From Streptantibioticus parmotrematis (GTDB lineage: Bacteria; Actinomycetota; Actinomycetes; Streptomycetales; Streptomycetaceae): a stretch of 64,000 nucleotides of DNA. Location: NCBI RefSeq assembly GCF_019890615.1, contig NZ_JAINVZ010000009.1, positions 1 through 64,000 of the forward strand. The letters are read 5' to 3'. Shown here piece by piece: positions 1-64,000 of the stretch. How positions within the stretch are numbered: the first letter of the stretch is position 1; each line of letters starts with the position of its first letter. The translations under genes and the position numbers were made by a program. A model generated the notes under the pieces. That model was not told where the DNA came from. It worked only from the letters and a program-made list of their open reading frames with translations, and ran no database searches.

Positions 1-2
1 GC

Positions 3-680
3 TGGGGGCGCCGCCCCCCCCGGCGGGGGGGTCCGGGCGCCCCGCCGCAGGGCGGCTACGGGCCGGGCGGATACCCGCCGGCCGGCCCTGGCGGCCCCGG
101 TGGCTACGGACCGGGCGGCTACGGCTATGGCGGCTATCCGCCGCCTCCCCCGCCCCCGCCGGGCGGCGGCAAGGGCCCGAAGATCGCGGGGACGGTGGTC
201 GGCGCGGTCGTGGTGCTGGCGATCGTCGGCGGCGCCCTCGCCTGGCTGGGCAGCGGCTCCGGCGACAACCAGGCGAGCGCGGGCGACTCACCCGCCCCGG
301 CGACGAGCCCGTCCGGGAAGGACGTCCCGTACGTGAAGCTCGCGGCGGGCGACTGCTTCGACTCCCCCGGGCTCGACAGCAAGGTCACCGTGATTACCAG
401 GCGCTCGTGCGACACGCCGCACTACGCGCAGGTGGTCTCGGACGAGAAGCTGACCGGGGTCATCTCCAGCCAGGAAGACCTGGAAACCAAGGCGTTCGCA
501 GCGTGCGAGGCGGACCTCGACCGGCGGATGGAGTCCATATCCGGCGGCGGCGACTACTACCCCTACATCTTCTACCCCGCCCTGGTGACCTATCAGATGG
601 GATACGAGGACACAGTGGCCTGCTCGCTGACCAAGAGCCACGGCAAGGACGGCAAGAAGCTCACCGCGCCGCTGCCGTGA
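3..680 (+). CDS. Septum-formation-domain membrane protein, 5' end missing
   Basis: The reading frame is open to the left edge, so the start lies outside the window. In order it encodes a Gly/Pro/Tyr-rich cytoplasmic stretch (many GGYGPGG and PPPPP runs), one transmembrane helix around bases 190-250 (VVVLAIVGGALAWLG), a short linker, and an extracytoplasmic domain of about 120 residues. That domain has the GDCF...SCDTPHYAQVV pattern of the actinobacterial septum-formation family (Pfam Septum_form). Paired cysteines (GDCF, RRSCD, FAACEA, VACSL) suggest disulphides outside the membrane. Family members are tail-exposed membrane proteins of poorly known role. The product name is a family label and is not evidence of a division function. 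It reads toward the next gene, 50 bp away. Confidence 0.7.
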   Translation, partial: WGRRPPRRGGPGAPPQGGYGPGGYPPAGPGGPGGYGPGGYGYGGYPPPPPPPPGGGKGPKIAGTVVGAVVVLAIVGGALAWLGSGSGDNQASAGDSPAPATSPSGKDVPYVKLAAGDCFDSPGLDSKVTVITRRSCDTPHYAQVVSDEKLTGVISSQEDLETKAFAACEADLDRRMESISGGGDYYPYIFYPALVTYQMGYEDTVACSLTKSHGKDGKKLTAPLP

Positions 681-730
681 GCCACCGCGCGCCGTGGCCG
701 CCCGCGGCGGCGCCGTCGTAGGCTCGTGCC

Positions 731-1366
731 ATGTCGACTCATGCGCGGCGTGAACGCCTGCTCCTCGCCGATCTGCTGGAGAGCGTCGGTCCCGGCGCCC
801 CGACGCTCTGCGAGGGGTGGACGGCACGCGACCTCGCCGCCCACGTGGTGGTACGCGAGCGGCGCGGCGACGCCGCCGCCGGACTGGTCATCCCGCAGCT
901 GGCGGCCCGGCTGGAGCGGATCCAGCAGGAGTTCGCGGAGCGCCCCTACGAGGAGCTGATCCGGCTGATCCGCACCGGACCGCCGAAGCTGTCGCCGTTC
1001 GCGCTCAAGCAGATCGACGAGGCGGCCAACAGCGTCGAGTTCTTCGTGCACACCGAGGACGTCCGCCGCGCGCAGCCCGACTGGACGGCCCGCGAGATCG
1101 ACCCGGTCTTCTCCGACCTGCTGTGGAAGCGGCTGGAGAAGGCGGCCCGGGTGCTGGGCCGCAAGGCCCCGGTCGGCCTGGTGCTGCGGCGGCCCGACGG
1201 GCAGACCGCGGTCGCCCACCGGGGCACGCCGGTGGTGACGGCGACCGGCGAGCCCGCGGAGCTGACCCTGTTCGCCTTCGGCCGCCAGAGCGCCGCCCGG
1301 GTCGAGCTGGACGGCGAGCAGGAGGCCATCGGCAAGCTGGAGACCGCCAAGCAGCTCGGCATCTGA
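731..1366 (+). CDS. TIGR03085-type DinB/MDMPI-fold metal-binding protein
   Basis: A 211-residue protein with an N-terminal mycothiol-dependent maleylpyruvate-isomerase/DinB-like four-helix fold (LCEGWTARDLAAHVV near residues 25-38). A second conserved histidine lies in the FFVHTEDVRRAQP segment near residue 113. These positions match the metal ligands of the actinobacterial TIGR03085 family, usually found next to the his operon. Its substrate is unknown; relatives act with mycothiol, but nothing here shows that. The start ATG is supported by a TAGGCT -10-like hexamer at 719-724 only 6 nt upstream and no Shine-Dalgarno, so the mRNA may be leaderless. It is convergent with hisF. Confidence 0.8.
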   Translation: MSTHARRERLLLADLLESVGPGAPTLCEGWTARDLAAHVVVRERRGDAAAGLVIPQLAARLERIQQEFAERPYEELIRLIRTGPPKLSPFALKQIDEAANSVEFFVHTEDVRRAQPDWTAREIDPVFSDLLWKRLEKAARVLGRKAPVGLVLRRPDGQTAVAHRGTPVVTATGEPAELTLFAFGRQSAARVELDGEQEAIGKLETAKQLGI

Positions 1367-1437
1367 GCGGCCGCGACCGACGCGGCACGCGGCTCGCGCG
1401 GCAGAGCCCGGGCGGCACGGCCCGTGGACGGGCGGGG

Positions 1438-2202
1438 TCAGCGCACCGGGTGGCCCGCCTCCCGCAGGGTGCGCTTGACCTCGCCGATCCGCAGGTCCCC
1501 GAAGTGGAAGACGGAGGCCGCGAGCACCGCGTCGGCGCCCGCGTCGATCGCGGGCGGGAAGTGCGTCAGGGCCCCGGCGCCGCCGCTGGCGATGACGGGC
1601 ACGGTGACGTGCTTGCGCACCGCCGCGATCATCTCGACGTCGTAGCCGTCCTTGGTGCCGTCCGCGTCCATCGAGTTGAGCAGGATCTCCCCGGCGCCCA
1701 GCTCGGCGGCGCGGTGCGCCCACTCCACCGCGTCGATCCCGGTGCCGCGCCGCCCGCCGTGCGTGGTGACCTCGTAGCCGGAGGGCGTGCCCGCGTCGGT
1801 GCGCCGGGCGTCCACCGACAGCACGAGCACCTGGCTGCCGAATCGTTCGGCGATCTCCCGGATCAGCTCGGGACGGGCGATGGCCGCGGTGTTGACGCCC
1901 ACCTTGTCGGCGCCCGCCCGCAGCAGCCGGTCGACGTCCTCCGCGGTGCGCACCCCGCCGCCCACGGTGAGCGGGATGAAGACCTGCTCGGCGGTGCGCC
2001 GGACCACGTCGTAGGTGGTCTCGCGGTCGGCGGAGGAGGCGGTGATGTCCAGGAAGGTCAGCTCGTCGGCGCCCTCGGCGTCGTAGACCCTGGCCATCTC
2101 GACGGGGTCGCCCGCGTCCCGCAGGTTCTTGAAGTTGACGCCCTTGACGACGCGGCCGCCGGCCACGTCGAGGCAGGGGATGACCCGGACGGCCAGGCTC
2201 AC
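1438..2202 (-). CDS. hisF: Imidazole glycerol phosphate synthase, cyclase subunit HisF
   Basis: 254 residues, the full length of this (beta/alpha)8 barrel. It closes the imidazole ring of histidine biosynthesis from PRFAR, using ammonia channelled from HisH, and releases AICAR. The catalytic aspartates are visible: the first in [15 protein letters not shown] near residue 12 and the second in [13 protein letters not shown] in the C-terminal half. Phosphate-binding loops ([13 protein letters not shown]) are intact. The GTG start overlaps the ridA stop by 4 bp (GTGA), so translation is probably coupled. It is the last gene of the his operon. Confidence 0.96.
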
Positions 2203-2603
2203 GGGGTGTCTCCTCGGAAGGCTTCGATCTCCACCTCGACCAGCACCCGGGAGTCGACGAAGCCGGAGACCACGACCATGGTCGCGACCGGCCGCACGGC
2301 GTCGAACAGCTCCTTGTGGGCGCGGCCGACGTCCTCCACGTCCCGGGCGTGGGTGAGGTACATGCGGGTCCTGACGACGTGGCCGGCGTCCAGGCCGAAC
2401 TGCCCCAGCGACTCCAGCGCGTTGCCGAAGGCGATCTTGGTCTGGAGGTACGGGTCGCCCTCGCCCTGGAGCACCCCGTCGGTGAGCGGCATCGTGCCGG
2501 CCACCAGGACCCGGTCGCCGACCTCGACGGCGCGGGCGAAGCCGATCCGCTCCTCCCACGGACTGTCGCTCTGCACGCGCCGCACTGCGGGGGTATCGGT
2601 CAT
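2199..2603 (-). CDS. ridA: RidA family protein (YjgF/UK114) in the his operon
   Basis: 134 residues. RidA proteins are small trimeric enamine/imine deaminases that hydrolyse reactive 2-aminoacrylate from PLP enzymes. Visible family features are the N-terminal [23 protein letters not shown] strand region, the [21 protein letters not shown] segment with the arginine that normally binds the substrate carboxylate, and the C-terminal VEVEIEAF strand. It overlaps priA by 4 bp at its start (ATGA) and hisF by 4 bp at its end. Placement between priA and hisF is typical of streptomycetes. A role in protecting PLP enzymes is inferred from the family. Confidence 0.88.
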
Positions 2604-3325
2604 CGGGACACTGCCTCCAACGCCTCTTCGAGGGTGAACGCCCTGGCGTAGAGGGCTTTGCCCACGATGGCGCCCTCCACACCCTGCGGCACGAGACCGG
2701 CGATCGCCCGCAGGTCGTCCAGGGACGAGACGCCGCCGGAGGCGACGACCGGCTTGTCGGTGGCCGCGCACACGTCGCGCAGCAGCTCCAGGTTGGGCCC
2801 GGCCAGGGTGCCGTCCTTGGCGATGTCGGTGACCACGTAGCGGGCGCAGCCCTCGGAGTCCAGGCGGGCCAGCGTCTCGTACAGGTCGCCGCCGTCGCGG
2901 GTCCAGCCCCGGCCGCGCAGCGTGGTGCCGCGCACGTCGAGGCCGACCGCGATCTTGTCTCCGTGGGTGGCGATGACCTTGGCGACCCACTCGGGGCTCT
3001 CCAGGGCGGCGGTGCCGAGGTTCACCCGGGTGCAGCCGGTGGCCAGCGCCGCCGCGAGGCTGTCGTCGTCGCGGATGCCGCCGGACAGCTCGACCTTGAT
3101 GTCCATCGTGCGGGCGACCTCGGCGATCCGCTCGCGGTTGTCGCCGGTGCCGAAGGCGGCGTCCAGGTCGACCAGGTGCAGCCACTCGGCGCCCGCCCGC
3201 TGCCAGGCCAGCGCCGCGCTCAGCGGGTCGCCGTAGGAGGTCTCGGAGCCGGATTCGCCGTGCACGAGCCGTACGGCCTGGCCGTCGCGGACGTCGACGG
3301 CGGGGAGGAGTTCGAGGCGGGTCAT
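2600..3325 (-). CDS. priA: Phosphoribosyl isomerase A (HisA/TrpF dual function)
   Basis: 241 residues. In actinobacteria lacking trpF, this barrel enzyme isomerises both ProFAR (histidine pathway) and phosphoribosyl anthranilate (tryptophan pathway). The first catalytic aspartate is in [15 protein letters not shown] (about residue 11) and the second in [15 protein letters not shown] (about residue 175). The loop with [14 protein letters not shown] and the arginine/glycine-rich [17 protein letters not shown] segment match PriA rather than a dedicated HisA. Its stop overlaps the ridA start. An 89-bp gap separates it from hisH upstream. The dual activity comes from family knowledge and is not shown by this sequence alone. 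Confidence 0.93.
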
Positions 3326-3414
3326 GTCTGCGGATGTCCTAGGGGTGTCGAGCGAGGTGCCGAACGGGGGTGCCGGACCGGAGTCGAAGGGGGAAGGAGT
3401 GGTGGACGACGGGC

Positions 3415-4050
3415 TCAGAGCGTGCCGACCCAGTTGGCCAGCAGCTTCGCGCCCGCGTCGCCGGACTTCTCGGGATGGAACTGGGTGGCCCACAGCGGCC
3501 CGTTCTCCACGGCGGCGACGAACGGCTCGCCGTGCGTGGACCAGGTGACGCGGGGGGCGCGGATCTTGTCGCTGGTGACGTGCAGTTCCCACGCGCGGAC
3601 CCCGTAGGAGTGCACGAAGTAGTAGTGCTCGTCCGCGTCGGTCCCGGCGAACAGCACGGAGTCGTCCGGCGCCTGGACGGTGTTCCAGCCCATGTGCGGC
3701 ACGACGGGGGCGCGCAGCGGCTCGACGGTGCCGGGCCACTCGTCGCAGCCTTCCGTCTCCACGCCGTGTTCCACGCCGCGGGCGAAGAGGATCTGCATGC
3801 CGACGCAGATGCCCATCACCGGGCGCCCGCCGGACAGCCTGCGGTCGATGATCCAGTCGCCGCGTGCGGCCCGCAGCCCGGTCATGCAGGCGGCGAACGC
3901 GCCGACCCCGGGGACCAGCAGCCCGTCCGCGGCCATGGCGGTGTCGTAGTCCGAGGTGATCTCGACGTCCGCGCCGACCCGGGCCAGGGCCCGCTGCGCG
4001 GACCGGATGTTGCCGAAGCCGTAGTCGAAGACGACCACGCGCTTGCTCAT
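3415..4050 (-). CDS. hisH: Imidazole glycerol phosphate synthase, glutaminase subunit HisH
   Basis: 211 residues, a class I glutamine amidotransferase that hydrolyses glutamine and delivers ammonia to HisF. The nucleophile is Cys82 in GICVGMQ; the His/Glu pair is His192 and Glu194 in TQFHPEKSG. The oxyanion-strand region LLVPGVGAF is intact. Start ATG has an AAGGGACC ribosome-binding site about 8 nt upstream. The 50-aa membrane protein ORF ends 28 bp before it, so all are read as one his transcript. Confidence 0.96.
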
Positions 4051-4078
4051 CTGGGGTCCCTTCGGTGTGCCGGTGGCG

Positions 4079-4231
4079 CTACAGCCGCATCAGGCCGGCG
4101 GCCAGTGACATCGCCGAGCCGATGGCGACCAGCGTGATCATGCTCTTGGACATCTTCTGCTTCCAGAAGGAGTAGACGCCACCGGCCAGGAAGAGTCCCA
4201 GCAGGATGAAGAGCGTGGCTCCCTTGCTCAT
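4079..4231 (-). CDS. 50-aa membrane protein inside the his operon
   Basis: A short frame of 50 codons between hisB and hisH. Its ATG directly follows the hisB stop (hisB ends at 4232), which implies translational coupling. It encodes two hydrophobic segments, [17 protein letters not shown] and [17 protein letters not shown], joined by a basic linker with KQKMSKS, so it should be a small two-helix membrane protein. It fills the otherwise unexplained gap in a tightly packed operon. I recognise no function; a conserved small protein occurs at this position in other streptomycete his operons as far as I recall. Confidence 0.75.
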
Positions 4232-4822
4232 TTACAGCGCACCCTTGGTCGAAGGAATACCGGTCTGCCGCGGGTCGATCTCCGAGGCGTAGCGCAGTGC
4301 CCGGGCGAGCGCCTTGAACTGGCACTCGACGATGTGGTGGGCGTTGCGTCCATACGGTACGTGGACGTGCAGGGCGATCTGTGCCTGGGCCACGAAGGAC
4401 TCCAGGATGTGCCGGGTCATGGTGGTGTCGTACGAGCCGATCATCGGGGCCATGCCCTCGGGCTCGGTGTGCACCAGGTAGGGGCGGCCGGACAGGTCGA
4501 CGGTCACCTGGGCCAGCGACTCGTCCAGCGGAACGGAGGCGTTGGCGAAGCGGACGATGCCGCGCTTGTCGCCGAGCGCCTGCCGGAAGGCGGCGCCGAG
4601 GGCGAGCGCGGTGTCCTCTATGGTGTGGTGGCTGTCGATGTGCAGGTCGCCGTCGGTCTTGACGGTCAGGTCGAACAGACCGTGGCGGCCGAGCTGGTCG
4701 AGCATGTGGTCGTAGAAGCCGACGCCCGTCGAGACGTCGACTGTGCCGGTGCCGTCGAGGTTGATCTCGACGACGACGGAGGTCTCCTTGGTGCTGCGTT
4801 CCACGCGTCCGACGCGGCTCAT
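4232..4822 (-). CDS. hisB: Imidazoleglycerol-phosphate dehydratase HisB
   Basis: 196 residues, monofunctional dehydratase of histidine biosynthesis (no fused phosphatase). The duplicated di-manganese binding motifs are visible: GVGFYDHMLDQLGRH and HIDSHHTIEDTALALG in the first half, MTRHILESF and GRNAHHIVECQFKA in the second. A GTG at 4829-4831 is an alternative start three codons upstream that would overlap the hisC stop as GTGA. I keep the ATG because the conserved protein begins MSRVGRVER. Confidence 0.95.
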   Translation of the reverse strand: MSRVGRVERSTKETSVVVEINLDGTGTVDVSTGVGFYDHMLDQLGRHGLFDLTVKTDGDLHIDSHHTIEDTALALGAAFRQALGDKRGIVRFANASVPLDESLAQVTVDLSGRPYLVHTEPEGMAPMIGSYDTTMTRHILESFVAQAQIALHVHVPYGRNAHHIVECQFKALARALRYASEIDPRQTGIPSTKGAL

Positions 4823-4827
4823 CGTGC

Positions 4828-5928
4828 TCACTGCCCCTTCTTGAGTTCGCGCACCGCTTCCAGGAACGCGTCGTTCTCGGCCGGAGTGCCCGCGGTGACC
4901 CGCAGGCGGCCCGGTACGCCGTTGTCCCGTACCAGCACACCGCGCTCCAGCAGGCCCTGCCAGGCGGCGTGCGCGTCCTCGAAGCGGCCGAACTGCACGA
5001 AGTTGGCGTCCGAGTCGGTCACCTCGCAGCCCAGCGCGCGCAGCTCGGTCACGATGCGGTCGCGTTCGGCCTTGAGCTGCTCGACGTACCCCAGCAGGGT
5101 ATCGGTGTGCTCCAGCGCGGCGAGCGCGGTGGCCTGGGTGACCGCCGACAGGTGGTACGGCAGTCGCACCAGTTGCACGGCGTCCACCACGGCCGGGTCG
5201 GCGGCCAGGTAGCCCAGGCGCAGGCCGGCGGCGCCGAACGCCTTGGACATGGTGCGGGAGACCACGAGGTGGGGGCGGCCCTCGATCAGCGGCAGCAGCG
5301 AGGGGCGGTGCGAGAACTCGCCGTACGCCTCGTCCACCACGACCAGGGACGGCCGGGCGGCCTGCGCGGCCTCGTACAGCGCGAGGACGGTGTCGGCGTC
5401 GACGGCGGTGCCGGTGGGGTTGTTGGGCGAGCAGACGAAGACCACCTCGGGCCGCCGCTCGGCGATGGCCTCGGTGGCGGCCGCCACGTCGATGGTGAAG
5501 TCCTCGTTGCGTGGGCCGGAGATCCAGCCGGTGCCGGTGCCGCGTGAGATCAGGGCGTGCATCGAGTACGAGGGCTCGAAGCCGATCGCGGTGCGCCCGG
5601 GGCCGCCGAAGGCCTGGAGCAGCTGCTGGATGACCTCGTTGGACCCGTTGGCGGCCCACACCTGCGCGGTCGTGACGGGGTGGCCCGCGGTGCGGGTGAG
5701 GTACGCGGCGAGGGCGGTGCGCAGCTCGATCGCGTCGCGGTCCGGGTAGCGGTTGAGCTGCCGGGCGGCGTCGGTGACCCGCTCGGCGATCCGCTGGACC
5801 AGCGCCTCGGGCAGCGGGTACGGGTTCTCGTTGGTGTTGAGCCGGACCGGCACGTCGAGCTGCGGAGCGCCGTACGGTGACTGGCCGCGCAGTTCGTCCC
5901 GGATGGGCAGGTCGTCGATCCGGGTCAC
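4828..5928 (-). CDS. hisC: Histidinol-phosphate aminotransferase HisC
   Basis: 366 residues, fold-type I PLP aminotransferase converting imidazole acetol phosphate to histidinol phosphate with glutamate. The PLP lysine is Lys229 in [17 protein letters not shown]. The NPTG motif (CSPNNPTGT) and the aspartate/tyrosine pair of VVDEAYGEF are present, as is the N-terminal LNTNENPY substrate loop. The GTG start overlaps the hisD stop by 4 bp (GTGA). Confidence 0.95.
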
Positions 5929-7256
5929 GAAGTGGGCACCTTCCACCCGAAGCGTGCCTTCAAAGCGGCCCCGTGCGCGGGCAGGTCCTCGGCCTCGGCG
6001 AGCGTGACCACGTGGTGGGCGACCTCGGCGAGCGCGTCGCGGGTGTAGTCCACGACGTGGATGCCGCGCAGGAAGGACTGCACGGACAGGCCGGAGGAGT
6101 GGCAGGCGCAGCCGCCGGTGGGCAGCACGTGGTTGGAGCCCGCGCAGTAGTCGCCGAGTGAGACCGGGGCCCAGGCGCCGACGAAGACGGCGCCCGCGTT
6201 GCGCACCCGGGCGGCGACGGCGGCGGCGTCCTCGGTCTGGATCTCCAGGTGCTCCGCCGCGTAGGCGTCGACCACGGTCAGGCCCTGGTCGAGGGTGTCG
6301 ACCAGCACGATCGCGGACTGCCGTCCGGCCAGCGCCTCGGTGATCCGCTCGGTGTGCTTGGTGGCGGCGGTCTGCCGCTTCAGCTCGGTCTCGACCTGCT
6401 CGGCCAGCTCGACGGAGGTGGTGACCAGGACGGCGGCGGCCAGCGTGTCGTGCTCGGCCTGGCTGATCAGGTCGGCGGCGACGTGCGCGGGGTCGGCGGT
6501 GGCGTCGGCGAGGATCGCGATCTCGGTGGGTCCGGCCTCGGCGTCGATGCCGATGCGGCCCTTGAGCAGGCGCTTGGCCGCCGCCACCCAGATGTTGCCG
6601 GGTCCGGTGACCAGCTGGACGGGACGGCATTCGGCGGTGCCGTACGCGAACATCGCGACCGCCTGCGCGCCACCGGCCGCGTACACCTCGTCCACGCCGA
6701 GCAGGGCGCAGGCGGCGAGGATCGTGGGGTGCGGCAGGCCGCCGTAGTCGGCCTGCGGCGGGGAGGCGACGGCCAGCGAGGCGACGCCCGCCTCCTGCGC
6801 GGGCACGACGTTCATCACGACGGACGACGGGTAGACCGCGCGGCCGCCGGGCACGTACAGCCCGACCCGCTCGACCGGCACCCAGCGCTCGGTGACCGTG
6901 CCGCCGGGGACGACGTGGGTCGTGTGGTCGGAGCGGCGCTGCTCGCCGTGGACCAGCCGGGCGCGCCGGATCGACTCCTCCAGGGCGGCGCGTACGGCCG
7001 GATCCAGCCCGTCCAGCGCCTCCTTCAGCGCGGTCCCGGGCACCCGGACCCGGTCGATCCGCACGCCGTCGAACCGCTGCGCGTAGTCGATCAGCGCCGC
7101 GGTGCCGCGATGCCGCACGTCGTCGCAGATCGGCCGCACCTTCTCCAGGGCGGCCTCGACGTCGAGTTCGGCTCGGGGCAGCAGGTCACGGTCGAACGCG
7201 CCGTCGCGAAGGCTGCTCGCGAAGGCGTCGCCGCGCAGGTCGATTCGGGAGATCAC
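5925..7256 (-). CDS. hisD: Histidinol dehydrogenase HisD
   Basis: 443 residues, a zinc enzyme that oxidises L-histidinol to histidine in two NAD-dependent steps. The family signature is visible in the segment with [10 protein letters not shown] and DLISQAEHD, plus the C-terminal [15 protein letters not shown] region with a metal/active-site histidine. It is the first gene of the operon. The GTG start is chosen because the conserved protein begins ISRIDLRGD. Upstream there is no clear Shine-Dalgarno, but a TACACT hexamer (7264-7269) lies 7 nt before the GTG, which suggests a leaderless operon mRNA. Confidence 0.95.
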
Positions 7257-7525
7257 GGTCTCAAGTGTAGAGATGCCGCGCCGCGACCGGGGTCGGCCTC
7301 CACTGGGTGAGACGCGTGGTGTGCTCCGTACGGCCCGTCCGGAGGTGGCCGGTTTCGGCCATCCGGGGCGGCGCGGACGCGTCGCGCGGTCTAGCGTGCG
7401 GTCCCGGCGATCACCCACGATCGTGCGATCACCGTACGGAACGATCGGCTGACGAAGCGATCACCGGACCCACGCGGGCGGCGGGAGCCGGGCCGCGAGG
7501 CGACCCGGCGGAGGGGACGCACGCC
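7257..7525. promoter_or_regulatory. Divergent intergenic region between hisD and the 7526 gene
   Basis: This 269-bp gap should hold the his operon promoter (minus strand) and the promoter of the plus-strand membrane protein gene. A -10-like TACACT at 7264-7269 on the minus strand sits 7 nt before the hisD GTG. On the plus strand, a GGAGGGG Shine-Dalgarno ends about 8 nt before the ATG at 7526. I see no attenuator-like histidine-codon leader peptide. Confidence 0.5.
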
Positions 7526-9103
7526 ATGACCCAGGCAGCGCGAGCCGCGGCGCCGGAGGACCTCACGCCCACCGAGACCGCCGTGTGGACGGCGTTCCGG
7601 CGCGGCGACACCCACGATCTGCGCGAGGCGGGCGCGGAGGGCGAGGCGGGCGCGGGCTCCGGTCCCGCCGCCGTGGACGACCCGGCCCGGGCGGTGCGCG
7701 CCGAGGTGATCGCCCGGCTGCTGCTGGACGGGCCGCCCGCCGAGCCGGGCCGGGTCGCCGCGCTCAAGCTGTCCGGCGCCCTCGTCACCGGGCAGCTGAA
7801 CCTCTCCGGCGGGCGGGTCCTGCCCTACGTGGAACTGCGCGACTGCCGCTTCGAGGCCCAGGTGCTGCTGCCGGAGTGCCGGTTCACCACCCTGCGGATG
7901 ATCCGCTGCGCCGTCCCCCGGGTCGAGGCGGCCCGGGTGGCCACCTCGGGCGACCTGTGCCTGGCGCGCTGCGAGGTGCCCGGCGGCATCCGGCTGACCG
8001 ACGCGAAGGTCGGCACCGACCTGCTGATCAGCGGCCTGGCCGTCGGCCGGGGTCGCAGCGGCCACTGCGTCGCCGCCGACGGGCTGACCGTCGCGCAGGA
8101 CGTGGAGGCCGAACTGCTGCGCGCGGACGGCGAGTTCAGCCTGCGCAGTGCCCGCATCGGCGGACGGCTGTCGCTGCGCGGCAGCACGTTGCGCAATCCG
8201 CACGGCCGTTACGCGCTCAACGCCGCCCGGGTCACCGTCGAGCACACCCTCTACCTCAGTTCCGGCTACCTCAGCGGTCCGGCCGGCGGGGGCACTCCCC
8301 CGGCCGGGGTGCGCACCCGGCGGTTCGTGTGCGAGGGCGGGCTGCGGCTGGACGACGGGCGGTTCGGCAACGGGATCATCGCCGACCGGGCGAGTTTCCT
8401 GCTGGCCGGGGCCCAGGAGGTGTCGCTGCGCCGCGTCCAGACCCCGGAGCTGCGGCTGACCCTCCAGGAACCGCCGACCGGGCGGGTCTCGCTGGCCGGG
8501 GCGCGCGTCGGCACGCTCACCGACACCCCGGACAGCTGGCCGGGCGCGGGCGGCATCGACCTGGCCGGGTGCGTCTACGAGACGCTGTCGGCGCGCGGCC
8601 CCTTCCCGCTGGCGGCACGGCTGGCCTGGCTCGCCGACGCCACGCCCGAGTACAGCCCCGGCCCGTACGAGACGCTGGCGCAGTCGCTGCGGGCGGGCGG
8701 TGAGGACTCCGAGGCCCGCGAGGTGCTGCTGGCCAAGCAGCGCAGACGCCGCGAGACGCTGCCGCTGGCCGGGACGGTCTGGGGCTGGCTGCAGGACGTC
8801 ACCGTCGGCTACGGCTACCGGCCCGGGCGGGCGGCGCTGTGGATGGCGGTGCTGTGGGCGCTGGGCACGGTGTACTTCGCCGCGCACCCGATCCCGACAC
8901 CGGTGGACGAGCAGGCCTGGCCGCACTGGAACCCGCTGCTGTTCACCCTGGACCTGCTGCTGCCGGTGGTGGACCTCGGCCAGAGCAACGCGTGGCGGCT
9001 GACCGGCACCGGGCAGTGGGTGGCGGCGGTGCTCACGCTGCTGGGCTGGGTGCTGGCGTCCACCGTGGTGACCGGCGTGTCACGGCTGCTGCGCCGGGGC
9101 TGA
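7526..9103 (+). CDS. Beta-helix-like membrane protein of unknown function
   Basis: 525 residues. Roughly residues 70-390 are made of short strand-like repeats (for example GQLNLSGG, VELRDCRFEAQVLLPECRF, GRLSLRGSTL, GGLRLDDGRFGNGI) typical of right-handed beta-helix or pentapeptide-like proteins. The C-terminal 110 residues contain about three transmembrane helices (ALWMAVLWALGTVYF, LLFTLDLLLPVVDL, AVLTLLGWVLASTVV). The WLQDVTVGYGYRPGRA motif just before the first helix is characteristic of a streptomycete family often named membrane-associated oxidoreductase. I see no cofactor-binding motif supporting that name. ATG is chosen for its GGAGGGG site. Confidence 0.75.
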   Translation: MTQAARAAAPEDLTPTETAVWTAFRRGDTHDLREAGAEGEAGAGSGPAAVDDPARAVRAEVIARLLLDGPPAEPGRVAALKLSGALVTGQLNLSGGRVLPYVELRDCRFEAQVLLPECRFTTLRMIRCAVPRVEAARVATSGDLCLARCEVPGGIRLTDAKVGTDLLISGLAVGRGRSGHCVAADGLTVAQDVEAELLRADGEFSLRSARIGGRLSLRGSTLRNPHGRYALNAARVTVEHTLYLSSGYLSGPAGGGTPPAGVRTRRFVCEGGLRLDDGRFGNGIIADRASFLLAGAQEVSLRRVQTPELRLTLQEPPTGRVSLAGARVGTLTDTPDSWPGAGGIDLAGCVYETLSARGPFPLAARLAWLADATPEYSPGPYETLAQSLRAGGEDSEAREVLLAKQRRRRETLPLAGTVWGWLQDVTVGYGYRPGRAALWMAVLWALGTVYFAAHPIPTPVDEQAWPHWNPLLFTLDLLLPVVDLGQSNAWRLTGTGQWVAAVLTLLGWVLASTVVTGVSRLLRRG

Positions 9104-9218
9104 GCCGTCCACCGCCTCGACCTGGTGGCGTGTCAGTCATGGACACGCCGTACCGCACGGTCGTTTTCTGTCGGGGAACGGTCATGCCGTGCGCGGCCTG
9201 CGCATAGGCTTGCCTGCT

Positions 9219-9938
9219 GTGACCAGCCGCCTTCCGCTCTTCCCGCTCGGCTCGGTGCTCTTCCCGGGCCTCGTGCTGCCGCTGACCATCTTCGAGGAGC
9301 GGTACCGCGCCCTCGCCCGGGACCTGCTCGCGCTGCCCGAGGACGCCCCGCGACGCTTCGGCGTGGTCGCGATCCGGGACGGCCAGGAGGTCGCGCCGAC
9401 CGGCCCGGGCATACCGGACGGCGGCGCCGCGGCGGGTTTCGGGCCCGACCCGGCCCGGGCGTTCTACGAGGTGGGCTGCGTCGCCGACACCGCGTCGCTG
9501 CGGGAGAAGGACGACGGCGGCTACGAGCTGATGGCCACCGGCACCACCCGCTTCCGCCTGCTGTCGGTGGACGCCACGGGGCCGTACCTGATGGGCGAGG
9601 TCGAGTTCCTGGAGGAGACCGCCGGGCCGGGCGCGGGGCCGCTCGGCGCGGAGGTGGAGCGGGCGTTCCGCACCTACCAGAAGCAGTTGGCCGGGGCCCG
9701 CGAACGGACCCTGTCCGCCGCGCAGGAACTCCCCGACGACCCCGCGGTCCTCTCCTACCTGGTCGCCGCCGCCACGGTGGTCGAAGTGCCGGTCAGGCAG
9801 CGGCTGCTGGAGGCCGCCGACGCGGCGTCCCGGCTGCGCGAGGAACTGAAACTGCTGCGACTGGAGACCGCGGTGATCGGTAAGCTCCCGTCGCTGCCGG
9901 CCACCGAGCTGACCCGGCAGCCGACCAGCCACAACTGA
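9219..9938 (+). CDS. Orphan Lon-substrate-binding (LON) domain protein
   Basis: 239 residues. The N-terminal half is the LON domain of Lon protease (RLPLFPLGSVLFPGLVLPLTIFEERYR at residues 3-29), but no AAA ATPase or serine-lysine protease domain follows; the rest is helical. Such stand-alone LON proteins are common in actinobacteria and their role is unknown. GTG is chosen because the domain begins at residue 3; a TAGGCT -10-like hexamer at 9205-9210 ends 8 nt before it and there is no Shine-Dalgarno, so the mRNA may be leaderless. ybaK follows 17 bp downstream. Confidence 0.85.
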   Translation: MTSRLPLFPLGSVLFPGLVLPLTIFEERYRALARDLLALPEDAPRRFGVVAIRDGQEVAPTGPGIPDGGAAAGFGPDPARAFYEVGCVADTASLREKDDGGYELMATGTTRFRLLSVDATGPYLMGEVEFLEETAGPGAGPLGAEVERAFRTYQKQLAGARERTLSAAQELPDDPAVLSYLVAAATVVEVPVRQRLLEAADAASRLREELKLLRLETAVIGKLPSLPATELTRQPTSHN

Positions 9939-9955
9939 CCGCGGAGGCAGGCGCG

Positions 9956-10465
9956 ATGGCGAAGAAGCGCAAGGAGGGCGGCGCCCCCGGTGCCGGGGGC
10001 ACCCCGGCGACCGTGGCGCTCACCACCGCCGGGATCGGCTTCAGCACGCACGCGTACGAGCACGACCCGGCCTCCGCCTCCTACGGCGAGGAGGCCGCCG
10101 AGGCGCTGGGGGTCGGGGCCGAGCGGGTCTTCAAGACGCTGGTGGCCGAGGTGGACGGCGCGCTGACGGTGGCCGTCGTGCCGGTCGCCGGATCGCTGGA
10201 CCTCAAGGCGCTCGCGTCGGCGGTCGGCGGCAAGCGCGCCGCGATGGCCGACCCGGCCGCGGCCGAACGCACGACCGGCTACGTGCGCGGCGGCATCTCA
10301 CCGCTGGGCCAGCGCAAGCGGCTGCCCACCGTGGTCGACGCCTCGGCGCTGGAGCACCCGACCGTCTTCGTCTCCGCCGGGCGGCGCGGCCTGGAGGTCG
10401 AACTGCCCGGCGCCGACCTCGTGGCCCTGACCGGCGCGGTGGTCGCCCCGGTCAGCCGGGGCTGA
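9956..10465 (+). CDS. ybaK: Cys-tRNA(Pro)/aminoacyl-tRNA deacylase YbaK family
   Basis: 169 residues with the YbaK/EbsC editing fold, which removes cysteine mischarged onto tRNA-Pro. Key features are the substrate lysine in the VFKTLV motif, the GSLDLKALASAVGGKRAAMAD helix region and the GYVRGGISPLGQ loop that closes over the aminoacyl-adenosine. A GGAGG site lies about 8 nt before the ATG. The short spacing after the LON gene suggests a shared transcript. Confidence 0.9.
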   Translation: MAKKRKEGGAPGAGGTPATVALTTAGIGFSTHAYEHDPASASYGEEAAEALGVGAERVFKTLVAEVDGALTVAVVPVAGSLDLKALASAVGGKRAAMADPAAAERTTGYVRGGISPLGQRKRLPTVVDASALEHPTVFVSAGRRGLEVELPGADLVALTGAVVAPVSRG

Positions 10466-10575
10466 CGCCGGGCGGGCGACCGCCGCCGGGGGCTGGCGGC
10501 CGGAGCCGTCGGGGAGCACTCTGGCAGTAGGCGCCGCGGCGGACGCCTGGCGCCGTTCGAGGAGGCGACGACGCC

Positions 10576-10656
10576 ATGTCGAAACGCACGCGCAAGCGCA
10601 AGTGGCGGGTGAAGAAGCACCGCCACCACGCCAACCACGGAAGCCGTCCCGCGTAG
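10576..10656 (+). CDS. 26-aa basic protein resembling ribosomal protein bL37
   Basis: A 26-codon frame with a strong GAGGAGG site (10557-10563) about 12 nt before the ATG. The product starts MSKRTRKRK and ends HHANHGSRPA. The lysine/arginine-rich start and the ANHG-RP-A ending match what I recall of the tiny actinobacterial 50S protein bL37, described in mycobacterial ribosomes. The ending is less exact than the mycobacterial KANHGKRPNA, so this may be a paralogue or a diverged copy. It is convergent with the DUF2567 gene 21 bp away. Confidence 0.6.
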   Translation: MSKRTRKRKWRVKKHRHHANHGSRPA

Positions 10657-10677
10657 GGCGGCGCGCCGGCCCGGCGG

Positions 10678-11382
10678 TCAGTGCCGGGTCGGCCCCTGCG
10701 GGGTGCCAGGCCCCTGCGGGCTGGGGTCCTGTGGGCTGGGGTCCTGCGGTCCGACCGGGGCACCGGGGTCGTGCGGCTGCGGGCCCTGCGGCGCGCCCCA
10801 CTCCTCCCAGTGCGGCACCGGCTGCGGGTCGTTGGGGGCGAACGCCGAGGTCAGAGCCAGGAAGACGGCCATCGAGGCGGCCGGCCAGGCCAGCAGCGCG
10901 CCCTTCGCCCGCAGCTCCAGCGGCGCGTAGAACGTCTTGTTGACGCCGACCGCCCTGGCGTGCGCGAGGCTGATCTTCGGCGGGCCGAACGACACGCCCA
11001 TCCGCCAGGCCAGCAGCGAGCCCAGCACACCGCCCACGGCCAGGCCGATCACCACGGCGACGCCGCCGGTACGCCGCCACAGGAAGACGCCGAGCGCGGT
11101 CAGCGCGCCCATGCCCAGGCCCAGCAGCGTGAACCAGCCGTCCGCGCCCACGGCCTGCTCGCCCTCGGAGTCCTTGAGATAGACGTTGCTGCCGTCGAAG
11201 AAGACCGGCACCCGCGGCGCCAGCCACAGCCACAGCAGCCCGAGCACGACCCCGCACACGCCGACCGCGACGGCGGTGAGCACTCCCCGCAGCAGCTCCC
11301 GCCGGATCCGGACGGGCCCGGCGTCCTGGGAGGGCGGGTGGTGCGGTTCGTACGACGGCGTCAGCGGTGCGGTCACCCGCAC
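10678..11382 (-). CDS. DUF2567 membrane protein
   Basis: 234 residues with about four transmembrane helices: GVLTAVAVGVCGVVLGLLWLW, WFTLLGLGMGALTALGVFLW, VAVVIGLAVGGVLGSLLAW and a last one near LLAWPAASMAVFLALTSAF. Between the first and second lies a short extracytoplasmic loop (PRVPVFFDGSNVYLKDSEGEQ) characteristic of the DUF2567 actinobacterial family. The C-terminal 50 residues are a low-complexity Gly/Pro/Gln tail with repeated PQGP and PQDPS units. Function is unknown. Confidence 0.8.
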   Translation of the reverse strand: MRVTAPLTPSYEPHHPPSQDAGPVRIRRELLRGVLTAVAVGVCGVVLGLLWLWLAPRVPVFFDGSNVYLKDSEGEQAVGADGWFTLLGLGMGALTALGVFLWRRTGGVAVVIGLAVGGVLGSLLAWRMGVSFGPPKISLAHARAVGVNKTFYAPLELRAKGALLAWPAASMAVFLALTSAFAPNDPQPVPHWEEWGAPQGPQPHDPGAPVGPQDPSPQDPSPQGPGTPQGPTRH

Positions 11383-11521
11383 ATGGTGCCAGGTCCCCCT
11401 GTGCGAGGGGCGGCAGGGGCGGCCGTGGGGGTGTCCCCGGGTGCGCCCGCGCCCGTACGGGAGCCGACGCGCCCACGGGCATGTGCCTCAGCGTCCGTCC
11501 GCGCGACGCGGGCGGACCGCC

Positions 11522-12385
11522 TCAGCGCCGGTACGCGGCCCTGCGGTACGCCCAGGTCGCCGCGGCCAGCGAGACGACGCCGACGGCCCCGCAGACCGCC
11601 AGGTCGCCCAGCACCGCCGCCCAGTCCGTGCTCGCGCCGAAGGTGCGGGCGAACGCCTCCACGCCGTAGGTCGACGGCAGCGCGTCGCGCGCCCAGCCCA
11701 GCGGCCCGGCCAGGTGGCTCGGCGGCAGCACGCCCAGCAGCAGCGCCGCCGACATGCCCAACTGGCCGAAGAGCGTGGCGAGTTCCTGCCGTGGCGCGAG
11801 CAGCCCGAGGGCCGCGCCGAGTCCGGACAGCGCGGCGCCCGCCAGCGGCACGACCGCGAGCAGCACCCACAGGTTGGTCAGCGGCAGCCCGAACAGCACA
11901 CACCCGAAGACGGCCGTCACCAGCGTCCCCGGCAGCGTGAACGAGGCGTACGCCGCCGCCGCGCCGAGCACCACGGAGGCGGGCGGCACCGGCAGCGTCG
12001 CGTAGTGGTCGAGGCCGCCGGAGGCACGCAGCTGGCCGAAGTACTGGGCCAGCAGGTTGAGCGCGACGAAGGCCACCACCAGCACGCTGGAGCCGGACAC
12101 CACGGCCCGCGCGGACGGCGACCCGGCGTCCACCACCCCGCGCATGAGGATCATGATGCCGACGGACTGGAAGGTGGCCACGAACAGCAGCGGGATGCGC
12201 GCCACCCGGGCGCGGGAGAGCTGGGCGCGGTAGACCGCCGCCAGGGACGGCAGCAGCCGGGCGCTCGGCGCGAGCGCCAGGCCGCCGGAGAGTGGGCCCG
12301 CCGTCTCCTGCGCGCGCCGGGACGGCTCGGCCTGCGGGGTGACCCCGCGGTCGTCCGCGGTGGTCGCCGCTGACAGTGCGCTCAC
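11522..12385 (-). CDS. ABC-2 type transporter permease
   Basis: 287 residues with an N-terminal cytoplasmic region of about 45 residues and six predicted transmembrane helices in ABC-2 permease order, including the GLPLTNLWVLLAVVPLAGAAL and LFGQLGMSAALLLGVLPPSH segments. It should form the membrane channel with the ATPase encoded immediately upstream. The GTG start overlaps that gene's stop by 4 bp (GTGA). The exported substrate is unknown; this pair is common in streptomycetes. Confidence 0.85.
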   Translation of the reverse strand: MSALSAATTADDRGVTPQAEPSRRAQETAGPLSGGLALAPSARLLPSLAAVYRAQLSRARVARIPLLFVATFQSVGIMILMRGVVDAGSPSARAVVSGSSVLVVAFVALNLLAQYFGQLRASGGLDHYATLPVPPASVVLGAAAAYASFTLPGTLVTAVFGCVLFGLPLTNLWVLLAVVPLAGAALSGLGAALGLLAPRQELATLFGQLGMSAALLLGVLPPSHLAGPLGWARDALPSTYGVEAFARTFGASTDWAAVLGDLAVCGAVGVVSLAAATWAYRRAAYRR

Positions 12386-13410
12386 GCCTTGACCAGTCCT
12401 TTCTGGCGTCCGCCGAGGGCCAGGTAGACGTCCTCCAGGCTCGGGGTGGCGAGCGTGAAGTCGTCGAGCGCCGCGAAGGCGGGGCCCGAGGTGACCGAGG
12501 CGACGACCGCGCGGGCGCGTTCCTGCGGCAGCCGCAGGGTCCAGCGCCGCCCGGAGGTCTCGGCGGCGGCGCGCAGCTCGGGGATGCCGGGCAGGTCCAG
12601 CGGGGCCTCGTCGCGCCAGACCAGGTCGAGCCTGACCTCGTCGGAGACGATGGCCTTCAGTCCGGACGGCGTGTCGCAGGCGATGATCCGGCCGCGCTCC
12701 AGCACCGCGACCCGGTCGAGCACGGTCTCGGCCTCGATGACGTTGTGGGTGACCAGCAGCACGGTGGTGCCGTGTTCGGCGCGGCGGCGGTCGACGGCCG
12801 CCCAGACCGCGCGGCGGGCCACCGGGTCCATGCCGGTCGTCGGCTCGTCCAGCACCAGCATCGGCCGCTCCCCCACCAGCGCGGCGGCGAAGCAGGCCAG
12901 CCTGCGCTGCCCGCCGGAGAGCTTCTTCAGCGGGCGGCCGGCGATCTCGGTGAGGCCGAGTTCGTCGAGCACGGCGTCGCGTTCGGCGCGCGCGGCGCGG
13001 GCGGGCAGCCCGCGCAGGCGTCCGGTGGTCTCGGCGGCCAGCGCGACGGTCAGCTCGTCGAGCGCGGTCGACTCCTGACCGAGGTAGCCGATCAGCCGGG
13101 CGGCGCGCTCGGGGTGGGCGACCAGGTCGTGCCCGTACAGCTCGACGCGTCCGGCGTCCGGGCGCAGCAGGCCGGTCAGCTGCCGCACCAGGGTGGACTT
13201 GCCGGCGCCGTTGGGCCCGAGCAGGCCGAAGATCTCGCCCTGCCGCACGTCGAGGTCGATGTGGTCGTTGGCACGGACCTCGGGCGTGGCCGAGCCGCGG
13301 CCCCGCTTGCCGGGGTAGGTCTTGACCAGCCCGCGCACGGTCCACACCGCCGCGCGGGCGGGGTCGGCGGCCGTCTCGCCCTCCGCCTGTCGCGTGCCCG
13401 TACTCACCAC
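12382..13410 (-). CDS. ABC transporter ATP-binding protein
   Basis: 342 residues. A complete nucleotide-binding domain is visible: Walker A GLLGPNGAGKST, Q-loop GYLGQES, signature KLSGGQRR, Walker B PMLVLDEPTTGMD and the H-loop LLVTHN. The roughly 90 C-terminal residues form the DUF4162-like extension common in ABC-2 exporters. Two adjacent GTG codons (13408-13410 and 13405-13407) could start it. The upstream one is preferred because a TACCCT hexamer at 13419-13424 lies 8 nt before it, which fits a leaderless mRNA. Confidence 0.92.
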   Translation of the reverse strand: MVSTGTRQAEGETAADPARAAVWTVRGLVKTYPGKRGRGSATPEVRANDHIDLDVRQGEIFGLLGPNGAGKSTLVRQLTGLLRPDAGRVELYGHDLVAHPERAARLIGYLGQESTALDELTVALAAETTGRLRGLPARAARAERDAVLDELGLTEIAGRPLKKLSGGQRRLACFAAALVGERPMLVLDEPTTGMDPVARRAVWAAVDRRRAEHGTTVLLVTHNVIEAETVLDRVAVLERGRIIACDTPSGLKAIVSDEVRLDLVWRDEAPLDLPGIPELRAAAETSGRRWTLRLPQERARAVVASVTSGPAFAALDDFTLATPSLEDVYLALGGRQKGLVKA

Positions 13411-13489
13411 GAGACTTGAGGGTACGCGCCGTTGGCCGGAACCCGTGCCTCGGCCCCGGCTTCCCGGGCCGGGCGGGCCTCCGGTGGAC

Positions 13490-14758
13490 TCAGCCGGGCG
13501 AGCCCGGCGCGGACGACGGACCGGGGGCGCTCGGAGCGTGCTCGGCCACCGACCGGGCGTCCACCTCACGCCAGAAGCCCGCCCGGATGGCGTAACGGTC
13601 GTGTTCGTCGATCTGGTCGTCCTTGTGGGCGAGCAGGCCGAAGCGGGCCGCGTACCGCAGCAGCTCGCCGTCGATGCGGTGCGGGACGCGCGGGTACTCG
13701 GCGGACAGCGTGCGCAGCGCCGAGGTGTCGCTGAGCCGCTCGATCCAGCGGCGGGCGAAGACCTGGCCGACCTCGAAGGGGTCACCGCTGACCGTGGTGA
13801 TGTCCTCCTCGCGGTCGGCCCAGCGCTGCTCCGCGGTGGTCAGCTGGGCCAGCGTGGGCAGCCCGGGGTCGGGGGCCTCGGCGGCCGGGCGCTCGACCCA
13901 GCCGCGCTCGGAGGACCAGCGCAGGGTGGCGGCGGGCGGTGGCGCGGGCGGACCCGGGTGCGTCGGATGACCGCCCGCCGGGCCCCGGCCGCCTGCGAGT
14001 CCGGCGAGGTCCTTCGGGGTGGGGACGCCCGAGCGGGCCGGGGCGTCCTCGTCGGCCCGTTCGGGCGCGTGGCCGTTCTTGGCGGGTGCCGCCTCGTCGG
14101 CGGGGACGGGCTTGGGCGTGGCCGTGGGCAGCGCGGACTCCGGCAGCGGGGCGGAGAGGATCGCGGCGATCTCCGGGCGCGGCGGCTGCGGCGCGCAGGG
14201 GCCGACCGCGTCACGGGGCTGGACCGCCCGGGTGATCCACTCGCGGTCCAGCACCCTGCGTTCGTCGGCCTCGGCGACCAGGTCCTCGGACTGGTTGTAG
14301 TCGCCGTCGGCGGCCTGAATGGCCCACAGGTGGACGGCGACGCCGTGTTCCTTGGCGGACATCATGCCGGGCAGCAGGTCGCCGTCGCCGGTCACCAGGA
14401 CGACGTCGGAGCAGGCGCGGTTGCGGGCGAGCTCGGACAGCTCGGCGTGCATCGCGGCGTCCACACCCTTCTGCGCCCAGCGGCCGTCCGTCCGGGTGAG
14501 GGCGCCGAGCCGGACGGTGACCCGGGGCATCACGCGCAGGCGGCGGTGTTCCGGCTGCGGCACCCGGTCGGGCGCGCCGTCGAACCAGTAGATCCGCAGC
14601 AGCGGGCGGCCGGTCTCGCGTTCGGCGCGCTCGCGCAGGCCCCGGACGACGGCGGCGTGGTCCACGGTGATCCGGGACCGGGAGGGCTCTCCGGCCAGCA
14701 GGCTCGCGGCGGCGCCGAGCAGATAGCCGGCGTCCACGAGGACGACGCAGCGGTCCAC
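13490..14758 (-). CDS. NYN-domain (PIN-like) putative nuclease
   Basis: 422 residues. Residues 1-180 are an NYN domain with the acidic metal-binding positions of PIN-like RNases: VVLVDAGYLLG at the N terminus, the WAQKGVDAAMHAEL segment and VVLVTGDGDLLPG. A Pro/Ala-rich linker of about 90 residues follows. A second conserved region (TTAEQRWADREEDITTVSGDPFEVGQVFARRW to HDRYAIRAGFWREVD) resembles the C-terminal OST-HTH/DUF-like module seen with streptomycete NYN proteins. An RNA-processing role is inferred from the fold. The start is GTG with an AGAGGG site upstream. Confidence 0.8.
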   Translation of the reverse strand: MDRCVVLVDAGYLLGAAASLLAGEPSRSRITVDHAAVVRGLRERAERETGRPLLRIYWFDGAPDRVPQPEHRRLRVMPRVTVRLGALTRTDGRWAQKGVDAAMHAELSELARNRACSDVVLVTGDGDLLPGMMSAKEHGVAVHLWAIQAADGDYNQSEDLVAEADERRVLDREWITRAVQPRDAVGPCAPQPPRPEIAAILSAPLPESALPTATPKPVPADEAAPAKNGHAPERADEDAPARSGVPTPKDLAGLAGGRGPAGGHPTHPGPPAPPPAATLRWSSERGWVERPAAEAPDPGLPTLAQLTTAEQRWADREEDITTVSGDPFEVGQVFARRWIERLSDTSALRTLSAEYPRVPHRIDGELLRYAARFGLLAHKDDQIDEHDRYAIRAGFWREVDARSVAEHAPSAPGPSSAPGSPG

Positions 14759-15028
14759 GTTCCACCCTCTTTTCTACGTCCGGTCGCCCCCCGGCGGGTT
14801 GCCCTGAGTCTGCCCGACCGCGCGGGGGATATGAGCCCGAACTCGATCATCGGCGTGGCGGATTCGCAAGAGGCCCGGCAGCGACCGCCGTGAACCCACG
14901 CTTCGTTACGCCCTGTGAACGACCGAAATGCGTGTTTGGTTCCGCCGTGCCAGTCTGATCATCGCGTCCGGACAACGTCCCGGACACCTCACGGCCCATC
15001 GTCCGAGATCCCCCCTGGAGGAACGATC

Positions 15029-15223
15029 ATGGGCAAGAACAAGAACCAGAACCCGAACCGCTCCCGCGAGAACAACGCCCCCGCGCGCGGCACCGCACCC
15101 GACGCGTCCACGCCGCACGAGTCGGCCACGGCCACCATGGACCCGGAGCGCAAGTCGCCGATGAGCAGCGGCATGAACCAGGAGATGTCCCACAAGCGGA
15201 AGAAGAAGTTCGGCCACAACTGA
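15029..15223 (+). CDS. Small hydrophilic actinobacterial protein
   Basis: 64 residues, highly polar, no hydrophobic segment: an Asn/Lys/Arg-rich start (MGKNKNQNPNRSREN), a Thr/Ala/Glu middle and a basic C-terminus (SHKRKKKFGHN). A TGGAGGA Shine-Dalgarno lies 8 nt before the ATG. The gene stands alone with a strong terminator behind it (15247-15274). Similar short proteins are widespread in Streptomyces; I know of no function. Confidence 0.65.
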   Translation: MGKNKNQNPNRSRENNAPARGTAPDASTPHESATATMDPERKSPMSSGMNQEMSHKRKKKFGHN

Positions 15224-15246
15224 CCGGACCCGCACGGCAGTCGCAG

Positions 15247-15274
15247 GGGGCGCGCCCACGTTCGGGCGCGCCCC
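15247..15274. terminator. Bidirectional hairpin between convergent genes
   Basis: Inverted repeat GGGGCGCGCCC (15247-15257), loop ACGTTC, GGGCGCGCCCC (15264-15274): an 11-bp perfect stem. It lies between the plus-strand 64-aa gene and the end of dnaE on the minus strand. There is no U-tract, as usual in streptomycetes. Confidence 0.7.
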
Positions 15275-15327
15275 TCGCGTGTGTCGGGGCCCGCGCGGCG
15301 GCCCCGGGACCGGCCCGGCCCGCGGCG

Positions 15328-18300
15328 TCAGCCCGCCTGGCTCGCCGTGCCCAGACAGGCCGGTCCCAGCAGGGCCTTGAGGTCGCCGAAGAGCGCCGGG
15401 TCGGGGGCCACCCGGTGGCGGTCCAGGCGCAGGACGGTGGTCTTGCGGGCGCCCTGGAGCCGGACACGGACCTCCGTGCTGCCGCGGTGGCTGTCGAGGA
15501 CCTCGCCGAGGCGGGCGACCAGCGGCGGGGTGACCTTGACGGTGGGGATGGAGATGGTGACCGGCGCGTTGGTGCCCGCGTCGGTGAGGTCGGGGACCAT
15601 CAGCTCCATGGCGACCAGCCGGGGCACGTCCTCGCGCTTGTCGAGACGTCCCTTGACCAGCACGACCGCGTCCTCGATCAGCTGGGTGGAGACCAGTTGG
15701 TAGGTGGCGGGGAAGAACATGCAGTCGATCGAGCCGCCCAGGTCCTCCACCGTGGCGATGGCCCACGCGTTGCCCTGCTTGGTCATCTTCCGTTGCAGGC
15801 CGGAGATGATGCCGCCGATGGTGACGATCGCGCCGTCCGGGTAGTCACCGCCGTTGAGCGAGGCGATGGCCGCGTCGGTCTTGTCGGACAGCACGTGCTC
15901 GATGCCGAAGAGCGGGTGGTCGGAGACGTACAGGCCGAGCATCTCCCGTTCCTGCGCGAGCAGGTAGGACTTGTCCCACTCGACGTCGGAGAACGTGATG
16001 TCGAGGCCGAAGCCCGGTTCGTCCTTGGCGTCGTCGTCTCCCATGCCGCCGAACAGGTCGAACTGGCCCTCCGCCTCCTTGCGCTTGACCTGCACCACGT
16101 TGTCGATCATCGACTCGTAGTGCTCGGTCAGGCCGCGCCGGGTGTGGCCCATCTCGGCGAACGCGCCCGCCTTGATGAGCGATTCGACGGTGCGCTTGTT
16201 GCAGACGACCGCCTCGACCTTGTCGAGGAAGTCGGGGAACGTGCTGTACTTCCCCTTCGACTTACGGCAGCGGATGATCGAGTCCACCACGTTCTGGCCG
16301 ACGTTGCGCACGGCGGTCAGGCCGAAGAGGATCACGTCGTCGCCCTGGGCCGTGAAGTTGGCGTCCGACTCGTTGACGTTCGGCGGCAGCACCTTGATGC
16401 CCATGCGGCGGCACTCGTTGAGGTAGACCGCCGACTTGTCCTTGTCGTCGCGCACCGAGGTGAGCAGCGCCGCCATGTACTCGGCCGGGTAGTTGGCCTT
16501 GAGGTAGGCGGTCCAGTACGAGACGAGGCCGTACGCGGAGGAGTGCGCCTTGTTGAACGCGTAGCCGGCGAACGGGACCAGCACGTCCCACACCGCCTGG
16601 ATCGCCTCGTCCGAGTAGCCCTTGTCGCGGGCGCCCTTCTGGAACGGGACGAACTCCTTGTCCAGGACCTCCTGCTTCTTCTTGCCCATCGCGCGGCGCA
16701 GCAGGTCGGCCTGGCCGAGCGAGTACCCGGCGAGCACCTGGGCGGCCTTCTGCACCTGCTCCTGGTAGACGATCAGGCCGTAGGTGATGCCGAGGACGTC
16801 CTTGAGCGGCTCCTCCAGCTCCGGGTGGATCGGGGTGATCTCCTGCTGGCCGTTCTTGCGCAGCGCGTAGTTGATGTGCGAGTTCATGCCCATCGGACCC
16901 GGCCGGTACAGGGCCGAGACCGCGGAGATGTCCTCGAAGTTGTCGGGCTTCATCATGCGCAGCAGCGAGCGCATCGGGCCGCCGTCGAACTGGAAGACGC
17001 CCAGCGTGTCGCCGCGGCCCAGCAGTTCGAAGGTCTTGGGGTCGTCCAGCGGCAGCGACAGCAGTTCCAGGTCGATGCCCTTGTTGGCCTTCACCAGCTT
17101 GACGGCGTCGTCCATGATCGTCAGGTTGCGCAGGCCCAGGAAATCCATCTTCAGCAGGCCGAGCGACTCGCAACTGGGGTAGTCCCACTGCGTGATGGTG
17201 ACGCCGTCGGAGGCCCTGACCCAGACCGGGACGTGGTCGGTGATGGTCTCGCTGGACATGATCACGCCCGCCGCGTGCACACCCATCTGCCGCACCAGGC
17301 CCTCGACGCCGCGCGCGGTGTCGATGACCTTCTTCACGTCCGCCTCGTTCTCGTACATCCCGCGGACCTCGCCGGCCTCGCCGTAACGCGGGTGCTGCGG
17401 GTCGAGGATGCCGGACAGCGGGATGCCCTTGCCGAGGACGTCGGCGGGCATGGCCTTGGTGATGCGGTCGCCCATCGCGTACGGGTAGCCCAGCACGCGG
17501 GCGGAGTCCTTGATGGCGTTCTTCGCCTTGATGGTGCCGTACGTGCCGATCATGGCGACCTTGTCGGCGCCGTACTTCTCGGTCACGTAGCGGATCACCT
17601 CGGAGCGCCGGCGTTCGTCGAAGTCGATGTCGACGTCGGGCATGGAGACGCGCTCGGGGTTGAGGAACCGCTCGAAGATCAGGCCGTGGTCGATCGGGTC
17701 GAGGTCGGTGATGCCCATCGCGTACGCGACGATCGAGCCGGCCGCGGAGCCACGGCCGGGGCCCACCGCGATGCCGTTGTTCTTGGCCCACATGATGAAG
17801 TCGGCGACCACGAGGAAGTAGCCGGGGAACCCCATCTGGATGATGATGTCCATCTCGTAGTCCGCCTGCCGCTGGCGGTCCTCCGGGATGCCGCCCGGGT
17901 AGCGGCGGGCCATGCCGCGCTTGACCTCCTCGCGGAACCACGTGACCTCGGTGTACCCCTCGGGCACGTCGAAGCGCGGCATCAGGTTCTTCGACTCGAA
18001 CCAGCCGTCGGTGTCGATCTGCTCGGCGACCAGCCGGGTGTTGGCGCACCCCTCCTGCCAGGCGTCGGAGGAGTCGACCGCGTACATCTCGTCGGCGGAC
18101 TTCAGGTAGTAGCCGGTGCCGTCGAACTTGAAGCGGTCGGGGTCGGTGAGGTTCTTGCCGGTCTGGATGCACAGCAGCGCGTCGTGCGCGTCGGCCTCGT
18201 GGGCGTAGGTGTAGTGCGAGTCGTTGGTGACCAGCGGCTTGATGCCGAGCTTCTTGCCGATCTCCAGCAGGCCCTCGCGGACCCGGCGCTCGATCTCGAT

Positions 18301-18882
18301 GCCGTGGTCCATCAGCTCCAGGAAGTAGCGGTCCTTGCCGAAGATGTCCTGGTACTCGGAGGCCGCCTTGATCGCCTCGTCGAAGTGGCCGAGCCGCAGC
18401 CGGGTCTGCACCTCGCCGGACGGGCAGCCGGTGGAGGCGATCAGGCCCTGCGACCACTGGGCGATGGTCTCCTTGTCCATCCGGGGCCACTTCTGCAGCC
18501 AGCCCTCCTTGTAGGCGTCCGAGGAGAGCCGGAAGAGGTTGTGCAGGCCGGTCCTGTCGGCCGCCCAGATGGTCTTGTGGGTGTAACCGCCGGAGCCGGA
18601 GATGTCGTCGCGCTTCTGGTGCGGCTGGCCCCACAGGACCTTGCGCTTGTTGCGCCGGGACTCGGGGGCGACGTACGCCTCGATGCCGATGATCGGCGTG
18701 ACGTCCGCGGCCTTGGCCTGGTGGTAGAAGTCGTAGGCGCCGTGGAGGTTGCCGTGGTCGGTCATGGCGATGTGCGTCATGCCCATCTCCTGACACGCCT
18801 TGAACATGTCCTTCAGCCGCGCCGCCCCGTCCAGCAGGGAGTACTGGGTGTGGACGTGCAGGTGCGTGAAGGGCTTGGTCAC
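15328..18882 (-). CDS. dnaE: DNA polymerase III alpha subunit DnaE
   Basis: 1184 residues, the replicative polymerase subunit. The N-terminal PHP domain has its metal-binding histidines intact (HLHVHTQYSLLDG at residues 7-19; MTDHGNLHGAYDF), so it could support proofreading as in other actinobacterial DnaE1. The catalytic aspartates are in PDVDIDFDERRR around residue 415. The GPGRGSAAGS motif precedes them, and helix-hairpin-helix, beta-binding and OB-fold regions fill the rest. GTG 18880-18882 is chosen for the GGAGG site 9 nt upstream and the conserved TKPFTHLHVHT start; the longer open frame upstream is not supported. Confidence 0.97.
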   Translation of the reverse strand: MTKPFTHLHVHTQYSLLDGAARLKDMFKACQEMGMTHIAMTDHGNLHGAYDFYHQAKAADVTPIIGIEAYVAPESRRNKRKVLWGQPHQKRDDISGSGGYTHKTIWAADRTGLHNLFRLSSDAYKEGWLQKWPRMDKETIAQWSQGLIASTGCPSGEVQTRLRLGHFDEAIKAASEYQDIFGKDRYFLELMDHGIEIERRVREGLLEIGKKLGIKPLVTNDSHYTYAHEADAHDALLCIQTGKNLTDPDRFKFDGTGYYLKSADEMYAVDSSDAWQEGCANTRLVAEQIDTDGWFESKNLMPRFDVPEGYTEVTWFREEVKRGMARRYPGGIPEDRQRQADYEMDIIIQMGFPGYFLVVADFIMWAKNNGIAVGPGRGSAAGSIVAYAMGITDLDPIDHGLIFERFLNPERVSMPDVDIDFDERRRSEVIRYVTEKYGADKVAMIGTYGTIKAKNAIKDSARVLGYPYAMGDRITKAMPADVLGKGIPLSGILDPQHPRYGEAGEVRGMYENEADVKKVIDTARGVEGLVRQMGVHAAGVIMSSETITDHVPVWVRASDGVTITQWDYPSCESLGLLKMDFLGLRNLTIMDDAVKLVKANKGIDLELLSLPLDDPKTFELLGRGDTLGVFQFDGGPMRSLLRMMKPDNFEDISAVSALYRPGPMGMNSHINYALRKNGQQEITPIHPELEEPLKDVLGITYGLIVYQEQVQKAAQVLAGYSLGQADLLRRAMGKKKQEVLDKEFVPFQKGARDKGYSDEAIQAVWDVLVPFAGYAFNKAHSSAYGLVSYWTAYLKANYPAEYMAALLTSVRDDKDKSAVYLNECRRMGIKVLPPNVNESDANFTAQGDDVILFGLTAVRNVGQNVVDSIIRCRKSKGKYSTFPDFLDKVEAVVCNKRTVESLIKAGAFAEMGHTRRGLTEHYESMIDNVVQVKRKEAEGQFDLFGGMGDDDAKDEPGFGLDITFSDVEWDKSYLLAQEREMLGLYVSDHPLFGIEHVLSDKTDAAIASLNGGDYPDGAIVTIGGIISGLQRKMTKQGNAWAIATVEDLGGSIDCMFFPATYQLVSTQLIEDAVVLVKGRLDKREDVPRLVAMELMVPDLTDAGTNAPVTISIPTVKVTPPLVARLGEVLDSHRGSTEVRVRLQGARKTTVLRLDRHRVAPDPALFGDLKALLGPACLGTASQAG

Positions 18883-19078
18883 GGTGCGCGAACCTCCGGG
18901 ACGACAGTCGTCTGCTGAGGCTGGAAAGTCTATGCCCGGGGTCCGACAGCGCATGCCCCGCCGGGCGGAGAACGCGGGCTCTCCCACCGGGTCCGCACGG
19001 CACGCCCGCGGCCGTGGTTTCCGGTCGTTGCCGGACCTTTAGGCGACGCCTACAGCGGCTCGTGGCACACTCTGCCGC

Positions 19079-19762
19079 ATGAGGGGCCGCATGGAGGCGA
19101 GAGCACAGTTCAGGACGGCGCGTGCCGCGCTGTTCGCCGCGCTGTGCACCACGCTGTCCTCCACGTCCCACGTGCTGCTCTCCCGGCTGCCGCTGCCGTG
19201 GACCACGGTGGGCCTGGTCTTCGCCGCCGTCTTCGCGATCGCGTACGCGCTGGCCGGGCGGGAACGCGGCTTCTGGCCGATCGTGGCGCTGCTGGTGCCG
19301 CTGGAACTGGCCGCCGACACGCTGTTCACCACCGGCCAGCGCACCTGCTACGGCCCGGCGGGCGGTCCGGTCACCGGTCCCCTGCGCTCGTTCGGCGCCG
19401 ACCTGCTCTGCGACGGCGGCAGGATCGGCACGCCGCTGGCCGGCGGCACCCCGCTCACCGGTGGCACGGCGCTCGCCGATCCCGCGATGCCGTGGCTGCT
19501 GCTCGCGGCGCACATCGCGGTGGGGCTGCTGGCGTCGTGGTGGCTGCGGCGCGGGGAGGCCGCGTTGCAGCAACTGCTGCGCGCCACCGCCTCGTTCGCG
19601 TTCCGGCCGCTGGCCGCCGCGGTCGCGGTGCTGTGCGCCGCCCTGCCGCCCGCGATCCGCCCCCGTACCGCGCGTCGGCACGGCCGGGCGTGCGCGCCGG
19701 TCCTGCCACTGCTGCTGCACTCCGTCGTCCGGCGTGGTCCGCCGTTCGCCCTCGCGGCCTGA
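19079..19762 (+). CDS. Conserved actinobacterial membrane protein
   Basis: 227 residues with about five hydrophobic segments (AALFAALCTTLSSTSHVLL, VGLVFAAVFAIAYALAG, IVALLVPLELAADTLF, WLLLAAHIAVGLLASWWL, FRPLAAAVAVLCAALP). A loop with two cysteines (RTCYGPAGG and DLLCDGG) separates the third and fourth. The C-terminal 45 residues are basic. A CACACT -10-like hexamer (19066-19071) ends 7 nt before the ATG, without a Shine-Dalgarno, so the transcript may be leaderless. It precedes the DsbA-like gene by 79 bp. The role is unknown. Confidence 0.7.
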   Translation: MRGRMEARAQFRTARAALFAALCTTLSSTSHVLLSRLPLPWTTVGLVFAAVFAIAYALAGRERGFWPIVALLVPLELAADTLFTTGQRTCYGPAGGPVTGPLRSFGADLLCDGGRIGTPLAGGTPLTGGTALADPAMPWLLLAAHIAVGLLASWWLRRGEAALQQLLRATASFAFRPLAAAVAVLCAALPPAIRPRTARRHGRACAPVLPLLLHSVVRRGPPFALAA

Positions 19763-19841
19763 CACCCGCCGCCGGGCCGCCCCACCGGGGCAACCGGATC
19801 ACCGACCTTGACGACATCCTTGACGGAGAGAGCAGTCCACC

Positions 19842-20648
19842 ATGAGCAAGAAGAACAACTGGGAGAACAAGTCCTCGGCCCGTGAGCGGCTGAAGGCGGA
19901 GCGCGCGCGGGAGGCGAAGCGGGCCAAGGTCCGCCGCCAGGTCTTCGCGGGCGTCGGCGTGGTCGCGGTGCTGGCCATCGCGGCGGGTGTCGCGGTCGCC
20001 GTCTCCAGCTCCGGCGGCGGCACGTCCAAGCCGTTCGTCCAGCCCGCCAACACCTCCGGCGCCAACGGCACCACCGTGATCTACGGCAACGCCTCGGCCA
20101 AGCACACCCTGCACCTGTACGAGGACCCGCGCTGCCCGATCTGCTCCGAGTTCGAGCAGCAGGACGGCCAGACCTACCTCAAGGGCGCCGACGCCGGCCA
20201 GTACAAGATCCAGTACACCTTCGGCACGTTCCTGGACAACAACGACGGCGGCACCGGCTCGATGCACGCCCTCAGCGCGCTGGGCGCGGCGCTGAACGTC
20301 AGCCCGCAGGCGTTCATCCAGTTCCACACCGCGCTGTACTCCAAGGCGAACCACCCGGACGAGACGACCGACAAGTTCAGCGACAACAGCTACCTGTTCA
20401 AGATCTCGAACGAGGTCCCGGCGCTGAAGAACAACGCCACGTTCCAGAAGAACGTCAAGGACGGCACGTACGACGCCTGGGCGAAGAAGATGTCCGACTC
20501 GTTCAACAGCAGCGGCGTGCAGGGCACCCCGAGCGCCAAGCTGGACGGCAAGGACTTCACGGTGGCGGGCAACAGCTTCGCCCCCACCGGGATCATCCCG
20601 GTCTCCCAGCTGACGCAGCAGCTCGACAAGGCGTTCGGCACCAAGTGA
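19842..20648 (+). CDS. DsbA-family thioredoxin-like protein, membrane-anchored
   Basis: 268 residues: a charged cytoplasmic N terminus of about 45 residues (ARERLKAERAREAKRAKVRRQ), one transmembrane helix (VFAGVGVVAVLAIAAGVAVAV), then an exported thioredoxin fold of the DsbA/Thioredoxin_4 type. The redox motif is CPIC in EDPRCPICSEFEQ. The cis-proline loop appears as VQGTPSAKLDG. It probably oxidises or isomerises disulphides in exported proteins; which ones is unknown. The ATG has a GGAGAG site about 12 nt upstream. It ends at a strong pair of hairpins. Confidence 0.88.
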   Translation: MSKKNNWENKSSARERLKAERAREAKRAKVRRQVFAGVGVVAVLAIAAGVAVAVSSSGGGTSKPFVQPANTSGANGTTVIYGNASAKHTLHLYEDPRCPICSEFEQQDGQTYLKGADAGQYKIQYTFGTFLDNNDGGTGSMHALSALGAALNVSPQAFIQFHTALYSKANHPDETTDKFSDNSYLFKISNEVPALKNNATFQKNVKDGTYDAWAKKMSDSFNSSGVQGTPSAKLDGKDFTVAGNSFAPTGIIPVSQLTQQLDKAFGTK

Positions 20649-20656
20649 CCGTCCGC

Positions 20657-20725
20657 CCGGTTCCGGCGGACGACGATCCGCCGGAACCGGTAGGGCCCGC
20701 CGGGGCGAACGCCCTGGCGGGCCCT
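20657..20725. terminator. Two consecutive strong hairpins between convergent genes
   Basis: First hairpin: 14-bp perfect stem, arms 20657-20670 and 20677-20690 (core GGTTCCGGCGGA). Second hairpin: arms AGGGCCCGCC (20692-20701) and GGCGGGCCCT (20716-20725), extended inward by GGGCG/CGCCC and one G-U pair. They separate the DsbA-like gene from the minus-strand hydrolase gene and should stop transcription from both sides. Confidence 0.8.
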
Positions 20726-20757
20726 TGGCGCCCTGGCAGGCCTTCGTGGCGCGCGGG

Positions 20758-21336
20758 CTACAGGTCGGCGAGGAAGGCCAGCGCCGTGGCCCAGGTGCGC
20801 TCCGCGGCCTCCCCGTCCCAGTCGGGCAGGTCGGGGTCGGTGTAGAGGTGGCCGGCGCCGCGGTAGCGGTGCACCTCGACGTCGGCCCCGGCCTTGCGCA
20901 TCCGCAGGTACCAGGCGTTCAGCCAGTCGTCCGGCTCGAACGGGTCGGGCTCGGCCACGTGCAGCTGTACGGCGAGGTCGGTGGCGGCGTCGTCCGCGAT
21001 GTCGGACGTGCCGTGCAGGAGCAGCAGGCCGCGGGCGTGCTCGTCGCCGAGGGCGAGGTTCTGGGCGATCGAGCCGCCGAGCGAGAAGCCCGCGTAGACC
21101 ACGCCGCGCGCGGACAGCGGCGCCGCCGCGGTCACGGCCCGCCGCAGCAGTTCCTCCCGGCCGATCTCGTCCTTGAGCGCGGCGGCCTCGATGGCGTCCT
21201 GCGCCGTCCTGCCCTCGTACAGGTCGGGCACGACCACCTCGTGCCCGGCCGCCCGCAGCCGGTCCGCCGCCGCGTGCACCGCGGGCCGCAGCCCGTACCA
21301 GGAGTGCAGCAGCAGGATCGTCTCCGCCTCAGCCAA
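20758..21336 (-). CDS. Dienelactone hydrolase family alpha/beta hydrolase
   Basis: 192 residues. The nucleophile elbow is GFSLGG (serine; classic dienelactone hydrolases carry cysteine), with the catalytic His in GAGHLYTD near residue 163. The N-terminal LLLHSWYGLRP oxyanion-hole segment is typical of the family. The substrate is unknown. The start is TTG at 21334-21336 with a GGAAAGG site about 12 nt upstream; I see no better ATG or GTG in frame before the conserved AEAETILLLH. Confidence 0.82.
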   Translation of the reverse strand: MAEAETILLLHSWYGLRPAVHAAADRLRAAGHEVVVPDLYEGRTAQDAIEAAALKDEIGREELLRRAVTAAAPLSARGVVYAGFSLGGSIAQNLALGDEHARGLLLLHGTSDIADDAATDLAVQLHVAEPDPFEPDDWLNAWYLRMRKAGADVEVHRYRGAGHLYTDPDLPDWDGEAAERTWATALAFLADL

Positions 21337-21450
21337 CGTGTCTCACGCCTTTCCCGCGTCACCGGGGCGGCAGCCGCCCCGCACCAGCGTCCCATCGTGC
21401 CAGGCACCCGGCCCGGAACGCGCCGCCAGGCGCCCGCCCCGGAACGCCCC

Positions 21451-21502
21451 GAACACCCCGGATCGCCCCGGATCGCCCCGGATCGCCCCGGATCGCCCCG
21501 GC
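21451..21502. repeat. Tandem 10-bp repeat (GATCGCCCCG)
   Basis: Four perfect copies of GATCGCCCCG run from 21461 to 21500, preceded by a diverged copy GAACACCCCG (21451-21460) and a weaker GAACGCCCC before that. The array lies between the hydrolase gene start and the antiporter stop, just downstream of the antiporter coding region on its strand. Confidence 0.85.
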
Positions 21503-21508
21503 GGAGGC

Positions 21509-23104
21509 TCATCGCAGGCTGCGCACGTCGAGGTGGCGCAGCACCCGGTCGACGACCTCGGGGTCGAAGCCCGGCTCGTTGCGCGCGCCCAGCACCTCGT
21601 GGCGGGCGGCGGACATCATCTCCGCCTGCACGCGGCGCACGTGGTGCAGCCGCTTGGCCCTGCGGCGGGCCGCCTCGTGCCGCTCGGGGCGGCTCTCCGC
21701 CTCCATGTCGGGGCTGATGCGCAGGCCCAGGTCGTAGGCCCGGCGCAGCAGGGCCTCGGACATCTCCTCCGGAAGCTCCTCGGTCTCCTCGATCTCCCGC
21801 AGCCGCCGCCTGGCCGCCTTCGCCGCGCGCAGGGCGAGCCGCCGCTCCAGGTCGCGTTCGGCCGCCGAGTCGCCCTGCACGCCGAGCACCCTGACCAGCC
21901 ACGGCAGGGTGAGTCCCTGGAGCACCAGGGTGGCCAGCACCACGCAGAACGCGACGAACAGGATCCCCTCGCGGCCGGGGAAGTCCCCGCCGCCGTCCAC
22001 GGTGAGCGGGATGGCGAGCGCCAGCGCGACCGACGCCACGCCGCGCATCCCGGCCCACCACATGACGACGGTCTCGCGCCAGGTGGTCGGGATGTCCTCG
22101 TCCAGGTCACGTCTGCGGTGGAGTCTGCGGGCGAGCCACGCGGCGGGCAGCAGCCACGCCAGCCGGACGCCGACGACCACGCCGACCACGGCCGCCGCGC
22201 CGCCCAGCAGCCGGCCCGCGGCGCCCGCGGCGGTGCCGAAGACGGTGTGGAGCTCCAGGCCGATCAGGCCGAAGGCGGCGCCGGTCACCAGGGTGTCGAC
22301 GATGGTCCAGAAGGTGCTGCCGGCCAGGCGCCCGGTCACGTCGTCGGCGTCGCCCATGTACTCCGACAGGTACAGCGCGGTGGTGAGCACCGCCAGCACC
22401 CCGGAGCCGTCCAGTTCCTCGGCGAGCGCGTAACTGGCGAACGGCACCAGCAGCGACAGGCCGACCTGCAAGGTGGCGTCGCCGACCAGCCGCATCAGCT
22501 TGTTGGCCAGCCATCCGAGCACCAGTCCTATGGCCATGGCGACGACGGCGGACAGCACCAGCGCCAGCACCGCGTGCGGCAGCGAGAACGAACCGGTCAC
22601 GGCGGCGGCCACGGCCACGTGGTAGAGCACGATGGCCGTCACGTCGTTGAACAGCCCCTCGCCCTCCAGGATCGACACCATGCGGCGCGGCAGCCCCAGC
22701 CGGCCCGCGACCGCCGTGGCGGCCACCGGGTCGGGCGGGGCGACCAGCGCGCCGAGCGCCACGGCGGAGGCCATCGGCAGCCCCGGCACCACGGCGTGGG
22801 CGACGGCGGCGACGGCGGCCGTGGTGACGAAGACCAGGGCCACCGCCAGCAGCAGGATGGGCTTGACGTTGGCCGCGAACTGCCGCCAGGACGTGCGCTG
22901 CACGGACGCGTACAGCAGTGGCGGCAGCACCAGCGGCAGGATCAGGCCGGGCGGGATGTGCACGTTGGGCACGAACGGCAGCAGCGCCAGCACGCCGCCG
23001 AACAGCGTCATCAGCACCGGTGACGGCAGGCCCAGCCGGTCCCCCACCGGGACCATCACGATGGCCCCGAGCAGGAGGACGAGCAGAAGGGCGAACTGGT
23101 CCAC
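21509..23104 (-). CDS. CPA1-family Na+/H+ antiporter
   Basis: 531 residues. Residues 1-400 contain about 12 transmembrane helices. Motifs of the NhaP/CPA1 exchangers are clear: ALVAPPDPVAATAV and ILEGEGLFNDVTAIVLY, which carry the acidic ion-binding residues, and the RGVASVALALAIP segment late in the membrane domain. The C-terminal 130 residues are a charged, helical cytoplasmic tail rich in Arg and Glu, probably regulatory. It exports monovalent cations in exchange for protons; specificity cannot be read from the sequence. Confidence 0.9.
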   Translation of the reverse strand: MDQFALLLVLLLGAIVMVPVGDRLGLPSPVLMTLFGGVLALLPFVPNVHIPPGLILPLVLPPLLYASVQRTSWRQFAANVKPILLLAVALVFVTTAAVAAVAHAVVPGLPMASAVALGALVAPPDPVAATAVAGRLGLPRRMVSILEGEGLFNDVTAIVLYHVAVAAAVTGSFSLPHAVLALVLSAVVAMAIGLVLGWLANKLMRLVGDATLQVGLSLLVPFASYALAEELDGSGVLAVLTTALYLSEYMGDADDVTGRLAGSTFWTIVDTLVTGAAFGLIGLELHTVFGTAAGAAGRLLGGAAAVVGVVVGVRLAWLLPAAWLARRLHRRRDLDEDIPTTWRETVVMWWAGMRGVASVALALAIPLTVDGGGDFPGREGILFVAFCVVLATLVLQGLTLPWLVRVLGVQGDSAAERDLERRLALRAAKAARRRLREIEETEELPEEMSEALLRRAYDLGLRISPDMEAESRPERHEAARRRAKRLHHVRRVQAEMMSAARHEVLGARNEPGFDPEVVDRVLRHLDVRSLR

Positions 23105-23176
23105 GGCGCACGCTTCCCGGACAGGAGGATCTTGCTTCAGGTGCTACTCAGCGTGCCACGCGGCACTGACAATCAG

Positions 23177-23674
23177 TCACAGCCCGCGCAGCGCGCGGCG
23201 CATGGCGCGGTGCGGGATGCCGCTGCCCTCGTCGAACTCGGGGCCGTGCGCGGTGTAGCCGAGGCGCTCGTAGAAGCCGAGGGCGTGGGTCTGCGCCTCC
23301 AGGTAGACGTGGCCGAGGCCGAGCCGCCCCGCCTCCGCCTCGACGGCCCGCACCAGCGCGGCGCCGAGCCCGGTACCGCGCGCCTGACGGCCGACCGCGA
23401 GGCGGCCCAGCACGGCGGTGGCGTCGTCGTCCACGACCCCCGCGTACTTGCGGCGCGCCGGGGCTCCGTGCAGGAAGCGCACCGTGCCCAGCGGAGCCCC
23501 GTCCGGCCCGGTCGCCAGCAGGTGGACGGCGTGGGCGTCGTAGGCGTCCCACTCCTCGTCCTCGGGGATGCGCTGCTCGACGACGAAGACCTCACGGCGC
23601 ACGGCGAAGCAGCCCGGCATGTCGCCCTCGCCGGCGACCCGGATGGCGTGCCCGGGCCGGGCCTCGCCGCTCAC
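23177..23674 (-). CDS. GNAT family N-acetyltransferase
   Basis: 165 residues of the GCN5-related fold. The acetyl-CoA pyrophosphate-binding loop is [15 protein letters not shown], preceded by the core strand VLGRLAVG and followed by [16 protein letters not shown]. The N-terminal [25 protein letters not shown] matches the ElaA/YitI-like subgroup. The substrate is unknown. GTG overlaps the stop of the upstream pseudouridine synthase gene by 4 bp, so the two are co-translated. Confidence 0.9.
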
Positions 23675-24612
23675 GCGCTCTCCGCGCGGACGGTCTCCAG
23701 CGCGTGGGCCAGGTCGTCCGGGTACCGGCTCGCGAACTCCACCCACCGTCCGTCCGCCGGGTGTTCGAAGCCCAGCCGCACCGCGTGCAGCCACTGCCGG
23801 GTCAGCCCCAGCCGCTTGGACAGCGTCGGGTCGGCGCCGTACGTGGTGTCGCCGACGCACGGGTGCCGGTGCGCCGACATGTGCACGCGGATCTGGTGGG
23901 TGCGGCCGGTCTCCAGCTTGATGTCCAGCAGCGAGGCGGCCCGGAACGCCTCGATCAGGTCGTAGTGCGTGACGCTGGGCTTGCCCTCGGCGACGACCGC
24001 CCACTTGTAGTCGTGGTTCGGGTGGCGGCCGATGGGCGCGTCGATGGTGCCGCTGAGCGGGTCGGGGTGACCCTGCACGAGGGCGTGGTAGCGCTTGTCG
24101 ACGGTGCGCTCCCGGAACTGCTGCTTGAGCAGGGTGTACGCGCGCTCCGACTTGGCGACGACCATCAGGCCTGAGGTGCCCACGTCCAGCCGGTGCACGA
24201 TGCCCTGGCGCTCGGCGGCGCCCGAGGTGGAGATGCGGTACCCGGCCGCGGCCAGGCCGCCGATCACCGTGGGGCCGTTCCAGCCGGGGCTGGGGTGCGC
24301 GGCCACGCCGACCGGCTTGACGACGACCACGACGTCCTCGTCGTCGTGGACGATCTCCATGCCCTCCACGGGCTCCGCGACGATCCGCACCGGCTCGGCG
24401 GGCGCGGGCATCTCGACCTCGAGCCACGCGCCGCCGTGCACCCGGTCGGACTTCCCGGCCTCGGCGCCGTCCACCCGGACCTTGCCGTCCGCGGCCAGCT
24501 CGGCCGCCTTGGTGCGGGAGAAGCCGAACATGCGGGCGAGGGCGGCGTCCAGGCGCTCGCCCTCCAGGCCGTCGGGCACGGGAAGGGTACGGATCTCGGG
24601 AAGGGTGCTCAC
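23671..24612 (-). CDS. rluD: RluD-type 23S rRNA pseudouridine synthase
   Basis: 313 residues: N-terminal S4 RNA-binding domain ([30 protein letters not shown]), then the RluA-family catalytic domain with Asp143 in [17 protein letters not shown]. The KRYHALVQG and [10 protein letters not shown] motifs complete the active site. By family and by its usual position after lspA it should modify 23S rRNA helix 69, but RluC or RluA-type specificity cannot be excluded. GTG has a CATACT hexamer (24620-24625) 7 nt upstream rather than a Shine-Dalgarno. Confidence 0.88.
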
Positions 24613-24702
24613 CAGGTCGAGTATGCCGGAACCCGTGGCGCGGCTTTCCGCCGGTGCGGGCGGGCCTCCGTTTCGAGCGAGCGGTCCGGCGGACCCCGGG
24701 CG

Positions 24703-25359
24703 TCAGTCGCGGTGGACGGTGCCGTCCGGGTCGAGGCCGCGGGAGGACAGCAGCACGATCAGGATGCCGCCGCAGACGATCGCGGAGTCGGCGAGGTTGA
24801 AGACCGCGAAGTCCTTCGGGGCGATGAAGTCGACCACCGCGCCCCGGAAGACGCCCGGGGAGCGGAAGATCCGGTCGGTGAGGTTGCCCAGCGCGCCGCC
24901 GAGCAGCAGCCCGAGCGCGATCGCCCACGGCACGCTGTAGAGCCTGCGCGAGAGCCGGGTGATCACCACGATGACGATGAGCGCGATCAGCGTGAAGACG
25001 ATCGTCATGCCCTGGCCGATGCCGAACGCGGCACCTGAGTTGCGGATCGCCTCCAGCTGGAGGTACTGGCCGAGGACCCGGATCGCGGAGTGGCCCTCCA
25101 GGTGCTGCACGACCAGCGTCTTGCTGATCAGGTCCAGCGCGTACGCGAGGGCGGCGACGCAGAACAGCACGAGGACCCGGCGCTTGCCGCGCGGCCCGGC
25201 CGCCCCGGAGGCGGGCGCGCCGGAACCGTCCGTGGCGGCCTCGGGCGTCCCGGCGGCCGCCTGCCCGGTCTCCCGGGAGGCGTCCGCGGTCCGCTCGCCC
25301 TCGCCGTCCGGCGCCTGATCGAAACCTGGCGTACCGATGGTGCGCTCCGCCTTCGTCAC
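24703..25359 (-). CDS. lspA: Lipoprotein signal peptidase LspA
   Basis: 218 residues, longer than the usual 160-170 because of a hydrophilic N-terminal extension of about 58 residues (Asp/Glu/Ala-rich). Four transmembrane helices follow. The catalytic aspartates of signal peptidase II are Asp162 in GNLTDRIFR and Asp191 in FNLADSAIV, and the NSGAAFG motif is intact. It cleaves prolipoprotein signal peptides after diacylglycerylation. The start is GTG. The extension is common in streptomycetes. Confidence 0.94.
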
Positions 25360-25436
25360 GTGAGTCCCTCAGCCTCGAATCCCGCGTCAGGAGCGTGCCT
25401 GACACGGACGAGCGTACGGCACGGGCTTGCGCTCGG

Positions 25437-26498
25437 TCAGCGGCGTTCGGTGCGCTGCTTGCACTCGACGCACAGCGTGGCGCGCGGGAACGCCTGCATC
25501 CTGGCCTTGCCGATCGGGTTGCCGCACGACTCGCACAGGCCGTACGTGCCGTTGCCCAGGCGTTCGAGGGCGTGCTCGGTCTGGGTGAGCATCTCGCGGG
25601 CGTTGTTGGCGAGCGCCATCTCGTGCTCGCGGGAGATGGTCTTGGTGCCGACGTCCGCCTGGTCGTCGCCCGCGCCGTCCCCGGAGTCGCGCATCAGGCC
25701 GGAGATCGCCTCCTCGGAGGCGTGGATCTCGGCGCGCAGCCGGACCGACTCGGCCAGCAGGTCGGTGCGGGCCTCGTCGACCTCCTCCGGCGTCCAGGGC
25801 TCCTCCCCCGGCCGGACGGCGAGCGCCCCGGGTTCCACGATGCCGGCCGCCTCGGCGGCCAGTCGTGCGGCGGGGAGCTGGGACGCGTCGGGCGCCGCCG
25901 TCTCGGTCACTGTCTTCTTCGCAACCACCGTCGTGGCTCCCGTCTTCTTCGCGGACGCGGACTTCTTCGCGGACGCCTTCTTGGTCTTGTTCGTGCTGGT
26001 CCCGGGCGTGGCGGCGGATTTCTTCGCCGAGGCGGTCTTCTTCGCCGGAACGGTCTTCTTCGCCGCCGTCGCCTTCTTGCCCGCGGCTTTCTTGGCGGTC
26101 GCCTTCTTGGCCGCGGTCACCTTCCTTGCCGTGCTCGCCTTGGTGCCGGCGGTCTTCTCGGCCGCCACCTTCTTGGCGGTGGCCTTCGTGGCCGTGGCCT
26201 TCGTGGCGGGCGCCTTCTTCGTGGCCGTCTTCGCCGTCGTGCGCGAGTCGGCGGCCTTCTTGGCCGCCGTCTTCTTCGCCGGCGCCTTCTTGGTGGCCGC
26301 CTTGGCCGCCGTCGTCCTCTTGCCCGCCTTGCCCGCGGTCTTCTTGCCTGCGGTCTTCGTCGTCGTACGGGAATCGGCTGACTTCTTGGCCGGAGCCTTC
26401 TTGGCCGCCGTCTTCTTGGCCGGAGCCGTCTTCTTCGCCTTGGCGGTCGTCCTGGCGGTGGATGACGACCTCTTCTCGGCGGTCCTCTTCACCACCAT
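25437..26498 (-). CDS. ddbA: DksA/TraR zinc-finger protein with histone H1-like N-terminal tail (DdbA-like)
   Basis: 353 residues in two parts. Residues 1 to about 195 are almost only Lys, Ala, Thr and Ser in repeated KKTA, KKAP, TAKKA units, like eukaryotic H1 tails and bacterial AlgP/Hc1 proteins, and should bind DNA. The C-terminal part is a DksA/TraR domain with a coiled-coil stretch ([20 protein letters not shown]) and a C4 zinc finger [14 protein letters not shown]...CVEC. The architecture matches the Streptomyces nucleoid-associated protein described as DdbA. Whether it modulates RNA polymerase like DksA is inference. ATG 26496-26498 has an AAGGGG site; the longer open frame upstream is unlikely. 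Confidence 0.85.
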
Positions 26499-26792
26499 GG
26501 ACACGACCCCTTCACGTATGACACATTGTGTGATCTTGCTCGCGAATCGTGCCGGAACGATAGATCGGCTCCTGACCCGCAGCAACGGGGCACGCCGCCC
26601 GACTAGCCCGCTCGGCAGGCACGTCTGCATCCGTTGTGCCCATCTCCCCGGCAGGTATGCCGGTACGACCAGGTAACACCCGTTAGCGCCGCACGGCACC
26701 GCTCCCGCCGCCCGGGAACCCCGCGCCCACCGCCGGGACCGCCACAAGACCGCCCCGGCGACGAGCGGGCGAATCCGTGGTCCCGCTCCCCG
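26499..26792. promoter_or_regulatory. Divergent promoter region ddbA / ileS leader
   Basis: On the minus side, the palindrome ACACATTGTGT (26521-26531) lies about 22 bp before the ddbA ATG and could be an operator. On the plus side, a -10-like TACACT (26793-26798) precedes the ileS leader. No convincing -35 hexamer is visible for either. I see no gene in the rest of this stretch. Confidence 0.4.
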
Positions 26793-26804
26793 TACACTGG
26801 GCGC

Positions 26805-27100
26805 AGCGAAAGGCGTGGATGGGGACGAGTAGCGCCGCACGCAGCCATGAGCGAGCCGGGGACGGTGCGAGCCCGGAGGCGTGCGCGGTGTGAAGATCAC
26901 CCCGGAGCCGTCGGAGGAAAGCCCGCGGGACGTGCGGCGGGCGAGTAGAACCGGCGTCGCGGCCCAACGAGAGGGCCGAAGGGAGCGTGCGGCGCGCCCG
27001 GCGGCCAAGGAGGGTGGTACCGCGGGAGCACCGCCGCGAGGCGGCCGGCTCTCGTCCCTCCGACGGAAGACGTGATGACGACGTGTCCGCCGGAGGACGA
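26805..27100 (+). promoter_or_regulatory. Translational T-box riboswitch controlling ileS
   Basis: The leader carries the conserved T-box AGGGTGGTACCGCGGG at 27011-27026, whose TGGT pairs with the NCCA end of uncharged tRNA. Upstream is the actinobacterial stem I region (GGGGACGAGTAG near 26821-26833) with an isoleucine specifier codon ATC at 26896-26898. Downstream, TCGTCCCTCCG (27052-27062) is complementary, with one bulge, to CGGAGGACGA (27091-27100), which contains the ileS Shine-Dalgarno GGAGG (27092-27096). When Ile-tRNA is charged the ribosome site should be sequestered; uncharged tRNA-Ile frees it. This is the translational class known from actinobacterial ileS genes. Exact ends are approximate. 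Confidence 0.93.
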
Positions 27101-27105
27101 ATCCG

Positions 27106-30100
27106 ATGACGCAGTACCGCCAGGTCCCCGCCCAGGTAGACCTGCCCGCGCTGGAGCACGAGGTGCTCGCGTTCTGGCAGGAGAACAAGGTCTTCACCCG
27201 CTCGCTGGAGCAGAGCGAGGGCAGGCCGGAGTGGGTCTTCTACGAGGGCCCGCCGACCGCCAACGGCATGCCCGGCGCCCACCACATCGAGGCCCGCGTC
27301 TTCAAGGACGTCTTCCCGCGCTTCAAGACCATGCGCGGCCACCACGTGCCCCGCAAGGCGGGCTGGGACTGCCACGGCCTGCCGGTTGAGCTGGCGGTGG
27401 AGAAGGAGCTGGGCTTCACCGGCAAGCAGGACATCGAGAAGTACGGCATCGCCGAGTTCAACGCGAAGTGCCGCGAGTCGGTGACCCGGCACACCGACGC
27501 GTTCGCCGAGCTGACCCGCCGCATGGGCTACTGGGTGGACCTGGACAACGCGTACCGCACGATGGACCCGCAGTACGTGGAGTCGGTGTGGTGGTCGCTC
27601 AAGCAGATCTTCGACAAGGGACTGCTGGTCCAGGACTACCGGGTGGCGCCCTGGTGCCCGCGCGACGAGACCGGCCTGTCCGACCACGAGCTGGCGCAGG
27701 GCTACGAGACCGTGGTCGACCCGTCGGTCTACGTGCGGCTGCCGCTGACCTCGGGCCCGCTGGCGGGTGAGGCGTCGCTGCTGGTGTGGACGACCACCCC
27801 GTGGACGCTGGTGTCCAACACCGCCGTCGCCGCCCACCCGGACGTGACCTACGTGGTCGCCACCGACGGCACCGAGCGGCTGGTCGTCGCCGAACCCCTG
27901 CTGGAGAAGGCGCTCGGCGAGGGCTGGACGGCCACCGGGCAGTCGTTCACCGGCCGCGAGATGGAACGCTGGGCGTACCGCCGTCCGTTCGACCTGGTGG
28001 AGATCGACGGCGCGCACTTCGTCGTCAACGCCGAGTACGTCACCACCGAGGACGGCACCGGCCTGGTCCACCAGGCGCCCGCGTTCGGTGAGGACGACCT
28101 GAGGACCTGCCGCTCCTACGGCCTGCCGGTGGTCAACCCGGTGCGCCCGGACGGCACGTTCGACGCCGTGCTGCCGCTGGTCGGCGGGCAGTTCTTCAAG
28201 AAGGCCGACGAGACGCTGGTCGCCGACCTCGACGCGCGCGGCCTGCTCTTCCGCCACGTGCCGTACGAGCACAGCTACCCGCACTGCTGGCGCTGCCACA
28301 CCGCGCTGCTCTACTACGCGCAGCCGTCGTGGTACATCCGCACCACGCAGATCAAGGACCGGCTGCTGCGGGAGAACGAGCGCACCAACTGGTTCCCGGA
28401 GTCGGTCAAGCACGGCCGCTTCGGCGACTGGCTGAACAACAACATCGACTGGGCGCTGTCCCGCAAGCGCTACTGGGGCACCCCGCTGCCGATCTGGCGC
28501 TGCGAGCAGGAGCACCTGACCTGCGTCGGTTCGCTGGCCGAGCTGTCGGAGCTCACCGGCCGCGACCTGTCGGGCCTCGACCCGCACCGCCCGTACATCG
28601 ACGAGGTCACCTTCGCCTGCCCGCAGTGCGGCGAGACCGCGACGCGGGTCGACGAGGTGATCGACGCCTGGTACGACTCCGGCTCGATGCCGTTCGCGCA
28701 GTGGGGCTACCCGTACCGCAACAAGGAGGTGTTCGAGCGCACCTACCCGGCGCAGTTCATCTCCGAGGCCATCGACCAGACCCGCGGCTGGTTCTACACG
28801 CTGATGGCCGTCGGCACGCTGGTCTTCGACCGGTCGTCGTACGAGAACGTGGTGTGCCTCGGCCACATCCTCGCCGAGGACGGCCGCAAGATGTCCAAGC
28901 ACCTGGGCAACATCCTGGAGCCGATCCCGCTGATGGACCAGCACGGCGCGGACGCGGTGCGGTGGTTCATGGCCGCGGGCGGTTCGCCGTGGGCCGCGCG
29001 GCGCGTCGGGCACGGCACCATCCAGGAGGTCGTGCGCAAGACGCTGCTGACCTACTGGAACACCGTGGCCTTCCAGGCGCTGTACGCGCGCACCTCCGGC
29101 TGGGCGCCGGGCGAGGCGGACCCGGCGCCGGCCGACCGGCCGCTGCTGGACCGGTGGCTGCTCGGCGAGCTGAACGCGCTGGTGCGGGACGTCACCGACG
29201 CGCTGGAGTCGTACGACACCCAGCGGGCGGGCAAGTTGCTGTCGTCGTTCGTGGACGACCTGTCCAACTGGTACGTGCGCCGCTCCCGGCGCCGCTTCTG
29301 GCAGGGCGACGCGGCGGCGCTGCGCACCCTGCACGAGGTCATCGAGACGGTGACCCGGCTGATGGCGCCGCTGGTGCCGTTCATCACCGAACGCGTCTGG
29401 CAGGACCTCGTGGTGCCGACGACGCCGGGCGCACCGGAGTCGGTGCACCTGGCGTCCTGGCCGGAGGCGGACGAGGCGGCGATCGACGCGGGGCTCTCGC
29501 AGCGGATGGCGCTGGTACGGCGGCTGGTCGAGCTGGGCCGGGCGACGCGGGCGGAATCGGGTGTCAAGACCCGGCAGCCGCTGTCGCGGGCGCTGGTCGC
29601 GGCGGCGGGCTTCGAGACGCTGGAGGAGGACCTGCGCGCGCAGATCACGGAGGAGCTGAACGTCTCCGCGCTCGCGTCGCTGTCCGAGGTCGGCGGTTCG
29701 CTGGTGGACACCACGGCCAAGGCCAACTTCCGTGCGCTGGGCCGCCGTTTCGGCAAGGGCACGCAGCCGGTCGCCAAGGCGATCGCGGACACGGACGCGG
29801 CGGCGCTGTCGCTGGCGCTGCGCGAGGGAACGGCGTCCGTGGTGGTCGACGGCGAGACGGTGCCGCTGTCCGCGGAGGAGGTCATCATCACCGAGACCCC
29901 GCGTGAGGGCTGGTCGGTGGCGTCCGACGCGGGTGCGACGGTCGCGCTCGACCTCCACGTCACGCCGGAGCTGCGACGCGCCGGGCTGGCCCGGGACGCG
30001 ATCCGGCTCATCCAGGAGGCGCGCAAGAACAGCGGCCTGGACGTGGCGGACCGGATCGCGGTGCGGTGGACTGCGTCCGGCGACGAGTTGGCAGCGGCGC

Positions 30101-30234
30101 TCACGGAGCAGGGCGGGCTGGTCGCGGAGGAGGTCCTGGCGACGGACTTCGCCTCCGGCGAGGCGGACGCCACGTACGGCGAGCCTTTCGTCGACGAGCC
30201 GTTGGGCCTGACCTTCCGCCTCCGCAAGCAGTGA
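27106..30234 (+). CDS. ileS: Isoleucyl-tRNA synthetase, type 2 with GxHH signature
   Basis: 1042 residues. Class I synthetase with Rossmann fold split by a CP1 editing domain (WTTTPWTLVSNTAVA), the KMSKH loop (GRKMSKHLGN, about residues 594-602), a tRNA-binding helical region and a C-terminal extension ending FRLRKQ. The normal HIGH signature is replaced: residues 57-60 read GAHH, within GPPTANGMPGAHHIEAR. This GxHH order is the hallmark of the IleRS2 group that is hyper-resistant to mupirocin. The locus and T-box leader argue that it is the housekeeping enzyme. It ends just before a 17-bp hairpin. Confidence 0.96.
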   Translation: MTQYRQVPAQVDLPALEHEVLAFWQENKVFTRSLEQSEGRPEWVFYEGPPTANGMPGAHHIEARVFKDVFPRFKTMRGHHVPRKAGWDCHGLPVELAVEKELGFTGKQDIEKYGIAEFNAKCRESVTRHTDAFAELTRRMGYWVDLDNAYRTMDPQYVESVWWSLKQIFDKGLLVQDYRVAPWCPRDETGLSDHELAQGYETVVDPSVYVRLPLTSGPLAGEASLLVWTTTPWTLVSNTAVAAHPDVTYVVATDGTERLVVAEPLLEKALGEGWTATGQSFTGREMERWAYRRPFDLVEIDGAHFVVNAEYVTTEDGTGLVHQAPAFGEDDLRTCRSYGLPVVNPVRPDGTFDAVLPLVGGQFFKKADETLVADLDARGLLFRHVPYEHSYPHCWRCHTALLYYAQPSWYIRTTQIKDRLLRENERTNWFPESVKHGRFGDWLNNNIDWALSRKRYWGTPLPIWRCEQEHLTCVGSLAELSELTGRDLSGLDPHRPYIDEVTFACPQCGETATRVDEVIDAWYDSGSMPFAQWGYPYRNKEVFERTYPAQFISEAIDQTRGWFYTLMAVGTLVFDRSSYENVVCLGHILAEDGRKMSKHLGNILEPIPLMDQHGADAVRWFMAAGGSPWAARRVGHGTIQEVVRKTLLTYWNTVAFQALYARTSGWAPGEADPAPADRPLLDRWLLGELNALVRDVTDALESYDTQRAGKLLSSFVDDLSNWYVRRSRRRFWQGDAAALRTLHEVIETVTRLMAPLVPFITERVWQDLVVPTTPGAPESVHLASWPEADEAAIDAGLSQRMALVRRLVELGRATRAESGVKTRQPLSRALVAAAGFETLEEDLRAQITEELNVSALASLSEVGGSLVDTTAKANFRALGRRFGKGTQPVAKAIADTDAAALSLALREGTASVVVDGETVPLSAEEVIITETPREGWSVASDAGATVALDLHVTPELRRAGLARDAIRLIQEARKNSGLDVADRIAVRWTASGDELAAALTEQGGLVAEEVLATDFASGEADATYGEPFVDEPLGLTFRLRKQ

Positions 30235-30253
30235 CGCTGCCGTCGGCCTGAGC

Positions 30254-30288
30254 GTGCTGCGGGGGCGGTCGGACCGCCCCCGCAGCAC
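30254..30288 (+). terminator. ileS terminator
   Basis: A 17-bp perfect stem (arms 30254-30270 and 30272-30288, core GTGCTGCGGGGGCGGTC) with a one-base centre, 20 bp after the ileS stop, followed by GTGCGGCCTTTTGGTTT with a short T-run. Probably the end of the ileS transcript. Confidence 0.85.
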
Positions 30289-30306
30289 GTGCGGCCTTTT
30301 GGTTTC

Positions 30307-30487
30307 CGAGTGCGGGGGCTGGGACGGGTTCGGCACCGCCGATCACCACCGCTGTGGTCGCTCACCGTCGCGGCGGAGAAAAGATGATGGGTGCGGCGGC
30401 GGCAGCCAACATCTTTCCGCCGCGACGGCGAGCAACCCCATCGGCGTGGAGCGGCGGTGCCGAACTCGGCTCAGCCCCCACTCCGAA
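30307..30487. repeat. 180-bp imperfect inverted repeat, MITE-like
   Basis: Two arms of about 78 bp face each other around a spacer near 30387-30409. Identical blocks are GTTCGGCACCGCCG (30328-30341) against its complement at 30452-30465, and CCGTCGCGGCGGA (30365-30377) against 30416-30428. The distance between blocks is 23 bp on both sides, so the arms are collinear. The outer ends also match (GAGTGCGGGGGCTG against GAGTGGGGGCTG), as do the inner ends (AAGATG). No open frame of note and no clear target-site duplication are visible. It lies between the ileS and divIVA terminators. Confidence 0.75.
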
Positions 30488-30500
30488 CAACCCTCCGCAG

Positions 30501-30549
30501 ACACAAAAAGGGCCGGGCCCCGGGGAGCAAGTCCCTGGGGCCCGGCCCT
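30501..30549 (-). terminator. divIVA intrinsic terminator
   Basis: Arms AGGGCCGGGCCCC (30509-30521) and GGGGCCCGGCCCT (30537-30549), extended inward by four more Watson-Crick pairs and one G-U pair around loop GCAAG. Read on the minus strand, the hairpin is followed by CTTTTTGTGT, a true T-tract, 27 bp after the divIVA stop. This is a canonical rho-independent terminator and marks the end of the dcw transcription unit. Confidence 0.92.
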
Positions 30550-30575
30550 ACATACCTGGTCGGCTACGGCCTCGG

Positions 30576-31700
30576 TCAGTTGTCGTCCTCGTCGATGAGG
30601 AAACCGCGCATCGGGGTCGGCGCCTGCTGCAAGGGCTGCGGGCCCTGCGGGCGGACCGGTGCCATCGGCTGGGTCATCGCGGGGGACATCTGCTGCTGGC
30701 CACCGTACGTCTGGTTGCCGCCGCCCATCTGCTGGCCGCCGTACGTCTGGTTGCCGCCCGTGGAGTGGCCCATCGCGCCGGCCGCCGCCATGCCGCTGCC
30801 CATCGAGCCGCCCATCGTGCCGCCGCCCATGGAGGACGAGGACGGGAGCGACGCGGCCGCCGGGGTGCGCGGCGGGGCGAGCGAGTCGTCCGCCTGGTTC
30901 TCCAGCTGACGCAGCTGGCTCTCCAGGTAGGACTTCAGACGGGTGCGGTACTCGCGCTCGAAGCCGCGCAGGTCCTCGACCTTGCGCTCCAGCGTGGCGC
31001 GCGCGGACTCCAGGGAGCCCATCGCCACGCGGTGCTTCTCCTGCGCGTCCCGCTCCAGCGCGTCGGCCTTGGCGCGGGCGTCCCGCTCCAGGCCCTCGGC
31101 GCGGCTGCGGGCCTCGCCGACGATCTTGTTGGCCTCGGAACGGGCCTCCGCGATCGCCTGGTCCGCGGTCTGCTGCGCGAGCGACAGGACGCGGGCGGCA
31201 CTGTCACCGCCGGGACCCTGCTGCTGCATGGGGTGGCCACCGGGCTGCTGCATCGGGTGACCCTGCCCCATCGGGCCCGGGCCCATCGGACCCTGTCCCA
31301 TCGGCCCGGGGCCCATGGGACCCTGCGGGCCGTGCTGGCCGCTCGGCCCGGCCGGCAGCTGGGGTGCGCCGGGCAGCTGGGGCGGTCCGCCCATCTGCTG
31401 CTGGTGCTGCTGGTGCTGCTGGCCCGGCGGCACCGGCTGCGGTCCGGATATGGCGGCGGGCACGGGGGCGCCGGGCCGCTCCTGCTGCTCCGGCTTGCGC
31501 ATGCCCTGCTGCTGGTTCTGCGCGGCGGCACGGGTGGCCGCGGCGAGTTTGGCCCGCAGGTCCTCGTTCTCCCGCAGGAGCCTGGTCAGCTCTCCTTCGA
31601 CCTCATCGAGGAAGGCGTCGACCTCATCCTCGTCATAGCCTTCTCGGAGGCGGACGGTCGTGAACTGCTTGTTACGAACGTCCTCGGGGGTCAGCGGCAT
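30576..31700 (-). CDS. divIVA: DivIVA, polar growth organiser
   Basis: 374 residues. The N-terminal DivIVA lipid-binding domain is clear (MPLTPEDVRNKQFTTVRLREGYDEDEVDAFLDEVE, residues 1-35). A Gln/Pro/Gly/Met-rich linker (repeated GPMGPGPMGQ) runs to about residue 165. A long coiled coil follows (LSLAQQTADQAIAEARSEANKIV to YLESQLRQLE), then a Gly/Met/Gln-rich tail ending GFLIDEDDN. In streptomycetes DivIVA marks hyphal tips and recruits the wall machinery, and it is essential. It is the last gene of the cluster and is followed by a T-tract terminator. Confidence 0.96.
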   Translation of the reverse strand: MPLTPEDVRNKQFTTVRLREGYDEDEVDAFLDEVEGELTRLLRENEDLRAKLAAATRAAAQNQQQGMRKPEQQERPGAPVPAAISGPQPVPPGQQHQQHQQQMGGPPQLPGAPQLPAGPSGQHGPQGPMGPGPMGQGPMGPGPMGQGHPMQQPGGHPMQQQGPGGDSAARVLSLAQQTADQAIAEARSEANKIVGEARSRAEGLERDARAKADALERDAQEKHRVAMGSLESARATLERKVEDLRGFEREYRTRLKSYLESQLRQLENQADDSLAPPRTPAAASLPSSSSMGGGTMGGSMGSGMAAAGAMGHSTGGNQTYGGQQMGGGNQTYGGQQQMSPAMTQPMAPVRPQGPQPLQQAPTPMRGFLIDEDDN

Positions 31701-31746
31701 CTCTTCACCTCAACGTGATCGTCGGCAATCGGCAAGACCGTATCGT

Positions 31747-32031
31747 TCACAGCCTGGCCACGACGGAGATCAGGATGTAGACGATGATCATCAGTACGAA
31801 GAAGGACAGGTCGAGCGCCACGCCCCCGAGACGCAGCGGCGGGATGAACCGCCGCAGAAGCTTGAGTGGCGGATCGGTGACAGTGTAGGTGGCTTCGAGT
31901 ACGACCACCATGGCCTTGCCAGGACGCCACGATCGGGCGAACTGGAAGACGTAGTCCATCACCAGCCGGAAGATCAGCACGATCAGGAAGCACATCAACG
32001 CGATGTAGAGCACCTGTAGTGCGATGTTCAC
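31747..32031 (-). CDS. YggT family membrane protein
   Basis: 94 residues, a single YggT repeat: an N-terminal transmembrane helix (LQVLYIALMCFLIVLIFRLVMDYV), an amphipathic segment with TYTVTDPPLKLLRRFIPPL, and a C-terminal helix (LSFFVLMIIVYILISVVARL). YggT genes sit next to sepF in most Gram-positive dcw clusters, but their role is not settled. The start is GTG. Confidence 0.9.
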   Translation of the reverse strand: MNIALQVLYIALMCFLIVLIFRLVMDYVFQFARSWRPGKAMVVVLEATYTVTDPPLKLLRRFIPPLRLGGVALDLSFFVLMIIVYILISVVARL

Positions 32032-32093
32032 CGCGCTTCCCTCTCCCCTGGTCTCCGCCGGCCCTGTCGGTCCGGTTCCTCGCGCTCGTCGTC

Positions 32094-32657
32094 TCAGCTC
32101 TGGTTGAAGAATCCACCCTCGGCGATCCGGGCTTTGTCCTCCGCCGTGACATCGACGTTAGCAGGAGACAGCAGGAACACCTTCTGGGTCACCCGCTCGA
32201 TGCTGCCGTGCAGACCGAAGACCAGGCCGGCGGCGAAGTCGACCAGACGCTTGGCGTCGGTGTCGTCCATCTCCGTCAAGTTCATGATCACCGGGGTGCT
32301 CTCCCGGAAGTGTTCCCCGATCGTACGGGCTTCGTTGTACGTGCGAGGGTGGAGCGTCGTGATCCGGTACGGCTCCCGCTCCGACACGACCTTGGGCATG
32401 ATCACCGGTGCGTTCTTCTCCAGAGTGCGGCGTTCAGGTGTGATGGATGCCACTGGGGCGATCCGTGGTTCCCGGGGTGCCGGCGCGTGCACGACGCGGG
32501 GCGGTTCCTCCTGCGGCGGCTGGTGTTGCTGCCGAACGGCCCGCTCCGGTTCCGGTTCGGGCTCGAACTCGTCGTCGGGGTCGAACCCCGGGCCGTCGTA
32601 CCCATCGTCCTCCACGAGGCCGAGGTAGACCGCCATCTTGCGCATCGCGCCGGCCAT
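32094..32657 (-). CDS. sepF: Cell division protein SepF
   Basis: 187 residues: an N-terminal membrane-targeting amphipathic helix ([13 protein letters not shown], residues 5-17), an acidic, Pro/Glu-rich linker, and the C-terminal SepF fold ([42 protein letters not shown]). SepF tethers FtsZ polymers to the membrane, which matters in actinobacteria that lack FtsA. ATG 32655-32657 has a GGAGG site about 10 nt upstream; an in-frame ATG four codons later is possible. Confidence 0.95.
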
Positions 32658-32782
32658 GCTCTACGTCCTCCGCTCTGTGGTGGATCGGCACCGTCACCAG
32701 GTGAGGGGGATCCACTGGGCCAGCTCCGCGAACTGACGGAGCATGACCATATTTTCTGCTGTGGTCCGACTTCTTGGTGACG

Positions 32783-33517
32783 TTACCGGAGCCCGGGACG
32801 GACTCCGAGTACCGCAGTACCGACGCGTACATGTGTCGCACCGGCCGCCACGGCGTGCTCGAGGTCCGAACTCATCCCCGCCGACACCATCGTCGCAGCC
32901 GGATGCGTCTCGCGCAGGGCGGACGCGATTTCCCTCATCCGATCGAATGCAGCCCGCGGTTCTCCCGCATACCGGCCGGTCAGCGGGGCCACGGTCATCA
33001 CCCCCTCGATCCGCAGGCCGTCGGCGGCGGCGACCGCGTCGGCCAGCTCCGCGACATCCTCCGGCGCGGCGCCTCCCCGGCTGCCCACGGACCCTGACGG
33101 GGCGTCGAGCGCGACCTGCACCAGGCAGCCGACCTCCCGGCCGGTCCGCACGGCCGCGTCGGACAGAGCGGACACAAGCCGCGAACGGTCGACGGAGTGG
33201 ACGAAGTCGGCGTAACGCACCACGGAACGCGCCTTGTTGGTCTGCAACTGACCCACGAAGTGCCAGGTCAGTCCCGCCTCCGTGCAGTCGGCGGCCTTCT
33301 GCGCTGCCTCCTGGTCGCGGTTCTCGGCGACCTGGGTGACGCCTAGTTCCGCGAGAAACCTCACATCGCTCGCCGGGTAGGTCTTGGTGACCACGATGAG
33401 GGTCACCTCGTCCCGGGGGCGTCCGGCGGCGGCGCAGGCGGCGGCGATGCGGTCCTCGACGCGTGCCAGGTTCGCGGCCAGTTGGGCCTTTCTGTCCGTG
33501 ATGTCACCGTCGTTCAT
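32783..33517 (-). CDS. YggS family PLP homeostasis protein
   Basis: 244 residues, alanine-racemase-like barrel that binds pyridoxal phosphate through the lysine of LIVVTKTYPASDV. The HFVGQLQTNKAR, MSAGMSSDLEHAV (here VSAGMSSDLEHAV) and HVRVGTAVLG motifs bind the cofactor phosphate. It buffers PLP; no catalytic reaction is known for the family. The ATG overlaps the pgeF stop by 4 bp. Conserved partner of sepF and ftsZ in actinobacterial dcw clusters. Confidence 0.93.
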   Translation of the reverse strand: MNDGDITDRKAQLAANLARVEDRIAAACAAAGRPRDEVTLIVVTKTYPASDVRFLAELGVTQVAENRDQEAAQKAADCTEAGLTWHFVGQLQTNKARSVVRYADFVHSVDRSRLVSALSDAAVRTGREVGCLVQVALDAPSGSVGSRGGAAPEDVAELADAVAAADGLRIEGVMTVAPLTGRYAGEPRAAFDRMREIASALRETHPAATMVSAGMSSDLEHAVAAGATHVRVGTAVLGVRPGLR

Positions 33518-34287
33518 GGTCGCTCACCGTCGTTCGGGGTGGCCGGCTCGGGCCGCCCGTCGTCCAGCCAGACGTAGGAGGCGAGCCGGCCGGTGGCGCG
33601 GTCCCTCCGGTACGAGAAGTGGTCGGCCGATTCGAGGGTGCAGATATGGGATTTCTCACGCATCCCCACCCCGAGCCGGGCGAGTTGGGCGTGGACCCCG
33701 GCGCAGACGTCCACCGCGGGCGTCCCCCAGGAGGTCTCGGCCCGCGCGGCCGGCTCGGCGTCCGCGACCTCGTCGCGCATCGTGGCCGGGACCTCGTAGC
33801 AGGAGCCGCAGACGGAGGGCCCGGTGAACGCGGTGATCCGCTCCGGGCTCGCCCCCAGCCGGACCATCTCCGCGACCGCGGCCGGCACGACGCCCGCGAC
33901 CATTCCGGGGCGGCCGGCGTGTGCGGCGGCGACCACCCCGGCGTGCGGGTCGGCGAGCAGGACCGGTACGCAGTCCGCGGTGAGGACGGCGAGGGCCAGA
34001 CCGCGGCGGGCGGTGACGATGGCGTCGACCGCGGGGACCGGGTCGTCCCCCCAGGGGGCGTCGATCGCGGCGACGTCGTTGCCGTGCACCTGGTTCATCC
34101 AGACGACGGCGGCCGGGTCGAGTCCCAGCGCCCGGGCGGCGAGCCCCCGGTTGGCCAGCACGGCCGTCGGGTCGTCGCCCACCGCGCCGCCGAGGTTCAG
34201 CTGCTCGTACGGAGCGGCGCTCACCCCGCCCCACCGGTCGGTGAAAGCGAAGTGGGCGCCGCCCGTGTACGTGTGGAGGCCTATCAC
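33514..34287 (-). CDS. pgeF: PgeF/YfiH peptidoglycan editing (polyphenol oxidase-like) protein
   Basis: 257 residues of the Cu/Zn-binding YfiH (DUF152) fold. Metal ligands are visible as the histidine in NQVHGND, the cysteine in [10 protein letters not shown] and the histidine in AAHAGRPG. In enterobacteria PgeF corrects mis-incorporated serine in UDP-MurNAc peptides; purine-nucleoside phosphorylase and laccase activities are reported for homologues. The dcw location fits a wall role. The GTG start overlaps the ftsZ stop (GTGA). Confidence 0.92.
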
Positions 34288-35546
34288 TTCAGGAAGTCGG
34301 GGACGTCCAGCTCTTCGGCCTGGGTGTCGGTGTAGGGCCGGGCCGGGGGGACCTGGGGCGTGACCGGGGTGCCGCCGCTCGGCGTCTCGGTCGCGCCGGA
34401 CGCGGGCTCCGGCTGCTCCTCGCGCGTCTCGCCGGACTCGCGGGGGGCGACGCTGCCCAGGCCGCTGAAGGCCGGACGCGGCGACTCGGTGGACTGGCTG
34501 CCGACCCGCGGCGCGCCCGACGCGCTGGTGGAGGACCCCGCGTTCTCGTCCCGGGAGCCGTAGGAACCGAGGACCTTGTCGCGGTTCTTGGTGGGCGGCT
34601 GGCCGCCGTCGAACCCGGCCGCGATGACGGTGACCCGGACCTCGTCGCCGAGCGCGTCGTCGATGACGGCACCGAAGATGATGTTGGCCTCGGGGTGGGC
34701 GGCCTCGCTGACCAGCTGGGCGGACTCGTTGATCTCGAACAGGCCGAGGTCGGAGCCGCCGGAGATGGACAGCAGCACGCCGCGGGCGCCGTCGATGGAC
34801 GCCTCCAGCAGCGGAGAGGAGATCGCCATCTCGGCGGCGGCCACCGCGCGGTCGTCGCCGCGTGCCGAACCGATGCCCATCAGCGCCGAACCGGCCTCGG
34901 ACATCACGGACTTGACGTCGGCGAAGTCCAGGTTGATCAGGCCCGGGGTGGTGATCAGGTCGGTGATGCCCTGGACACCGGAGAGCAGCACCTGGTCTGC
35001 GGACTTGAAGGCGTCCAGCACGCTGACCTGGCGGTCGGAGATGGACAGCAGCCGGTCGTTGGGGATGACGATGAGGGTGTCGACCTCGTCGCGCAGACCC
35101 GCGATGCCGTCCTCGGCCTGGTTGGCGCGGCGGCGGCCCTCGAAGGTGAACGGGCGGGTGACCACGCCGATCGTCAACGCGCCCAGCGAGCGGGCGATGT
35201 TGGCGACGACGGGTGCGCCACCGGTGCCGGTGCCGCCGCCCTCGCCCGCGGTGACGAAGACCATGTCGGCCCCCTTGAGGACCTCCTCGATCTCCTCGCG
35301 GTGGTCCTCGGCGGCCTTGCGGCCGACGTCGGGGTTGGCGCCGGCGCCCAGACCGCGCGTCAACTCCCGGCCGACGTCGAGCTTGACGTCGGCGTCGCTC
35401 ATCAGCAGGGCCTGCGCATCGGTGTTGATCGCGATGAACTCGACGCCCTTGAGACCGACCTCGATCATCCGGTTGATGGCGTTGACACCACCGCCGCCGA
35501 TGCCGACGACCTTGATGACTGCGAGGTAGTTCTGCGGTGCTGCCAC
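34284..35546 (-). CDS. ftsZ: Cell division GTPase FtsZ
   Basis: 420 residues. The tubulin signature GGGTGTG is at residues 103-109, the T7 synergy loop is within [11 protein letters not shown], and the nucleotide-binding GIGGGGVNA loop is at 15-23. The globular domain ends near residue 320. A disordered Ser/Pro/Glu/Thr-rich linker of about 90 residues leads to the conserved C-terminal peptide DVPDFLK that binds SepF and other partners. The GTG start (35544-35546) has a GAGAGG site. Upstream is a palindrome-rich 277-bp region that should carry its developmentally regulated promoters. Confidence 0.98.
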
Positions 35547-35823
35547 GTCGAAGGCCTCTCGCCTCGATTTACGTGCCGGCGCTTCCGCGGGGACCGCGGG
35601 GCGACGGCGGATGCCGATGGGACGGTCCGGACTCCGACCCGAACCCTAACCCTGAGGTTTAGGGTTACCAGTATGTCTGTTCCTTGTGTCCACCTGTAGC
35701 AGGACACTAAGTCGACAAGCGGTACCGGTTCAACGAACACGCCGAACCTCCCGCTTTTCTTTTGACCCTATGTGATCACGCCTGATGCGGGCGAACCAGG
35801 GGGGCGACCCGCGGTCCGGCCCG
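35547..35823 (-). promoter_or_regulatory. ftsZ upstream region with nested inverted repeats
   Basis: Two inverted repeats stand out. AACCCTAA (35642-35649) and TTAGGGTT (35659-35666) form an 8-bp stem about 100 bp before ftsZ. GTGTCC (35686-35691) and GGACAC (35702-35707) form a second palindrome with a 10-bp spacer, and each half holds the GACAC pentamer recognised by the sporulation regulator WhiA. ftsZ is a known WhiA/WhiB target in Streptomyces. The region is visibly less GC-rich than its surroundings, as expected for promoters. Confidence 0.65.
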
Positions 35824-36606
35824 TCAACTCCCTGATGACGCCGGGTCGGTGGGGGCGCTGACGTCGTAGTGGGTGGCGCCGGGAGCCGCCTTCAGCAGCG
35901 CGGTCAGCGCGACCGCCTTCCGGGAGCCGTCGTTCGGACCGCCCCACAGGACGCCGCGCCCGCCGGTCAGTTCGAGCGAGATCCCGTCGAACGACTTCAC
36001 CGCGATCGTCCTCGTCTGCTTCCGCACCGATTCGGGCAGATCCGCCGCGACTTGCACGGCCGCGTGCAGCAGGACGGCCGTGTTGAAATAGCCGTTCCCC
36101 GCGGAGGGGCCACCGGTGAGTTCGACCAGGGGGACCCCGGCGGGCGCGGTGGTGTCGGTGGCGTACCGGACGCCGTCGCCGTCCACCTCGACGTACCTGC
36201 CGCCCTGTTTCAGCAGGGCCTTGGGGGTCCGCTCGGTGACCTTCAGCGCGATGGCGTCGGGCCAGGAGCGGCTGACGGCGACCGAGGCGATCCTCGGCAG
36301 GGCGGCGCGCAGCCGGGAGGCGACCGCGTCGGTGTCCACCGAGACCAGTGCCTCGCCGTCACCGATCCCGGCCGCGTCCCGCACCTCGGCCGCGGTCAGC
36401 ACCCGGGTACCGGTGACCCGCACCTGGCGCACCCTCAGCCACGGCGAGCCGTACAGCAGATACGTGCCGCCGCCCACCAGCAGGGTGAACGCGAGCAGCA
36501 CCACCAGCACGCCGCGCCGTGACAGGCCCCGGCGCCGGGGGGCGGACGGCGGGCGGGCCTGCGACGCCCCGCGTTCCCTCGCCTGAGCGGTCGTCGGTCC
36601 CGCCAC
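35824..36606 (-). CDS. ftsQ: Cell division protein FtsQ
   Basis: 260 residues: short basic cytoplasmic N terminus, one transmembrane helix (GVLVVLLAFTLLVGGGTYLLY, about 32-52), then a POTRA domain (WLRVRQVRVTGTRVLTAAEVRDAAGI) and the FtsQ beta domain with SRSWPDAIALKVTERTPKAL. It links FtsL/DivIC-type partners to the divisome. GTG start; 35 bp downstream of murG's end on this strand. No murC lies between murG and ftsQ. Confidence 0.94.
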   Translation of the reverse strand: MAGPTTAQARERGASQARPPSAPRRRGLSRRGVLVVLLAFTLLVGGGTYLLYGSPWLRVRQVRVTGTRVLTAAEVRDAAGIGDGEALVSVDTDAVASRLRAALPRIASVAVSRSWPDAIALKVTERTPKALLKQGGRYVEVDGDGVRYATDTTAPAGVPLVELTGGPSAGNGYFNTAVLLHAAVQVAADLPESVRKQTRTIAVKSFDGISLELTGGRGVLWGGPNDGSRKAVALTALLKAAPGATHYDVSAPTDPASSGS

Positions 36607-36641
36607 GCTGCCGCCTCCTCAAACCGACCGGGTGGTCCGGT

Positions 36642-37736
36642 CTATCGTGCCCGGCCGGACGCCACCGCGTCGTACACCATGCCGACCAGCAGGTCGTCGG
36701 CGTCCCGGCGGCCGAACTCGGCGGCGGCGCGGGACATCTCGTAGAGCCGGTGCGGGTCGGTGAGGACCGGCAGCACGGTGCCGAGCACCCACTCGCCGGT
36801 CAGCTCGGCGTCGTCGACCAGCAGGCCGCCGCCCGCCTTGACCACCGGCTGGGCGTTGAGCCGCTGTTCGCCGTTGCCGATCGGCAGCGGCACGTAAGCG
36901 GCGGGCAGGCCGACCGCGGACAGCTCGGCGACGGTCATCGCGCCGGCCCGGCACAGCATCATGTCGGCGGCGGCGTAGGCCAGGTCCATCCGGTCCAGGT
37001 AGGGCACCGGGACGTACGGCGGCATGCCGGGCATGTTGCCGGGCTGCGGCAGCTCGTTCTTCGGGCCGACCGCGTGCAGGATCTGGACACCGGACTGCTG
37101 GAGCCGGGGGGCGACCGCCTGGATGGTCTCGTTCAGCCTGCGGGCGCCCTGCGAGCCGCCGGAGACCAGCAGCGTCGGCAGGTTCTGGTCGAGGCCGAAC
37201 GCGGCGCGGGCCTCGGCGCGGACGGCGGCGCGGTCCAGGGTGGCGATGGAGCGGCGCAGCGGGATGCCGATGTAGCGGGCGTCGCGCAGCTTGCTGTCGG
37301 GGGTGGAGACCGCGACGGCGTGCGCGTACCGGGAGCCGATCTTGTTGGCCAGGCCCGGGCGGGCGTTGGCCTCGTGCACCACGATCGGCACGCCGAGGCG
37401 CTTGGCGGCCAGGTAGCCGGGCAGCGCCACGTAGCCGCCGAAGCCGACCACGCAGGACGCCTTGGTGCGCTCCAGGATCTGCTCGGCGGCCTTGATGGTG
37501 CCGCGCAGTCGGCCCGGGACCGTGATGAGTTCGGGGGTGGGCCTGCGGGGCAGCGGGACGGCGGGGATCAGGGCCAGTTCGTAGCCGCGTTCCGGGACGA
37601 GCCTGGTCTCCAGGCCCCGTTCCGTACCGAGCGCCGTGATCCCCACGGTCGGGTCCTGCCGTCGCAGGGCGTCCGCGAGGGCGAGCGCGGGCTCGATGTG
37701 GCCGGCGGTCCCCCCGCCGGCGAGAACGACATGCAC
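36642..37736 (-). CDS. murG: MurG, lipid II synthase (GlcNAc transferase)
   Basis: 364 residues, GT-B glycosyltransferase that adds GlcNAc to lipid I at the inner membrane face. Diagnostic loops: [18 protein letters not shown] at residues 7-24, [36 protein letters not shown], and the UDP-GlcNAc site around [17 protein letters not shown] and NGEQRLNA. The start ATG lies 6 bp after the ftsW stop. Confidence 0.97.
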
Positions 37737-37742
37737 CGAAAT

Positions 37743-39098
37743 TCACCGCTTCCCGGACGATCGCCGTCTGGCGAGACGTCGCATGCTACGTGTCATTGCC
37801 CTTGTCACAGGCCCGGCCCCCCGCGCGGCCAGTGCCGCCCTCGCCGCCGGCTCGCTCCTCGCGAAGGAGATCAGCAGGCCCACGGCGAACATGGCCGGCA
37901 GCAGGGCCGAGCCCCCGTAGGAGAACAGCGGGAGCGGGACCCCGGCGATCGGCAGCAGGCCGAGCACCGACCCGATGTTGACCACGGCCTGCGCCGTGAT
38001 CCAGGTGGTCACGCCTCCCGCGGCGAACCTGACGAAGGGATCCTCCGTGCGTCCGGCCACGCGGATACCCGCATAGCCTAGAGCCGCGAACAGACCCAGT
38101 ACCGACAGCGTCCCCGCCAGGCCGAGTTCCTCCCCGGTCACGGCGAAGATGAAGTCGGTGTGCGGCTCGGGCAGTTGGCCCCATTTTTCCACACTCGCGC
38201 CCAGCCCGGAACCGAACAGGCCTCCGGAGGCGAGCGCGTACAGTCCGTGCACGGCCTGCCAGCACTGGTCGTTCGTACCCGGTTCCGTGGCGAGAATGCA
38301 GTCGAAGCGCGACAGGCGGTGCGCGCTGGTCTCGATCAGCAGCAGCCCCAGCCCGCCCGCGACCCCCAGCACGCCGACGAACAGCCGGGTGGGGGCGCCG
38401 GCCAGCCACAGCAGGCCGAAGAGCATCGCGGCGAGCACCATCGCGGTGCCCATGTCGCCGCCGAGCAGCACCAGGCCCAGGATGAGCATGGCGACCGGGA
38501 CCAGCGGGACCAGCAGGTGCTTCCACTGGGTCAGCAGCTTTTTGTCGTACTTACGCGCCAGCAGGTCGGCGCCCCACAACGCCAGCGCCAGCTTGGCGAA
38601 CTCGCTGGGCTGGATCTGGAACGAGCCGCCGATGGCCAGCCAGTTCTGGTTGCCGTTGACCCGCATGCCGATGCCCGGCACCTGCACCAGGGCGGTCAGG
38701 AAGAGCGCCCCGGCCAGCAGCGGGTAGGCGAGCCTGCGGAAGCCGCCGACCGGCATCCGGGCGGCGACCAGCAGCAGCACGGCGCCGATGACGGCGGCGA
38801 ACAGCTGCTTGCGGAAGAAGTACGTGCCGGGCTCGCCCATCTGCAGGGCCTCGACCTGGGAGGCCGAGAAGACCATCACCAGGCCGAGCACCAGGATCAG
38901 CGAGCCCGCTCCGACGATCAGGTAGTACGCGGTGAGCGGGCGGTCCCAGGCGCGCCTGATCCTGCGCAGCGCGGCGCCGGGGCCGCGGCCCGCGCGGGAG
39001 CCGCCCGCGCCGCGCGGCGCGGGCGCGGGGCGGGCGGTGGGCCGGGCCGCGCCCGACCGGCGCGGGTCGCGTACCCCTGACCGCTGCTGCGGCGTCAT
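37743..39098 (-). CDS. ftsW: FtsW, SEDS peptidoglycan glycosyltransferase
   Basis: 451 residues with ten transmembrane helices after a basic, Pro/Ala/Arg-rich cytoplasmic tail of about 50 residues. SEDS signatures are visible: NGNQNWLAIGGSFQIQPSEFAKLAL, GGDMGTAMV, and the C-terminal GVPLPLFSYGGSALLP. It polymerises lipid II at the septum together with FtsI encoded upstream in the cluster. The basic C-terminus (RSMRRLARRRSSGKR) is probably cytoplasmic. Confidence 0.96.
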   Translation of the reverse strand: MTPQQRSGVRDPRRSGAARPTARPAPAPRGAGGSRAGRGPGAALRRIRRAWDRPLTAYYLIVGAGSLILVLGLVMVFSASQVEALQMGEPGTYFFRKQLFAAVIGAVLLLVAARMPVGGFRRLAYPLLAGALFLTALVQVPGIGMRVNGNQNWLAIGGSFQIQPSEFAKLALALWGADLLARKYDKKLLTQWKHLLVPLVPVAMLILGLVLLGGDMGTAMVLAAMLFGLLWLAGAPTRLFVGVLGVAGGLGLLLIETSAHRLSRFDCILATEPGTNDQCWQAVHGLYALASGGLFGSGLGASVEKWGQLPEPHTDFIFAVTGEELGLAGTLSVLGLFAALGYAGIRVAGRTEDPFVRFAAGGVTTWITAQAVVNIGSVLGLLPIAGVPLPLFSYGGSALLPAMFAVGLLISFARSEPAARAALAARGAGPVTRAMTRSMRRLARRRSSGKR

Positions 39099-39153
39099 GT
39101 CCCCTCCGTGTGCCGGGTGCCGGGCCGGGGCCGCGGCGTCACGGATCCGGTGG

Positions 39154-40578
39154 CTATCGCTGGTACGGCGCGTCCGGCGCGAGGGCCGAGACCGCCTCGG
39201 CGAAGGCGTCGCCGCGCTTGCCGTAGTTGACGAACATGTCCATCGAGGCGCAGGCCGGGGCCAGCAGCACGGTGTCGCCCGGCCGGGCCAGATCCCGCGC
39301 GGCCTCGACCGCGGCCGCCATCGCCCCAGTGTCGGTCCGTTCCAGGTCGACCACCGGGACCTCGGGTGCGTGTCGGGCCAGCGCTTGTGCGATCAGCGCC
39401 TGGTCGGCGCCGATCAGCACCGCGCCGCGCAGCCGGGGCGCGGCGTCCCGCACCAGCTCGTCGAAGGTCGCGCCCTTGGCGAGCCCGCCCGCGATCCACA
39501 CCACGTGCTCGTAAGTGGCCAACGAGGCGGCGGCGGCATGGGTGTTGGTGGCCTTGGAGTCGTTGACGTAGGTCACCTCGTCCACGGTCGCCACCGTCGC
39601 GATGCGGTGGGCGTCCGGGCGGAAGGCGCGCAGGCCCTCGCGCACCGCGCGCGGCTCGACACCGTAGGCCCGGGCGAGGGCGGCGGCGGCGAGCGCGTTG
39701 GCGACGTTGTGCGGGGCCGGGGGCTGGATGTCGGAGACCTCGGCCAGTTCCTGGGCGTTCTTGTGGCGGTCGGCGACGAAGGCGCGGTCCACGAGGATGC
39801 CGTCGACCACGCCGAACTCCGAGGGCCCGGGCGCGCCGAGGGTGAAGCCGATGGCCCGGCAGCCCTCCTCGACGTCGGCCTCGCGGACCAGCGCCTCGGT
39901 GGCGGGGTCGGTGACGTTGTAGACGCAGGCGACGCGGTTGCCCTCGTAGATCCGGCCCTTGGCGGCGGCGTACGCCTCCATGGAGCCGTGCCAGTCGAGG
40001 TGGTCGGGGGCGAGGTTGAGCACGGCCGCGGAGTGGGCGCGCACCGAGGGCGCCCAGTGCAGCTGGTAGCTGGACAGCTCCACGGCGAGCACGTCGTACT
40101 CCTCGTCGCCGAGGACGACGTCGAGCAGGGAGACGCCGATGTTGCCGACGGCGGCGGTGCGCAGGCCCGCCGCCTTCAGGATCGAGGCGAGCATCTGGAC
40201 GGTGGTGGTCTTGCCGTTGGTCCCGGTGACCGCCAGCCACTCGGCGCTGTCCGGGCGCCGCAGCCGCCAGGCGAGTTCCACGTCGCCCCAGACCTCGACG
40301 CCCGCGCGGTCGGCCGCGGCGAACAGCGGGCTGGACGGCTTCCAGCCCGGGGTGGTGACGACCAGGTCGGTGCCCTCGGGCAGTTCGACCGGGCCGAGCC
40401 GCACCTCGACGCCGAGCGCCTCCAGTTCGGCGGCCTCGGCGCGCTCGCGCGGCCCGTCGCCGCCGTTGACCACGGTGACGCGGGCGCCGAGGCCGTGCAG
40501 CGCCCGGGCGGCGGGCAGGCCGGAGACGCCGAGCCCGGCGACGGTGACGTGCGCGCCGTCGATCCGTGAGACGTCCAT
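39154..40578 (-). CDS. murD: MurD, UDP-MurNAc-L-alanine:D-glutamate ligase
   Basis: 474 residues, Mur ligase adding D-glutamate to UDP-MurNAc-L-Ala. The ATP loop is AVTGTNGKTTT; the metal/substrate motif is ELSSYQL with LNLAPDHLDWHGS; VNDSKATNTHAA marks the C-terminal domain. The ATG is chosen for its GAGGAAGG site; upstream codons in the same open frame belong to the mraY region in another frame. Confidence 0.96.
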   Translation of the reverse strand: MDVSRIDGAHVTVAGLGVSGLPAARALHGLGARVTVVNGGDGPRERAEAAELEALGVEVRLGPVELPEGTDLVVTTPGWKPSSPLFAAADRAGVEVWGDVELAWRLRRPDSAEWLAVTGTNGKTTTVQMLASILKAAGLRTAAVGNIGVSLLDVVLGDEEYDVLAVELSSYQLHWAPSVRAHSAAVLNLAPDHLDWHGSMEAYAAAKGRIYEGNRVACVYNVTDPATEALVREADVEEGCRAIGFTLGAPGPSEFGVVDGILVDRAFVADRHKNAQELAEVSDIQPPAPHNVANALAAAALARAYGVEPRAVREGLRAFRPDAHRIATVATVDEVTYVNDSKATNTHAAAASLATYEHVVWIAGGLAKGATFDELVRDAAPRLRGAVLIGADQALIAQALARHAPEVPVVDLERTDTGAMAAAVEAARDLARPGDTVLLAPACASMDMFVNYGKRGDAFAEAVSALAPDAPYQR

Positions 40579-40589
40579 GCTCGCCTTCC

Positions 40590-41654
40590 TCACTTCGCGG
40601 CCACGAAGCCCGCGTAGAACAGGCCCAGGCCGACCGCCATGCACATGCCCTGGATGATCCAGAAGCGGACCACCACCAGGACCTCGCTCCACCCCTTGAG
40701 TTCGAAGTGGTGCTGGAGTGGCGCCATCCGGAAGACCCGCTTGCCGGTGAGCCGGAACGAGCCGACCTGGATGACCACGGACAGGGTGATGAGCACGAAC
40801 AGGCCGCCGAGGATGGCCATCAGCAGTTCGGTGCGCGAGCAGATCGCCAGGCCCGCGAGCGCGCCGCCGAGCGCCAGCGACCCGGTGTCCCCCATGAAGA
40901 TCTTCGCCGGTGAGGTGTTCCACCACAGGAAGCCGAAGCAGGCGCCCATCAGTGCGGCGGCCACCACCGCGAGGTCGAGCGGGTCACGTACGTCGTAGCA
41001 ACCCGGGCCCGCCGTCAGGGCGTTGGCGCAGGACTGGCCGTACTGCCAGACGCCGATGACGGTGTAGGCGGCGAAGACCATCACCGAGGCGCCGGTGGCC
41101 AGGCCGTCGAGGCCGTCGGTGAGGTTCACGCCGTTGGACATCGCCAGGATCATGAACAGCGCCCAGATCACGAAGATCACCGGGCCGATCGACCAGCCGA
41201 AGTCCTGGGTGAAGGACAGCTTGGTGGAGGCCGGGGTGGAGTGGCGCTGGTTGGGGAAGTTCAGCGCCAGCACCGCGAAGGCGATGCCGACGATCAGCTG
41301 GCCCGCCATCTTCGCCTTGGCCCGCAGGCCCAGGCTGCGCTGCTTGACGATCTTGATGTAGTCGTCGAGGAAGCCGACCAGGCCCATGCCGACGAAGAGG
41401 AAGAGCACCAGCAAGCCGGAGATGGTGGGCCGTTCGCCGACGATCAGCTTGGTCGCCGCATACGCGATCACCGTGGCGATGATGAAGGCGATACCGCCCA
41501 TGGTCGGGGTGCCGCGCTTGCTGTGGTGGCCGCGCGGGCCGTCGTCACGGATGAACTGGCCGTAGCCCTTGCGGGCCAGCAGCTTGATCAGCGCCGGGGT
41601 GCCGATCAGGGAGAGGAACAGGCCGATGACGCCCGAGATGAGGATCTGCTTCAT
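40590..41654 (-). CDS. mraY: MraY, phospho-MurNAc-pentapeptide translocase
   Basis: 354 residues, ten transmembrane helices. It transfers phospho-MurNAc-pentapeptide to undecaprenyl phosphate to make lipid I. Conserved cytoplasmic loops: [18 protein letters not shown] (Asp-Asp), [25 protein letters not shown], and the HHH-like [14 protein letters not shown]. Start ATG; 6 bp after the murF stop. Confidence 0.97.
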
Positions 41655-41660
41655 CGCCCG

Positions 41661-43094
41661 TCAGACCTCGCCCCGCGCCCCGGCGCCACCCTCGGCGTCG
41701 GCCAGTGCCTGCGCGACGCGTTCGAGCCCCACCGACCGCGATGCCTTCACCAGCACGACGTCCCCCGGGCGCAGTTGACTGCGCAGCAGGTCGATCGCCG
41801 TCTCCGCGTCGGACACGTGCACCGACTCCTCACCCCACGAACCCTCGTTCTTGGCGCCCATGTCCAGCCAGGCGGCGGCCTCGCCGCCCACGGCCACGAG
41901 CTTGCTGACGTTGAGCCGGACGGCGAGCCGTCCGATCGCGTCGTGTTCGGCGAGCGAGTCCTCGCCGAGCTCGGCCATCTCGCCCAGCACCGCGAAGGTG
42001 CGGCCCCCCTCGGCCCCCGAGCCCCGGCCCATGGCGACGAGCGCGCGCAGGGCGGCCCTCATGGAGTCGGGATTCGCGTTGTAGGCGTCGTTGACGACCG
42101 TCACGCCGTCCGGCCGTTCGGTGACCTCCATGCGCCAGCGGGACAGCGACCCGGCCTCGGAGAGCGCGGAGGCGATCTCCTCGACGGGCATGCCCAGTTC
42201 ACCGGCGACGGCGGCCGCGGCCAGCGCGTTCGACACGTGGTGCTCACCGTACAGGCGCAGGGTCACCGGGGCGCACCCGGTGGGTGTGCGGAGCGTGAAG
42301 ACTCCACGGCCCTTCGGGTCGAGCCGGACGTCCTCCGCGCGCACGCTCGCCTCCCGCGACTCACCGAAGAAGACGCAGCGGGCCTTGGTGCGGTTCGCCA
42401 TGGCGCGCACGTAGGGGTCGTCGGCGTTGAGCACGGCGATGCCGCCCTCGGCCTCGCCGGGCAGCGACTCGACCATCTCGCCCTTGGCCTGGGCGATCTG
42501 CTCGCGGCCGCCGAACTCGCCGATGTGCGCGGTGCCGACGTTGAGGACGACGCCGATGCGCGGCGGGGTCAGCTCGGTCAGGTACCTGATGTGGCCGATG
42601 CCCCGGGCGCCCATCTCCAGCACGAGGTTGCGGGTGCCGGCCTCGGCGCGCAGCGCGGTGAGCGGCAGCCCGATCTCGTTGTTGAGGCTGCCCTCCGGGT
42701 AGACCGTGGGCCCCAGGCGCGTCAGCAGCTGCGCGATGAGGTCCTTGGTGCTGGTCTTGCCGGAGGAGCCGGTCAGGGCGACGACGTCCACGCCGAGGCG
42801 GCGGATGACCTCCCGGGCGAGCGCGCCCAGCGCCCCCCGGACGTCGTCCACCACGATCGCGGGCACCCCGACGGGCCGGGCGGCCAGCACGGCGACCGCC
42901 CCGGCGGCCACCGCCTGCCCGGCGAAGTCGTGGCCGTCCACGCGCTCCCCGTCGAAGGCGACGAAGAGGCTGCCGGGGACGACCAGGCGCGAGTCGGTCA
43001 GCACCGGCCCGCTGACGGGGAGCGACGGGTCGGGTATGTCGTGCGTGCTCCCGCCGACCGCCTGCGCGACCTCGGCGAGGGTGAGTGCGATCAC
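41661..43094 (-). CDS. murF: MurF, D-Ala-D-Ala adding ligase
   Basis: 477 residues. Mur ligase that completes the UDP-MurNAc pentapeptide with D-Ala-D-Ala. The ATP loop is ALTGSSGKTSTKD; LEMGARGIGHI and NVGTAHIGEFGG are family motifs; the C-terminal domain has VNDAYNANPDSMRAAL. The GTG start overlaps the murE stop by 4 bp (GTGA), and the conserved protein begins IALTLAEVA. Confidence 0.96.
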   Translation of the reverse strand: MIALTLAEVAQAVGGSTHDIPDPSLPVSGPVLTDSRLVVPGSLFVAFDGERVDGHDFAGQAVAAGAVAVLAARPVGVPAIVVDDVRGALGALAREVIRRLGVDVVALTGSSGKTSTKDLIAQLLTRLGPTVYPEGSLNNEIGLPLTALRAEAGTRNLVLEMGARGIGHIRYLTELTPPRIGVVLNVGTAHIGEFGGREQIAQAKGEMVESLPGEAEGGIAVLNADDPYVRAMANRTKARCVFFGESREASVRAEDVRLDPKGRGVFTLRTPTGCAPVTLRLYGEHHVSNALAAAAVAGELGMPVEEIASALSEAGSLSRWRMEVTERPDGVTVVNDAYNANPDSMRAALRALVAMGRGSGAEGGRTFAVLGEMAELGEDSLAEHDAIGRLAVRLNVSKLVAVGGEAAAWLDMGAKNEGSWGEESVHVSDAETAIDLLRSQLRPGDVVLVKASRSVGLERVAQALADAEGGAGARGEV

Positions 43095-44809
43095 TGCTGG
43101 TCGGTGTCCTTCGTTCGGGCGGGGGGACGGACGGCGACGCGGGGTTCCGCGCGTTCGATGGCGGCGCGCAGCACCTCGCGGTCGTCGAAGGGGCGCACGA
43201 CCCCGGCGAGGTCCTGGCCCTGCTCGTGGCCCTTGCCCGCCACCAGCACGATGTCGCCGGGCTGTGCGACGGAGACGGCGGCGGCGATGGCGGCGGCCCG
43301 GTCGGGCTCCACCGTGACGCGTCCACGTTCGTGGGCGGGCACCTCGGCGGCCCCGGCCAGCATGGCGGCCAGGATCGCCAGCGGGTCCTCCGAGCGGGGG
43401 TTGTCGGAGGTCAGGACGGCGGTGTCGGCGAGACGGGCGCAGGCGGCGCCCATCGGGCCGCGCTTTTGCTGGTCGCGGTCGCCGCCGCAGCCGAGCACGA
43501 TGTGGATGCGGCCCTCGGTGACCTTGCGCAGCGCCCGCAGCACGGACTCGACCGCGTCGGTCTTGTGCGCGTAGTCGACGACGGCGAGGTAGTCCTGCCC
43601 GGCGTCGACGCGCTCCAGGCGGCCCGGGACGCCGGGGACGGCGGCGACGCCGTCGGCGGCGGTACGCGGGTCGATCCCGGCGGCGACCAGAGCGGTGATC
43701 GCGGCGAGGGAGTTGGCCACGTTGAACGGGCCGGGCAGCGGGGACCTGGCGGACACGCGTTCGCCGGACGGGCCGACGACGGTGAAGGTGCTGCCCAGCG
43801 GGCCGACCTCGACGTCCTCGGCGCGCCAGTCGGCGTCCGGGTGGCCCTCGGCGGAGAAGCTGACGACGGGGACCGACGCCTCCTTCAGCAGCCGCTGGCC
43901 CCACACGTCGTCGATGTTGACCACACCGAGGCGGCTGCGGCGCGGGGTGAACAGCTGCGCCTTCGCCTGGTAGTAGTCCTCCATGTCCCGGTGGAACTCC
44001 ATGTGCTCCGGGCTGAGGTTGAGGAAGACGCCGACGTCGAAGACGGCGCCGTCGACCCGGCCGAGCACCAGGGCGTGGCTGGAGACCTCCATCGCGACCG
44101 CCCGCACCTCGCGCTCGCGCATCACCGCGAACAGCGCTTGGAGGTCGGTGGCCTCGGGCGTGGTGCGCTCGCTCTTGAGGCGTTCGTCACCGATGCGGGA
44201 CTCGACGGTCCCGATCAGTCCGGTGGCCGGGCCGTGGGCGGCGCGCAGGCCGCCTTCGACGAGGTACGCGGTGGTGGTCTTGCCGGAGGTTCCGGTGATG
44301 CCGATCTGGAGGAGGTCGGCACCGGGCTCGTCGTAGACGGCGGCGGCCAGCGCGCCCATCCGGGAGCGCGGGTCGTCCACCACCAGGACCGGCAGTCCGG
44401 CCGCGGCGGCGCGGTCGCGGCCGGCCGGGTCGGTGAGCACGGCGACGGCGCCGCGTTCGGCCGCCTGGGTGGCGAAGTCGGCGCCGTGGAAGCGGGCGCC
44501 GGGCAGCGCCGCGTAGACGTCGCCGGGGCGCACCGCGCGGGAGTCGTGGGTGATGCCGGTGACCGGCGCGCCGTCCGCGGGGGGCTTCAGGCCGAGCCGT
44601 TCGGCCAGTTCCGCGAGCGGTTTGGGGCGGACCCTGCCGGGCCGGGGCGGACCCGGCACCTTCTCGGGCTCTCGCTGCGAACGGGGGGACTGATCAGCTT
44701 GTGGCACGGCGGTGAGGTTACCGGGCATGGAGGGGTCCGGGCGAAAAGGGGCCGGGCCCGCGGACTCGCCGCCGGTTCCCGGTCCGGGTGGATTTGTGAT
44801 GGTTGTCAC
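43091..44809 (-). CDS. murE: MurE, diaminopimelate-adding ligase
   Basis: 572 residues, longer than the usual 490-500 because of an N-terminal Pro/Gly-rich extension of about 60 residues. The ATP loop is GITGTSGKTTT. The third-residue specificity motif reads DNPRSEDP, the form that selects diaminopimelate over lysine; streptomycetes use LL-DAP. The start is GTG; an ATG at residue 28 is an alternative but would remove only linker sequence. Confidence 0.95.
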   Translation of the reverse strand: MTTITNPPGPGTGGESAGPAPFRPDPSMPGNLTAVPQADQSPRSQREPEKVPGPPRPGRVRPKPLAELAERLGLKPPADGAPVTGITHDSRAVRPGDVYAALPGARFHGADFATQAAERGAVAVLTDPAGRDRAAAAGLPVLVVDDPRSRMGALAAAVYDEPGADLLQIGITGTSGKTTTAYLVEGGLRAAHGPATGLIGTVESRIGDERLKSERTTPEATDLQALFAVMREREVRAVAMEVSSHALVLGRVDGAVFDVGVFLNLSPEHMEFHRDMEDYYQAKAQLFTPRRSRLGVVNIDDVWGQRLLKEASVPVVSFSAEGHPDADWRAEDVEVGPLGSTFTVVGPSGERVSARSPLPGPFNVANSLAAITALVAAGIDPRTAADGVAAVPGVPGRLERVDAGQDYLAVVDYAHKTDAVESVLRALRKVTEGRIHIVLGCGGDRDQQKRGPMGAACARLADTAVLTSDNPRSEDPLAILAAMLAGAAEVPAHERGRVTVEPDRAAAIAAAVSVAQPGDIVLVAGKGHEQGQDLAGVVRPFDDREVLRAAIERAEPRVAVRPPARTKDTDQQ

Positions 44810-44815
44810 GACGGC

Positions 44816-46807
44816 TCACTGCTTCCCCGGCTGGAACTCGACGGGGATCCTCGGCGCCGGCTTGCCGGACGGCGGCACCTGGAGCGATTTGAGCGCGAAC
44901 TCCATGACCTGCTTGAAGACCGGGCCGCAGATGCTGCCGCCGAAGTAGCTGCCGACGGTGGGGTTCTGGATCACGCAGGAGACGGTGACGCGGGGGTCGT
45001 CGGCGGGCGCGAAGCCCATGAAGGACGAGGTGTAGCCGTGGTAGCGGCCGGTGGCCGGATCCACCCGGTTGGCCGTGCCGGTCTTGCCCGCCACCTGGTA
45101 CCCGGGGATCTGCGCCATGGTGCCGGTGCCGTTCTCGCTGCCGACGACGGTCTCCAGCATCTCGGTCACCTGTTTGGCGGTGTTGGCGCTCACCACCCGG
45201 GTGCGCGGCGGCGCGGGGGCGGGCGTGTACTGCCCGTCGGGTCCCGTGGTGCCCTCGACCAGGCTGGGCTGCACCCGTACGCCGCCGTTGGCGATGGTGG
45301 AGTAGATCGAGGTGGCCTGCAGGGCGTTGACGGACAGGCCCTGGCCGAACGGGATCGTGTACTGCTGCGAGGTGCTCCACTTGCCCGGCGGCGCCAGGAT
45401 GCCGGGCGTCTCGCCGGGGAAGTCCAGCCCGGTCGGCTGCCCGATGCCGAACTTGTGCAGGTAGGAGTAGAGGATCTGGTCCGACTGCTGCTGCGTCTTG
45501 CCCAGCTGGCCGGTCGCCTCGATGGTGCCGATGTTGCTGGACTGCGCGAGGACGCCGCTGAGGGTGAGGTACTCGGTGGGGTGCGGTTCGTCGTCGTGGA
45601 AGACCCGGTCGCCGCGTTGCAGGGTGCCGGGGACCACCACGTGGGTGAGCGGGGTCGCCACGCCCTCGTTGATGATCGCGGACATCGACATCAGCTTGCT
45701 GACGCTGCCCGGTTCGTACGCGTCCTGCAGGGCGGGGTTGCCCAGCGAGGCGGGGCTGGCGTCGCCGAGGTCGTTGGGGTCAAAGCCGGGCGCGTCGGCC
45801 ATCGCGAGGACCTGGCCGCTGCGGGAGTCCTGGACGATGACGTAGCCGCGGTCCGCCTTGGACTTCTTCACCTGGGCGGCGATGGCGCTCTGGGCGGCCC
45901 ACTGGATGTTCCGGTCGAGGGTGAGCCGTATGTCGGTACCGGGCACCGGGGCCTGTTCCTGGATGCCCGCGGTGGGGATGACCTGGCCGCCGGAGGTGGC
46001 GACCGTCATCTTGCCGGGTTTCCCGGTGAGTTCGCTGTTGTACTGGGCCTCCAGGCCGCCCGCGCCCTGCTGCTGCCCGTTGACGAAGCCGAGCACCCCG
46101 GCGGCGAGGTCGCCGTTGGGGTAGACGCGTTTGCTGGTGGGTTCCGACAGCACGCCCGCCAGCAGTCCCGGGTCGCCCTGCTTGGCGGCCTGCGCGGCGA
46201 GCTTCGCCTGAAGGGCCTTGACCTGGTTCCACACCTGCGGGGTGACGCCGTGGGCGAGCACCACGTAGCGCGACTTGGGGGTGGCCAGCAGCCCGGCGAT
46301 GGTCTGCTCGTCGCCGCCGATGACCGGGGCGAGCGCGGCGGCGGCCTGCTGCGGGGCGTCGGAGATCTTCGCCTGGTCGGGGGTGAACAGGTAGGGGTCG
46401 GCGGTGATGTCGTACGCGTCGACGCTGGCCGCCAGCTCCGCCCCGTCGCGGTCGGTGATGTCGCCGCGGGTGGCCGCGAGCTGCACCGGCTGGTAGCGGT
46501 TGAGGTCGGCCTTGGCGTCGTAGCCCGCGGAGTCCACCACCTGGACCTGGAAGAGCCGCACGCCGAAGGTCGCGAGCACCAGCGCCAGCAGCACGCTGAC
46601 CAGCCGCAGCCGGGGCTTGGGCCGCCCGAGCCGCAGCCGGGCCGGGCCGCCGGGCCTGCGGGGCGGGCCGGGCGGACGCCGCGGCGGTCCCGCGGGCCTG
46701 CGCGGGCGTCCCACCGACGCCTGCCGGGGCGTCGGCCGCGCGGGCCGGGCCGGGCGCGCCGGTCGGGGCAGGTGCCCGCCGGGCCGGGGGCGTTTCTGCT
46801 CGGTCAC
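44816..46807 (-). CDS. ftsI: FtsI/PBP3-type class B penicillin-binding protein
   Basis: 663 residues. A Pro/Arg-rich cytoplasmic tail of about 70 residues precedes one transmembrane helix (VSVLLALVLATFGVRLFQV), the non-catalytic dimerisation domain (ATRGDITDRDGAELA) and the transpeptidase domain. Active site: Ser368 and Lys371 in EPGSVSKLM, the SSN motif in AQSSNIG, and Lys575 in AGKTGTAN. It cross-links septal peptidoglycan with FtsW. GTG 46805-46807 has an AAGGTGAT site and starts 4 bp after the ftsL stop. Confidence 0.95.
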   Translation of the reverse strand: MTEQKRPRPGGHLPRPARPARPARPTPRQASVGRPRRPAGPPRRPPGPPRRPGGPARLRLGRPKPRLRLVSVLLALVLATFGVRLFQVQVVDSAGYDAKADLNRYQPVQLAATRGDITDRDGAELAASVDAYDITADPYLFTPDQAKISDAPQQAAAALAPVIGGDEQTIAGLLATPKSRYVVLAHGVTPQVWNQVKALQAKLAAQAAKQGDPGLLAGVLSEPTSKRVYPNGDLAAGVLGFVNGQQQGAGGLEAQYNSELTGKPGKMTVATSGGQVIPTAGIQEQAPVPGTDIRLTLDRNIQWAAQSAIAAQVKKSKADRGYVIVQDSRSGQVLAMADAPGFDPNDLGDASPASLGNPALQDAYEPGSVSKLMSMSAIINEGVATPLTHVVVPGTLQRGDRVFHDDEPHPTEYLTLSGVLAQSSNIGTIEATGQLGKTQQQSDQILYSYLHKFGIGQPTGLDFPGETPGILAPPGKWSTSQQYTIPFGQGLSVNALQATSIYSTIANGGVRVQPSLVEGTTGPDGQYTPAPAPPRTRVVSANTAKQVTEMLETVVGSENGTGTMAQIPGYQVAGKTGTANRVDPATGRYHGYTSSFMGFAPADDPRVTVSCVIQNPTVGSYFGGSICGPVFKQVMEFALKSLQVPPSGKPAPRIPVEFQPGKQ

Positions 46808-46811
46808 GCGA

Positions 46812-47390
46812 TCACCTTGCCGAGGCCGGGGAGTCGGTGCGGCCCGCGGACGAGGCCGATGAGGCGGATGCGGCGGACGAGGCGGGCGGCAGGGCGGGCA
46901 CCGGTGCCGAGGCCGCCGCCCGCGACGACGGGCCGATGGACTGCGCGGGCGCGCCCGGCCCCGACGGTGCCTGCGAGGTGGACGGCGGCGCGGCGGGCGC
47001 GGTGGCGGGCGGCGGGGCCGGCGGGGCACTGGCCTCGCCCGGCACGCCGCGCACGGCGCCGCCGGGCATCAGGAAGGCCGGGTTGCCGCCGGGCACCATG
47101 CCGAGCTTGCGGGCCTGTGCGGCCAGCGAGCCGGGCGCCGACTCCTGGTCGACCTGCTGCTGGAGCGCCTGTTCCTCGTCGGTGAGCTGCTTGGTCTGCT
47201 TCTTGTAGTTCGACAGCTGGAACGCGCCCTGGTTGACGGAGGCGTTGAGCAGCAGCAGCGAGATCAGGCCGGTGGCCAGCAGGGCGACGACCAGCAGCAC
47301 GAACGGGGTGCGGGCCGCGCGCCCGCCGCGTCCGCCGCCCAGGACCCGGGCGCGCGCCGGGCGGGGCGGGCGCGGGGGCGCGCCGCTCAC
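46812..47390 (-). CDS. ftsL: FtsL-like septum protein
   Basis: 192 residues: short basic N terminus, a single transmembrane helix ([21 protein letters not shown]), a leucine-zipper-like coiled coil ([25 protein letters not shown]), and a long Ala/Pro/Ser tail with no fold. Position between rsmH and ftsI is diagnostic. Stop of rsmH overlaps its GTG start by 4 bp. The disordered tail of about 90 residues is longer than in most FtsL proteins. Confidence 0.9.
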
Positions 47391-48361
47391 CGGCGGCCCC
47401 CGTCGTCCGCGACGTCCTCGCGGACGCGTTCGGCTCCGCGCAGCCGGGCCGGGGCGGCCCGGCGGTTGGCGGCGATCTCCTCCTCGGTGGGCAGTTCGGC
47501 GCCGCGCGTCAGCAGTTTCAGCCGGGGCTGGTAGCGCTCCGGGACGATGGGCAGGCCGGGCGGCGCGGTGTGTCCGGCGCCGGCCGTGAGGACCTGCTTG
47601 ACGAGGCGGTCCTCCAGCGAGTGGTACGACAGCACGGCGATCCGGCCGCCGACCGCGAGCGCGGACACGGCCGCCGGGATCGCCCGTTCCAGTACCGCGA
47701 GTTCGCCGTTGACCTCGATGCGCAGCGCCTGGAAGGTGCGCTTGGCGGGGTTGCCGCCGGTGCGTTTGGCGGCCTGCGGCAGCGCGTCGCGGATCAGCTC
47801 GACCAGCCGGGCGCTGTTGGTGAACGGCTCCTTCTCCCGTTCCCTGACGATCGCCTCGACGATCTTGCGGGCGAACTTCTCCTCGCCGTAGGCGCGCAGC
47901 ACCCGGACCAGTTCGCCGGGCGGGTAGGTGTTGAGGACCTCCGCGGCGCTGATGCCGGTGTTCTGGTCCATGCGCATGTCCAGCGGCGCGTCCTGCGCGT
48001 AGGCGAAGCCGCGGTCGGCCTGGTCGAGTTGCATGGAGGAGACGCCCAGGTCGAACAGGACGCCCTGGACCCGGGGCACGCCCAGCCGGTCGAGGACGTC
48101 GGGCAGTTCGTCGTAGACCGCGTGCACCAGGGTGGCCCGCTCGCCGAACGGGGCGAGCCGCTCACCGGCGAGCCGGAGGGCGGCCGGGTCGCGGTCGAGG
48201 GCGATCAGGCGGGCGGCCGGGAAGGTGGACAGCAGTGCCTCGCTGTGGCCGCCGAGGCCGAGGGTGGTGTCCACGACGATCGCGCCGGGCTCGGCGAGCG
48301 CCGGGGCGAGCAGGTCCAGGCACCGCTGGAGCATGACCGGGACGTGGAGCGGCTCGGTCAT
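47387..48361 (-). CDS. rsmH: RsmH, 16S rRNA C1402 N4-methyltransferase
   Basis: 324 residues. SAM-binding motifs: [27 protein letters not shown] and [11 protein letters not shown]; then [27 protein letters not shown] and [12 protein letters not shown]. It methylates cytidine 1402 in the ribosomal P site. ATG 48359-48361 is chosen for the GAGGGGGTG site and conserved start; longer frames upstream lack support. Confidence 0.96.
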
Positions 48362-48468
48362 CGTCGGCACCCCCTCGCGGCGGCGCCGCGGCGCGCCCTG
48401 CGTACGGCGGCGCCGGAACGCGGCCCGAGCCCTCGGGACGGGGACGACGCGTGACTGGTGGTGCTCAT
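48358..48468 (-). CDS. Candidate 36-aa ORF translationally coupled to rsmH
   Basis: ATG at 48466-48468 with an AGAGGG site 7 nt upstream; the stop TGA overlaps the rsmH ATG (ATGA). The peptide ([17 protein letters not shown] then Arg/Ala-rich) has no recognisable motif. It may be a leader ORF that couples translation into rsmH, or chance. I rate it as possible only. Confidence 0.3.
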
Positions 48469-48691
48469 CTGGCCCTCTGATCGAACTGTGCCCTTCACGG
48501 TGCCCTTTGTACGGGGTGGAGGGCCTGGACGTACCGCCGGGTCCCCGCCCGCTCGGAGGGAAGGAGCCGGCTGGCACCGGGGAAGTAGCACCAGCGAGCC
48601 GGGAGCGGGAGGAGGCCTGGCGTCACGTACAAGGGAGCGCGGGGCGTGTGGGCGCCGCGTCGTCTCGATGCGGTGGCGTGCCGGGACGCCG
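48362..48691. other. 330-bp spacer between mraZ and rsmH
   Basis: Apart from the candidate 36-aa frame, this stretch shows no convincing gene. Near 48480-48515 there are repeated GTGCCCTT-like words (rc AAGGGCAC twice, AGGGCC). It may hold a second promoter for rsmH and the downstream dcw genes. Confidence 0.4.
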
Positions 48692-49123
48692 TCACACTAT
48701 GCCGGGGAGCACCTCCTGCGACAGGGCCGAGAAGCTCTCCTCCTGGCCCGCCAGATAGTGGTCCCAGGCGGCGGCGGCCCAGATCTCGACCCGGTTGTTG
48801 GCACCGATGACCGTACAGTCCCTGGTCAGTCCCGCGTAGTCGCGCAGCGGCTGGGGGACGGTGATGCGGCCCTGCTTGTCCGGCACCTCGTCGGTGGCCC
48901 CGGCGAACAGCACCCGCATGTAGTCGCGGGCGGCCTTGGAGGTCACCGGCGCCTGCCGCAGCTGCTCGGTCACCGAGCGGAACTCGGTCAGCGGCCACAC
49001 GCACAGGCACCGCTCCTGGCCCTTGGTGACGACCAGGCCGTCCGCGAGCTGGTCGCGGAACCTGGCCGGGAGGACGAGCCTGCTCTTGTCGTCCAGTCGC
49101 GGCGCGTACGTCCCGAGGAACAC
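48692..49123 (-). CDS. mraZ: MraZ, transcriptional regulator of the dcw cluster
   Basis: 143 residues with two SpoVT/AbrB-like swapped-hairpin repeats: [21 protein letters not shown] at the N terminus and [23 protein letters not shown] in the second half, each with the DxK/QGR DNA-binding pattern. MraZ forms ring-shaped oligomers that bind repeats in its own promoter. GTG 49121-49123 is chosen because the family begins FLGT and a GGGAGGTG site lies just upstream. Four 10-bp-phased repeats lie 35-68 bp before it. Confidence 0.93.
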
Positions 49124-49450
49124 CCGCACCTCCCGCACGCTCGCAGCCGTCAGCCTCCCACTTCGCGCCACTTTACTCCACACCCCACCACGGTCAACCG
49201 CGGACGAGACCCGTACGGGTCTTGTTCACCGGGGCGAAATCGCAGGCAGGAGTGGCGAGGAGGGATTATGCGGCCGGGTCCGCGCGCGCCGCGCGCCGGA
49301 CCGTGCGCCACCGGCCGTGGTTCACCCGGACGTCTCAGCGCCGCTCACACCTGTGGGCTAGCTCACGGCTCGCTCGATTGACGCCTGGGTTTCCGTTTTC
49401 GTCCCCCACCAGGACGAGACGCCGCGCCGCGCGCCGTCTACGGTCGTGTC
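49124..49450. promoter_or_regulatory. Divergent intergenic region mraZ / carbonic anhydrase
   Basis: Besides the MraZ boxes this region contains a perfect 16-bp palindrome AGACCCGTACGGGTCT at 49207-49222, just upstream of the mraZ -35 element. On the other strand a TACGGT hexamer (49439-49444) lies 6 nt before the carbonic anhydrase ATG. Nothing gene-like is seen between about 49230 and 49430. Confidence 0.6.
49158..49197 (-). promoter_or_regulatory. mraZ promoter with four phased MraZ boxes
   Basis: Read on the minus strand, GTGG occurs at exact 10-bp intervals: complements CCAC start at 49158, 49168, 49178 and 49188. A -35-like TTGACC (49192-49197) is followed after 16 bp by a -10-like TAAAGT (49170-49175), so the boxes cover the promoter core. 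MraZ proteins are known to bind direct TGGG-type repeats with the same period upstream of mraZ. Autoregulation is inferred. Confidence 0.8.
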
Positions 49451-50014
49451 ATGTCGATATCTGCATCCGCGTCCTCCACGTCCTCCGCGTCACCCGCCGC
49501 CTCGTCCGCCTCCGCCGAAGGGTCGGTGATCGACAGCCTCGTCGAGGCCAACCGCCGCTACGCCGAGGGCTTCACCGACCCGGGCATGGACGCCCGTCCG
49601 GTGCGCAAGGTGGCCGTGGTCGCCTGCATGGACGCCCGCATCGACCTGCACAAGGCGCTCGGTCTGCGGCTCGGCGACTGCCACACCATCCGCAACGCGG
49701 GCGGTGTCGTCACCGACGACACCATCCGTTCGCTGGCGATCAGTCAGCGCGCCCTGGGCACCCGCTCGGTCGTGCTGATCCACCACACCAACTGCGGCCT
49801 GGAGTCGCTGACCGAGGGCTTCCGCACCGACCTGGAGCACGAGGTGGGCCAGCGTCCCACCTGGGCGGTGGAGTCCTTCACCGACGTGGACCAGGACGTG
49901 CGCCAGTCCATGGCCCGGGTGCGCACCTCCCCGTTCCTGGCGCTCACCGACGAGGTGCGCGGCTTCGTCTTCGACGTCCACACCGGCCTGCTGCGGGAAA
50001 TCACGGCCGAGTAA
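49451..50014 (+). CDS. Beta-class carbonic anhydrase
   Basis: 187 residues. Zinc ligands are Cys59 (in VVACMDARID), His112 and Cys115 (in IHHTNCGLE), with the Asp61/Arg63 dyad adjacent, as in type II or Rv1284-like small beta carbonic anhydrases. It interconverts carbon dioxide and bicarbonate. The N-terminal 25 residues are Ser/Ala-rich and probably disordered. The mRNA may be leaderless (TACGGT 6 nt before the ATG, no Shine-Dalgarno). Confidence 0.92.
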   Translation: MSISASASSTSSASPAASSASAEGSVIDSLVEANRRYAEGFTDPGMDARPVRKVAVVACMDARIDLHKALGLRLGDCHTIRNAGGVVTDDTIRSLAISQRALGTRSVVLIHHTNCGLESLTEGFRTDLEHEVGQRPTWAVESFTDVDQDVRQSMARVRTSPFLALTDEVRGFVFDVHTGLLREITAE

Positions 50015-50135
50015 CGGACCTTCCGGTGACGCGGCGGGCCGCGAAAGGGAAGAATGCGGGACGTGGCACCGGCTTCCCCGGTGCACGCCATCGGGGAGGA
50101 CCGGCCGCCACGGCGGCCGCCGCCCCACGGACTAC

Positions 50136-50162
50136 AGCCCCCGGCGCCGTCGGCCGGGGGCT
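50136..50162 (+). terminator. Hairpin before the MoxR operon
   Basis: Arms AGCCCCCGGC (50136-50145) and GCCGGGGGCT (50153-50162), 7-nt loop. A smaller hairpin GGCCGCC/GGCGGCC (50103-50118) lies just before it. Together they probably end the carbonic anhydrase transcript; they also sit close to the moxR start. Confidence 0.6.
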
Positions 50163-50183
50163 CGCGGGGCCTAGGAGGGCCGG

Positions 50184-51163
<980 letters not shown>

Positions 51164-51167
<4 letters not shown>

Positions 51168-52510
51168 GCGCTGCCCCGATGAGCGGCGTCCGCCGGAGCG
51201 ACCCGTACGACGACGAGGGCCCGGGGCCGGTCCGCGAGGGCGGGTTGTGGCGGGCGCTGGGCGGGCTGACGACGCGCGGGCGGTCGTTCCTGGCCGCCGG
51301 GATCGCCGCCGGGGCCTGCGCGTACGTGCTGGGGCAGCCGGACCTGCTGCGGGTCGGGCTGCTGCTGGCGGTGCTGCCGCTGGCCTGCGTGCTGGTCGTC
51401 CACCGCACCCGCTACCGGGTGTCGTCCACCCGCAGGCTGAGCCCGTCGCGGGTGCCCGCGATGTCGCAGGCCCGGGTGCACCTGCGGGTGGAGAACGTCT
51501 CGCGGCTCCCGACCGGGCTGCTGATGCTCCAGGACCGGGTGCCGTACGTGCTGGGGCCCAGGCCCCGGTTCGTGCTGGACCGGGTGGAGCCGGGCGGCCA
51601 CCGCGAGGTGTCCTACCGGGTCCGCTCCGACCTGCGCGGGCACTATCCGCTGGGCCCGTTGCAGCTGCGGCTGACGGATCCGTTCGGGATGTGCGAGCTG
51701 ACGCGCGCGTTCGAGGCGTCCGACACGCTCACCGTGGTGCCCCGGGTCGATCCGCTGCCGATGGTGCGGCTCGTCGGGGAGAGCGCGGGCTACGGCGACA
51801 GCCGCACCCGGGCGCTGGCGCTGGCCGGTGAGGACGACGTGATCCCGCGCGGCTACCGCCACGGCGACGACCTGCGGCGGGTGCACTGGCGCTCGACCGC
51901 GCGCTACGGGGAGTTGATGGTGCGCCGCGAGGAGCAGCCGCACCGGGCGCGCTGCACGGTGGTGCTGGACACCCGGCAGTCCGCCTACCACGGCGCGGGC
52001 CCCGACTCCGCGTTCGAGTGGGCGGTCTCGGGCGCGGCCTCCGTCGCCTCGCACATGCTGGAACGCGGTTACGCCTGCCGTCTGCTGACCGACACCGGCA
52101 GCTGTGTGCCGGGACCGGACGGCCCCGGCGGCTCGGGCGGCTTCGGCGACGACTCCTCGGAGGCCGCCGGGTTGCTGCTGGAGGCGCTCGCCGTGGTGGA
52201 CCACTCCGCCAACGAGGGCCTGTCGGCCGCCTACGACGTGCTGCGCGGCGGGCAGGAGGGGCTGACGGTGGCGTTCCTGGGCGAACTGGACGACGAGCAG
52301 GCCCGGCTGGCCGGACGGATGCGGCAGCGCACCGGCGGCGCGATCGCGTTCGTCCTGGACGGGCGGGACGAGGGCGCGGGCGCCGAAGGGCCGTTGCGGA
52401 CCCTGCGCGAGGCGGGCTGGACCGCGATCCAGGTGCTGCCCGGTGACCACCTCGCGGACCTGTGGCGGCAGGCGGACCGCTACCACCAGCACGAGGGGGC
52501 GGGACGGTGA
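51164..52510 (+). CDS. DUF58 domain membrane protein
   Basis: 448 residues: two N-terminal transmembrane helices (FLAAGIAAGACAYVLG and GLLLAVLPLACVLVV), a beta-rich extracytoplasmic or juxtamembrane part (LRVENVSRLPTGLLMLQDRVPY), then the DUF58 core with GDDLRRVHWRSTARYGELMVRREEQ and a von Willebrand A-like segment beginning CTVVLDTRQSAY. Start GTG overlaps the moxR stop (GTGA). It likely works with the MoxR ATPase and the transglutaminase that follow. Confidence 0.9.
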
Positions 52511-52602
52511 ATACGTCGACAGAGGCAGGGGCCGGGGCCGGGCGTGTGGCGCGCGGCGGCGTGCGGTGCGAGGGCGGCGTGCGACGCGGGGGCGTGCGGT
52601 GA
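52507..52602 (+). CDS. 31-aa coupling ORF between DUF58 and TgpA genes
   Basis: A 31-codon frame whose GTG overlaps the DUF58 stop (GTGA at 52507-52510) and whose stop overlaps the tgpA-like GTG (52599-52602), so ribosomes could pass through all three. The peptide starts MNTSTEAGAGAG and ends in repeated GGVR units. It has no motif; it may only be a linker that keeps translational coupling where the two large genes are separated. Confidence 0.35.
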   Translation: MNTSTEAGAGAGRVARGGVRCEGGVRRGGVR

Positions 52603-55037
52603 GCGGCCGGGGGCGGCTGACGGTGTGCGCCGCGCTGGCGTCGTTGCTGACGGCGCTCTCGCTGCTGCCGCTGGCGTCGCCGAGCGGCTGGTACGTGCAG
52701 GCGCTGCTGGTGGTCGTCGTGCAGTCGGCCGTGGGCGCGGCGGCCCGGCGGATCCCGCTGGCCCGGCCGCTGACGGTCGCGGCGCAGGCGCTGGTGACGC
52801 TGCTGCTGTTCACCTTCGCGTTCGCGCGCGGGCAGGCGCTGCTGGGGATCGTGCCGGGGCCGGACGCGGTGGCGCGGCTGGGGCAGCTGGTCTCCGACGG
52901 CGCGCAGGACGTCGGCCAGTACGCGATCCCGGCGCCGGTGACGCCCGGCATCCGGCTGATGCTGGTCGGCGGGGTGGTGCTGGTCGCGCTGATCGTGGAC
53001 GCGCTCGCGGTGACCTATCGCAGCGCCGCCCCGGCCGGGCTGCCGCTGCTGGCGCTGTACTCGGTGGCGTCGGGCCTGGAGCAGGGCGGGGCACGCTGGT
53101 TGTGGTTCCTGCTGGCGGCGGCCGGGTACCTGGCGCTGCTGCTGGCGGAGGGACGGGACCGGCTGTCGCGCTGGGGGCGGGTGTTCGGCGGTCCGCGCCG
53201 CGCTTCGGGCGCTCCGGCGGCCGACGCCTGGGAACCCGCGCTCGCCCCGGCCCGCACCGGCCGCCGGATCGGCGCGATGGCGCTGGGCATCGCGCTGATC
53301 GCCCCGGTGGCGCTGCCCGCGATGGGCGGGGGGCTGCTGGGGGCGGGCGGCACGGGCGGCCTGGGCCACGGCGACACCATCTCGGCGGTCAACCCGCTGG
53401 TGTCGTTGCAGGACAGCCTCAACCAGCCCAGTGACGCGGAGGTGCTGCGCTACCGCACCACCGACCCCGACGCGGGCGACATGTACCTGCGGATCCTGAC
53501 CCTCGACCAGTTCGACGGCACGACGTGGAAGGCGTCGGAGCGGCGGGTCGGCGACGTGCCCGACACCCTGCCGACGCCGCAGGGCCTCAGCTCCTCGGTG
53601 CGCACCACGCCGGTGTCCACCTCGATCGCCGCGGCCCCGGGCTACGCGCAGAACTACCTGCCGCTCCCCTACCCGGCGACCAGGGTGCGGGTCAACGGCG
53701 AGTGGCGCTACGAGCCGGAGGGCCGCACGCTCGTCGGCGACCAGGGGCAGACCACCTCGGGCGTGCAGTACCAGGTGGCGAGCCTGGAGGTGGAGCCGAC
53801 CGCGCAGCAGCTCGCGGACGCGCCCCCACCCCCGGCGTCCCTCGAACGGGAGTACACCCAGGTGCCGTCCGACCTGCCGCCCGTGGTGAAGCAGACCGCG
53901 CAGCAGGTCACCCGGGGCGCCACCAACGCCTACGAGCGGGCCGTCAAGCTCCAGGACTGGTTCACGATCACCGGCGGCTTCACCTACGACACCCGGGTCG
54001 CCGAGGGCAGCGGGCCCGACGCGATAGCGCGCTTCCTGCGCGACAAGAAGGGTTTCTGCGTGCACTTCGCCTTCGCGATGGCCGCGATGGCGCGCACGCT
54101 GGGCATCCCGGCCCGGGTCGACGTCGGCTTCGTGCCGGGCACGCTCCAGTCCGACAGCACCTGGTCGGTCGGCCTGAAGGACGCCCATGCCTGGCCCGAG
54201 CTGTACTTCCAGGGGGTCGGCTGGACCCGCTTCGAGCCCACCCCGAGCCGCGGCTCGGCGCCCGACTACACCCGGGGGCCCACGCCTTCGGGCTCCGGCG
54301 GCGACGTGCCGGCCCCGCACCTCGGCGACACCTCCGCGCCGACCGTGACCGCGTCCGCCCCGGCGGGCTGCGGCCACACCCAACGGCGGCTGGGCGGCTG
54401 CGGCAACGGTTCGCAGCTGCCGCTGGGCCCGCCGTCCGGCGGCGACGGGCCGGGCGGCGGCACGATCGCCGTGCTGGTCCTGGTGGGCCTGGCCCTGCTG
54501 CTCGGGCTGCTGCCGATGGCGTGGCGGTCGCGGGTGCGCGGGCAACGGCTGGGCGGGACGAGAGCGGCGGGCGCCGCTCTCGTCGCCGACGACCCGACGG
54601 ACGACGCGGCGGCGCCGCGCACGCTGGCGGCCTGGCGCGAGCTGGTGGACACCGCCTGGGACTACGGCGTGCCGCCCGACGAGTCGGAGACCCCGCGCCG
54701 GGCCGCCGCCCGCCTGATCACGACCGCGCGGCTGGCCGGGACCGGGGCCGCGGGGGCGGTGGAGCGGGTGGCCGGCGCGGTCGAACAGGTGCTGTACGCG
54801 CCCCGCCCGCAGCCCACCTCGGGCCTCGCGGACGACGTGCGCCTGGTGCGCCGCGCGCTGCACGACGCCGCCGACCGCCCGGTCAGGCTGCGGGCCCGCT
54901 TCGCGCCGCGCTCGGCGGTGCGGGTGCTGTGGCGCCTGACGGAACGCTGGAACGCCGTGACGGCACGGTGGCGCGAGGCCCGGCCACGGGTGGCGGACGC
55001 GCTGCGCCGCAGGACGACGGGCGACCGGACGGCCTGA
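52599..55037 (+). CDS. TgpA-type membrane transglutaminase-like protein
   Basis: 812 residues: five to six N-terminal transmembrane helices (first LTVCAALASLLTALSLLPLA), an extracytoplasmic transglutaminase domain, one more helix (GGTIAVLVLVGLALLLGLLPM) and a cytoplasmic tail with a DUF4129-like segment (AWRELVDTAWDYGVPPDESETPRRAA). Catalytic Cys487 is in GFCVHFAFAMA and His530 in KDAHAWPELYF; the third position reads RFEPTP. Such proteins form an operon with MoxR and DUF58 in many bacteria; the substrate is unknown. GTG is chosen because the first helix begins directly after it. Confidence 0.9.
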   Translation: MSGRGRLTVCAALASLLTALSLLPLASPSGWYVQALLVVVVQSAVGAAARRIPLARPLTVAAQALVTLLLFTFAFARGQALLGIVPGPDAVARLGQLVSDGAQDVGQYAIPAPVTPGIRLMLVGGVVLVALIVDALAVTYRSAAPAGLPLLALYSVASGLEQGGARWLWFLLAAAGYLALLLAEGRDRLSRWGRVFGGPRRASGAPAADAWEPALAPARTGRRIGAMALGIALIAPVALPAMGGGLLGAGGTGGLGHGDTISAVNPLVSLQDSLNQPSDAEVLRYRTTDPDAGDMYLRILTLDQFDGTTWKASERRVGDVPDTLPTPQGLSSSVRTTPVSTSIAAAPGYAQNYLPLPYPATRVRVNGEWRYEPEGRTLVGDQGQTTSGVQYQVASLEVEPTAQQLADAPPPPASLEREYTQVPSDLPPVVKQTAQQVTRGATNAYERAVKLQDWFTITGGFTYDTRVAEGSGPDAIARFLRDKKGFCVHFAFAMAAMARTLGIPARVDVGFVPGTLQSDSTWSVGLKDAHAWPELYFQGVGWTRFEPTPSRGSAPDYTRGPTPSGSGGDVPAPHLGDTSAPTVTASAPAGCGHTQRRLGGCGNGSQLPLGPPSGGDGPGGGTIAVLVLVGLALLLGLLPMAWRSRVRGQRLGGTRAAGAALVADDPTDDAAAPRTLAAWRELVDTAWDYGVPPDESETPRRAAARLITTARLAGTGAAGAVERVAGAVEQVLYAPRPQPTSGLADDVRLVRRALHDAADRPVRLRARFAPRSAVRVLWRLTERWNAVTARWREARPRVADALRRRTTGDRTA

Positions 55038-55074
55038 GAGGGCGGCGGGGCCGCGCCCCGGCGGCGCGCACGAC

Positions 55075-55111
55075 TGAGGGGGGCGGTTCCCGATGGGAAC
55101 CGCCCCCCTCA
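55075..55111. terminator. 17-bp bidirectional hairpin
   Basis: Perfect stem TGAGGGGGGCGGTTCCC (55075-55091), loop GAT, complementary arm 55095-55111. It separates the TgpA-type gene from the convergent DUF3040 gene. Confidence 0.85.
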
Positions 55112-55173
55112 CGTGGTACGGGGACGAGGTCGCGGAGGAGTTCGTACGTCCGTACGGTCGCGCGGCGCGGGGC

Positions 55174-55581
55174 TCAGTGGCCCTGCTCGTCGCGACGGCG
55201 CTGCCAGCGCTCCTCGATGCGGTCCATGACCCGGCCCTTGCGGCGCGGGTGCCGCCCGAACTGTCCCGGGTGCGTCCCCGTCCCCGGGCTCGGGCGGGGG
55301 TCCAGCGGGCGCAGGGCACGCCGCCGCGTGGCGATCGCGAGCGCGGCGCATCCGAGCATCACCAGGAAGCCCACGACGCTGATCCAGATCTGCTGTGCCA
55401 CCATCCCGGCCATCAGCAGGGCGACGCCCACCAGAAAACCGGCCACCGCCTGGTAGACGCGCCGCCGGGTGAACGTGCGCAGCCCGCTTCCCTCAAGCGC
55501 CGACGCGAACTTGGGATCTTCGGCGTACAGCGCTCGCTCCATCTGCTCGAGCATGCGCTGCTCGTGCTCCGAGAGCGGCAC
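55174..55581 (-). CDS. DUF3040 membrane protein
   Basis: 135 residues: N-terminal MPLSEHEQRMLEQMERALYAEDPKFASAL signature of DUF3040, two transmembrane helices (AVAGFLVGVALLMAGMVAQQI and ISVVGFLVMLGCAALAIATRR), then a basic cytoplasmic tail. A conserved actinobacterial protein downstream of dcw clusters; role unknown. The start is GTG. Confidence 0.9.
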   Translation of the reverse strand: MPLSEHEQRMLEQMERALYAEDPKFASALEGSGLRTFTRRRVYQAVAGFLVGVALLMAGMVAQQIWISVVGFLVMLGCAALAIATRRRALRPLDPRPSPGTGTHPGQFGRHPRRKGRVMDRIEERWQRRRDEQGH

Positions 55582-55853
55582 GGAGTCCTCCTACTCGTCG
55601 GTCGCAGGGGGTGCGACCGGTACGACCCTTTCAGGATAGGCAGGGATTCGCCCCCGTGAAACCCGCCCCTCTACGCCAATCAGCCGCCGATCCACGTGTC
55701 GCGTACCTGCGGAGTCGCGTGCGGCGGACGAGGAATGTTCTTCCCCGACCGTCGTTTCATCATGCTGCGATTGCTTTACCCAGATCATACGGTCCAGGAC
55801 GGCCCGGCGGGGGGCCGTGAGCGACTCCGTCCGGCGCGGGCGGGCCGGACGGA

Positions 55854-56609
55854 TCAGCCCCGGCGGGCGAGGACGTGCAGCTGGGTGGCGATCGAGTGGA
55901 ACGCGGGAAGCCCGGCGGCGGCCAGCTCCAGCTTCAGCAACGCCTCCAGCGCCCCGGGCTCGGTGTCCACCAGCACGCCCGGCACCAGGTCGGCGAAGAC
56001 CCGCACGCCGTGCACCGAGGCCACCTCCAGGCCTGCGGCGGAGACCAGCGTGGTCAGGTCCTCGGCGGTGAACCGACGCGGCAGCGGGTCGCCCTCGCCC
56101 CAGCGTCCCTCGGGGTCGGCCAGCCCGCGCTGCGCCTCGGTGAAGTGCCCGGCGATGGCGCGGGCGAGCACGGCGCCGTTGCGCCCGGCGGCGAGCAGGC
56201 TGAGGGTGCCGGCCGCCCGCAGGGCGCCGACCACGTTGCGCACGCCCTCGGCGGGGTCGTCCACGTACTCCAGGACCCCGTGGCAGAGCACCACGTCGTA
56301 CGAGCCGGTCGGCACGACGTCCAGCAGTCCGTGCGCGTCGCCCTGCACCCCGCGGACGCGGTCGGTCACCCCGGCCTCGGCGGCCCGCCGCTCCAGGGCG
56401 AACAGCGCGTCGGGGCTGGGGTCGACGACCGTCACCCGGTGGCCGAGACGGGCCACCGGCACGGCGAAGTTGCCGGTGCCGCCGCCGGTGTCCAGAACGT
56501 CCAGCGTGCCGTCGGGAGCGGCCTTGGCCTGCCGGTCCAGGGCGTCCTTGAGCACCTCCCAGACCACGGCGGTACGCAGGGACGCTCGGGGGCGCAGCGG
56601 GTCTGACAC
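55854..56609 (-). CDS. Class I SAM-dependent methyltransferase
   Basis: 251 residues. SAM motif I is VLDTGGGTGNFAVPVA, motif II VTVVDPSPDAL, and motif IV/post region YDVVLCHGVLEYVDDPAEG. The C-terminal part (RFTAEDLTTLVSAAGLEVASVHGVRVFADL) resembles CmoA/SmtA-type enzymes; the substrate is unknown. GTG 56607-56609 is chosen because the conserved SDPLRPRASLRTAVVW begins there and a GAGGAG site lies upstream. Confidence 0.85.
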   Translation of the reverse strand: MSDPLRPRASLRTAVVWEVLKDALDRQAKAAPDGTLDVLDTGGGTGNFAVPVARLGHRVTVVDPSPDALFALERRAAEAGVTDRVRGVQGDAHGLLDVVPTGSYDVVLCHGVLEYVDDPAEGVRNVVGALRAAGTLSLLAAGRNGAVLARAIAGHFTEAQRGLADPEGRWGEGDPLPRRFTAEDLTTLVSAAGLEVASVHGVRVFADLVPGVLVDTEPGALEALLKLELAAAGLPAFHSIATQLHVLARRG

Positions 56610-56718
56610 GGCGGAACGGCTCCTCGCGAGGGGGCTGGGGTCGACCGGGGGTCGGTGCGTCCACCTTATTGCCTCCGGCCTCCCCCGACGGCGCACCGCC
56701 CACCCCTGCCGCACGGCC

Positions 56719-56943
56719 GTCACCAGCCCGGTCGCGCGCTGTCGCCAGCCCGCTCGCGCGCGGTCACCAGCTCGCTTGCGCGCCGCCAGGAGTCCGCTTT
56801 GCGCGCCGTCACCGGTCCCGGTCGCGTGCCATCACCGAGCCGGTCGCGTGCCGTCACCAGCCGGATCGCGTGCTGTCAGCGGTCCCGTTCGCGTGCCGCC
56901 ACCGGCCCCGCCCGCATGCCGTCACCGGTTCCGGTCGCGTCGC
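56719..56943. repeat. Degenerate 22/23-bp tandem repeat, ten units
   Basis: Ten consecutive units of 22 or 23 bp with the core GTCACCgGtCCgGTCGCGTGCC (starts at 56719, 56741, 56763, 56785, 56808, 56831, 56853, 56875, 56898, 56921), with further decayed units to about 56966. It lies between two minus-strand genes, downstream of the HEPN-like gene. No open frame with coding character was found in it. Confidence 0.85.
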
Positions 56944-57025
56944 GATCCTTTCCCGGTCGCCCGTCCCCGGTCCCCTTCGCCCGCCTCCCTCGGGCGTCTT
57001 CAGGGGTCTTCAGGGCATGGCGGGG

Positions 57026-57511
57026 CTAGGCCAGCGGTGTCTGGAGGCCCAGGAGCCGCTCGACGATGCGGACGAACATGCCGGTCGCGCGTATCAGGTC
57101 GTCCGCCTCACGGGCGTCGACCGCGCCGGGTATGCCCGCCTCGGCCCTGGCCCTGCGCTCGGCGCCGGAGGCGAACAGCGCGCTCCACTCGGCCAGTTCG
57201 GGAGCGACCTCGGGCAGCACCTCCCACGCGCTGCGTATCCGCTGCCGCTTGCGCGGGGTGTGATCGGGGCGCCCCTTGACGGCGAGCACGGCGGCGGTGG
57301 TGCGCAGCGCTGCCAGATGGGCGGTGGCGTAGCGCTCGTTGGGCGTGGTCAGCGTCTCCGCCTCGTCGAGGCCGGCCCGGGCCTGGGCCAGCAGGTCGAG
57401 CGCGGCGGGCGGGGCGGCCATCCTGCGCAGGACGGGGTGGACATCGCTCGGCGGGCCGGACGCCGGGGGCGTCGCGGCGTGACGGTGGCGCGCTGCTGCG
57501 GTGGCGGCCAT
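57026..57511 (-). CDS. SAV_6107-type HEPN domain protein
   Basis: 161 residues. All-helical; AALDLLAQARAGLDEAETLTTPNERYATAHLAALRTTAAVLA matches the HEPN-like actinobacterial family named after SAV_6107. The N-terminal 30 residues are Ala/Pro-rich. HEPN proteins are often RNases or toxin partners, but no RxxxxH active motif is clear here, so function is open. ATG has an AGGAGG site 6-7 nt upstream. Confidence 0.75.
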   Translation of the reverse strand: MAATAAARHRHAATPPASGPPSDVHPVLRRMAAPPAALDLLAQARAGLDEAETLTTPNERYATAHLAALRTTAAVLAVKGRPDHTPRKRQRIRSAWEVLPEVAPELAEWSALFASGAERRARAEAGIPGAVDAREADDLIRATGMFVRIVERLLGLQTPLA

Positions 57512-57812
57512 GACGACCTCCTGTCTGCGGGCGCCCGTCACCGGGCCCCGCTGCTGGTCTTCCGCTTCCAACGACGGTTCGCTTGCTTGCTGTCATAGTG
57601 GGGCACACCACTGACAATCCGCCCTGACCTGCGCATACCCCAGAAACGGGCGGGCATTTCAGCTCCGCGGAACGCTCCGGGCCCGCTCACGCCGCGCGGG
57701 CCCTGTTCGACCCGGCCTGCCTCGGCCCGGCCCGCCTCGGCGTGCCTCGGCCCGGCCCGGCTCAGCTCGGCCCGGGCCGCACCGCCAGCACCGCCAGCCC
57801 CGCCGGGCCCGC
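57512..57812. other. Intergenic region with hairpin and C/G-rich direct repeats
   Basis: Contains a likely terminator for the 57813-58592 gene: GGGCCCGC (57679-57686) and GCGGGCCC (57696-57703). A 17-bp direct repeat TGCCTCGGCCCGGCCCG occurs at 57718 and 57743. The promoter of the HEPN-like gene should lie near 57580-57620, a less GC-rich patch. Confidence 0.5.
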
Positions 57813-58592
57813 TCACGCCGTCCGACGTGCCGTGATCAGCTCGTGCAGGTACCGCTTGGTGACCCGGCCGCCGAACTCCCCCTCGATCAGCCCGCCCACG
57901 CAGTCCAGCAGCCCGCGCCGCGCGCCGGACGGCAGGGCGCGGTGGTTGGAGTAGGTCAGCAGCAGGTCGAGGTACTCGCGGGTGGAGTACGCGATCTCCT
58001 GGGCGTACGCGGTGACTTCGGCCTCGCCGAACCGCCCGGAGCGCTCCAGCTCCCCGGTGTCCGTTGCCACCTCGCGTTCGTCCGGCAGCCGCAGCCCTCG
58101 CGGCGTGCCCGGCGTCCAGCGCTCGTAGCAGCGCTGGACGCGTTCGAAGAACGGCTCCGTGCCGCCGGCCACGTGGTGCGTGGTCACCAGGGCCAGTGTG
58201 CCGCCGGGCACGAGCGCGTCGGCGGCCTTGACGACCCGCACGGCGGGGTCGATCCAGTGGAACGCGGTCGCGCTGACCACGGCGTCGAACGGTTCGGGCG
58301 GCAGCGGCCAGTTCTCGAACGCGGCCACCTCGACGCGGGCGCCGGGCCAGGGGGGGAGATTCCGGCGGGCGGCCCGGGCGAGCGCGGGACCGAGTTCGAC
58401 GGCGACGAGCGTGCCGCCGAGGCGGGCCAGCGGAACGCTCAACTGCCCGGTGCCGGGACCTACTTCGAGGACGCGGGTGCCGGGCCCGAGGCGGGCGCGG
58501 CAAGCGAGTGCGGCGACCAGGGCGGACGGATACCGGGGCCTGACCCTGTCGTACCCCTCGGCCCCCTCGTCGAACGTCTCCCGCAACGACAC
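57813..58592 (-). CDS. Class I SAM-dependent methyltransferase (UbiE/COQ5-like)
   Basis: 259 residues. Motif I is VLEVGPGTGQLSVPLA, motif II VAVELGPALA, and the motif IV-like AFHWIDPAVRVVKAADAL is typical of the group of small-molecule methyltransferases sometimes related to trans-aconitate or YcgJ types. The substrate is unknown. GTG start (58590-58592). It diverges from the ABC/YhgE locus across a 352-bp gap. Confidence 0.85.
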   Translation of the reverse strand: MSLRETFDEGAEGYDRVRPRYPSALVAALACRARLGPGTRVLEVGPGTGQLSVPLARLGGTLVAVELGPALARAARRNLPPWPGARVEVAAFENWPLPPEPFDAVVSATAFHWIDPAVRVVKAADALVPGGTLALVTTHHVAGGTEPFFERVQRCYERWTPGTPRGLRLPDEREVATDTGELERSGRFGEAEVTAYAQEIAYSTREYLDLLLTYSNHRALPSGARRGLLDCVGGLIEGEFGGRVTKRYLHELITARRTA

Positions 58593-58700
58593 GGCGTCAC
58601 CCTCCTGTCCCTGTCCTGCCTCGAATCCCCGGCCCTGTCCAGTCCCGACTCCCCGGCCCCTTCCGAACCGCGAGCGCCCGCAGCCATCGCGCGCAACCTC

Positions 58701-58760
58701 AAGCGATCGCGACCCACCCCAAGCGAACGCGACCGACCCCGAGCGATCACGAACGGCCGC
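58701..58760. repeat. Three 20-bp direct repeats upstream of the ABC locus
   Basis: Units 58701-58720, 58721-58740 and 58741-58760 share AAGCGAtCGCGACCgACCCC with increasing divergence. They lie more than 100 bp before the promoter, so a regulatory role is uncertain. Confidence 0.6.
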
Positions 58761-58866
58761 CGCCCCCCATCATCCGCGCCCTCCCGGGCACCCTCTCCGT
58801 GGCCAACCGCACACCCTCCCGCGCTGTTTCGACACTTCCGTCCGTGGCCGGTCATGATACTTTTAG

Positions 58867-58880
58867 ACTGACCAGTCAGT
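58867..58880. promoter_or_regulatory. Candidate TetR operator
   Basis: Perfect palindrome ACTGAC-CA-GTCAGT overlapping the end of the -10 hexamer TAGACT. Its size and sequence are those of operators bound by many TetR-family proteins. The likely ligand-responsive regulator is the TetR encoded at the end of the same operon (61997-62605). Binding would block the promoter. Confidence 0.75.
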
Positions 58881-58944
58881 TCAAAGAAGTTCGAAGGGTC
58901 AGGCCCGGGGAAGCCGACCGGGGCAGACAGCCAGGGAGGGGCAG

Positions 58945-59775
58945 ATGACCGACCGCGACACCGGCGCCCCACGCGGGGCGGCCGTGCAGGCCGAGGGGTT
59001 CGGGCTCAAGGGGCCACGGGGATGGGTGTTCAGGGGCGTCACGCTGGACGCGCCACCCGGAACCCTGATCGCGGTCGAGGGCGCGTCCGGATCGGGCCGC
59101 ACCTGCCTGCTGCTGTCGTTGACCGGCCGCATGCGGGCCACCGAGGGCCGCGCCGAGGTCGGCGGCGTGACGCTGCCCAAGCACCTCGCGGCGGTGCGGC
59201 GGTTCACCGCGACCGGCCCCGTGGAGGGCGTGGCGGAGCTGGACCCCGCGCTCACCGTCGCCGAGCACCTGCGGGAACGCGCGTTGCTGCAACGGCGGTT
59301 CGACGGTTCGCCGCTCTCCCTGCTGCGGCCCCGCAAGGAGCGTGCCGCGCGGGCGCGGGCGCGTATCGACGAGGCGCTGGAGAGCGCCGGGCTCGACCTG
59401 GACACGCTGCCGAAGGGCCCGCGCACCTCCGTGCGCGATCTGGAGCGGCTGGAGGCGCTGCGTCTCGGTGTCGCCCTCGCGCTGATCCAGGGGCCCCGGC
59501 TGCTCGCGGTGGACGACGCCGACCACAAGCTGGCCTCCGCCGACCGTGCGGCGGCGTGGGCGCTCCTGCGTGCGGTCGCCGACTCGGGGATCACGGTCGT
59601 CGCCGCCTGCACCGAGGCGCCGGAATCCGTGGAGGCGCTGACCGTACGGCTCGGCGCCGCGCAGGAACACGCGGAAGAGGACCCGCAGGACACCGGGGCC
59701 ACCGAGAACACCGGGGACACCGAAGAGACCGAGGAGGGGGCGGCGGATGCGTACGCCGAGGCTGGCCGCGCTTGA
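58945..59775 (+). CDS. Degenerate ABC-type ATPase of a YhgE/Pip export locus
   Basis: 276 residues. The fold is that of an ABC nucleotide-binding domain but catalytic motifs are altered: Walker A reads GASGSGRTC with Arg in place of the invariant Lys, the signature LSGGQ is replaced by VRDLERLEALRLG, and Walker B ends RLLAVDDADHK with Asp where the catalytic Glu is expected. A TEAPE segment stands at the H-loop position (VVAACTEAPESV) without the histidine. The tail is very acidic (EEDPQDTGATENTGDTEETEE). It overlaps the next gene by 29 bp, so both act together. Confidence 0.8.
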   Translation: MTDRDTGAPRGAAVQAEGFGLKGPRGWVFRGVTLDAPPGTLIAVEGASGSGRTCLLLSLTGRMRATEGRAEVGGVTLPKHLAAVRRFTATGPVEGVAELDPALTVAEHLRERALLQRRFDGSPLSLLRPRKERAARARARIDEALESAGLDLDTLPKGPRTSVRDLERLEALRLGVALALIQGPRLLAVDDADHKLASADRAAAWALLRAVADSGITVVAACTEAPESVEALTVRLGAAQEHAEEDPQDTGATENTGDTEETEEGAADAYAEAGRA

Positions 59776-61960
59776 GCTGCGCAAGTTCGGCAGGGGGCGG
59801 CTGCCCAGGGCGGCGATGGCGGCCCTGCTGCTGCTTCCGCTGCTGTACGGCGCGCTGTACCTGTGGTCCTTCTGGGACCCGTACGGGCGTCTGGACAAGG
59901 TTCCGGTGGCACTCGTCAACGCCGACCAGGGCGCCACGGTGGGCGGCAAGCGGATCGACGCGGGCGCCGACCTGGTGCACAGCCTCAACGGCAACAGCGA
60001 GAGCTTCGACTGGAAGACCACCGACGCCGCGCACGCCGCCAAGGGCGTCGAGAACGGCACGTACTACCTGTCGTTGACGATCCCCGCCGATTTCAGCCGC
60101 AGGATCGCGTCGAGTTCGGGGAACGACCCGCAGACCGGCGCGCTCCAGGTGCGCACCAACGACGCGAACAACTACATCGTCGGGCAGATCTCGCGCACCG
60201 TCTTCTCGGAGATCCGGTCGGCGGCGTCGGCGAAGGCGTCCCGAGGTTTCTACGACAAGATCTTCGTGTCGTTCGCCGACCTGCACGACAAGACGCAGCA
60301 GGCCGCCAACGGCGCGGGACAGCTCGCAGGCGGGCTCGGCCAGGCCAAGCAGGGCGGTGACAAGCTCGCCGGCGGACTGGGCACGGCCAAGAAGGGCGGC
60401 GACAAGCTCGCCGCGGGCCTCGGCACCGCCAAGCAGGGCAGTGACGCGCTCGCGGGCGGCGCGGGCGCCCTGAACACCGGTCTGGGCAAGCTGGAGAGCG
60501 GTTCGTCCACCCTGGCCGGTGGCGCCACCACCGCCGCGGACGGCACGCAGCAGCTCGCCGACAAGGTGAACGCGGTCGCCGGTCAGGTGGAGCCGTTCGT
60601 CAAGGACCACTACCAGGAGATCGGCGCCGCCGCGCAGCTGGTCGCCGACGCGTCGAAGACCATCGAGGACAACCTCGGGCAGCTGCCGAAGGCGGTCGAC
60701 CAGGCGGACAGCCAGGCGAAGTCCGCGTACGAGGAGCTGCGCACGTCGTACACCACCCGGTGCGAGGGCGCGGCGACGCCGGACCCGGCGTGCCCGGCGC
60801 TCAAGCAGGAGGTGGCGGCCGGCAAGGTGGTCGCTTCGGTCGCCTCCCAACTCGACACCCTGGTGCACGAGAACTCCGGGACGCTGAGCGATCTGGGCAC
60901 GCAGCTGGGCCAGTTGCACACCCTCGCCCAGCAGCTCGCGAACGAGGCGCCGCACCTGCCGGACGACATACAAACGGCCGTCAGCAAGGTCAACGAGCTG
61001 AACTCCGGAGTGCACGCCCTCGCCCAGGGCGCCAACTCCCTGCACACCGGCCTGACCTCGGCCAAGCAGGGCGCCGGGCAGCTCGACTCGGGGGCCGGGC
61101 AGCTCGACAGCGGCCTCGGCACGCTGAAGAACGGCGGCGACACCCTCGCCGGCGGCCTGGGCACGTTGCAGAACGGCGCGCAGACGCTGGACGGCGGCCT
61201 GTACAAGCTGGCGGACGGGTCCGACCAGCTGGCCACCGGGCTGCGCGACGGTGTCGGGCAGATACCGGACTACGACACGAAGCAGCGCGACGCGCGCACC
61301 TCCGTGATGTCGGATCCCGTGCAGCTGGCGGCGCAGGCGACGCACAAGGCGGACAACTACGGCACCGGTTTCGCGCCGTACTTCATCCCGCTGTCGCTGT
61401 GGGTCGGCGCCATGGTGGCGTACATGCTGATGCAGCCGCTCAACCGGCGCGCCCTCGCGGCCGGCGCACCGGCCTGGCGGATCGCGTTCGCCGGATGGCT
61501 GCCGGTGGCGGCGGTCGGGGTGCTCCAGGTGGCGGCCCTGCTGTCGGTGCTGCACTGGGCGATCGGTCTCGACATGGTGCGCACGACCGGGACGGTGGCG
61601 TTCCTGCTCCTGGTCACCTCCTGCTTCGCGGCGATCGTGCAGTGGCTCAACGCACGCTTCGGCCCGGCCGGACGCGTGCTGGTGCTGGCGCTGCTGATGC
61701 TCCAGCTCACCTCTGCGGGCGGCACGTACCCCGTGCAGACATCGCCCGGTTTCTTCAACGCCATCCACCCGTTCCTGCCCATGAGTTACATCGTCGACGG
61801 GCTGCGTCACCTGATCACCGGGGGCGAGATGTGGCCGGTGTGGCGGGCGTGCCTGGTGCTGCTGGCGTTCACCGCGGGCTCGTTGATGCTCACGGCGTGG
61901 ACGGCGCGCCGCAAGCAGGTGTGGACGGTGGACCGGCTGCACCCGGAGATCAGCCTGTGA
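59747..61960 (+). CDS. YhgE/Pip family membrane protein
   Basis: 737 residues. One N-terminal transmembrane helix (AAMAALLLLPLLYGALYLWSF) is followed by the Pip domain (VALVNADQGATVGGKRIDAG, ENGTYYLSLTIPADFS), about 420 extracytoplasmic residues rich in 11- and 14-residue repeats such as GGLGTAKQGGDKLAGGLGTA and DSGAGQLDSGLGTLKNGG, and five C-terminal helices of ABC-2 type (first FIPLSLWVGAMVAYMLM). Relatives include the phage-infection protein Pip and MmpL-like/EsaA exporters. The substrate is unknown. The ATG lies inside the ATPase gene, which implies coupling. Confidence 0.9.
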   Translation: MRTPRLAALELRKFGRGRLPRAAMAALLLLPLLYGALYLWSFWDPYGRLDKVPVALVNADQGATVGGKRIDAGADLVHSLNGNSESFDWKTTDAAHAAKGVENGTYYLSLTIPADFSRRIASSSGNDPQTGALQVRTNDANNYIVGQISRTVFSEIRSAASAKASRGFYDKIFVSFADLHDKTQQAANGAGQLAGGLGQAKQGGDKLAGGLGTAKKGGDKLAAGLGTAKQGSDALAGGAGALNTGLGKLESGSSTLAGGATTAADGTQQLADKVNAVAGQVEPFVKDHYQEIGAAAQLVADASKTIEDNLGQLPKAVDQADSQAKSAYEELRTSYTTRCEGAATPDPACPALKQEVAAGKVVASVASQLDTLVHENSGTLSDLGTQLGQLHTLAQQLANEAPHLPDDIQTAVSKVNELNSGVHALAQGANSLHTGLTSAKQGAGQLDSGAGQLDSGLGTLKNGGDTLAGGLGTLQNGAQTLDGGLYKLADGSDQLATGLRDGVGQIPDYDTKQRDARTSVMSDPVQLAAQATHKADNYGTGFAPYFIPLSLWVGAMVAYMLMQPLNRRALAAGAPAWRIAFAGWLPVAAVGVLQVAALLSVLHWAIGLDMVRTTGTVAFLLLVTSCFAAIVQWLNARFGPAGRVLVLALLMLQLTSAGGTYPVQTSPGFFNAIHPFLPMSYIVDGLRHLITGGEMWPVWRACLVLLAFTAGSLMLTAWTARRKQVWTVDRLHPEISL

Positions 61961-61996
61961 GCGGACGCGGGTGGCAGGGGGAGGAGAATCAGGGGC

Positions 61997-62605
61997 ATGA
62001 ACAGCGCGAGACGTGAGGCCACCCGGCAGAAGCTGTACGAGGCCGCGGTCACCCTCATCGCGGAGCAGGGGTTCTCCTCCACCACGGTGGACGAGATCGC
62101 CGAGCGGGCGGGGGTCGCCAAGGGCACCGTGTACTACAACTTCGCCAGCAAGAACGATCTGTTCGAGGAGTTGCTGCGGCACGGTGTGGGGCTGCTCACC
62201 GCGTCGCTGCGCGAGGCGTCCGAGGGCGCGGTGGCGTCCGGCGGGAGCAACGTCGACGCGCTCGACGCGATGATCAGGGCCGGGCTGGAGTTCATCGCCC
62301 GCTACCCGTCGTTCACGCAGCTGTACGTGGCGGAGCTGTGGCGCACCAACCGGGCCTGGCAGTCCACGCTGATGATGGTCCGCCAGGAGGCGGTCGCCGT
62401 GGTCGAGAAGGTACTCGGCGCGGCGGTGGACGCGGGCGAGCTGAGCGACGAGATCGACGTGCCGCTGACCGCGTCGGCGTTGTTCGGCATGGTCCTGGTC
62501 GCGGCGCTGGACTGGCAGGCGTTCCAGCCCGCCCGCAGCATCGACGACGTCCACGCGGCGCTGTCCCGGCTGTTGCAGGGGCGCGTCGGGGGCCCGAGGG
62601 TCTGA
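61997..62605 (+). CDS. TetR family transcriptional regulator
   Basis: 202 residues. Helix-turn-helix region REATRQKLYEAAVTLIAEQGFSSTTVDEIAERAGVAKGTVYYNFASKNDLFEELL at residues 5-60; the C-terminal ligand-binding domain is TetR_C-type with no known ligand. GGGGGAGG site before the ATG. It is the last gene of the operon and probably represses it through the palindrome at 58867-58880. Confidence 0.92.
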   Translation: MNSARREATRQKLYEAAVTLIAEQGFSSTTVDEIAERAGVAKGTVYYNFASKNDLFEELLRHGVGLLTASLREASEGAVASGGSNVDALDAMIRAGLEFIARYPSFTQLYVAELWRTNRAWQSTLMMVRQEAVAVVEKVLGAAVDAGELSDEIDVPLTASALFGMVLVAALDWQAFQPARSIDDVHAALSRLLQGRVGGPRV

Positions 62606-62652
62606 ACGGCGTGCGCCGGTCGCGTGACACGGCCTGAAGGCCGGGAACGGGC

Positions 62653-62703
62653 GCGCCGGTCCGGTGCGGCTCCATCCCCCTTCGAGCCGCACCGGACCGG
62701 CGC
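62653..62703 (+). terminator. 20-bp hairpin ending the ABC/YhgE/TetR operon
   Basis: Perfect 20-bp stem, arms 62653-62672 and 62684-62703 (core GCGCCGGTCCGGTGCGGCTC), 11-nt loop, 47 bp after the tetR stop, followed by TTCCCCC. Strong factor-independent terminator. Confidence 0.88.
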
Positions 62704-62848
62704 TTCCCCCGTCTCCCCCGGTCGCGGACCGGCCGCCGCCCCGTTCCGCGGCCCCGTGCCCGCGGTGCCGGTGCGCGTCCCGTCCGTGGGCTCCACCCTC
62801 TCCCGTCACACCCGTCCCGCCATCCGCACTACTACTCATCCCGGCGCC

Positions 62849-62864
62849 TGAGTACGGGTACTCA
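62849..62864. promoter_or_regulatory. Perfect palindrome upstream of the oxidoreductase gene
   Basis: TGAGTAC-GG-GTACTCA, a 7+2+7 palindrome 58 bp before the ATG at 62923 and about 46 bp before the -10-like TACAGT (62910-62915). A protein-binding site is likely by form; I cannot name the regulator. Confidence 0.6.
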
Positions 62865-62922
62865 CGCGTTCCCTCGCCCCTGCCGCGCGGGGCTGTCAGT
62901 GGGTGCCGCTACAGTCCTCGGC

Positions 62923-64000
62923 ATGGGACGGATTGCGGTGATCGGCGCAGGTATGGGCTCGCTGGCGACGGCCGCCCGGCTGGCCGTTCAGGGCCACCGG
63001 GTGGCGGTCTTCGAGCGCGCGGAGACCTACGGGGGCGCGGTGGGCGCCTTCCGCAGGGACGGCTTCGCGTTCGACACCGGCCCGGCCCTGCTGCATCTGC
63101 CCGCGGTCTACCGCGATCTGTTCGTCAAGACCGGCAAGCGTCCGCTGGAGGAGTGCGTCGAGCTGGTCCAGGTCGATCCCGCGAGCCGCCACCTCTTCCC
63201 GGACGGCACGGACCTCGCCCTGCCCAACGCCTCGCGCGCGGGCGTGATCTCCGCCCTGGACGCGGCGTTCGGCGCCGGAGTCGGCGAGCGCTGGGGCGAC
63301 TTCCTGGGCCGGGCCCGCGTCGTGTGGGAGCGCACCCGCCGCCCGCTGCTGGAGGACACCCTGCGCGAGGACACCGCTCCTCTGGGCCGGGACCCGTACC
63401 CGGCGCTGAAGCGCGGGTTGCTGCGCCGTGCCCCCGCGACGGTGGCGGCCGTGGGCGAGCGGGAGTTGCGTCATCCCGGGCTGACCGCGCTGCTGTCGGA
63501 GTGCGTGCTGTCCTACGGGCTCGACCCGCGGCAGGCGCCGCCGAGCGCCGCCGTCCTGCCGTACATGGAGCAGACCTTCGGCAGCTGGTACGTGCGCGGC
63601 GGCCTGCGCGCGCTGGCCGACGCGGTGTACGAGCGGTGCGAGGAGCGCGGGGTCGAGTTCCGCTTCGGCGCCGAGGTGACCGGCGTCGTCGAGGAGGACG
63701 GCCGCGCGACGGGGGTCGAACTCGCCGACGGCACGCGGCAGGAGGCGGACGTCGTGGTGCGCGGCGCCCCCGGCGAGCCGCTCCCCGGCGACCTGGGCCG
63801 CTTCGTGGTGCTGCTGGCGCTGCGCGGGGCCCGTCCCGCCGACGCCGCCCACCGCACCGTCGTGCACGGCACCGACGCGCCGCACGACGGCTCGCCGGAC
63901 GGCCCGGCGCCCACCGTGCGGGTGCTGCGGCCGGACGACGACCGCCTGGTCCCCGACGCCGGCCACGAGGCGGCCGTGCTGAGCGTCACGGTGCCGCCGC
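62923..64000 (+). CDS. Phytoene desaturase-like FAD oxidoreductase, 3' end missing
   Basis: 359 residues are inside the window and the frame is still open at the right edge. The N-terminal dinucleotide fold has GAGMGSLATAARLAVQGHRVAVFE and the family's YGGAVGAFRRDGFAFDTGPALL region (FAD-binding, phytoene desaturase/NAD(P)-binding Rossmann type). YVRGGLRALADAVYERCEERGVEFRFGAEVTGV is the second diagnostic region. Such CrtI-related proteins desaturate or saturate polyenes; no carotenoid genes are seen nearby. ATG is preceded by TACAGT (62910-62915) 7 nt upstream, with no Shine-Dalgarno: a likely leaderless start. Confidence 0.85.
   Translation, partial: MGRIAVIGAGMGSLATAARLAVQGHRVAVFERAETYGGAVGAFRRDGFAFDTGPALLHLPAVYRDLFVKTGKRPLEECVELVQVDPASRHLFPDGTDLALPNASRAGVISALDAAFGAGVGERWGDFLGRARVVWERTRRPLLEDTLREDTAPLGRDPYPALKRGLLRRAPATVAAVGERELRHPGLTALLSECVLSYGLDPRQAPPSAAVLPYMEQTFGSWYVRGGLRALADAVYERCEERGVEFRFGAEVTGVVEEDGRATGVELADGTRQEADVVVRGAPGEPLPGDLGRFVVLLALRGARPADAAHRTVVHGTDAPHDGSPDGPAPTVRVLRPDDDRLVPDAGHEAAVLSVTVPP

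Follow-up and report, generated by a model that had tools for sequence, protein, structure and literature searches.

The dcw cluster of Streptantibioticus parmotrematis lies on the minus strand of the window, the whole 64,000-nucleotide stretch of DNA that was analysed, where mraZ and its promoter are followed by an mraW RNA element and by rsmH, ftsL, a PBP gene and murE (Table 1). The PBP gene bears the FtsI name because of gene order, no model having matched it above its cut-off, and a carbonic-anhydrase-like gene upstream of mraZ points away from the cluster. The start of mraZ was placed at the GTG at 49123, because most aligned relatives have ATG at the same codon.

Table 1. Features of the mraZ promoter and the dcw cluster in the window. 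Counts refer to promoters of family members with (MraZ+) and without (MraZ-) MraZ.
Feature	Position	Strand	Evidence and remarks
-35 element, TTGACC	49192-49197	-	direct reading; promoter scan
Putative MraZ box 1, GTGG	49188-49191	-	adjoins -35, in spacer; 21/21 MraZ+, 1/28 MraZ-
Putative MraZ box 2, GTGG	49178-49181	-	in spacer, before -10; 21/21 MraZ+, 19/28 MraZ-
Putative MraZ box 3, GTGG	49168-49171	-	overlaps -10; 21/21 MraZ+, 3/28 MraZ-
Putative MraZ box 4, GTGG	49158-49161	-	near presumed +1; GTGG or ATGG in 21/21 MraZ+, 2/28 MraZ-
-10 element, TAAAGT	49170-49175	-	16-bp spacer to -35; promoter scan
Putative ribosome binding site for mraZ, GGGAGG	49129-49134	-	from sequence
mraZ	48692-49123	-	TIGR00242, 126 bits (cut-off 98.35); PF02381
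mraW RNA element	48519-48634	-	between mraZ and rsmH; RF01746 full length, 37.5 bits, E 8.2e-6
rsmH (mraW)	47387-48361	-	first gene after mraZ; TIGR00006, 305.4 bits, over cut-off
Rest of dcw run in the window	43091-47390	-	NCBIfam matches
ftsL	46812-47390	-	NCBIfam match
PBP/FtsI-like gene	within ORF 44816-47029	-	no model above its cut-off
murE	43091-44809	-	NCBIfam match

The product of mraZ scores 134.1 bits against PF02381 (cut-off 23), with two PF02381 stretches, and in an alignment of 18 sequences D12, K14 and R16 as well as Q85, G86 and R87 are invariant; we take such a DxK.R-type signature to be the hallmark of MraZ half-domains, both of which are present. A predicted model of the monomer (pLDDT 82.5) matches the MraZ structures of M. 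pneumoniae and M. genitalium (entries 1n0f, 1n0e, 9qlg, 9sz7 and 9r4j) with Z of 17.9-20.4 over 137-138 residues and rmsd of 3.0-3.5, the next entry having Z 5.7. The product is a member of the MraZ family, with a predicted MraZ fold.

In front of this gene, direct reading of the minus strand finds four GTGG with an exact period of 10 bp from 49191 to 49158, the strand running from 49197 downward as TTGACC GTGGTGGGGT GTGGAGTAAA GTGGCGCGAA GTGGGAGGCT. The original prediction, whose interval of 49158-49197 takes in the -35 element, had described four GTGG in strict 10-bp period on the mraZ strand, filling the spacer between TTGACC and TAAAGT and continuing downstream. Both points are borne out: the spacer contains boxes 1 and 2, and boxes 3 and 4 lie beyond it, the GT of box 3 being the final two bases of the -10 hexamer. 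TTGACC/TAAAGT is the sole sigma-70-like site that the promoter scan returned within 48350-49460 (shuffle mean 0.0), and, judged from the sequence, transcription of mraZ would start at about 49163-49161. Just upstream of the mraZ -35 element there is also a near-perfect 22-bp palindrome (49204-49225, arms ACGAGACCCGTA and TACGGGTCTTGT), which is partly present in the nearest relative, L034, and absent from the other streptomycete loci inspected.

Four GTGG at spacing 10 arose in none of 20,000 first-order Markov sequences drawn from a model of the 324-bp intergenic region, and four at any spacing of 5-20 arose in two of 20,000 from the same model. Throughout the 7.4-Mb genome the exact four-box pattern matches once, at the mraZ site, and the reversed pattern four times; chance thus produces an occasional array of this kind in a GC-rich genome, so that bare pattern counts are weak evidence, and it is position and conservation that carry the case. 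Three-box arrays number six, of which two are the mraZ site counted in overlapping halves, and the reversed pattern gives 15. The idea of other MraZ targets in the genome was dropped; the genome-wide three- and four-box searches gave neither a second MraZ operator nor any further array beyond chance. This single candidate operator in the genome resembles the one-site situation reported for M. genitalium (PMC8475190). Among the three-box arrays, the mraZ site and one GTGGTCACC-type tandem repeat are the only ones common to the second genome of the genus. Both genomes of the genus have, at L241 (G000) and L242 (G001), a tandem repeat of GTGGTCACCGGTGG type in which three GTGG stand at spacing 10.

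The phasing extends well beyond the genus. Within 200 bp upstream of 62 named mraZ loci, all 62 have two or more GTGG at spacing 10 and 44 have three or more; of the remaining spacings between 5 and 20, only 20, twice the period, gave three GTGG, in 2/62. The 30 streptomycete-like loci (L034-L060, L087, L093 and L095, assigned from titles and similarity) include 22 with four GTGG and seven more with ATGG as the fourth box. Across the phylum, 119 genomes were drawn, of which 115 had MraZ, and in the best-scoring 30 loci, which are not a random sample, at least three GTGG at spacing 10 occur in 16, or in 23 if ATGG is allowed; spacing 5 gives two loci and the remaining spacings none. The original prediction had staked itself on the 10-bp phasing being conserved in relatives; this comparison was run, and conserved it is.

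Co-occurrence with the gene is complete within the family. Of 200 genomes from the same family (Streptomycetaceae), 54 have a TIGR00242 match, mraZ being missing from the other 146, and the pattern TTGNCNGTGGN6GTGGNGTANNGTGG matches once each in 54 of the 200, its reversed control matching in none. The two sets of 54 genomes are identical, and each of the 54 carries the pattern on the strand of its mraZ match and 30-185 nt upstream of it. Its presence in genomes with MraZ is partly by design, because it was drawn from their loci; the single occurrence per genome and the absence elsewhere are not products of that design. A looser pattern, of four boxes and no promoter, proved unspecific and was set aside, as it matched 113/200 genomes, mostly in simple repeats outside mraZ.

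The MraZ-less genomes appear to have lost the gene cleanly. PF02381 matches occur in 67 of the 200 family genomes, 13 more than the 54, and these 13 were rejected as MraZ: each is a single match of about 38-40 residues (E 6.5e-5 to 8.3e-4) inside a longer frame, and a similar weak match of 50 residues also occurs in one MraZ-carrying genome. The regions around rsmH were then compared in 57 genomes, 54 of the family (21 with MraZ, 33 without) and three outgroups; G149, one of the 58 genomes searched, had no rsmH match and was left out. A tblastn search with MraZ recovers the gene in 24/24 MraZ-carrying regions, three of them outgroups, and finds no mraZ remnant under E 1e-3 in the 33 MraZ-less regions. 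In these genomes (L205-L237) mraZ was apparently removed cleanly between the promoter and the mraW RNA. On the 57-genome tree the losses fall in at least two clades, perhaps four, the placement of the single-genome branches g107 and g112 deciding between about two and about four, and box decay therefore has independent replicates.

In this comparison, the promoter bears all four boxes (with GTGG or ATGG as box 4) in each of the 21 family members with MraZ, and a recognisable promoter stands before rsmH in 28 of the 33 without. In the remaining five regions (L223, L225, L229, L236 and L237) neither the regex nor a looser regex found a promoter, and they were excluded from the column counts. Boxes 1 to 4 survive in 1, 19, 3 and 2 of the 28 promoters, respectively. 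Genus g2, which is without MraZ, has TTGACC-N16-TAAAGT upstream of 26/29 rsmH loci, and in these 26 promoters box 1 is gone throughout, box 3 has become GTGA in 21 and box 4 is no longer GTGG in 21; a family-wide search with the bare promoter gave the same picture of promoter kept and boxes decayed in a second MraZ-less genus, g100. Part of the apparent conservation of the -35 and -10 columns comes from the search regex, which demanded both; TTGAC is present in 20/21 relatives with MraZ and TTGCC in one.

Counted as parsimony changes on a tree of RsmH and the FtsI-like protein, in which branches with and without MraZ have total lengths of 3.58 and 4.03, the 16 box columns changed twice on MraZ-carrying branches and 58 times on MraZ-less ones, plus four times on stems. 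The 12 spacer columns that follow box 1 and box 4 changed 66 and 74 times, respectively, plus seven times on stems. With stem changes added to the MraZ-less side, 2/62 against 66/81 gives a Fisher p of 7e-11, a value that overstates independence because the sequences are related and the losses number only about two to four. Since the box columns decay without MraZ while the spacers change about equally, it is MraZ, not the promoter, that holds the boxes. Conserved phasing, perfect co-occurrence with mraZ and selective decay without MraZ strongly support, at the level of sequence, the identification of the repeats as MraZ boxes that the original prediction had put forward.

The array, its phasing and conservation, its company with mraZ, its decay after loss and its uniqueness in the genome were computed directly. 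We hypothesize, with a probability of about 90%, that the GTGG boxes are an MraZ operator laid over the core of a sigma-70-type dcw promoter, giving negative feedback. MraZ made from the first gene would bind successive boxes, one per helix turn, and would cover the DNA from just behind the -35 element to about +4, excluding RNA polymerase; negative feedback would then act on mraZ and the co-transcribed genes, such that the cluster limits its own expression. Physical binding by MraZ, repression and reach along the cluster are what we infer here, autorepression, as put forward in the original prediction, being the natural reading because the operator spans -35 to +1. A protein bound over the spacer, the -10 element and the start point normally excludes polymerase. 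MraZ is reported as a repressor in M. genitalium and E. coli (PMC8475190, PMC7761207), and it likely represses the dcw promoter here. Repression is nevertheless no safe assumption, because MraZ activates in N. elongata, where deletion of mraZ is reported to lower, and its overexpression to raise, the first dcw genes (PMC9395523). The boxes could thus be an MraZ operator through which MraZ activates or tunes the promoter instead of repressing it, and an array right behind the -35 element could hold polymerase too; against this stand the coverage of spacer, -10 element and start point by boxes 2-4 and the repression reported in the other two species, and we consider activation or tuning unlikely.

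Alternatively, the GTGG run may be nothing but the promoter itself (spacer, -10 context and discriminator), unrelated to MraZ, as might be suggested by the persistence of box 2 and of the GTG of box 3 in most MraZ-less promoters. Such a reading is very improbable, and already largely refuted, as boxes 1, 3 and 4 are present in 21/21 promoters with MraZ against 1, 3 and 2 of 28 without, and the hexamers, which the regex demanded, remain where the boxes decay. Box 2 does call for an explanation of its own. GTGG persists there in 19/28 MraZ-less promoters (for example in L205-L214, L216-L218, L220 and L221) and in 24/26 of the g2 promoters, the two sets having at least one genome in common; among the sampled genera it is lost throughout g111. 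Persistence without MraZ indicates that something else also maintains part of the array: box 2 probably also serves a promoter function, or perhaps another protein binds it. The constraint that depends on MraZ is not confined to GTGG, as CGCGAA, which links box 3 to box 4, is nearly as frozen as the boxes, with two changes on MraZ-carrying and 15 on MraZ-less branches, plus three on stems; MraZ or the initiating polymerase would seem, from these columns, to read more than GTGG.

Within the preferred reading of the boxes as an MraZ operator, a tentative and rather doubtful extension is that operator and dcw promoter form one composite element, whose rewriting after loss recurs in at least two lineages as compensation, with box 2 kept as part of the promoter. 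Changes at two positions, the T of box 1 and the final G of box 3, are each placed on two separate stems. After MraZ loss, box 1 would recurrently drop its T, and box 3 would go from GTGG to GTGA in the discriminator, just past the -10 element. If this recurrence is adaptive, compensation would be built in: once the repressor is gone, selection would retune the naked promoter.

Two further explanations concern what the G-rich repeats might bind or form. A parallel G-quadruplex has been reported in the S. aureus mraZ promoter region (PMC11796246), and the G-rich strand could in the same way fold as a transcription-regulating quadruplex. We find this highly improbable here, for a quadruplex needs neither the T of the boxes, conserved in 21/21, nor the exact 10-bp phase, likewise conserved; the minus strand at 49152-49197 has only two runs of at least three G, short of the canonical four such runs with loops of up to 7 nt, and the 8-nt linkers between GG pairs would allow a weak two-layer form at best. 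That another regulator binds the repeats and was lost by coincidence alongside mraZ is scarcely credible: co-occurrence and decay show linkage, not contact, but such a regulator would need to have been lost in the same 146/200 genomes, and in other phyla direct GTG repeats before mraZ have been published as MraZ sites (PMC8475190, PMC7761207).

MraZ sites built of repeats are already known, one of them with four repeats at a 10-base period, and so is a four-box MraZ complex. Eraso et al. are said to have described in 2014 the binding of E. coli MraZ to three repeats upstream of mraZ, one fewer than in the present array, with autorepression. Four 7-nt direct repeats with 3-nt spacers precede mraZ in Burkholderia cenocepacia and were gel-shifted with MraZ, as reported in PMC7761207; that site and the present array agree in repeat number, in the 10-base period and in preceding mraZ. 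They differ in position: the B. cenocepacia repeats lie downstream of the -10 element over the start point, whereas the present array begins after the -35 element and runs through the -10 element. The E. coli repeats, as cited in the same paper, also lie downstream of the -10 element over the start point, whereas the present operator is set into the -35/-10 region. In M. genitalium and other Mollicutes, direct repeats of the form AAAGTG[T/G] are reported at a single site per genome before mraZ, and an M. genitalium mraZ mutant shows derepression (PMC8475190); only boxes 3 and 4 of the present array have AA before GTG. The PDB entry 9sz7, by cryo-EM and from M. genitalium, is titled "MraZ in complex with 4 box promoter".

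What is new is the embedding of the operator in the promoter core, together with its decay, resolved base by base, after natural loss of the regulator, the promoter being left standing. Among the longitudinally dividing Neisseriaceae a lineage is reported to have dropped mraZ with changed dcw expression, and the accessible parts of that paper (PMC9395523) give no account of operator decay. Our search of open-licence papers, mostly by titles and abstracts, found none that deals with MraZ boxes in Streptomycetaceae or with an operator decaying once mraZ has been lost. MraZ is widespread, its benefit is unclear and the published signs of its regulation conflict. The family offers a natural experiment, in which 54 of 200 genomes keep MraZ and its operator and many others have dropped the gene and kept the promoter, such that promoters with and without MraZ are comparable base by base. 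Actinobacterial dcw promoters can also be annotated with the boxes as a simple motif.

The original prediction extended control by MraZ to the whole cluster, which is plausible because rsmH, ftsL, the PBP gene and murE come next on the same strand. The mraW RNA element, between mraZ and rsmH, lies inside the span of this supposed control. Its score in the window is under the RF01746 gathering score of 50, which two of the 12 regions scanned pass, those of the relatives L191 (51.7) and L221 (50.7). At E up to 0.01, RF01746 matches in five of six MraZ-carrying and three of six MraZ-less loci among these 12, and the leader sequence is still recognisable in many MraZ-less regions.
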